Shown piece after piece: positions 1-25,457 of a stretch of DNA of 25,457 nt. The position numbers and the translations under genes were made by a program. The notes beneath the pieces are model-generated. The model was not told where the DNA came from. It saw nothing but the letters and a program-made list of their open reading frames with translations, and did not search any database. How positions within the stretch are numbered: the stretch's first letter is position 1; each line of letters starts with the position of its first letter. The stretch is from a virus: positions 1-25,457 of the IMG/VR virus record IMGVR_UViG_3300012271_000053; one strand, 5' to 3'.

Positions 1-45
1 AAAGTCGAGGTAACATCCGATAACTTGGGATGCTTCAGGACTTAA
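1..45 (+). CDS. C-terminal end of an upstream gene (partial)
   Basis: An open frame runs from the first base of the window to a TAA at 43-45 and reads KVEVTSDNLGCFRT. The stop overlaps the ATG of the next gene as TAATG, the same coupling used at many junctions in this window, which is the main reason to accept it. Fourteen residues are too few to assign any function. Confidence 0.45.
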   Translation, partial: KVEVTSDNLGCFRT

Positions 46-1052
46 TGGACAATGAAGGTAAGGAAATGGGTGCAACCATAATTGATTTTGTTCATGTAGC
101 GGAGTGGAACGGAACTAAAATAACTCCATCAAATGGCAGGCATATAAACTTTCTAGATTATAGTCAGTATTTTAATCAGTATGATAATGTTAGAAACCTG
201 TTGTTAGTCGAAAAAGAATTGACAATTGAAACTGAACGTGGATTTTTCGATCACCCTACGATCACCACATTGCGTAGGCTTGATAATGATTACAATAATG
301 AACAGTTCTTTTTGAATGATTACACATCAGTAAATGATAATCAGTTCCGTTTCAATAATAATGGTGACATATTACTATGTGATTTCTTCACCCTGTATCT
401 GATGCTAGAAAACCATATTAGTTTGAATGTCTACGATCATGTGGTTTGTATGGATTGTTTAGAACTGACGATATTCTTCCGCAACTTACCCTCCCCACAA
501 TGTATTCGGAAGATGGGGTTAGGCTTGAGACCGAGAATGATGATGAAGTTGTCCAATCTAAAGTCATTGACCTTTTTGGCGACACCATACAATAAGAATG
601 ACATAGAGCAATATGGATTTAAATATGTCGAGTATTTCAGGAAGATCAATTTTGACCTGTTTGACAAAGAATACATTGATTCCATCTCAAGATCAGATGA
701 GTTGATTTATTATTACAGCAGAAATAACCTCAACTGTGATGATGGTATCAAATGGTTAGAAAGTATACAATCACAATATCCTGATATTATATTGACTGAT
801 AACTATATGGATATATGGCAACATAATAACATACTATATACACCTAAACCTTATGTTGGTTATATTGAGCAGTTCGGGAGAATGCTTTTTGAGGCAGAAC
901 ACTTTGGTATAAAGTGTCACATTAATAAAGAGTGTTCTGCAGAAGATAAATCAGGTATGGACTATTACTTAGACTATTACCATATAAATAATGATATGGA
1001 CATTAAAAGTGAAAACTTTTTAGACGTGATTGAGGGAGCAATACATGAGTAA
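45..1052 (+). CDS. Glycosyltransferase-like protein (GT-B-type C-terminus), unassigned substrate
   Basis: About 335 residues with no strong family match that I can name. The C-terminal third has the pattern ILYTPKPYVG...GRMLFEAEHFG..CHIN. That is the region where GT-B glycosyltransferases carry the nucleotide-sugar-binding helix with its E-x2-x-G pattern. The leftward gene ending at 14858 carries a closely parallel pattern (LLYIRTPNWY...RCFIEAEYYG..MHYFN), so the two are probably distant paralogues. Start: the ATG at 45 overlaps the upstream TAA and has AGGA at 37-40; an ATG at 30 has no good ribosome site, and an ATG at 66 preceded by GAAGG is also possible. The last codons hold a late-promoter-like TATAAATA, and the stop lies 8 bases inside the next gene. 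Possible roles are glycosylation of phage DNA, a virion protein or a host surface sugar; none is demonstrated. Confidence 0.5.
   Translation: MDNEGKEMGATIIDFVHVAEWNGTKITPSNGRHINFLDYSQYFNQYDNVRNLLLVEKELTIETERGFFDHPTITTLRRLDNDYNNEQFFLNDYTSVNDNQFRFNNNGDILLCDFFTLYLMLENHISLNVYDHVVCMDCLELTIFFRNLPSPQCIRKMGLGLRPRMMMKLSNLKSLTFLATPYNKNDIEQYGFKYVEYFRKINFDLFDKEYIDSISRSDELIYYYSRNNLNCDDGIKWLESIQSQYPDIILTDNYMDIWQHNNILYTPKPYVGYIEQFGRMLFEAEHFGIKCHINKECSAEDKSGMDYYLDYYHINNDMDIKSENFLDVIEGAIHE
983..990 (+). promoter_or_regulatory. Candidate T4-type late promoter (TATAAATA)
   Basis: A perfect match to the T4 late promoter core TATAAATA lies 54 bases before the ATG at 1045. It is inside the upstream coding region (codons for YHINN), so chance is possible. 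Its position fits a late promoter for the five-gene rightward unit ending at 3525. Confidence 0.4.
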
Positions 1053-1278
1053 GTTAAGCGACAAACTAAATGAGGCACGTGCCAACACTAGAAGCACTTC
1101 CGATGAACTAGCCCACGAAATACAGGGCACGTTTGAGGACTTGTTGTTCCAGTTTGAGATGATAGCTGAGATGGATGCACTTAGTTTCAACGTGTCAAAG
1201 AAGGTTCGTAGTGCTGTCAGTGACATGAGGAAACTCAGTAATGAGGTTGTGAAGGATATCAAAGGAGGTAAGAAATGA
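1045..1278 (+). CDS. Small protein with MSKL...LNE N-terminus, possible internal head protein
   Basis: 77 residues, unknown family, mostly helical and charged. The ATG at 1045 is preceded by GAGGGA; a TTG at 1030 in frame is not needed. The N-terminus MSKLSDKLNE|A ends in LNE, which matches the (L/I)xE cleavage rule of the T4 prohead protease gp21, and the next gene starts almost identically (MSKLSEHLNE). In T4 such short leaders target internal proteins into the prohead and are then removed. The gene overlaps its upstream neighbour by 8 bases and ends ATGA into the next. An internal head protein is an inference. Confidence 0.7.
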   Translation: MSKLSDKLNEARANTRSTSDELAHEIQGTFEDLLFQFEMIAEMDALSFNVSKKVRSAVSDMRKLSNEVVKDIKGGKK

Positions 1279-1514
1279 GTAAATTAAGTGAACATCTGAA
1301 TGAAAACAAAATGACAGGTATATATCAAAGAGCAGATGGTATGGACAAAGATGACTATACATTAATGAGAAATAGTTATTATGGTATTATTGACAATCTC
1401 CCTAATTTGGTTGACGTATTGAAAAAGGCTGGCGATGAGGCCAAACCAGAATACAAAATATGGAAACAGATTTTGGATTTATCTAATAAATCCAAGTTAG
1501 GCAAAGAGTTATGA
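1275..1514 (+). CDS. Small protein with MSKL...LNE N-terminus, possible internal head protein
   Basis: 79 residues, not recognised. It has a near-perfect ribosome site (AAAGGAGG at 1261-1268, inside the end of the preceding gene) and an ATGA overlap with that gene. The first ten residues MSKLSEHLNE repeat the leader of the preceding protein almost exactly, while the rest of the two sequences is not obviously alike. A leader shared by otherwise different proteins suggests a sorting or processing signal rather than simple gene duplication. The remainder is charged and probably helical. It ends ATGA into the next gene. Confidence 0.7.
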   Translation: MSKLSEHLNENKMTGIYQRADGMDKDDYTLMRNSYYGIIDNLPNLVDVLKKAGDEAKPEYKIWKQILDLSNKSKLGKEL

Positions 1515-1786
1515 GATATCATGAATTCTTATTAGAAGACCAACGTATTCGTGAATCATTTGGTAGTTCTGTTAAAGAATTCATGGAAATGGTTAGTGAC
1601 TACTTTGCTGAGTTTGCCAGTGATGTTAAGAGATTGAGTCACGACTTCACAAACCCTTGGAAGTCAAAGGTTGATGTCATGAAGATGAAGCGTGATGGTT
1701 GGAAGGTCAAACGACATAGTATGAGCATGGCACATGAGTTATGGGTGCTTGTTAAAGACGGAAAAGAAGAAATGGTGGGGTATTAA
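1511..1786 (+). CDS. Small protein with T4-like capsid-targeting N-terminus
   Basis: 91 residues, family unknown. The N-terminus MRYHEFLLE|D is the closest in the window to the T4 capsid-targeting sequence of internal proteins (MKTYQEFIAE type): Met-basic, a central EF, then (L/I)xE, where gp21 would cut. The middle is acidic and helical. The C-terminal half is rich in Lys and Trp (DVMKMKRDGWKVKRH), a compact basic domain that could contact packaged DNA. It starts in an ATGA overlap, and its TAA is directly followed by the ATG of the ATP-grasp gene. Virion location is inferred. Confidence 0.7.
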   Translation: MRYHEFLLEDQRIRESFGSSVKEFMEMVSDYFAEFASDVKRLSHDFTNPWKSKVDVMKMKRDGWKVKRHSMSMAHELWVLVKDGKEEMVGY

Positions 1787-3295
1787 ATGTCATTAAAAGA
1801 TGAGTTTGAATTACTAAAACTAGGTTTGAATGAGGCAGAAGGTATCGACTCTGACCCAGAAGAGGATGAGACACCAGAGATTAAAGAAGTAGAGGGTTTT
1901 AATATCCTCCTTATGACATCATCTACTGACTCTCGGAATAATAAAACTAAAAAGAACCCTACCATTATCAAAATAGAAAAATGGTGTGAAAAGAATAATG
2001 TTCCTTATTATACCTGTTTCTCTGATACAGCCTATCTAGATAAAATGAAGGACGGCGAAATCAAGATATTCAATGTTGGGGATAAAGAGGGTTACACCAT
2101 TGATCGTGACAAGACATTCGTTATTGCCAGACGTGGGGTTATGTTTCATAGATATTCACAAAACCTTATGTCCAGACTTGAACGATATAGGTTCTGTTTT
2201 TTGAATGAAAAACATTCCATATTTGAATGTGAAGATAAGTATCTGACATCATTGAAGTTAGTTGAAGCAGGGTTACCTATCCCTGATACCGCTCTGGTAC
2301 CTACAGAGCAAATGCTTGACATCGCCTTTGACAAAGTTGGTGGTCAATTTCCTGTTGTTGTCAAAACATTGAGTGGCACACAAGGCAAAGGTGTATTCAT
2401 TTCCAGCGACTACAAAGCATTGAAATCAACTCTTCAAGCCATATGGTCTGTTGGAGATGAGGTTGAGATGATGCTCCAGAAATACATTAAGTCTGATTAT
2501 GATGTTAGACTCCATGTGTTAGGTGATAAAGTTATTGCTTCAATGAAACGTGAAGTTGTAGATAACGACTTCCGTTCTAATGTACATTTAGGTGGTAAAA
2601 CAGGTAAATATAAACCAACTAAAGAGGTTCAAGATTTAGCTATCAAAGCTGCTAAATCCGTGAACTGTAAATGGTCTGGGGTTGATATCATGTTTGATAA
2701 AAAAGGCAACCCATATATACTTGAAGTTAACGCATCTCCGGGAACTGATGGCATTGAATCATTAACCAAATTGGATATTATTGATATGGTTATGAATTAC
2801 GCCAAGAATACTATTAATTGGACACGTCCACCACAACAGATCGGGGTGGTCGAAACACTTGAAATTGAAGGTATCGGTCAACTCCATGCCCGTTTTGATA
2901 CAGGGAACGCCGCCGGAAGTTCCTCACTTGACGCACAAGACATTAAAGTGACAGGTAAGAAGGCTACATGGAAAACTATGGGAAAGACCATGATAGGTAA
3001 TATTGTGGACAATGTTCGTATGAAGAACAATCATGATTCAGAAGAGAAGATTGATGAGAAGAGGATTGTCGTTGAATTGGATGTTACATTTGAAGGTGTT
3101 AATTATACGGGTGTATTATTCAACCTGAATGATAGAAGTCATAAGACAACACCTGTTCTAATCAATAAGGACTTTATGATTCGGTCTGGTTCAGTTGTTA
3201 ACCCAGCTAAAGTATATGCTGTCACGAATAAACCTGATTATCTCAAGAAGAAGAAAAAGAAGAAAATAGAAAAAGAAGAGAGGGATGAAAACTAA
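1787..3295 (+). CDS. RimK-type ATP-grasp amino-acid ligase fused to RimB-like aspartic protease domain
   Basis: 502 residues in three parts. Residues 1-35 are an acidic leader with KLGLNE|A, another (L/I)xE site. Residues about 38-340 are a RimK-family ATP-grasp ligase: VVVK at 190-193, GTQGKGV at 197-203, DVR at 239-241, DFRSNVH at 261-267, GVDI at 298-301 and EVNASPG..GIE at 313-324. These align well with E. coli RimK, which adds glutamates to the C-terminus of ribosomal protein S6. Residues about 350-490 resemble RimB (formerly 'ATP-dependent zinc protease', a retropepsin-like family): RFDTG at 369-373 with the predicted catalytic Asp371, then LDAQDI and, later, NDR...TPVLI. In bacteria RimK and RimB are separate proteins, RimB trimming the tail made by RimK. 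The C-terminus ends in a Lys run. The gene sits in a unit of LxE-leader proteins, which could be its substrates (inference). The target is unknown; both domain calls are firm to fairly firm. Confidence 0.88.
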   Translation: MSLKDEFELLKLGLNEAEGIDSDPEEDETPEIKEVEGFNILLMTSSTDSRNNKTKKNPTIIKIEKWCEKNNVPYYTCFSDTAYLDKMKDGEIKIFNVGDKEGYTIDRDKTFVIARRGVMFHRYSQNLMSRLERYRFCFLNEKHSIFECEDKYLTSLKLVEAGLPIPDTALVPTEQMLDIAFDKVGGQFPVVVKTLSGTQGKGVFISSDYKALKSTLQAIWSVGDEVEMMLQKYIKSDYDVRLHVLGDKVIASMKREVVDNDFRSNVHLGGKTGKYKPTKEVQDLAIKAAKSVNCKWSGVDIMFDKKGNPYILEVNASPGTDGIESLTKLDIIDMVMNYAKNTINWTRPPQQIGVVETLEIEGIGQLHARFDTGNAAGSSSLDAQDIKVTGKKATWKTMGKTMIGNIVDNVRMKNNHDSEEKIDEKRIVVELDVTFEGVNYTGVLFNLNDRSHKTTPVLINKDFMIRSGSVVNPAKVYAVTNKPDYLKKKKKKKIEKEERDEN

Positions 3296-3525
3296 TGAGT
3301 AAACTAAAGAATCTACTATTAGAAGAAACTCATCCTTTCCTTGAGGCATGGGAACAATCGTATGCTGACTCTCGGAATCTCAAGAATGTCTTAGGTGATA
3401 TGTTGAAGAATAAAGGTGATGACGATAAATACAAGGAACTACTGAAAATAGTAGCCGACTTGGATAAGTTCTATGCACAGAATACTAAGACAGTAATGCA
3501 AATAACAAAGAAAATGGTGAAATAA
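3295..3525 (+). CDS. Small protein with MSKL...LLE N-terminus, last gene of rightward unit
   Basis: 76 residues, no family recognised; lysine-rich and predicted helical throughout. The start forms TAATG with the stop of the ATP-grasp/protease gene, with AGAGGGA about 10 bases upstream. MSKLKNLLLEE combines the MSKL beginning of the two genes near 1045-1514 with an LLE cleavage-type site. A peptide ADSRN occurs here and TDSRN near the start of the ligase, probably by chance. The gene is followed immediately by the convergent hairpin terminator. Confidence 0.7.
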   Translation: MSKLKNLLLEETHPFLEAWEQSYADSRNLKNVLGDMLKNKGDDDKYKELLKIVADLDKFYAQNTKTVMQITKKMVK

Positions 3526-3526
3526 A

Positions 3527-3555
3527 AAGGGAGTCTAATCTAATTAGACTCCCTT
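3527..3555. terminator. Bidirectional intrinsic terminator between convergent units
   Basis: A perfect 13-bp inverted repeat (AAGGGAGTCTAAT / ATTAGACTCCCTT) with a 3-base loop lies between the convergent stops at 3525 and 3560. On the leftward transcript it is followed by TTTTTATT, a good U-tract; on the rightward one by CTTAACTTT, which is weaker. It separates the only rightward unit from the leftward genes. Confidence 0.88.
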
Positions 3556-3559
3556 AACT

Positions 3560-4471
3560 TTACTCAGATTTCCACTCTAAAAGGTGTTGGAAGGGCAATT
3601 CTTTATCAAAACTCATCCCTGCGGCACCGACATGTCCACCCCCACCGTATTTGTGGGCTAATGCACCAACGTCAATCCCTTCTTTGTCGGTATACATACT
3701 GACAGAGTAGTTCTTATTAGTGTATCCATATGCCAACATAGCATCATACTTGTTCACATCCCATTTCGACTCAAACATCTGACTGTTACAGTTCAATGCG
3801 TTTACCACCAAGAACCGATGTCCTTCCCATTCCATATCAAACGAATGAGAGTTACAGTGTTTGGCAAACATTACCTTCTGATACTCATAACAAATACGAC
3901 CTTCATTGATCACTTGATCACAATACTCTTCCGACTCAAACAACTTGAACCAGAAACTATCACTGTCACCATCAGGGTCATGGAATTTGACACCTGTAAC
4001 CAACGGGAACAGGTCTTCCTTACGGATACGTGCATCAGAGTATTCAATATCCCATACGTCATACCGACCAATCATTTTAATAGATTTAGGCATAGGATTA
4101 ACACTGCCATTGAACCATTCCCAAGTCAATTCACAACCAGACTTACCAATTTCACGGAGTCCTTTGAGTCGCTGACCACTCTTTTCAATGTCTTCAATAA
4201 CCGTCTTGTGATGGTCAATCCAAATGAAGTTCTCATAACCAACCATATCACGGATTTTAGCCATTTCATGTGGTGGTAGCGAGAAGTCAACCATATACAC
4301 TTTACGGGCACGTTTAATCTTATTCCACGGAATCTTGTATCCGAAGTTCATTCCAACAGTTTCACTCAACGGTGAGGAATCGGTATGATACCGAACGATA
4401 CCTGCCGCACAATATCCATCAGGATCTATGTGATGAAGCACAAGTGTCGAGATTTTATTACTTTTTTTCAT
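3560..4471 (-). CDS. DHH/DHHA1-family phosphoesterase
   Basis: 303 residues. N-terminal DHH domain: HHIDPDG at 13-19 (metal-binding DxD), VDFS at 61-64 and WIDHHKT at 84-90, the family signature. The C-terminus carries the DHHA1 motif GGGGHVGAAG at 276-285. The family hydrolyses short nucleic acids or small phosphodiesters: NrnA-type nanoRNase, pAp phosphatase, or cyclic-di-AMP phosphodiesterase. In a phage it may degrade nanoRNA or pAp to recycle nucleotides, or remove a cyclic-nucleotide or oligonucleotide alarm signal; the sequence does not decide. Strong ribosome site GGAAGGA before the ATG; 3 bases separate it from the transglycosylase gene upstream. It is the last gene before the convergent terminator. 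Confidence 0.88.
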   Translation of the reverse strand: MKKSNKISTLVLHHIDPDGYCAAGIVRYHTDSSPLSETVGMNFGYKIPWNKIKRARKVYMVDFSLPPHEMAKIRDMVGYENFIWIDHHKTVIEDIEKSGQRLKGLREIGKSGCELTWEWFNGSVNPMPKSIKMIGRYDVWDIEYSDARIRKEDLFPLVTGVKFHDPDGDSDSFWFKLFESEEYCDQVINEGRICYEYQKVMFAKHCNSHSFDMEWEGHRFLVVNALNCNSQMFESKWDVNKYDAMLAYGYTNKNYSVSMYTDKEGIDVGALAHKYGGGGHVGAAGMSFDKELPFQHLLEWKSE

Positions 4472-4474
4472 ATT

Positions 4475-5110
4475 TCATTTCTTCCTTCCGATGATTTTAT
4501 ATTTTCCACGTAGAAACGGCAACACTTTCTCTTTGCGCCACTTCTTAACCAATCTAACATAATTGTTGATATCCGTCAAGTTATATCCAGTTCCTCTATT
4601 ATATGAGAGAACAGCAAATGCCCAATCACCTTGGCGATATTCTAACAACCAAGCATAGTAATGAACACCTATCTTTATATTGAAACTATTATCAATCAAT
4701 AGATCAATGGTGAGTTCTTCATCAGTAGGGTCACGGTCACCATACTTATCTTTGAATAAGTGAGGGAATATACTATTGACGTGACGTGCTGTAGGCACTT
4801 GAACCTGCATGATACCCAATGACTTAGGTTTCCCTTTATTATCAAGGTCGCCTACCACTACGCCATTGGTCTGGTATTTGGAACTATCACAGGCAGACTC
4901 TTGGTAGGCAATTGCCGCCGCCGTCTGTCCCCAAGTGTCTCCATACAACTCTATCTTACTACCTTCAAAGTGTGCCATCTTTATACATAAGGCTTGTTTA
5001 AGTTCTAACTGAGGGATTTCACTAGTATTTCCCATACTTGGGATAGCAAACAAACAAATGACAGCCATTATGACTGCCATAATTATTCTAATCTTCAAAT
5101 GTTCCTCCAT
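4475..5110 (-). CDS. Exported lytic transglycosylase (SLT/GH23 family)
   Basis: 211 residues. Residues 7-26 form a hydrophobic signal peptide or signal anchor (IRIIMAVIMAVICLFAIPSM). The GH23 fold is shown by AYQESACD with the probable catalytic Glu71, SLGIMQVQVPTAR at 97-109 (the GxMQ motif) and LSYNRGTG near 168-175. Such enzymes cut the MurNAc-GlcNAc bond with formation of 1,6-anhydro ends. With a secretory signal and no visible tail domain it could serve as a Sec-dependent lysis enzyme or as periplasmic wall remodelling. A TATAAATA late-promoter match on this strand lies 138 bases upstream, within the preceding gene, consistent with late expression. Confidence 0.85.
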   Translation of the reverse strand: MEEHLKIRIIMAVIMAVICLFAIPSMGNTSEIPQLELKQALCIKMAHFEGSKIELYGDTWGQTAAAIAYQESACDSSKYQTNGVVVGDLDNKGKPKSLGIMQVQVPTARHVNSIFPHLFKDKYGDRDPTDEELTIDLLIDNSFNIKIGVHYYAWLLEYRQGDWAFAVLSYNRGTGYNLTDINNYVRLVKKWRKEKVLPFLRGKYKIIGRKK

Positions 5111-5113
5111 GAA

Positions 5114-5599
5114 CTATTGTATTCGGTGAATTTCTCTTTCCAGTTCGTCTATCCTCTCACTTTGTTGTTGGACAATATCAATAATTGCATTCAAACTTTC
5201 TATCACGTCTACACCGTTTCGGTCAAGAAGAGTCCCAACTGTGAGAGTATTTATACTAGCTTCATTGATTGTAGCAGTACCATCAACACTTAGTGTTCCA
5301 AGAGGTCTAATAGAAGTGATGGTATCATCCCTGATAACCCACGTATCAGTGTAACTCGGTAGTCTTCCAAGGTCTGTGATTGGTTCAGGTTCTACCCCTA
5401 GACGTGACAGAGCATCATCATCAAGAGCATCATCATCAAGAGCATCACTATCAAGTTCCTGTATGCGTGTCAGCAGATCATCTTCCAATTCATCAATCCT
5501 TGTGTAGACATTATTGATATATCTCTCAACTCTATTATCAAGCCAAGGGTCACGAATAGCCACTAAATTTCCATTTCTAACAGAACTAGGATTTCCCAT
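5114..5599 (-). CDS. Fibrous coiled-coil protein with LDDDA repeats, possible tail or neck fibre component
   Basis: 161 residues, family not recognised. Residues 20-50 are a heptad-like helix (RIDELEDDLLTRIQEL) running into three tandem LDxDA units coded by a 15-bp DNA repeat. A beta-rich middle follows (GTLSVDGTATINEASINTLTVGT, hydroxylated and alternating as in phage fibre and trimerisation segments). The C-terminus is a second coiled coil (IVQQQSERIDELEREI). This coil/beta/coil layout suits a trimeric fibre, whisker or chaperone. The start overlaps the upstream gene by 37 bases and its ribosome site is weak (GAAGAAC), so initiation is uncertain. Four bases separate it from the transglycosylase gene. 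Confidence 0.6.
   Translation of the reverse strand: MGNPSSVRNGNLVAIRDPWLDNRVERYINNVYTRIDELEDDLLTRIQELDSDALDDDALDDDALSRLGVEPEPITDLGRLPSYTDTWVIRDDTITSIRPLGTLSVDGTATINEASINTLTVGTLLDRNGVDVIESLNAIIDIVQQQSERIDELEREIHRIQ
5248..5255 (-). promoter_or_regulatory. Candidate T4-type late promoter (TATAAATA)
   Basis: On the minus strand the sequence reads TATAAATACT, the extended T4 late promoter form, inside the fibrous-protein gene (codons SINT). It is oriented towards the transglycosylase gene that starts at 5110. It may be coding coincidence; the support is motif plus position only. Confidence 0.35.
5411..5455. repeat. Three tandem 15-bp units coding LDDDA
   Basis: Unit AGCATCATCATCAAG (plus strand): copies 1 and 2 are identical and copy 3 differs by two adjacent bases (ATC to CTA). 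On the coding strand they give LDSDA-LDDDA-LDDDA. The in-frame array is short and could expand or shrink by slippage without breaking the gene. Confidence 0.9.
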
Positions 5600-5877
5600 T
5601 GAAGTTCTTCATCATCATCTTCAACATCGAAGCCGGATTGTGAACCTAATTCTTTTATAACACCTGCCGCACCTGCATAATGTGCCGCATGTCCTGTTGC
5701 GTGTGCGTAATTATTATACAGGTCTGATGGGTCTTCATCAAAGTTATCCGACCCACCAAACCTGTCATCACCAAACATTCTTTCACCTTCCATAGAGGCT
5801 TGTTCGTCGTAATACTCTTTGAATACAGAGTTAACTAACTCCATATTTTCTTCGATATAAATCAAAAACTCTTCCAT
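5563..5877 (-). CDS. Acidic hypothetical phage protein
   Basis: 104 residues, unknown. Strongly acidic overall, with a central small-residue stretch YAHATGHAAHYAGAAG that could pack as a helix and has three histidines. It starts in a TAATG overlap with the phosphatase gene upstream, good evidence of translational coupling, and its 3' end overlaps the next gene by 37 bases. No catalytic motif or membrane segment is seen. Confidence 0.6.
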   Translation of the reverse strand: MEEFLIYIEENMELVNSVFKEYYDEQASMEGERMFGDDRFGGSDNFDEDPSDLYNNYAHATGHAAHYAGAAGVIKELGSQSGFDVEDDDEELQWEILVLLEMEI

Positions 5878-6593
5878 TACGCAACCCTCTTATCACGACA
5901 TTGCACTCTGGTAACAAACCCATTGGTGAGGTCACGACACGTCAAGTCGTATCCGAAGACACAGGCACTATCAGTATTCCATTTATCGGCATACTTAGCA
6001 TTGTATGCGTCTATCTCTAATCTCTCCATTGGAGTGTGACCGTGAACAATGATACGACCCGGTAAGACTTCAGCATCATAGTGAAGGAATTCATAACGAA
6101 TCCAGATCATATCGTGTCGCAACTGACCTTCCAATGAAACATTAGGTCGAATACCTGCATGAACAAACACATAATCACCATCTTCATGGCATACCTTGAG
6201 ATTGTCATAGAAATCTTGGTGACTCTCTGGCAGATCATCCCATTTCAAGGGTGCATCTTCGTCAATACCAAGATTACGTTTATACGAACTCACAGTTGAA
6301 CTTCCCCCATTATAGAGGAACAAACTTATATCATCCATACGACTGTTACCGCTGAGGTATTGAATGAACATTTCTTCGTGATTACCCATGATAAATGTAC
6401 AAACTTCATCACCATATTCTTCACGTAGGTCTACCAGACGTTGGACGGTTTCAAATACTCCATCACCACGATCAACGTAGTCCCCTAGAAATACGATTTT
6501 GTCATCGTGCATCAACATAATTTGATCTAAGAGTCCTTCAAGGGTTTTTGCACACCCATGAACGTCACCACAGGCAAGTAATCTTCCACTCAT
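5877..6593 (-). CDS. PPP-family protein/nucleotide phosphatase (lambda-phosphatase/ApaH-like)
   Basis: 238 residues with all signature motifs of the PPP metallophosphatases: GDVHG at 9-13, GDYVDRG at 37-43, GNHEE at 70-74, a later HAG and HGHT. These bind two metal ions and hydrolyse phosphate esters. Phage lambda's NinI (lambda phosphatase) removes phosphate from Ser/Thr/Tyr/His; ApaH-like members cut Ap4A or RNA caps; other members act on 2',3'-cyclic phosphates. The sequence fits the lambda-phosphatase size and does not separate these options. An excellent ribosome site, AAAAGGAG, precedes the ATG. It overlaps the downstream gene as TAATG. Confidence 0.9.
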   Translation of the reverse strand: MSGRLLACGDVHGCAKTLEGLLDQIMLMHDDKIVFLGDYVDRGDGVFETVQRLVDLREEYGDEVCTFIMGNHEEMFIQYLSGNSRMDDISLFLYNGGSSTVSSYKRNLGIDEDAPLKWDDLPESHQDFYDNLKVCHEDGDYVFVHAGIRPNVSLEGQLRHDMIWIRYEFLHYDAEVLPGRIIVHGHTPMERLEIDAYNAKYADKWNTDSACVFGYDLTCRDLTNGFVTRVQCRDKRVA

Positions 6594-6624
6594 TCTCTTT
6601 CTCCTTTTAAAATATTATCCTTTC

Positions 6625-6774
6625 TTAATTAAAATTCATTTTGAGTTTCATTAGAAGCATTGCGGCTTCTGCCTCGGTCAAGACAAATTTAGTGTTGGAG
6701 TTATCCCTAGCATCGGGGTCACCGATAATAACTTGAACTCCAACACTACCTTTGATCACGGTTACTTTCCTCAT
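6625..6774 (-). CDS. 49-residue small protein
   Basis: A short frame that fills the gap between the phosphatase and ClpP genes and reads MRKVTVIKGSVGVQV...NTKFVLTEAEAAMLLMKLKMN. The ATG follows AAGGTAAG at good spacing. The alternating hydrophobic N-terminal half and helical C-terminal half look like a real compact fold. No family recognised. Confidence 0.65.
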   Translation of the reverse strand: MRKVTVIKGSVGVQVIIGDPDARDNSNTKFVLTEAEAAMLLMKLKMNFN

Positions 6775-6784
6775 TGTCTTACCT

Positions 6785-7351
6785 TTACTTCAATCGGTTA
6801 ACGACACCATCTGCGAATCCCAATTCAATTGCTTCTGGGGCATCTAAGTATTTGTTACGTTGAATCAAATCTCTGATGAACTCTGGTGTTTGACCTGATT
6901 TATCACCGATATGGTTGATAAACAAATCACGACAACGTTGTAGTTCTTCAATTTCAACCTCAATATCAGGCACAGAACCTTCGTATCCTGAAATTGGGTT
7001 GTGGAGCATCAAACGGGCGTGTCTACTCATAAACCGTTTACCCTTTGCACCTGTTGAAAAGATGAATTGTCCTGCTGACATTGCTTTACCCATACAGATA
7101 GTTTTAATGTCACAGGTTAGCATTTCCATACAATCAACGATAGCGAATGCGGCGAACAAGTCACCACCATAGCTATCTACAATCATTGTGATATCCTGCA
7201 AAGGGTCTTCTCTCTGCATTCTAATCATTTCAATATTAATCTCTTGGGCTGAGTGTTCATTAATCTCACCGGATAGATACAACACACGTCCATTGTGTCT
7301 TGTACTTTGCATCGGGTAAGGCATTTCCCGTCTTTCCATAGTTTGTACCAT
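6785..7351 (-). CDS. ClpP-like serine protease
   Basis: 188 residues, slightly shorter than bacterial ClpP (about 200). The ClpP fold is shown by DSYGGDLFAAFAIVD (oxyanion strand, 59-73), the catalytic Ser92 in GKAMSAGQF (bacterial form GQAASMGAF), His117 in MLHNP and Asp170 in KYLDAPEA, followed by GFADGVV. The triad is complete. ClpP forms a 14-subunit chamber that depends on ClpX or ClpA for unfolding. No Clp ATPase is in the window, so this one may pair with host ATPases, redirect host proteolysis, or process phage proteins. Some phages use ClpP-fold proteases for heads, but gene position does not suggest that here. AGGAG lies 9 bases before the ATG. Confidence 0.9.
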   Translation of the reverse strand: MVQTMERREMPYPMQSTRHNGRVLYLSGEINEHSAQEINIEMIRMQREDPLQDITMIVDSYGGDLFAAFAIVDCMEMLTCDIKTICMGKAMSAGQFIFSTGAKGKRFMSRHARLMLHNPISGYEGSVPDIEVEIEELQRCRDLFINHIGDKSGQTPEFIRDLIQRNKYLDAPEAIELGFADGVVNRLK

Positions 7352-7396
7352 TAAGTAGTTCTCCTAGTTAATTTTCCTTCGTACCGTTTAATAATA

Positions 7397-7618
7397 CTAC
7401 TTGTTTTCTTCAAGAACGTCAATGCTCACAGTCTCAGAAACCAATCTGAATTTCTGATCTGTCTTTAGACTGATAAGTTTATTATACCTTACTAAAGCGT
7501 CATCATAATCAGTAGTACAATCACATAACATCCAACCGGGTTCTTTACTTACTTCCATTATATAACCGGATTGAATTTTGTATACGGTATGACTTCCTAC
7601 TTGTCTAATTATATTCAT
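7397..7618 (-). CDS. Small hypothetical protein (73 residues)
   Basis: Starts at the ATG at 7618, which has GAGGAGGAAG just upstream; the longer frame from 7666 has no such site. Sequence begins MNIIRQVGSHTVYKIQSG and has a small mixed alpha/beta look with CDCTTDYDDALVRYN in the middle. The pattern of a strand pair followed by 'D.A...Y...' recalls small phage proteins of unknown role. It overlaps the preceding gene by 14 bases. Confidence 0.65.
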   Translation of the reverse strand: MNIIRQVGSHTVYKIQSGYIMEVSKEPGWMLCDCTTDYDDALVRYNKLISLKTDQKFRLVSETVSIDVLEENK

Positions 7619-7784
7619 TATCTTCCTCCTCTTCGGCAACATCACCATAGAAAGTAATATGATCATCTACTTGTTTTTGCCAACGGGTCAACATCCTCTG
7701 GAATTCCTCAAGGTGTGTGAATAGAATCTCACCATTAAACACGGAAGCATCCAAATTGTCTAAGTCTTCGCTATAATCGTTCAT
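7605..7784 (-). CDS. Small acidic hypothetical protein (59 residues)
   Basis: Reads MNDYSEDLDNLDASVFNGEI...DVAEEEEDNEYN. The ATG overlaps the stop of the sulfotransferase-like gene as ATGA, and the 3' end overlaps the next gene by 14 bases, with that gene's ribosome site inside the Glu-rich codons. It is acidic at both ends with a helical middle (THLEEFQRMLTRWQKQV). No family known. The double coupling supports it as real. Confidence 0.65.
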   Translation of the reverse strand: MNDYSEDLDNLDASVFNGEILFTHLEEFQRMLTRWQKQVDDHITFYGDVAEEEEDNEYN

Positions 7785-8332
7785 CGTATTCCTTTCAGTT
7801 TAACACTTTTATTCTCATGGGGATAAGGTTCATCTATAAACGGAACATTAAGAAACTCACATAACTCCTTATATCCATCATTCCCATCTGTCACATTCAA
7901 GTAAAGAACATCTTGTTCTCGTCCTTTAAAATGTTCAGATATCCTTTCATAGTGATGTTTCTTTACGGCTAATTTATTCTCAACTTCATAGTCTAACCTT
8001 CCATGCATGTCCATTCGATAATCCAACCCATATTGGGGCAACGGAGGCTGACGATATTTTAGCTTTTCATGGGTATTATAAACTGACTTTAACCATGCCT
8101 CTTCATCGTTACGGTATGTAACAATGAACTTGGAACCGGGGAACTGTCTGTCAAACTCATCAAATCTGAACATGAACGGATTATCTATACCGAAATCATA
8201 TTCATTCTTGAGTGCCTTTATAAGTGCAGGACTAGGGTGTTGATACCCTTTAAATCCCAACCGTGTAAGCGCCTGACGGGTTGATGTTAGACCTGTTTTA
8301 CTGATACCTATTCCGAATATTTTACTAATCAC
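7781..8332 (-). CDS. Sulfotransferase-family protein (P-loop, PAPS-type)
   Basis: 183 residues from a GTG start. The N-terminus FGIGISKTGLTSTRQAL is the phosphosulfate-binding loop as found in the small Sulfotransfer_4-type family (typical form: GLPRTGT.S). FIVTYRNDEEAWLKSVY matches the 3'-phosphate-binding segment, and FLNVPFIDEPYPHEN is the family's C-terminal pattern. Family members move sulfate from PAPS to a hydroxyl or sugar. The GTG at 8332 follows GGGAGG at ideal spacing; an upstream in-frame GTG at 8344 lacks a site. The substrate is unknown; a host surface glycan or a phage structure are candidates. It overlaps the upstream zinc-ribbon gene by 8 bases. Confidence 0.72.
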   Translation of the reverse strand: MISKIFGIGISKTGLTSTRQALTRLGFKGYQHPSPALIKALKNEYDFGIDNPFMFRFDEFDRQFPGSKFIVTYRNDEEAWLKSVYNTHEKLKYRQPPLPQYGLDYRMDMHGRLDYEVENKLAVKKHHYERISEHFKGREQDVLYLNVTDGNDGYKELCEFLNVPFIDEPYPHENKSVKLKGIR

Positions 8333-8537
8333 ATCCTCCCACACACAATTTCGCCTTCACGAAAAATATATGTGTATCGTCACTCATACATTTATATTTC
8401 TGTACGGTATCATTACACACCCAAAAATCGGTATCACGATCACGACCAAGATTACCTTGATCTTCGCCATCTTCAACTACAAACATTATACCACTTTCAA
8501 CCAATTCCACATTATTTCCACATATTGGACAGTTCAT
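8325..8537 (-). CDS. Small zinc-ribbon protein (70 residues)
   Basis: MNCPICGNN starts the protein with a CPxCG knuckle. A second half contains VC, KC and a final CVGGC that could complete a metal site, though the spacing is irregular. The middle is acidic (EDGEDQGNLGRDRD). Good ribosome site AAAGGATAAGATA before the ATG. It resembles the proteins starting at 10574 and 11057 in having a CxxC at the very start. Function not known. Confidence 0.65.
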   Translation of the reverse strand: MNCPICGNNVELVESGIMFVVEDGEDQGNLGRDRDTDFWVCNDTVQKYKCMSDDTHIFFVKAKLCVGGCD

Positions 8538-8541
8538 TATC

Positions 8542-8757
8542 TTATCCTTTCCTCTCCTCTACTGGATTTACATACTCCCAAAAAATTACGTCATAGTCAT
8601 AAGAAAGTTCTGAGTTGTCATCAACAAATCGCCAACTGCAATCATCCTCATCTACTGATTTAAGGATAACATCAGTTTTAAATGTCCAAGAACTCCATGG
8701 CTTAATGACTACCTTTACAGGTCTTCCAAACTCTGGTAATGCAACAGGTAGTAACAT
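8542..8757 (-). CDS. Small hypothetical protein (71 residues)
   Basis: Begins MLLPVALPEFGRPVKVVIKP and is rich in beta-strand-like stretches and Trp (PWSSWTF, CSWRF, DVIFWEYV). AAGGAG is present 7 bases before the ATG. Four bases separate it from the zinc-ribbon gene. No family recognised. Confidence 0.65.
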   Translation of the reverse strand: MLLPVALPEFGRPVKVVIKPWSSWTFKTDVILKSVDEDDCSWRFVDDNSELSYDYDVIFWEYVNPVEERKG

Positions 8758-8777
8758 GATATTCTCCTTAAACCTTT

Positions 8778-9002
8778 CTATACGTTAAGTTCAATCATCA
8801 GCATTGGTTCATCATGATACGAAGCGAGGTACACGATAGGGTCACTACCTGTAGTCTCTTCAATATCTTGAAGCAACTGAACCATATCCGTGACTTCGAT
8901 TAGGTAAACTTGGTCACGGATATGTTCATCGTTAGAGATAAAAGCGTCAGGATGAGGCTTCTGTGCAAATTCTACCTCATTATCAGAAATCATGTAAATC
9001 AT
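8778..9002 (-). CDS. Small hypothetical protein (74 residues)
   Basis: Begins MIYMISDNEVEFAQKPHP and ends in a strand-rich VYLASYHDEPMLMIELNV. AAGGAT lies 6-7 bases before the first ATG, which favours it over the ATG three codons later. It sits 3 bases after the RtcB gene and is probably co-translated with it. No motif identifies a function. Confidence 0.65.
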   Translation of the reverse strand: MIYMISDNEVEFAQKPHPDAFISNDEHIRDQVYLIEVTDMVQLLQDIEETTGSDPIVYLASYHDEPMLMIELNV

Positions 9003-9005
9003 GTC

Positions 9006-10319
9006 TTATCCTTTTATGTTCATGACAGGGCGAACTCTGTCTATGATAGTTGCAGTAGGTTCAATACACATTTCTATAATCTCTGCATCTTTGTAAGCCA
9101 AAGGTGATTCATCTAAAGGCTTTGTTGAGGCATAAACACCTTCCATAGCCTGTTCTGCCATTTCTTTGGTAATACGTCTTTTAGCCTCAGACCGTGAATA
9201 TAATCTTCCTGCACCGTGAGGGGCAGAGTAGTTCCATTCAGGATTAGACTTACCTTCACAGATAATAAGACCTGTTTTTGGATTAAACGGGATAATCATC
9301 TTCTCACCTTCATACGAACGGATAGCACCCTTGCGGATAATCCAATCCTTGAAGTCGATGAAGTTGTGAACAGTTGTGATTTCTTCACCAAAATCTAGGT
9401 GATCAATACCCAAGTCATCCAACACATGAGCTAATTCATCCATCATTACCTTTCGGTTGAAGTCGGCATATGTCTGAGCAATGATCATGTGACACAGATA
9501 CATATACATATCCTCGCCCTGTAGATACTCCATACCTCTTGGCACATAAGTCTTTCCATACAACTCATCATAACGTGCGATTTCTTTGGCATAATTCTTT
9601 TTGGAGTGGTTATTCTTAACCCACTGAACATACACCTCTTTTGTTACCGCCGACTGACCACAGGTGGCTTGTGCTTTCTTCTGGTGATACTCAGCGATAC
9701 ACTTACCGAAGTTACGAGAGCCGGAGTGAATAGTCAACCAATAGTCACCAGTTTCGTCAGACTTTCCGATTTCAATGAAGTGATTACCACCACCCAACGA
9801 ACCAATGGATTTGATAACTCGTTCAAAGTCACATCCTATAGTGCGACACAACCCTTCTAATTCGGCTTCATCCCATTTCATCTGAGGCATTACCATATTG
9901 TATCTGATACAGAACTGTACACGCAAGTTAGCCAACTGCACTTTGACACGCTGGTAGAATAATCCCATATCAAGTTCTTTGGATACATCTTTGCGGTGGT
10001 TAGTTCCAACTGGAACAGCCTTACGCATTGCTCGGTCTAACTGGTCTTTACGAACGGTAGCGAACACGTTCTTTCCCAAGTTACCAGATAACATACCACA
10101 TCCAATATCTACCGATACAATATTAGGAATTATTTTATCACCGACTTCCATAGTGAAACCGATAACAGAACCCTTACCTGCATGACAATCAGGCATAATA
10201 CGAACAGGATTAACAAATACCTTATTGTTAATCATTTCTACCACCTGAGACATTGTAGAAGTGTCTACTTCGTCAATCATTATATGTGCATCTGTATATT
10301 TTCCTTTAAATTCAATCAA
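9006..10319 (-). CDS. rtcB: RtcB 3'-phosphate RNA ligase
   Basis: 437 residues. RtcB motifs in order: PDCHAGKG at about 43-50 and VDIGCGM at about 69-75 (metal-binding Asp and Cys), GGGNHFIEIG near 175, HSGSRNFG near 195 (metal-binding His) and APHGAGR near 366 with the His that becomes guanylylated. RtcB joins RNA ends carrying 3'-phosphate or 2',3'-cyclic phosphate to 5'-OH ends, using GTP and Mn2+, through a 3'-guanylylated RNA. Those are the ends left by many anticodon nucleases and toxins, so in a phage it probably repairs tRNAs cut by host defence, the role T4 fills with Pnkp and Rnl1. A matching cyclic-phosphate receiver-like protein is encoded at 22293-22601. Confidence 0.95.
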   Translation of the reverse strand: MIEFKGKYTDAHIMIDEVDTSTMSQVVEMINNKVFVNPVRIMPDCHAGKGSVIGFTMEVGDKIIPNIVSVDIGCGMLSGNLGKNVFATVRKDQLDRAMRKAVPVGTNHRKDVSKELDMGLFYQRVKVQLANLRVQFCIRYNMVMPQMKWDEAELEGLCRTIGCDFERVIKSIGSLGGGNHFIEIGKSDETGDYWLTIHSGSRNFGKCIAEYHQKKAQATCGQSAVTKEVYVQWVKNNHSKKNYAKEIARYDELYGKTYVPRGMEYLQGEDMYMYLCHMIIAQTYADFNRKVMMDELAHVLDDLGIDHLDFGEEITTVHNFIDFKDWIIRKGAIRSYEGEKMIIPFNPKTGLIICEGKSNPEWNYSAPHGAGRLYSRSEAKRRITKEMAEQAMEGVYASTKPLDESPLAYKDAEIIEMCIEPTATIIDRVRPVMNIKG

Positions 10320-10349
10320 AATTATTTTCCCTTTTTGTAAATTTAATTC

Positions 10350-10574
10350 TCATATTTTAGCCTTACATCTAATATAGATAACATCATCCTCCGGTAATCG
10401 TGCTGCACGAAAATTTGAAGGGTCAGCGAGACATGCAGTATGAATGACAGTCGCTTGCTCGATCCCACCATCTTGTGTATTATCGATTCCAATCAATGTA
10501 CATTCTTTATCTTCGTTCGTTCCGCATATCGGACATATTTTTTTATCTTGTGGAAAACTCGGAAATATACTCAT
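10350..10574 (-). CDS. Small zinc-ribbon protein (74 residues)
   Basis: KKICPICGTNEDKECTLIGID carries CPxCG plus a third Cys. A distal HTAC and YIRC provide further ligands, enough for one zinc site. AAAGGAT is the ribosome site. The overall plan (CPICG, acidic turn, hydrophobic core, terminal C) is like the protein ending at 8325. It lies directly upstream of rtcB in the transcript. Unknown role; nucleic-acid or protein binding is typical of such ribbons. Confidence 0.65.
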   Translation of the reverse strand: MSIFPSFPQDKKICPICGTNEDKECTLIGIDNTQDGGIEQATVIHTACLADPSNFRAARLPEDDVIYIRCKAKI

Positions 10575-10591
10575 TTGTCATGTAATCCTTT

Positions 10592-10903
10592 CTATTTCTC
10601 ATCAGTGATCTCTATCAGAGGTGGTCGGACCGGCTTATTAATAATATGTTCTTCTACGTGTCCGCATGATGAACAACAAAATTCAAACTTTCCTTCCTTC
10701 TCAAAAAACAGTTTATCCATTTCTCTATTCAGATTAGCGATTGCCATTTTAGCTTCCTCACTGTAATGAGTGTGCCAAGCAGGGTCACATCTACATTGAA
10801 ATACTGCTTCTCTTATTAATTTTGCGTCTATTTTCAGTCCGTGACAATTTGTCACGACCTCACTCCCCTCTGTCCTTCCACTCTTGAACACTTTATTAGC
10901 CAT
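10592..10903 (-). CDS. Cys-rich hypothetical protein (103 residues)
   Basis: Begins MANKVFKSGRTEGSEVVTNC at the ATG at 10903, which has AAGG at usable spacing; the longer frame upstream overlaps another gene. It contains FQCRCDPAWH and, later, FEFCCSSCGHVEEH, a CCxxC knuckle plus histidines that suggest a zinc-binding fold. A helical region between them (KMAIANLNREMDKLFF) may be a spacer. It overlaps the upstream small gene by 8 bases. No family name can be given. Confidence 0.65.
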   Translation of the reverse strand: MANKVFKSGRTEGSEVVTNCHGLKIDAKLIREAVFQCRCDPAWHTHYSEEAKMAIANLNREMDKLFFEKEGKFEFCCSSCGHVEEHIINKPVRPPLIEITDEK

Positions 10904-11057
10904 TTTGAACCTTGAACCCTTCCTCAAAGAATCCATGACACTCTTCTTTGGAATCGATGTTGACATGAGCAACAGGGAATGCCCCGTAGGCATTAGACTT
11001 ACGGATATTCACCTCTTGATTGCAAATATTACAAATCATTTTATTTTCTTTTACCAT
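10896..11057 (-). CDS. Small CxxC protein (53 residues)
   Basis: Begins MVKENKMICNICNQEVNIRK, with one CxxC knuckle and a later CHGFF. The start at 11057 is fixed by AAGGAGTATATA in front of the ATG, part of a 20-base leader that is repeated exactly at the next gene. It overlaps the downstream gene by 8 bases. Confidence 0.65.
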   Translation of the reverse strand: MVKENKMICNICNQEVNIRKSNAYGAFPVAHVNIDSKEECHGFFEEGFKVQNG

Positions 11058-11071
11058 TATATACTCCTTAA
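11052..11071 (-). repeat. 20-bp leader repeat, copy 1 (ribosome site and start codon)
   Basis: On the minus strand it reads TTAAGGAGTATATAATGGTA: ribosome site, spacer, ATG and next codon of the 53-residue protein. It is identical to the copy at 11218-11237. Confidence 0.85.
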
Positions 11072-11223
11072 AATTTGTTACATTCTTGAGGAATGGCAAG
11101 AGGGCGAAGTTCCTGAAATTTGACAAGAGCATCTAACATAGTAGGTGCTTTCACGTCATCCATTTGAAGGTTTCTAAAACCCTTTACCTTGAAGTAGATT
11201 CTGTAGTTTTTATTTCGTACCAT
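11068..11223 (-). CDS. Small hypothetical protein (51 residues)
   Basis: Begins MVRNKNYRIYFKVKGFRN, basic, then MDDVKAPTMLDALVKFQELRPLA. The pattern of a strand (YRIYFKVKG) followed by 'APTMLDALVKF' resembles small phage proteins with a beta-hairpin and helix. The start at 11223 uses the same 20-base leader as the gene at 11057. The stop reaches into the leader of that downstream gene. Confidence 0.65.
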   Translation of the reverse strand: MVRNKNYRIYFKVKGFRNLQMDDVKAPTMLDALVKFQELRPLAIPQECNKF

Positions 11224-11237
11224 TATATACTCCTTAA
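11218..11237 (-). repeat. 20-bp leader repeat, copy 2 (ribosome site and start codon)
   Basis: Identical to 11052-11071, 166 bp away. It overlaps the stop of the 40-residue gene upstream (11234-11236) and covers the ATG of the 51-residue gene. The flanking sequences of the two copies differ. Confidence 0.85.
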
Positions 11238-11356
11238 TAGAGAATGTCATCGTCAGGGTGAGAAAAAGATACATCCAATGGTGCAACTGTATACGGACGA
11301 TACTCTAACTCATCCAGTTCATCTTGACTCAACTCAAATTCTGAATAATCTTCCAT
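11234..11356 (-). CDS. Very small acidic protein (40 residues)
   Basis: Reads MEDYSEFELSQDELDELEYR...SHPDDDILY. The ATG overlaps the stop of the gene upstream as TAATG and the stop lies inside the ribosome-site leader of the gene downstream, so it fills the gap exactly. It is strongly acidic. Size and charge recall small phage inhibitor or DNA-mimic proteins, but no activity can be read from the sequence. Confidence 0.6.
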   Translation of the reverse strand: MEDYSEFELSQDELDELEYRPYTVAPLDVSFSHPDDDILY

Positions 11357-11559
11357 TACTCTTGTCCTTTCTTCCATAAAGCAATATGAAATCTGTCAAA
11401 GGATAGTTCTTTCTGGATTAATACAGTGTCAAATTCTTCACCTGACTCTATAATCAGATCGTAGTTGTAACCAACCCATTCAGTGTAGGCATCCATCAGT
11501 TCTTTGAATGTCTCAGGCTGTTTCTCCTGCATTTCAATAAAGTCTACTGGTGATATCAT
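11356..11559 (-). CDS. Small hypothetical protein (67 residues)
   Basis: Begins MISPVDFIEMQEKQPETFKEL and ends FHIALWKKGQE: helical first half, strand-like second half. It starts just after the hairpin terminator at 11579-11604, so it is the first gene of a new transcription segment or is reached by readthrough. The ribosome site is a modest GGAGAA. Unknown family. Confidence 0.6.
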   Translation of the reverse strand: MISPVDFIEMQEKQPETFKELMDAYTEWVGYNYDLIIESGEEFDTVLIQKELSFDRFHIALWKKGQE

Positions 11560-11578
11560 TCAATTCTCCAAAGTAAAA

Positions 11579-11604
11579 GGGTCGCCTCTTCTCAGAGACA
11601 ACCC
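11579..11604 (-). terminator. Intrinsic terminator after the membrane-protein gene
   Basis: On the minus strand GGGTTGTCTC / GAGGCGACCC forms a 10-bp stem with two G-U pairs and a 6-base loop, followed by TTTTACTT. It lies 34 bases after the stop at 11638 and before the ATG at 11559. The G-U pairs form only in the leftward RNA, which supports that direction. Confidence 0.8.
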
Positions 11605-11637
11605 CATTCTATACCTTATTCAGTTGACTGTCAAGAA

Positions 11638-12174
11638 CTAATCAAGATCACGTGACGCTTCTCCCAAAATACGTTTCCGCATTCCACCGAAGAATCCCGT
11701 CAAAAACTTCCAAGAGAAATTCCACAACTCTCGTATCAGGTCTTCACACAAGAAGGCGATCATACTGAATGGCCACCACATACACCAAAATCCGAAGTTT
11801 GCCTTGTTTTTATTGACCGATGGTGCATACGACTCCATTCGATACGAATTCCTTACCTGTGAAATGAATGCTTGCTCTAATCCCCCACCTGCAATAAATT
11901 CGGATTTATCCTTGATATACATATTTCGGGCTTTTCGTAACTTAGAAGCCCACTTGATGGTTGACCAAATAAGACCTGCACCGGCATAGACAGCAATATA
12001 CGTTAGGGCTATCATCGGATTTGCCCACAACCACATGACCGGATTAACCCCTGCAACAAAACAGGCAACCACACCTGCACCAACTGTGACAATAGATGCC
12101 CCAACACCTTTATCATATGCCACGAAAATCAAACAGACAATCGCCCACACAATCAATTCTACAAATAAAAACAT
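11638..12174 (-). CDS. Multi-pass membrane protein of unknown function
   Basis: 178 residues. Two or three N-terminal membrane segments: about 2-20 (FVELIVWAIVCLIFVAY), 26-43 (ASIVTVGAGVVACFVAGV) and 50-72 around MIALTYIAVYAGAGLIW. A soluble, charged stretch of about 50 residues follows, then a Trp-rich hydrophobic region near 124-165 (FWCMWWPFSMIAFL). No lysis or exclusion family is recognised, and it is too large for a classical holin, though a holin-like or superinfection-exclusion role cannot be ruled out. It follows the zinc-ribbon gene directly and is closed by a terminator. Confidence 0.7.
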   Translation of the reverse strand: MFLFVELIVWAIVCLIFVAYDKGVGASIVTVGAGVVACFVAGVNPVMWLWANPMIALTYIAVYAGAGLIWSTIKWASKLRKARNMYIKDKSEFIAGGGLEQAFISQVRNSYRMESYAPSVNKNKANFGFWCMWWPFSMIAFLCEDLIRELWNFSWKFLTGFFGGMRKRILGEASRDLD

Positions 12175-12357
12175 TTACTTCTCCTTTTCATCCATATAAG
12201 TACTTAACGCATGTAGTGTAGAACAATTTCCACACCAAATGTAGACATCATCTTTGAAATGATCACCGAAATCTTGAGCGTCCTTGACAATATCATAACT
12301 CCAATCGTCATTACAACCACAATTTCCACAGATCACATGTAATTTCGCCATTACCAT
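12175..12357 (-). CDS. Small zinc-ribbon protein (60 residues)
   Basis: Contains ICGNCGC and, about 30 residues later, WCGNCS: two matched CGNC knuckles, the classic four-cysteine zinc ribbon. The first ATG at 12357 directly follows the stop of the methyltransferase gene with GGAG about 11 bases upstream; an ATG two codons later is an alternative. Unknown partner. It is one of several Cys-rich small proteins in this part of the window. Confidence 0.7.
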   Translation of the reverse strand: MVMAKLHVICGNCGCNDDWSYDIVKDAQDFGDHFKDDVYIWCGNCSTLHALSTYMDEKEK

Positions 12358-13293
12358 TTATCGCCACTCTCCGAACGGGTCTGTGCTGACAGGTTTCTCA
12401 ACCTTAGGCTTTGTCTTTGGTATCCCATTCTCTTTGAAGTCATTGATTCTCACGTTAGCTATATCAATATACTCCTGATTAATATCATATCCAATATATT
12501 GTCTATCGTGCATTAATGAGGCAACTGCTGTTGTTCCACTACCCATGAACGGGTCAAGAACAATCCCACCTTCTGGACAACTTGATTTGATTGGGTCAAT
12601 CAACAGTTCAACCGGGTAGATGGCAAAGTGAGCACCACTATAACCTTTCTGAGTGATATCCCATACCGTAAACTTAGGTCTGGTTGGTATCTCACCGGCT
12701 AAGATACGTTCTCGCATCTTCACGTAATGAGCCTCTTGATTCTCACTTGACAATGAGAAACCTTCTTTATCAGAAGTTCCCTTGTCTTTCCTCTTATCCA
12801 TATGGTTCTTTGAAAATGCCCTCTTGATAGAGATTTCCTTTTGCGGAACTCTTGGTTGATCAAAGTAGTATTTCTTGTTCTTAACAAACATGTATACTTT
12901 CTCATGGTTTGTCCAGAACCTATCTTTAGATGATGTCGGTTGAGGGTTTGGCTTTGACCAGATGATTTCATTCCGGAGAATCCACCCTCTGTTAGTCATT
13001 TCTATTTCAAAACGACTTGGGACTTGGAGTAATCCTTTGTTCTTATAGGTATCCCCGATATTAACCCAACAGACACCCTCTGGCTTTAACACACGTTTAA
13101 CTTGGTCAAACACATTGCATAGGTTTTCAACGAATTCCTGTGGTGTAGCTTCCACACCAATTTGGTCTTCGTGGTCTTTGTATGTTCTCAGGTTGAAGTA
13201 AGGGGGTGAAGTGATACACATATCCACTGACCCCTCTGGTAATTCCTGCATTCTTTCCACACAATTACCAAGATGTATTACATTAGTTTCCAT
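12358..13293 (-). CDS. DNA methyltransferase, beta class, N4-cytosine type
   Basis: 311 residues. TSPPYFNLR at 28-36 is the catalytic motif IV in the SPPY form typical of N4-cytosine enzymes (N6-adenine enzymes of this class usually have DPPY). The AdoMet motif I DPFMGSGTT is at 247-255, so the order IV then I defines class beta. The central region 120-220 is probably the recognition domain. The product is methylated DNA that resists host restriction or marks phage DNA. No restriction enzyme lies nearby, so it is an orphan enzyme. The target sequence is unknown and a bifunctional N6 activity is possible. Directly followed by the small ribbon gene. Confidence 0.9.
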   Translation of the reverse strand: METNVIHLGNCVERMQELPEGSVDMCITSPPYFNLRTYKDHEDQIGVEATPQEFVENLCNVFDQVKRVLKPEGVCWVNIGDTYKNKGLLQVPSRFEIEMTNRGWILRNEIIWSKPNPQPTSSKDRFWTNHEKVYMFVKNKKYYFDQPRVPQKEISIKRAFSKNHMDKRKDKGTSDKEGFSLSSENQEAHYVKMRERILAGEIPTRPKFTVWDITQKGYSGAHFAIYPVELLIDPIKSSCPEGGIVLDPFMGSGTTAVASLMHDRQYIGYDINQEYIDIANVRINDFKENGIPKTKPKVEKPVSTDPFGEWR

Positions 13294-13329
13294 TAAGCAT
13301 CCACATTTCCCTGTCTGTCAAGGATTATA

Positions 13330-14013
13330 TTAGTAATTCGATACTTCTTGACCACTCACATTAACACCTGCGAGTTCTTGTTTAATCCGAAGACCACCCG
13401 AAGTTCCGATACGATCTGCACCTGCACCAATCATTTCCAGTGCGGTTGCGAGGTCACTGACCCCACCCGATGCCTTGATCTTATATCGACCCTCACCGAC
13501 TTCTCTCAGTAATAGGATGTCTTCACCCGTTGCACCTTTTGCAGTCGTTCCAGTAGACGTTTTGATGTATTCAACACCACTCATACCGACAATCTCACTC
13601 AGGAGAGCAATTTGAACCTTGTCGAACTCACTGGTTTCAATGATAACTTTAACCAATGTGTCACCGGCGGCGGCTTTGACCAATTTGATTTCGTCAAGAA
13701 CTTGCTCCCACATTTGACTCTTGGCGAATCCAATGTTGATAACCATATCGATTTCGTCAGCACCATCCTCAATCGCCTTTTGTGCCTCAAATGCCTTGAC
13801 AACACCCGGAGTAGCACCAAGAGGGAAACCGATAACGGTACAAACCTTAACTTCATCGTTTTCAAGAAGTTCTGATGCGTATTTTACCCATGAAGGATTA
13901 ACACAGACAGAGAAAGCACCCATTTCAACGGCTTGTTCAACGTGAAGTAGGATATCATTCATTGAAGCAGTATTTTTTAGGAGAGTGTGGTCGATCATAT
14001 TAATAATGTTCAT
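13330..14013 (-). CDS. deoC: Deoxyribose-phosphate aldolase
   Basis: 227 residues, full length for DeoC. Signatures: IDHTLLK near 7-13, VCVNPSWV at 36-43, VIGFPLGA, DEIDMVINIG, IIETSEF, YIKTSTGT with the Schiff-base Lys near residue 151, KASGGV and GADRIGTS. It splits 2-deoxyribose-5-phosphate into acetaldehyde and glyceraldehyde-3-phosphate, the last step of deoxyribonucleoside salvage. In a phage it would turn sugar from degraded host DNA into energy, or work in reverse towards deoxyribose. No other deo gene is in the window. The stop of DeoC lies 36 bases before the methyltransferase start. Confidence 0.95.
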   Translation of the reverse strand: MNIINMIDHTLLKNTASMNDILLHVEQAVEMGAFSVCVNPSWVKYASELLENDEVKVCTVIGFPLGATPGVVKAFEAQKAIEDGADEIDMVINIGFAKSQMWEQVLDEIKLVKAAAGDTLVKVIIETSEFDKVQIALLSEIVGMSGVEYIKTSTGTTAKGATGEDILLLREVGEGRYKIKASGGVSDLATALEMIGAGADRIGTSGGLRIKQELAGVNVSGQEVSNY

Positions 14014-14160
14014 TTATATAACCTCAATTTGAAGGTAGAATTCCGATTCGTCTTCTATCTGACTTGCCTCTTTGAGACTGACGATTAACTTAGAACCATC
14101 AGACCAACAGATTTTAGCGAAACCACCTAACTCATATCTTTCAATCTTTACTATTTCCAC
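14014..14160 (-). CDS. Small hypothetical protein (48 residues), GTG start
   Basis: Begins (GTG) MEIVKIERYELGGFAKICW and continues SDGSKLIVSLKEASQI. The GTG at 14160 has AAGGAG at ideal spacing; the longer frame up to 14196 would read through the terminator hairpin. It looks like a small beta-rich fold. It is the first gene after the terminator at 14184-14210 and is directly adjacent to deoC. Confidence 0.65.
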   Translation of the reverse strand: MEIVKIERYELGGFAKICWSDGSKLIVSLKEASQIEDESEFYLQIEVI

Positions 14161-14183
14161 GTTGTTCTCCTTAAAAGTAAAAA

Positions 14184-14210
14184 GGGGCTGTGTCACCGAG
14201 ACACAACCCC
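14184..14210 (-). terminator. Strong intrinsic terminator
   Basis: On the minus strand GGGGTTGTGTC / GACACAGCCCC forms an 11-bp stem (one T-G pair) with loop TCGGT, followed at once by TTTTTACTTTT. It ends the transcript that includes the gene stopping at 14223. Confidence 0.9.
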
Positions 14211-14222
14211 ATATTACATCAA

Positions 14223-14621
14223 TTATTCATTCAAGTCAAATAAAAACTTGACGTTATCATACTTTTCCAAGACCCTCAGACCATCACGTATGACCTTCTG
14301 ATAGATACCATACTTGTTCGCCAATCCAAACCCTAATTTAGAGATTAGGAATGTCAAATGCGGACAACATTCAACATCCCTAATCAATTTCTCCATTTCT
14401 TTCTTGAAGACATGTTTATATTCAGCGGGTGTATAGTATGCACTAGCATCATAAGACGGACGTTTCTTAGTAATGAATCCATAACTTTGTGAATGATGTC
14501 TTAGCATTGCCGCCCCTTTCTTCCCTCTGCGTATGGTGTTGTCACCAAAGACAAACATATGATCAGGGTTTTCTCTTAGATATTTAAGATTTATAATACT
14601 ATCTACATACGATTTGTCCAT
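14223..14621 (-). CDS. Conserved-looking phage protein with FVFGDN motif
   Basis: 132 residues. HMFVFGDNTIRRGKKGAAML near residues 21-40 followed by YGFITKKRPSYDASAYYTPAEY is a pattern I associate with a family of short uncharacterised phage and bacterial proteins (form FVFGDN..R.GKGG.A..R..P..FGI.TK). A later FLISKLGFGLA..YGI is strand-turn-helix. The Gly-rich and Lys-rich first part suggests a nucleotide-binding site, but no known enzyme motif is complete. The start overlaps the upstream stop as TAATG. Confidence 0.7.
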   Translation of the reverse strand: MDKSYVDSIINLKYLRENPDHMFVFGDNTIRRGKKGAAMLRHHSQSYGFITKKRPSYDASAYYTPAEYKHVFKKEMEKLIRDVECCPHLTFLISKLGFGLANKYGIYQKVIRDGLRVLEKYDNVKFLFDLNE

Positions 14622-14842
14622 TATACTCTCTTTTTCACGTGTTCCATGCCATCACGACATGCTAATTTCAATTTCTTTAATTTGGTCAATTCCATAACCT
14701 CTTCGTATGCTAACTCACCCCTGCGATCTTGTAATCTTTTGATCTGATTCTCTAGAATTGTATACTCTTCCATGTATTTTCTGAACACAGGTATTTCCCG
14801 TAATGGTGAATTCTCATCCCCAAAAAGTTTATCATTTACCAT
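14621..14842 (-). CDS. Small helical protein (73 residues)
   Basis: Begins MVNDKLFGDENSPLREIPVF; residues 22-60 are a coiled-coil-like helix (EYTILENQIKRLQDRRGELAYEEVMELTKL in part). GGGAGG lies 9 bases before the ATG. It is coupled to the next gene by TAATG. No family known. Confidence 0.65.
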   Translation of the reverse strand: MVNDKLFGDENSPLREIPVFRKYMEEYTILENQIKRLQDRRGELAYEEVMELTKLKKLKLACRDGMEHVKKRV

Positions 14843-14857
14843 AAATGTAACGCCTCC

Positions 14858-15691
14858 CTAGATTAGTTTTTGAATGATAACATCATCCTTTGTTAATTGT
14901 CTATCTTCTATACCTCTTTCTTGAATGTCTAACCATCTATACCAACCACCGTCTTTCACTCCTTCATCATTAAAATAATGCATTTTCCTCCCATAATATT
15001 CTGCCTCTATGAAACATCGTGGATGAGAGTCATACCAATTTGGTGTCCTAATATACAACAGTTCATCCCATTCTCCCAAGAAATTTGGGATATGTTCAGC
15101 CTTCAAGCGTTTCAATACAGGTTTGTTTGGGAACAGTTTCAGTTTTTCCTCTATCACATCATCATCCGCTCTTGATGTGACAAATAGTGCATCTTTAGGA
15201 TTATCAATATCTTTTAATAAATCAAGATTATACCTCATTCGATACTGATGATCTTTGTAAACGAATGGCATTTCACCATAATATGTCACTGGATATACAT
15301 TCTTATCAAAGAATAGTTTGGGATTTTCTGTGTGCAACTCACTGACTACCGTGAGTTCTTTACAGTTGTTTTTCAAAAACTGTTGCATGGGTGGTATTGT
15401 ACCAAAATCAAGGATTAACACTCTATTAAACTTGTAGTGCTTGAAATCGCCATATTTAACACCGAGTATCCCTTCTTTCCATCTGGTGTCCACATGTTCA
15501 AGTTTATATCTTTCTTCATAAATTTTTATATAATAATCTATGATTGTCGTTGTCGGGGTAAACAACAGGAACACCAACTTGACATCTGGGTTATACTCCA
15601 ACACCTTGATATAATGTTCAAATACATTGAAATGTGACCCAGTGATTGATTGTTGATAAATACACATTATGATTACAGCATCTATCTTCAT
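14858..15691 (-). CDS. Glycosyltransferase-like protein (GT-B-type C-terminus)
   Basis: 277 residues. The N-terminal half alternates strands and helices in Rossmann fashion (DAVIIMCIYQ, KLVFLLF, RVLILDFGT). The C-terminal half has ELLYIRTPNWYDSHPRCFIEAEYYG..MHYFN, the pattern expected around the donor-binding helix of GT-B enzymes. It is parallel to the rightward gene at 45-1052, so a paralogous pair is likely. The ATG overlaps the DNA polymerase stop as ATGA, with no strong ribosome site, which implies translation coupled to the polymerase. In T4-like phages, glucosyltransferases that modify DNA act near replication; a similar role here is plausible but unproven. Confidence 0.55.
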   Translation of the reverse strand: MKIDAVIIMCIYQQSITGSHFNVFEHYIKVLEYNPDVKLVFLLFTPTTTIIDYYIKIYEERYKLEHVDTRWKEGILGVKYGDFKHYKFNRVLILDFGTIPPMQQFLKNNCKELTVVSELHTENPKLFFDKNVYPVTYYGEMPFVYKDHQYRMRYNLDLLKDIDNPKDALFVTSRADDDVIEEKLKLFPNKPVLKRLKAEHIPNFLGEWDELLYIRTPNWYDSHPRCFIEAEYYGRKMHYFNDEGVKDGGWYRWLDIQERGIEDRQLTKDDVIIQKLI

Positions 15692-18435
15692 GTGAAAAAT
15701 GCATTGAATGCTTGGTTTTGTTCCAAAATATGCACCCTCTTCGCAGGTTCAAGCAACATCTTGAGCTTATTCGTCAAGAACTTCTCAGTCATTACCTTGA
15801 AATCTGGCTCTACACCGGCATCTGTGAATTCCTTGGGCCAACGATCATACATTACACACTTGATCCCAAAAGGATTGTACTTCACATAAACAAGTTTGTT
15901 CTTAGTATCCTCTTCAATGATAGGGTAATCATCAAACAAGTCTAATTCTTTCAACAACTTATGATAGGCGGCTACCGCCTTGACGTGGTATGGCGTTCCC
16001 TTCATTGGTTCACCATCTTTCAACCACTTACCCAACCCTTTGACTCCTTTGTTCTCGGAAATCTCTTCTGGGTAAGTGTATTTGATACTCTTCTTGTGTC
16101 GGGTATAGGATTCATAGATGGCATCGTCTGGGGCATTTCTCAATACCATTCCCAACAACTCTTTCAGGGCATCCTTGAACGCCGATGGTGTCTCTGACCT
16201 GATAATTTCCATACCAGTTACATCGATATTATCACAAGGCGTTCCTTCCTCATTTACCACGTGATACCCATACTTCTTTTTAGTGATAAACAGGGCGGAT
16301 TTACAGACAATCTCCTGTTTGAACACAATACTAAATTCTTCCTTCGACATTATAGAGTTATACTCGGCTACCTGAGTCTCCAAGTATGAACAATCATTAA
16401 CATATGTCTCAAGATGTTTGGATAGTGATAAGATTCTGTCAGATATGAACTCCTGATCATGGGCGGTCTTCCAATCACCACCAACCACACGGTCAATAAA
16501 CTGACCTAACTTAATGAAAACGGAGTCAGTGTCGATGTAGGCAACCATATCCTCTGGTACATCTTCAAGATTACACTCACCCAATTCACGAATAATGGCA
16601 AGGGTTTCCTCATTCTTCCAAACACCATCATTGAACCAACGGTTGACGTATCTCTGACCAGTAATGATTGATCTACGACCACAAGAGGCAATCGCCTCAG
16701 CGGTGTGAACATTAAAGTATCGGGAGTAAGGAACTCCTGTAACACCATACATTGAGTTTAGAACGATCTTCAACGCCCATTGTAATGCGTGGTGCTTATT
16801 GGCTTGAACGGTATGTTCAGCAATAGTATCTGGATTCCTCGCTCGACTCGCCTTACCCTTGAACTCTTTCTTTAACCCATTGATTTCCTGACGTTTTATG
16901 TAGGTCATCTGTTCAACGTGGGCGAATGCACCTTTCTTGTTCTGTAGATACATTGAGCCAGACGGAGCGCAACACAACAATCCCTTCTGTAATGCCTTGT
17001 TAAAACTGTCTAACTTGTCACCTTTCATCAGGATAATCTTGTCATCCTTCAACAATTTAAAGACAGGGAACTCACGTTTCTTAACAAAATCACATATTGG
17101 TGCCTCAAGTCGGGCAATCTCAGTGATATCTATATCAGCTCGTCCTGTAATTGTGTCAATCCATCTGCCGTGCATATCTTTATACCCAACACAACGACCA
17201 TAGTATGTCTCAGAAGACATGTTAAGGGTAATAATGGCGGTTGGGTAAGAGGATGCAATATCAAGGTCTACAACCCAATCATATTGTCCCTTCTGCGGCT
17301 CTTTAACATATGCCGCTGGGAACCACTCTTGGTGACCACCTTCCATCCGTGGCGCACACAAGTCATTACGTCTGAAATGTGTCAGCATCAGACCTTCGAC
17401 CAAGTGAGTGGCGGCGGTGTAGTGTTCCATCTTACAACGACATAACAACGCAAGTGATTGAGCAAGGAGAATATACCCTAGTTTATCTTCAAGGTCTTCT
17501 ATCCTCTTGTTATCAATGACGTTGTATTCAACATAGAGATTCCAATCAGCATCATACAGGGTTCTCAGGTCTGCGGCGATATCACCGTAATCCAATTTAC
17601 CTAACCCCAACTCTTCACGGGCGATTGTATCAAGTTTATAGTTCTCTGGGTTGTTGGTTGTATACCATTTGTAGAGGGCAAAGTAGTCAAGAACTGACAC
17701 ACCGGCGATATCAACATACATAGCACCAGACTTGTTATCATCCCAACAACGAACGATACCAATCGGTGACAGTTTTTTGTAATGGTCGGCTTTCTTGCCA
17801 AAGAGATTCTTTGAACGATTGACTATATATGGAAGGTCAAACCCGCCTCTCTCATTGGTCTTGTTATGAGGGGCAATGTTCCAACCAGTTACAACATCAG
17901 GTGCATTCTTGTGCCACCAATGGAAGAACTGTAACATCAGGTCTTGTTCTGACTCACAGTGAACATAATCAAGTTCATACTCACCAGTGTAAGGTTTCAA
18001 TCCCCAAGACTTATTAGCACCACCACCGAACTCTCTAACGTTGATCAGAGAAATAGGCCAAGCGGCTTGTTCAGCTTTCGGGAAACCTTTGGTACAATTG
18101 ACCTCGATATCAATTGAGTATACTTTGAGTGCTGGAGGGTCAATTTGATTATCAGGTATGGTGTGATACCACTCTGATAGAAATTGGATTTCCTTTGGAC
18201 TCTCATTCTCATATATAGTGTTTTTATGATGTTTCTGGTAATCGGAGTATTGTTGGTAAGTTTGGAATTCAACTTTTCTTACTGGAATTCCTTTGATTGT
18301 TTCGATGTGACCGTGAGGGTCAGCTTCAAAGACGTATGGCACCCAATCTATGATTCGGTAGTCATTGTCGCCTGAGTTCTGTTCCCACAGATAAACTCTA
18401 CTACGTTTCGTATCGTAGTGTATGTTTTTGAAAAT
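15688..18435 (-). CDS. 43: Family-B DNA polymerase (T4 gp43-like), probable ATT start
   Basis: Replicative polymerase with 3'-5' exonuclease. Counting from a GTG at 18342 (884 residues): exonuclease motifs YSIDIEVN (about 74-81), VTGWNIAPHN (about 150) and Y-x3-D in EYNVID (about 270); polymerase motif A DLDIASSYPTAI (about 359), motif B KIVLNSMYG (about 524) and motif C YIDTDSVFI (about 600). The Exo and Pol acidic residues are all there. The GTG is unlikely to be the true start: the same frame stays open for 36 more codons and reads FKNIHYDTKRSRVYLWEQ...DYRIIDW, the expected N-terminal strand region of this polymerase type. No ATG, GTG or TTG exists in that extension. ATT at 18435 follows AGG at good spacing and gives about 915 residues (T4: 898). 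A 12-bp RNA hairpin lies 27 bases before it. The stop overlaps the next gene as ATGA. Confidence 0.93.
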   Translation of the reverse strand: MFKNIHYDTKRSRVYLWEQNSGDNDYRIIDWVPYVFEADPHGHIETIKGIPVRKVEFQTYQQYSDYQKHHKNTIYENESPKEIQFLSEWYHTIPDNQIDPPALKVYSIDIEVNCTKGFPKAEQAAWPISLINVREFGGGANKSWGLKPYTGEYELDYVHCESEQDLMLQFFHWWHKNAPDVVTGWNIAPHNKTNERGGFDLPYIVNRSKNLFGKKADHYKKLSPIGIVRCWDDNKSGAMYVDIAGVSVLDYFALYKWYTTNNPENYKLDTIAREELGLGKLDYGDIAADLRTLYDADWNLYVEYNVIDNKRIEDLEDKLGYILLAQSLALLCRCKMEHYTAATHLVEGLMLTHFRRNDLCAPRMEGGHQEWFPAAYVKEPQKGQYDWVVDLDIASSYPTAIITLNMSSETYYGRCVGYKDMHGRWIDTITGRADIDITEIARLEAPICDFVKKREFPVFKLLKDDKIILMKGDKLDSFNKALQKGLLCCAPSGSMYLQNKKGAFAHVEQMTYIKRQEINGLKKEFKGKASRARNPDTIAEHTVQANKHHALQWALKIVLNSMYGVTGVPYSRYFNVHTAEAIASCGRRSIITGQRYVNRWFNDGVWKNEETLAIIRELGECNLEDVPEDMVAYIDTDSVFIKLGQFIDRVVGGDWKTAHDQEFISDRILSLSKHLETYVNDCSYLETQVAEYNSIMSKEEFSIVFKQEIVCKSALFITKKKYGYHVVNEEGTPCDNIDVTGMEIIRSETPSAFKDALKELLGMVLRNAPDDAIYESYTRHKKSIKYTYPEEISENKGVKGLGKWLKDGEPMKGTPYHVKAVAAYHKLLKELDLFDDYPIIEEDTKNKLVYVKYNPFGIKCVMYDRWPKEFTDAGVEPDFKVMTEKFLTNKLKMLLEPAKRVHILEQNQAFNAFFT

Positions 18436-18462
18436 ATTACACCTGCCTAACTACAAATTTTT

Positions 18463-18490
18463 ATACCCCCTATGTTACCATAAGGGGTAT
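18463..18490 (-). promoter_or_regulatory. 12-bp RNA hairpin with GUAA tetraloop upstream of DNA polymerase
   Basis: On the leftward RNA, AUACCCCUUAUG-GUAA-CAUAGGGGGUAU forms 12 consecutive pairs including one G-U, closed by a GNRA tetraloop. On the other strand the same position is an A-C mismatch, so the structure favours the polymerase mRNA. No U-tract follows (AAAAATTTG), so it is not a normal terminator. By analogy with T4, where gp43 binds a hairpin in its own leader, it may be a translational operator or an mRNA-stability element. The rest of 18436-18529 holds no gene that I can see. Confidence 0.6.
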
Positions 18491-18529
18491 TCTATGTAAA
18501 GAGTGGTATTACGTTAATTATGATTATGT

Positions 18530-18811
18530 TCAGGACGGTTTTCTGTCTGGCCAAGCAAGAAATTCTTTATAATCAGCCCAAAGAGACTCTTTTAACTTCT
18601 TCAAATCCTTCGACATTTTCACCAAATCTTTGACATGTTTAGGGTCAACATTAAACTTTGATTGAGATAGCGATTCCAACGCAGTCACTGCGTTAGATAA
18701 TACTTGTTGTTGATCGGAATATTTATCAGATACCTTAAATTTGGTGCCTTTAAAATTCTGTTGTTTACCTTCCATTTCTGTTAAATATTTGTCCATTAAT
18801 TCTTGTTCCAT
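18530..18811 (-). CDS. Small helical protein with LTE processing-type N-terminus
   Basis: 93 residues. GGAGG precedes the ATG. The start MEQELMDKYLTE|ME contains an (L/I)xE site like those of the rightward unit and of its upstream neighbour (MNLEKYLITE). The rest is Lys-rich and helical (KDLVKMSKDLKKLKESLW), suitable for a DNA-associated or scaffold-like internal protein. It is separated from the preceding gene by 11 bases and is probably transcribed from the late promoter at 19987-19994. Family unknown. Confidence 0.65.
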   Translation of the reverse strand: MEQELMDKYLTEMEGKQQNFKGTKFKVSDKYSDQQQVLSNAVTALESLSQSKFNVDPKHVKDLVKMSKDLKKLKESLWADYKEFLAWPDRKPS

Positions 18812-18822
18812 TTTATCCTCCG

Positions 18823-19971
18823 TTAATAAATCTTTAAATGTTCTGAACTAAACTCGTTGAGAGAAGATGCCTGTAGATACCAGTTATCAACAACCTTGTC
18901 GGCATCACCGGAATTCTTTAACCACACAGCAAACTCTAAAGCGTGAATAATTGACTGAAAGTATCCGAATGGATTTCTCTCATACGTTTTGTTCTTATCG
19001 TTCAATCTCATGTTCCAGAACTTACTGTCAACATCCGAATACACTTCTCCTGTAGCATCAATCCACAGTCTCAATATCATCCTTTTCAGTTCTTCGACGC
19101 CCTCTGGTGTCTCCGACAATCGTTTAATATCACCCGAAGATTTTTGGGGTATGTTATTCGGTGACCCAATAGTGTCTTTAAATACGTTGGAAGGCACTTT
19201 ACCATGTCTAGCACTCGTTCCTTTGATTAATATTTCACCCGTAACATCACCACCACCTGCACGGTCAAAACTTCTCAGGTCAATGGTGACTTTGTTTGTA
19301 ATGATATTAACACCTGTTCGCCACATCATAGCACCTCCCTTTGGTTTTTCTATATGAGAAAACGTAATAGGTACGTGGGGTTCTGTTGGAATGATGTGGT
19401 GTACATTGGCATTTTTCGTCTTCTTTAGAGATATCCCCATGTACTGACCGTTTCTAAGGTTCTTGGCAATTATAGCATTAAAGGCTGGCATTGACGTGAT
19501 TTTGGACATATCCTCATTCTGTAGAGGGGTCTTGATACCTTTCTTGGCAATCCAAACATCACCGGGATTCCATTTATCCCCATTAGACGGACCTTTTTTG
19601 AAGGTTTTATGGGCACTTTGATATACTTTGTATACCTCATCCATAAATCCTTTACCTCTATAAATATAGTAGTTTTTACCTATGAAACCTGAGTTGAATA
19701 GAGCGTTAACACTAAGAAGAACACTAGATACATAGTCAGGGAACTGGTCACGGAAAATAGAAAGTGCATCCTCAGTAGAGTCAATGTAAATGTCAGAAAA
19801 GGCATCATGAAATATAACAGGGTCATGAAGCATTTGAAGGGTCAGTTTACCTTTAGACTGTCTAATACTGAATCCAACACAAAATAGACACTCCTGTAAC
19901 TTGGTCTTCTCAGTGGCACTAACTTCGGTAATCAGGTATTTCTCTAAATTCATTCGGTCACCAGTGGACAT
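18823..19971 (-). CDS. Late protein of unknown function, candidate injected virion protein
   Basis: 382 residues from the first ATG; a second ATG at 19953 would give MNLEKYLITE|VSATEK, an N-terminus like T4 capsid-targeting leaders with an ITE cleavage-type site. The protein has a middle segment KWNPGDVWIAKKG (about 132-144), a pattern I have seen in uncharacterised T4-like phage proteins, and a GISLKKTKNANVHHI stretch. No enzyme signature is certain; ADP-ribosyltransferase motifs (R, STS, ExE) are not convincingly present. A perfect TATAAATA lies 15 bases before the ATG, with AAAGGTAGGA in the very short leader. Late expression plus the leader suggests a virion or head-internal protein; the biochemical role is open. 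Confidence 0.7.
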   Translation of the reverse strand: MSTGDRMNLEKYLITEVSATEKTKLQECLFCVGFSIRQSKGKLTLQMLHDPVIFHDAFSDIYIDSTEDALSIFRDQFPDYVSSVLLSVNALFNSGFIGKNYYIYRGKGFMDEVYKVYQSAHKTFKKGPSNGDKWNPGDVWIAKKGIKTPLQNEDMSKITSMPAFNAIIAKNLRNGQYMGISLKKTKNANVHHIIPTEPHVPITFSHIEKPKGGAMMWRTGVNIITNKVTIDLRSFDRAGGGDVTGEILIKGTSARHGKVPSNVFKDTIGSPNNIPQKSSGDIKRLSETPEGVEELKRMILRLWIDATGEVYSDVDSKFWNMRLNDKNKTYERNPFGYFQSIIHALEFAVWLKNSGDADKVVDNWYLQASSLNEFSSEHLKIY

Positions 19972-19986
19972 TATTTCCTACCTTTG

Positions 19987-19994
19987 TATTTATA
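19987..19994 (-). promoter_or_regulatory. T4-type late promoter (TATAAATA)
   Basis: The minus strand reads TATAAATACAAAGGTAGGAAATAATG: a perfect late promoter core directly before the ribosome site and ATG of the 382-residue protein. It overlaps the last codons of the Dam gene. Transcripts starting about 6 bases downstream would have a leader of only about 10 bases before the first ATG. Confidence 0.65.
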
Positions 19995-20829
19995 TTTTTA
20001 TATCATAGTTAGAGATAATCAATTCATTTTTTGTACGAGCCTTCTTCTCCCCAGCCTCATTAGTCTCAAATGACATACAATATAGGTATTCCTCATCCAT
20101 AATGTTGTAATTCTTATACCATTCTCTAAGTTTTTCGTTATCATTATAAGTTATTAACCATTTACATTTTAACTGGTCAACCGCCGTAAAGAACTCTTGG
20201 TGGTCGAAACCCGCATGAATTTTACCATCTGGGCCGTAAAGCATGTCTTTGATATCATATGGAGGGTCAAGGAATATGAAATCATCCTCTTTTGCCTCAG
20301 CAAACAACTCACGGTAGTCAATATTTGTGATACGGAAATTCTTAATGATACTGGAAATAGTTAATAATTTCTGTGTGTTGTTATCATTGAAAGTGTCACG
20401 GTATGCCATTTTAGATACACCACCAACACCACTAAAACTAATCTTGTTCTTGACAAAGAAAGCTACAGACTTGTCCAAACTGTCACCATTTTCATAAAGT
20501 ACAGTCATTTCATTGAACAATGTCTTACCTAACTCTTCAGCCTTATCTTTTGGATAACGTGCACGAATGGCGATACAACGAGCCACCAATTCTGGTGCAT
20601 TATCTCTAACATTTATCCACAAGTTATACAGGTCTGTGTATATGTCATTTATCCATACCTTCCTGTCAGGGTTTATCTCTCCCTGATAGATTGAAATGAC
20701 ACCAGAACCAATGAATGGCTCCATGTAAGTATCAAACAATTCAGGGAACATGGTTGTTAATTTCTTAGTCTTTCTTGCCTTACTACCGGGATATCTCACC
20801 AATGGTTTTGTTGTGATTATTTTAGACAT
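19990..20829 (-). CDS. dam: Dam-like DNA adenine N6-methyltransferase (D12 class)
   Basis: 279 residues, usual size for Dam. RYPGSKARK at 12-20 (AdoMet-binding motif X), EPFIGSG at 37-43 (motif I) and FLDPPYD at 186-192 (catalytic motif IV) in this order define the alpha class. The enzyme methylates adenine N6, in known Dam proteins in GATC; the target here must be tested. It lies next to a second adenine-type methyltransferase (2 bases apart), as if the two protect phage DNA against different restriction enzymes. The ribosome site is AGAGGT. The distal codons carry the late promoter of the next gene. Confidence 0.92.
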   Translation of the reverse strand: MSKIITTKPLVRYPGSKARKTKKLTTMFPELFDTYMEPFIGSGVISIYQGEINPDRKVWINDIYTDLYNLWINVRDNAPELVARCIAIRARYPKDKAEELGKTLFNEMTVLYENGDSLDKSVAFFVKNKISFSGVGGVSKMAYRDTFNDNNTQKLLTISSIIKNFRITNIDYRELFAEAKEDDFIFLDPPYDIKDMLYGPDGKIHAGFDHQEFFTAVDQLKCKWLITYNDNEKLREWYKNYNIMDEEYLYCMSFETNEAGEKKARTKNELIISNYDIKI

Positions 20830-20831
20830 AG

Positions 20832-21428
20832 TTACCTCTTCTCAAATACTAAAAAGTATGAGTGGAATTTTCGTGCATGTTGCTGGGTGTGGTGATTCTT
20901 ACCAATCAAACGACTTTTAGCCAACAGAACAAACAGGTCTTTACAATAAAAACCATGCTCTGCGGCTTTGTTGATAATATACACGTGAGTCAGGTGTTGT
21001 TTACCTGAACTGACAGTATCTTGACATTTGAATACAAGTTTGCTCTTCGGCTTCATAATCCTATGAAACTCTCCAAGACAATCATCATACCAAATCCATA
21101 AGTCTTTGATGTATCTGAAACCACCAAACCTTTTACCCATTATACCAGTTGCTTGAGGTTTTGTATACCCAACGAGAAAAGGTGGGTCGAACATAATCGT
21201 ACCCACCGTTTCATTCTCAAAGGGTAAATTTTCTGCGGCACATTGAACCGTATCCTCGGTCTGAGGAAATAGATCAAACTTATGTGTTGGTTGTGGAACA
21301 TGACCTGATTTATAAAACACACCTTTACTGTATGTCGGGTCAACATCTATATGACCATCACAGTGTAAGTCTATAATATTTCTTATCATTTCATCTTGTT
21401 CTAATCCAATCGTTTTAATTAAAGCCAT
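20832..21428 (-). CDS. Second DNA methyltransferase (DPPF type)
   Basis: 198 residues. The catalytic-type motif FDPPFLVGY is at 80-88; an upstream CDGHIDVDPTYSKGVFYK (23-40) is the pattern of small phage adenine methylases where the target strand is recognised early. KSKLVFKCQDTVSSGK and HSYFLVFEKR fit the later strands of a Rossmann MTase. No FxGxG motif is obvious, so AdoMet binding is less clear than in the neighbouring Dam. It could modify adenine or N4-cytosine in DNA, or RNA. The start overlaps the metallophosphoesterase stop as TAATG. Confidence 0.75.
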   Translation of the reverse strand: MALIKTIGLEQDEMIRNIIDLHCDGHIDVDPTYSKGVFYKSGHVPQPTHKFDLFPQTEDTVQCAAENLPFENETVGTIMFDPPFLVGYTKPQATGIMGKRFGGFRYIKDLWIWYDDCLGEFHRIMKPKSKLVFKCQDTVSSGKQHLTHVYIINKAAEHGFYCKDLFVLLAKSRLIGKNHHTQQHARKFHSYFLVFEKR

Positions 21429-22315
21429 TAAATCTCCACAACATAAGATGGGTTGAATTGCATGTTCTCAGTGGTTTGATAGATATTATAATCTGGTTCA
21501 GTTGCCACCAAGTCGGCACCCTCATAATGTGACCTGATTGCTTCTTTAGGTAATGCAAACTTCTCTGGATACCCCTGAGGGTTACACACGACACGTGTAA
21601 CACGTTCATCCGCAATAGGGATATGAGGGTGACCATCGTTCTCTTTAACCTTGTAATCAAAGCCACAGTGAGTGTGACCATGAATCCATAGTTCAGGTCG
21701 ATGCTCAAGAATGATATGCTCCCATGAGTTATAGAAACACACGTTCAATTGCGAACCTGCAAATTGTCGAGCAATACTTCGTCTATGAGGGTAGTGATGA
21801 GTTACCACAACTCTCTTCATGTCAGGGAAATTATGCTTGTAAAACTTCAATTTAGATTCAATGAAGGTTCTGGCTTTCTGACCCCAGACAATACCATCAT
21901 TGTTCTCTCTCAAATCAGTGATACAACGGAAGTCGTTCAAGCCATGACGAACTGCGACATTAACACCGTTGTCACCACCTGAACCATCCCACCAACCAGT
22001 AGAACCGATAAAGACAACACCACCAATGATGATATCTCTTTCAATCAGGATTTGCAAGTTGGTCGAACATGCGGATTTGAATTTCTTATCCAACTCTTTA
22101 CGAGAGGTATGGTAATATTCATGGTTACCCGGCACAAAGACAACAGTTTTACCACTCTCATGTTGAATCTCTTTCAACAAGGGGATAATAGTATTATGTG
22201 ACGCAATATCCCCTGCCAATACCAATACATCGGCATCAGTCTGGAGCATCTTGTCATAATTTTTGGACATCATACCGAATTCGTTATGAAGGTCACTTAT
22301 ACATTGTATTCTCAT
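21428..22315 (-). CDS. Calcineurin-like metallophosphoesterase
   Basis: 295 residues with the full set of metal-binding motifs: SDLHNEFG at 7-14, LAGDIAS at 33-39, PGNHEYY at 62-68, THHYPHR near 171-177 and HGHTHCGFDYK in the C-terminal half. This pattern is that of the broad metallophosphoesterase family (YfcE/Icc/phosphodiesterase-like). Substrates range from cyclic nucleotides to DNA ends. It differs from the PPP enzyme at 5877-6593 (no VDRG), so the two are not duplicates. AAGGA is its ribosome site. It overlaps the cyclic-phosphate receiver-like gene by 23 bases, which may hint at a shared pathway. Confidence 0.88.
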   Translation of the reverse strand: MRIQCISDLHNEFGMMSKNYDKMLQTDADVLVLAGDIASHNTIIPLLKEIQHESGKTVVFVPGNHEYYHTSRKELDKKFKSACSTNLQILIERDIIIGGVVFIGSTGWWDGSGGDNGVNVAVRHGLNDFRCITDLRENNDGIVWGQKARTFIESKLKFYKHNFPDMKRVVVTHHYPHRRSIARQFAGSQLNVCFYNSWEHIILEHRPELWIHGHTHCGFDYKVKENDGHPHIPIADERVTRVVCNPQGYPEKFALPKEAIRSHYEGADLVATEPDYNIYQTTENMQFNPSYVVEI

Positions 22316-22601
22316 AGAGTTTCCTTATTTGTTGTTTCCCTGCCTGCATTTTCAGTCGTGCAGAGGGATTAGCTGTGTGAATGGTGATAGTTGGAGGGTC
22401 GAAACCATTGGTCACAACCTGCTCTTCCATCCACAATATAACATCATACCCTGTTCCTATCTCTTTGTCATCACCAAGGTCGTGATCAAGTGAGATATGG
22501 GTGACCATACCTGTCTCAAGCAATGCTATTGCCTGAAATGGTTCATATACACGAAACCACCCATCAGGGGTGGCACGTTCATCATCAAGAAATACTTTCA
22601 T
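22293..22601 (-). CDS. Cyclic-phosphate-processing receiver-like protein (cREC type)
   Basis: 102 residues. FLDDERATPDGWFRVY at 4-19, SLDHDLGDD at 37-45, GTGYDVILWMEE at 49-60, then PPTITIHTANPSARLKM. This is the signature of the receiver-like family named cyclic-phosphate processing receiver (cREC), linked by comparative genomics to RNA repair and to phage defence. It keeps acidic receiver-type residues but lacks a clear phosphorylation role. The family is predicted to open or bind 2',3'-cyclic phosphate ends. In this genome RtcB is also present, and RtcB can seal cyclic-phosphate ends, so a joint RNA-repair task is reasonable (inference). It overlaps both neighbours. Confidence 0.78.
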   Translation of the reverse strand: MKVFLDDERATPDGWFRVYEPFQAIALLETGMVTHISLDHDLGDDKEIGTGYDVILWMEEQVVTNGFDPPTITIHTANPSARLKMQAGKQQIRKLYENTMYK

Positions 22602-22767
22602 CTTTACACCTTTGTTTCAGTGATTCGACTTCTCGTTCCATACGGGGAGTCAACCACATTTTACCAGTTGCAGGGTCAATACCACCTGACAATCTCCATA
22701 ACATTTCAAGAAGGGTTTCTGACTCTTCCAGAAGTATCTCCATTTCCTCTTCTGTCTTTAATTCCAT
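22585..22767 (-). CDS. Small acidic helical protein (60 residues)
   Basis: Begins MELKTEEEMEILLEESETLL; the first 28 residues are one acidic amphipathic helix. The rest, LSGGIDPATGKMWLTPRMER, is a turn plus helix. GGAG is 8 bases before the ATG. It overlaps the receiver-like gene by 17 bases and takes its ATG from the TAATG of the tiny membrane protein. Unknown family. Confidence 0.65.
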   Translation of the reverse strand: MELKTEEEMEILLEESETLLEMLWRLSGGIDPATGKMWLTPRMEREVESLKQRCKDESIS

Positions 22768-22874
22768 TATACAACTCCAATCGTCAATAAGATTCCGGGA
22801 TACAAGAAGAAAACATAGACAACCAACAGTACCAGAACAATCTTCATACCTTTTGCGGCAGTTTCTTCATCCAT
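22767..22874 (-). CDS. Tiny single-pass membrane protein (35 residues)
   Basis: Reads MDEETAAKGMKIVLVLLVVYVFFLYPGILLTIGVV: an eight-residue soluble head and a single long hydrophobic segment. AGGA is 8 bases upstream of the ATG. It overlaps the upstream gene by 8 bases and the downstream ATG as TAATG, so it fits the translation chain exactly. A role in membrane regulation, lysis timing or exclusion is possible; nothing specific can be read. Confidence 0.62.
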   Translation of the reverse strand: MDEETAAKGMKIVLVLLVVYVFFLYPGILLTIGVV

Positions 22875-23223
22875 TTGGGAATTCCTTTAATATGTATCCA
22901 TAAGGTAGACCATAATTATATTCCATATAACCATAGTCATAAAAATCATCTTCAGCGTCAACCAACCACTTAATAGCGGTCAGTCGGTCTGGTGCACCCA
23001 TTGTGATCATTGAGATTAATATTCTCTCAAATGAGATAACAGCCTCAGCATTAAGTTGCCGTTGATACTCATTCTCCCTATCCAAATCTTCCAGTAGGGA
23101 TTCCCAGATTTCCTGTTTACGTGCAGGGGTGGCATCATAGAATTCATGTGAACGAGGGCGAAAACCATTCACATCTTTGTAGAGGTCTGAGAAAATATCT
23201 TCATCGTAGGTATATTCAGACAT
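22867..23223 (-). CDS. Conserved-looking phage hypothetical protein (118 residues)
   Basis: Contains IFSDLYKDVNGFRPRSHEFYDATP near residues 10-33, a pattern (SDL.KD..GFRPR) that I recall from many unassigned phage proteins of enterobacteria and related hosts. A helical middle (WESLLEDLDRENEYQRQL) and an acidic, Tyr-rich C-terminal part (AEDDFYDYGYMEYNYG) follow. AAAGGG is the ribosome site. No function is known for the family as far as I can tell. Confidence 0.7.
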   Translation of the reverse strand: MSEYTYDEDIFSDLYKDVNGFRPRSHEFYDATPARKQEIWESLLEDLDRENEYQRQLNAEAVISFERILISMITMGAPDRLTAIKWLVDAEDDFYDYGYMEYNYGLPYGYILKEFPNG

Positions 23224-23224
23224 T

Positions 23225-23416
23225 TTAAACCCTTTCTATACGTTCAACATCGTTATAAGAGACACTATATACTTTACCATCTAATAAACCGTGAAGTCGT
23301 TTGAATGATTGGTGGGCTACTATAAAGGTTCGTTCCTTTTCACCACCCAGAAACATGTCTTCTCTGAGGATGACTATTGACATTGAACCTAATTGTTTAA
23401 GTGATTTGTTACTCAT
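23225..23416 (-). CDS. Small hypothetical protein (63 residues)
   Basis: Begins MSNKSLKQLGSMSIVILRED and continues as a beta-rich small fold (RTFIVAHQSF, KVYSVSYNDVERI). AAAAGGG precedes the ATG. One base separates it from the next gene. Unknown. Confidence 0.62.
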   Translation of the reverse strand: MSNKSLKQLGSMSIVILREDMFLGGEKERTFIVAHQSFKRLHGLLDGKVYSVSYNDVERIERV

Positions 23417-23451
23417 TGACTACCCTTTTCGTTAGAGACAACTACACTATA

Positions 23452-23994
23452 TCACAAGTTCATAAAGACTCCAAGAGATTTCTTGATCATATCATAACCC
23501 GGTCCAAACTCCTGTAAATAACTCGTTCCTACTGATAACACACAATCGGTTCGTAGACCTGCAACATTCACTCTGACCACTGTACCGTTCTTCTCCACGA
23601 TACCATCAAATTCTCCTGTTATGGTTTCCATTGCCACATTTCCCATTACTAATATCTTCTCTGGTTCTATGATATCTGCATACCTATTGAACCAGTATCG
23701 ACACTCTTCACGGTGAGCAACTGAGGGTTTATTATATCTCCCCTTTCGTTTACTCTTATCAGTATAACATTGAACAGTATTCAATTCAAGGAATTCATTG
23801 CGTGAGACACCAACCTTTCTCGCCAGTTCCCAGAACTTATCAACATGTTCTCTGTCACCACGTAGGGGTTGTTCCATTAAAATGATATATTTTGAATGTT
23901 CCGTGTATTCAGGCAACACTACACCATTCTTTTTAAGATAACAATGATCACAATGACTAAGTTCTTCCGTCACTTGACTAATATTTTTAGTCAT
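23452..23994 (-). CDS. Uracil-DNA glycosylase-superfamily protein (Fe-S, family-4-like)
   Basis: 180 residues from the ATG at 23994 (an upstream TTG is not needed). Cysteines at 15, 18, 76 and 98 have the C-x2-C...C...C layout of the iron-sulfur cluster in family-4/5 UDGs. KYIILMEQPLRG replaces the usual active-site strand (typical GE.PG), LNTVQCYT matches the 'N.V.C' strand and EPEKILVMGNVAM the 'P..I..LG..A' strand. UDGs remove uracil from DNA. The normal active-site GExPG is changed, so the activity may be altered: another base, single-strand-specific, or a binding protein only. The ATG overlaps the upstream stop as ATGA. Confidence 0.72.
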   Translation of the reverse strand: MTKNISQVTEELSHCDHCYLKKNGVVLPEYTEHSKYIILMEQPLRGDREHVDKFWELARKVGVSRNEFLELNTVQCYTDKSKRKGRYNKPSVAHREECRYWFNRYADIIEPEKILVMGNVAMETITGEFDGIVEKNGTVVRVNVAGLRTDCVLSVGTSYLQEFGPGYDMIKKSLGVFMNL

Positions 23995-24638
23995 CAATCC
24001 CACCAATGAAAGAGATACTTAGCAATGATTTTACAAGCAAAATCAATATCTTGTTGTTGCATATATTGTTCGTGTTTGTAAAGTCTACGACTATCCTTAC
24101 TTTCCTGTTCCTTTTCCTTTTCGGTGACTGCTCCATCCCTACTGGATAACCATTGACGGCATTTACTTCCATCGGGTTCACCCCAAGAAGTCTTGAGTTT
24201 ACCCCATTTCTTATTGTGGTTAATGAAAGCATTCTCATGGTAATCATCAGCCATAAGACGTTCAAGTGCCAATACGGCAAGTTGGATATTATCAGCATCA
24301 CGTTCACAATGTAAGTGATTACTATTGTGACGGATATCGTATTCCATACTCTTGAGTTTCTTGTGGTTCATTACAAGCCAGTAATGCCAATCCCAATTAC
24401 GATCATTCCAGATTAGAGGAAACCAACGCCATAGATTCTCGACACCATACTTTACCTTGTAATAGGCAGTAGTCGGATTCCACCAACCCCACTTCACCTT
24501 ACGGTAACAGTAGTAATATGGCTTCTCAAACCAAGTATCTTCTATGAAATCTTCAAACTTATCAATGAGAGTATCTTTCTTGCCTAGCATACTCTCAAGC
24601 GCTTTAGCCGCAGATTTGCTCAATTGTTTGCTCTTCAT
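23994..24638 (-). CDS. Trp-rich hypothetical phage protein (214 residues)
   Basis: Begins MKSKQLSKSAAKALESM at the ATG at 24638 with AAAGGG upstream. The middle has WFEKPYYYCYRKVKWGWW and WRWFPLIWNDRNWDWHYWL, unusually rich in Trp and Tyr, then a helix ADNIQLAVLALERLMADDYHENAF. The pattern W-x-D-WD-x-x-W with a following helix is one I recall from uncharacterised phage proteins. Aromatic content hints at binding of nucleic acid or sugar. It overlaps the preceding small gene by 35 bases. Confidence 0.65.
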   Translation of the reverse strand: MKSKQLSKSAAKALESMLGKKDTLIDKFEDFIEDTWFEKPYYYCYRKVKWGWWNPTTAYYKVKYGVENLWRWFPLIWNDRNWDWHYWLVMNHKKLKSMEYDIRHNSNHLHCERDADNIQLAVLALERLMADDYHENAFINHNKKWGKLKTSWGEPDGSKCRQWLSSRDGAVTEKEKEQESKDSRRLYKHEQYMQQQDIDFACKIIAKYLFHWWD

Positions 24639-24774
24639 TTTTTTCCCTTTCAATTACCATTTGGTATTGTGAAAATCCTACAAGTACCCAACCATCAGCC
24701 GCATACGCATTCAAATCTGCTTCACATCCACCAAAATTAGGCGGGTTTTCTATTACTTTATATTCTTTAGCCAT
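24604..24774 (-). CDS. Small protein resembling DUF4177-type proteins (56 residues)
   Basis: Reads MAKEYKVIENPPNFGGCEAD, then LNAYAADGWVLVGFSQY. 'L..YAADGWVLV.F' after a strand beginning YKVIE is the pattern of the small DUF4177-type fold. The ATG follows AAAGGAG. It overlaps the upstream gene by 8 bases and the downstream gene by 35, longer than other overlaps here. Unknown function. Confidence 0.6.
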   Translation of the reverse strand: MAKEYKVIENPPNFGGCEADLNAYAADGWVLVGFSQYQMVIEREKNEEQTIEQICG

Positions 24775-24958
24775 TTTTTAACCACTCCTTTATTGTTTTT
24801 TCTAATTCCTCTTCATCATCCCATGTAGCAAGTTCTACGAGGTTTGTTTCTTCGGCATACAAGACACCTGAACCATCACCATACAGCTTGATGTAAACGT
24901 AATCCTCGTTTTTCTCTTCACACTGGTCAATCAGTTTACACAATTCACGTAGATTCAT
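24767..24958 (-). CDS. Small hypothetical protein (63 residues)
   Basis: Begins MNLRELCKLIDQCEEKNEDY, then YIKLYGDGSGVLYAEETNLVELATWDDEEEL. Helix, hairpin, helix layout with acidic C-terminal half. It starts within the end of the thioredoxin gene (14-base overlap), with AAAGGATA at good spacing. No family recognised. Confidence 0.62.
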   Translation of the reverse strand: MNLRELCKLIDQCEEKNEDYVYIKLYGDGSGVLYAEETNLVELATWDDEEELEKTIKEWLKNG

Positions 24959-25313
24959 GGGTATCCTTTTTCTCTATTTTGTATGGTATTTTTAATACTT
25001 GATCTAATGCTTTCTCTATAATTGCCTGTCGGGTTACCCCTGTCAGTCGTGCCACCAATACACCATGAATAAAAAATAATGTAGTTGGTAGTGTGTCAAC
25101 CTTAAACTTAAACTTAAAGTCTTTTTGAGTATCGTTATTACTTTGATAATACTTTATTTCTGTATCCTTGTAAACCTCAAGGTTGTCAGAAAATCGTTGG
25201 AAATGTGGTGCATAGAATTTACACGGTCCACACCAACTCGCCCAACACTTTACTATTGCAACACGATCTTGCCCTAATACCTGTTGCCAATCCTCTCCTA
25301 ATTCAGTTACCAT
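24945..25313 (-). CDS. Thioredoxin
   Basis: 122 residues. WASWCGPCK (active-site Cys28 and Cys31) and the cis-Pro region TLPTTLFF are the thioredoxin signatures. Phage thioredoxins reduce disulfides, typically feeding ribonucleotide reductase, and T7 uses the host protein as a polymerase processivity factor. No ribonucleotide reductase gene lies in the window. The C-terminus is extended by KIEKKDTHEST. AGGGGG is the ribosome site, and the ATG overlaps the preceding stop as TAATG. Confidence 0.92.
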   Translation of the reverse strand: MVTELGEDWQQVLGQDRVAIVKCWASWCGPCKFYAPHFQRFSDNLEVYKDTEIKYYQSNNDTQKDFKFKFKVDTLPTTLFFIHGVLVARLTGVTRQAIIEKALDQVLKIPYKIEKKDTHEST

Positions 25314-25457
25314 TAAAAGAACCCCCTACTGATTTGTTTTCGTGGTGGTGGTGGCGGAGAAGGAGGGGCCGGTCTTGGTGGCCTATCAGCATCCTTACAG
25401 TTTCCTCCAATTGTGTGATATTCCTCACATTCTGTCTTGACATTCCATAAAAACCCC
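25313..25457 (-). CDS. C-terminal part of a Pro-rich protein (partial)
   Basis: The minus strand is open from the right edge to a TAA at 25313-25315 and reads GFLWNVKTECEEYHTIGGNC, then KDADRPPRPAPPSPPPPPRK and a tail ending GFF. The poly-Pro stretch with two Cys resembles small Pro-rich lysis lipoproteins (Rz1 type) or a flexible virion tail, but only the C-terminus is visible and no assignment can be made. It is coupled to the thioredoxin gene by TAATG. Confidence 0.6.
   Translation of the reverse strand, partial: GFLWNVKTECEEYHTIGGNCKDADRPPRPAPPSPPPPPRKQISRGFF

What the first reader, a model, noticed from the sequence alone, without database searches (positions are those of the whole stretch)
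1787..3295. RimK-type ligase and RimB-like protease fused in one phage protein
Seen: complete RimK motifs (GTQGKGV, DFRSNVH, EVNASPG) followed by an RFDTG aspartic-protease motif of RimB type. Known: RimK adds glutamates to S6 and RimB, a separate protein, trims them. Inferred: a single writer-and-trimmer of amino-acid tails, acting on a phage or host protein. I do not recall a described phage system with both activities in one chain, though such phage proteins may already exist in databases.
Basis: partly seen in the sequence, partly recalled or inferred. Interest (0 to 1): 0.88.

Follow-up and report, generated by a model that had tools for sequence, protein, structure and literature searches.

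The report
Phage-head RimK ligase fused to retropepsin
A large phage makes one protein that joins a RimK-type amino-acid-tail ligase to an HIV-protease-like trimming domain, and relatives of it carry a T4-style tag for packing into the phage head, so it may be injected with the DNA to re-tail host proteins at the start of infection.

Summary
ORF 1787-3295 (502 aa) is one uninterrupted chain: a RimK ATP-grasp ligase (PF08443, E 3e-41; TIGR00768 over cut-off) followed by a PF05618 domain. Separate AlphaFold models match RimK crystals, and the C-domain matches RloA retropepsins and then HIV protease. The Asp-Thr-Gly is invariant in 32/32 homologues aligned. At least 369 IMG/VR stretches encode relatives; I sampled 80 loci, mostly full-length fusions.

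The fusion itself is not new: Monier et al. 2008 reported marine phage RimK with C-terminal DUF785 (=PF05618), and haloarchaea have it too. What I did not find described is the N-terminus. Most family members begin with a T4 IPII/IPIII-type capsid-targeting sequence (MKTYQEFIAE|A in T4; MKAPKFKEFISE|A here): 12/18 clusters against 6/148 other ORFs in the same loci. Relatives encode the gp21-type prohead protease, neighbouring genes carry the same tag, and the YerA41 homologue is labelled a virion protein. The window's own copy has a degenerate tag (GLNE|A), as does T4 Alt.

Best reading: a head-packaged, injected writer-and-trimmer of amino-acid tails, functionally like Alt. Target (S6 or another) and added amino acid are unknown.

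The parts
1787..3295 (+). RimK-type ligase / retropepsin fusion, 502 aa (P0001)
1787..1834 (+). Putative capsid-targeting / prohead-protease propeptide, MSLKDEFELLKLGLNE|AEG (residues 1-16); degenerate in this clade (L005 YLEE|AEG, L006 LLKE|K, L002 VVNE|K)
   Evidence: canonical form in most of the family; inferred, not shown for this copy
2231..2791 (+). RimK ATP-grasp domain, residues 149-335
   Evidence: PF08443 E 3.3e-41; Foldseek to RimK crystals 7qys/7qyr/5zct/4iwx, best E 3.8e-23
2843..3220 (+). PF05618 retropepsin-like domain, residues 353-478
   Evidence: PF05618 E 1e-6; C-domain profile to 9g59/9g58/2pma; Foldseek to 2pma, 9g58, 9g59, then HIV-1 protease
2897..2905 (+). Catalytic D371-T372-G373 (followed by invariant N374)
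   Evidence: invariant in 32/32
1045..1278 (+). Small protein, N-terminus MSKLSDKLNE|ARA, loose (I/L)xE propeptide-like
   Evidence: sequence; inference only
1275..1514 (+). Small protein, N-terminus MSKLSEHLNE|NKM, capsid-targeting-like
1511..1786 (+). Small protein, N-terminus MRYHEFLLE|DQR, strict capsid-targeting pattern (compare T4 IPIII MKTYQEFIAE)
3295..3525 (+). Small protein, N-terminus MSKLKNLLLE|ETH, capsid-targeting-like
18823..19953 (-). Protein of 376 aa from the second ATG, N-terminus MNLEKYLITE|VSA, capsid-targeting-like; no Pfam match
   Evidence: possibly another head-packaged protein, inference
18530..18811 (-). Protein of 93 aa, N-terminus MEQELMDKYLTE|MEG, capsid-targeting-like
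   Evidence: inference

Best explanation
The gene encodes a single-chain tail writer and trimmer that is packed into the phage head and injected with the DNA. Steps: (a) an N-terminal capsid-targeting propeptide docks the protein in the prohead core and is cut by the gp21-type prohead protease after an (I/L)xE site [inferred; strong for the family, weaker for this copy]; (b) the mature enzyme enters the host with the DNA [inferred from T4 IPs and Alt]; (c) the RimK ATP-grasp half uses ATP to add amino acids, most likely glutamates, to the C-terminus of a host protein [inferred from domain and conserved catalytic residues]; (d) the retropepsin half, acting as a dimer with D371 from two chains, cuts acidic tails back and so sets tail length or recycles the enzyme [inferred from RimB and RloA biochemistry]. 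The most natural target is ribosomal protein S6 or another translation component, but it is unproven.
For: Domains, folds and catalytic residues. Two of the arginines that contact poly-Glu in the RloA model (R114, R137; PMC12239564) fall on R426 and R450, invariant in 32/32 (alignment inference). RimB trims RimK-made tails, stimulates the RimK ATPase and needs its Asp (PMC7343187, PMC11957791). Capsid tag: 12/18 family clusters match [FYI]..[FY][IL].E near the N-terminus against 6/148 other ORFs in the same loci, Fisher 4.5e-10; T4 ipII and ipIII match the same pattern; rules for that tag in PMC9026906. Gp21-type protease is present in Mosig, YerA41, G003, G005 and G008. In G003, a 235 kb relative, 15/342 ORFs carry a tight tag against 2/918 internal Mets, P 2e-7, including genes beside the fusion. 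YerA41 homologue annotated 'structural protein'; 63 particle-associated proteins were found by LC-MS/MS in that phage (PMC7354516).
Against: The window protein and its three nearest relatives do not match the strict tag (only GLNE|A, YLEE|A, LLKE|K, VVNE|K), and the window fragment itself was not shown to hold a prohead protease. A group of fusions (L047, L060) lacks the tag. YerA41's copy also lacks the pattern, and its particle preparation held many replication enzymes, so co-purification is possible; the per-protein mass-spectrometry table could not be read. In Mosig-like phages the gene lies between regA and DNA polymerase, not in a head operon. The K46 contact of RloA is lost (DTGN-S/A instead of DTGA-K/R), so poly-Glu specificity is not assured. 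The S6-ligase equivalog model is far below cut-off (122.8 against 331 bits). No activity is demonstrated.
Confidence: 0.55

Rival explanations
1. It is an ordinary intracellular auxiliary enzyme made during infection (not packaged) that re-tails host ribosomal protein S6 and trims it, as Monier et al. suggested for phage RimK; the N-terminal resemblance in the window's clade is coincidence.
For: Window clade lacks the strict tag; L047/L060 fusions and Synechococcus phage RimKs have no tag; gene sits next to regA and DNA polymerase in Mosig; PMC2530865 proposal.
Against: The tag is family-wide in 12/18 clusters, is present in Melnitz RimK that lacks the protease, and tagged genes flank the fusion in the window, L005, L006 and L002. 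The YerA41 copy is labelled a particle protein.
Confidence: 0.22
2. It is packaged in the prohead but acts there, adding and trimming tails on a phage core, capsid or co-packaged protein, so the target is the phage's own.
For: Same targeting evidence; many co-packaged tagged proteins would be at hand; RimK-type enzymes can also make free poly-Glu without a protein target (PMC11957791, PMC12239564).
Against: T4 head-packaged enzymes studied so far (Alt, IPI) act in the host after ejection (PMC9026906, PMC3012670). No tail-bearing phage protein was identified here.
Confidence: 0.13
3. The retropepsin half is not a trimmer but a processing or dimerisation module: it cuts the protein's own acidic linker or other packaged proteins, or only holds the ligase together.
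For: K46-equivalent poly-Glu contact is lost and the motif is DTGN, not DTGA; the window clade has an acidic linker right after the propeptide (DSDPEEDETPEIKEVE).
Against: DTG, R426 and R450 are invariant, which an inactive dimerisation module would not need; most relatives lack the acidic linker.
Confidence: 0.1

Closest known systems
Marine phage RimK with C-terminal DUF785 (Monier, Claverie, Ogata 2008, PMC2530865)
   Same: Same domain order in phage-like contigs; very likely the same family
   Different: Reported as RimK plus a domain of unknown function; the retropepsin assignment and the capsid-targeting N-terminus were not described in the passages read
RimK / RimB of Pseudomonas (RimABK operon; PMC7343187, PMC11957791)
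   Same: Same two activities expected, ligase and DTG retropepsin that trims its product
   Different: There two separate proteins, cytosolic, host regulation with RimA and c-di-GMP; here one chain, phage-encoded, DTGN motif, probable capsid tag
RloA retropepsins and the RloABC operon (PMC12239564; PDB 9g58, 9g59)
   Same: Closest solved structures to the C-domain, with an ATP-grasp partner in the operon
   Different: RloA is secreted and separate; phage domain keeps two of the poly-Glu arginines but not K46
T4 Alt and internal proteins IPI, IPII, IPIII
   Same: Head-packaged through a gp21-cut N-terminal propeptide and injected; Alt is a protein-modifying enzyme
   Different: Alt is an ADP-ribosyltransferase; no ligase or protease chemistry; unrelated fold
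Haloarchaeal RimK-retropepsin fusion (Haladaptatus, Salinirubellus; Q5V351 in PMC2530865)
   Same: Same domain order
   Different: Cellular, no capsid tag, DTGA motif; its ligase domain is on a separate, fully supported branch, so independent fusion is likely
Synechococcus phage 'S6 glutaminyl transferase' (phrog_2599) and Methylophilales phage Melnitz RimK
   Same: Phage RimK ATP-grasp enzymes
   Different: No retropepsin domain; Synechococcus versions lack the tag, Melnitz has one, (M)TQKFSQFITE|E

Membership tests
RimK family of alpha-L-glutamate ligases (TIGR00768 / PF08443) | Profile score over curated cut-off with the full ATP-grasp motif set | tested here: met
   TIGR00768 179.5 over 143.4 bits; PF08443 141.4 over 21; motif residues invariant; RimK fold
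Ribosomal S6--glutamate ligase (RimK sensu stricto, PRK10446) | Equivalog score over cut-off | tested here: not met
   122.8 bits against cut-off 331; so S6 as target is not supported by family membership
RimK family of alpha-L-glutamate ligases (TIGR00768 / PF08443) | ATP-dependent addition of glutamate | not testable with these tools
   needs enzyme assay
PF05618 (DUF785) retropepsin-like aspartic proteases | Profile over gathering cut-off, retropepsin fold, catalytic DTG | tested here: met
   29.2 over 27 bits; 27/32 homologues match at E<=0.001; fold 2pma/9g58/9g59 then HIV protease; DTG 32/32
RimB or RloA equivalogs | Equivalog / exception score over cut-off | tested here: not met
   RloA2 36, RloA1 32.6, RloA3 23.6, RimB 20.2 bits against 250, 280, 210, 200
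RimB or RloA equivalogs | Basic poly-Glu contacts (RloA K46, R114, R137) | tested here: inconclusive
   R426 and R450 align with two of them and are invariant, K46 replaced by S/A/G
T4-type internal head (capsid-targeted) proteins | Short N-terminal capsid-targeting propeptide with (I/L)xE cleavage site | tested here: inconclusive
   Family: met in 12/18 clusters, Fisher 4.5e-10. Window copy: only a loose LNE|A site
T4-type internal head (capsid-targeted) proteins | gp21-type prohead protease in the same phage | tested here: inconclusive
   PF03420 found in 5 related records; window is a 25 kb fragment where its absence would say nothing
T4-type internal head (capsid-targeted) proteins | Present in purified virions and injected | not testable with these tools
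   Only indirect: YerA41_066 annotated structural protein, particle mass spectrometry in PMC7354516

The most novel reading that the evidence does not exclude
A virion-delivered amino-acid ligase: the phage injects a preformed enzyme that writes and length-controls poly-amino-acid tails on host proteins before any phage gene is expressed, within a larger set of capsid-tagged effectors. It would be the first head-packaged amidoligase effector known to me.
Probability: 0.42. Interest if true: 0.82.

Novelty: new variant of a known kind. Interest (0 to 1): 0.62.

Why it matters
T4 Alt is the textbook case of a protein-modifying enzyme packed in a phage head. This family would add a different chemistry, ATP-driven tailing plus trimming, carried by abundant marine phages including ones that infect Pelagibacter. 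It gives a direct test of why many marine T4-like phages keep a RimK gene, an open point since 2008, and the short capsid tag offers a simple way to list further head-delivered effectors in uncultivated phages.

Tried and rejected
Searching cellular genomes for the fusion used only two narrow peptide patterns and returned RimK-only archaeal and Bdellovibrio hits, so it does not show that bacteria lack the fusion; plasmid records then showed haloarchaeal fusions. A full-length Foldseek list was filled by ATP-grasp hits, so the C-domain was modelled apart. A glutamine riboswitch, known in Mosig and Melnitz (PMC9004378), was looked for beside the gene: none in the seven loci scanned. TATAAATA-like late promoters are too frequent in G003 (49) to be informative, and none lies right upstream of the fusion. 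The loose (I/L)xE pattern alone barely separates N-termini from internal methionines in Mosig (46/184 against 105/586) and was dropped for stricter patterns; even the strict pattern has likely false positives such as window 5563-5877 (MEEFLIYIEEN). Pfam gives no credible name to the tagged neighbours scanned; two further ones match NT5C and, marginally, Zeta_toxin. Whether one or two origins underlie the phage fusions is unresolved in the tree.

Full report
WHAT IS THERE. The window is a 25,457-base IMG/VR virus record. ORF 1787-3295 (+) is open from ATG to stop and encodes 502 aa. Residues 149-335 match the RimK ATP-grasp domain (PF08443, E 3.3e-41) and residues 353-478 match PF05618, 'putative ATP-dependent zinc protease' (E 1e-6, 29.2 bits over a cut-off of 27). 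NCBIfam puts the N-terminal part in the RimK family above the curated cut-off, but not in the S6-ligase equivalog, and finds RloA/RimB retropepsin models for the C-terminal part well below their cut-offs. PF05618 is now known to be a retropepsin-like aspartic protease family and not a zinc enzyme: RimB needs Asp31 of its DTG and trims RimK-made glutamate tails (PMC11957791; PMC7343187), and RloA crystals show the retropepsin fold (PMC12239564).

CONSERVATION AND FOLD. A scan of IMG/VR with a four-member alignment found 369 encoding relatives, of which 80 loci were kept. In 32 aligned homologues, D371-T372-G373-N374 and the RimK catalytic residues are invariant. The AlphaFold model of the whole chain (mean pLDDT 82) matches RimK crystals (7qys, 7qyr, 5zct, 4iwx; best E 3.8e-23). 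The C-domain alone (pLDDT 84) matches 2pma (DUF785), 9g58 and 9g59 (RloA) and then HIV-1 proteases. A C-domain sequence profile hits the same three structures at E 2.5e-8 to 3.7e-7. By alignment, the RloA poly-glutamate contacts R114 and R137 correspond to R426 and R450, both invariant, while K46 is replaced by small residues; the family has DTGN where RimB and RloA have DTGA. I take the domain as an active protease whose substrate is probably acidic but perhaps not identical to RimB's.

THE N-TERMINUS. Most homologues begin with sequences such as MKAPKFKEFISE|AKD (L028), MQVPKFKDYLTE|AKV (L021), MQVQPFKNYLEE|ATG (Mosig) and MGIKQYLTE|GND (L008). T4 IPII and IPIII, read from the T4 record, begin MKTYQEFIAE|A, the classic capsid-targeting sequence in which residues 4 and 7 govern targeting and 8 and 10 processing (PMC9026906). 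The spacing aromatic-x-x-aromatic-[I/L]-x-E is the same. Twelve of 18 family clusters match a strict version of it, against 6 of 148 other ORFs in the same loci (Fisher 4.5e-10). Caveats: the pattern was chosen after seeing the family, clusters at 80% identity are not fully independent, and starts were assigned by simple rules.

THE WINDOW'S OWN COPY. P0001 and its nearest relatives L005, L006 and L002 do not match the strict pattern. They show MSLKDEFELLKLGLNE|AEG, MSLKDEFEKLKLKYLEE|AEG, MTLKEEFEQLRLLKE|K and MSLKDEFEQLKVVNE|K. T4 Alt, a packaged and injected enzyme, also fails the strict pattern (MELITELFDED), so this is not exclusion. Neighbours help: the window genes at 1275, 1511 and 3295, L005 genes at 1369 and 3868 and several L002 and L006 genes flanking the fusion carry the tag. 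In the 235 kb relative G003, 15 of 342 ORFs have a tight tag against 2 of 918 internal methionines (P 2e-7). G003 encodes a gp21-type prohead protease.

VIRION EVIDENCE. The full-length homologue in Yersinia phage YerA41 (33% identity) is annotated 'structural protein'. In that phage LC-MS/MS identified 63 particle-associated proteins, and the authors proposed that the enzymes among them are injected (PMC7354516). That list also held polymerases and helicases, so the evidence is moderate, and I could not read the per-protein table.

PRIOR ART. Monier et al. 2008 (PMC2530865) described more than a hundred marine contigs with phage-like RimK, several with C-terminal DUF785, and suggested modification of host translation. 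They also noted fusions in Synechococcus and Halobacteria. My plasmid search recovered haloarchaeal fusions, whose ligase domain lies apart from the phage sequences with full support. Burroughs et al. 2015 (PMC4431377) proposed that another phage ATP-grasp clade, R2K, modifies host proteins in the manner of phage ADP-ribosyltransferases. In the open-access library I found no paper that describes a RimK protein as capsid-targeted or injected; subscription papers are mostly not held.

MECHANISM. Shown: architecture, conserved catalytic residues, family-wide tag statistics, protease gene in relatives; folds are predicted models that match solved structures. Inferred: packaging, cleavage, injection, glutamate as the added residue, a host target, trimming. 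I give 0.55 to the full reading (head-packaged, injected writer and trimmer), about 0.97 to the two-domain architecture, about 0.75 to head packaging for the tagged part of the family and 0.55-0.6 for this copy, and about 0.35 to S6 as the target.

VERDICT. New variant of a known kind (head-delivered protein-modifying enzymes).

Noticed in passing
G003 104577-106289 (+), locus L099:4577-6289: The gp21-like prohead protease of a relative of the window phage holds an intein-like insert of about 360 aa (junctions ...GHPP|CVLGDTEIL ... SFFTGN|CPEV), splitting the PF03420 match in two. Its own N-terminus is MKKGYLITE|C.
   Followed up: partly
G003 10-15 kb, 52-67 kb, 85-87 kb; L002 4817-10003: Clusters of small proteins that share only a capsid-targeting-like N-terminus (MRLQRYLQE, MKFKQFINE, MRLQKYLIE ...), probably a large set of head-packaged proteins with unknown functions.
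   Followed up: partly
L005:1369-1872 and L005:3868-4455: Tagged neighbours of the closest relative: MKLNKYLKE|E followed by an NT5C-type nucleotidase domain (E 6e-10), and MKLKIYLTE|S followed by a protein with an ADP-ribosyltransferase-like ILYRGG...RSESVFAT pattern (by eye only, no Pfam match).
   Followed up: partly
L047:7281-8153: Directly downstream of a tag-less fusion lies a tagged protein (MHNFKSFLDE|G) with a marginal Zeta_toxin (P-loop kinase) match, 22.4 against cut-off 22.3 bits.
   Followed up: no
L111:82-1131 (Methylophilales phage Melnitz-3): RimK without retropepsin but with a TTG-start capsid tag (M)TQKFSQFITE|E: tag and protease domain vary independently.
   Followed up: partly
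window 3560-4471, 6785-7351, 9006-10319, 13330-14013, 15688-18342: By eye only: DHH-type phosphoesterase, ClpP-like protease, RtcB-like RNA ligase, DeoC-like aldolase and family-B DNA polymerase in the same phage fragment.
   Followed up: no
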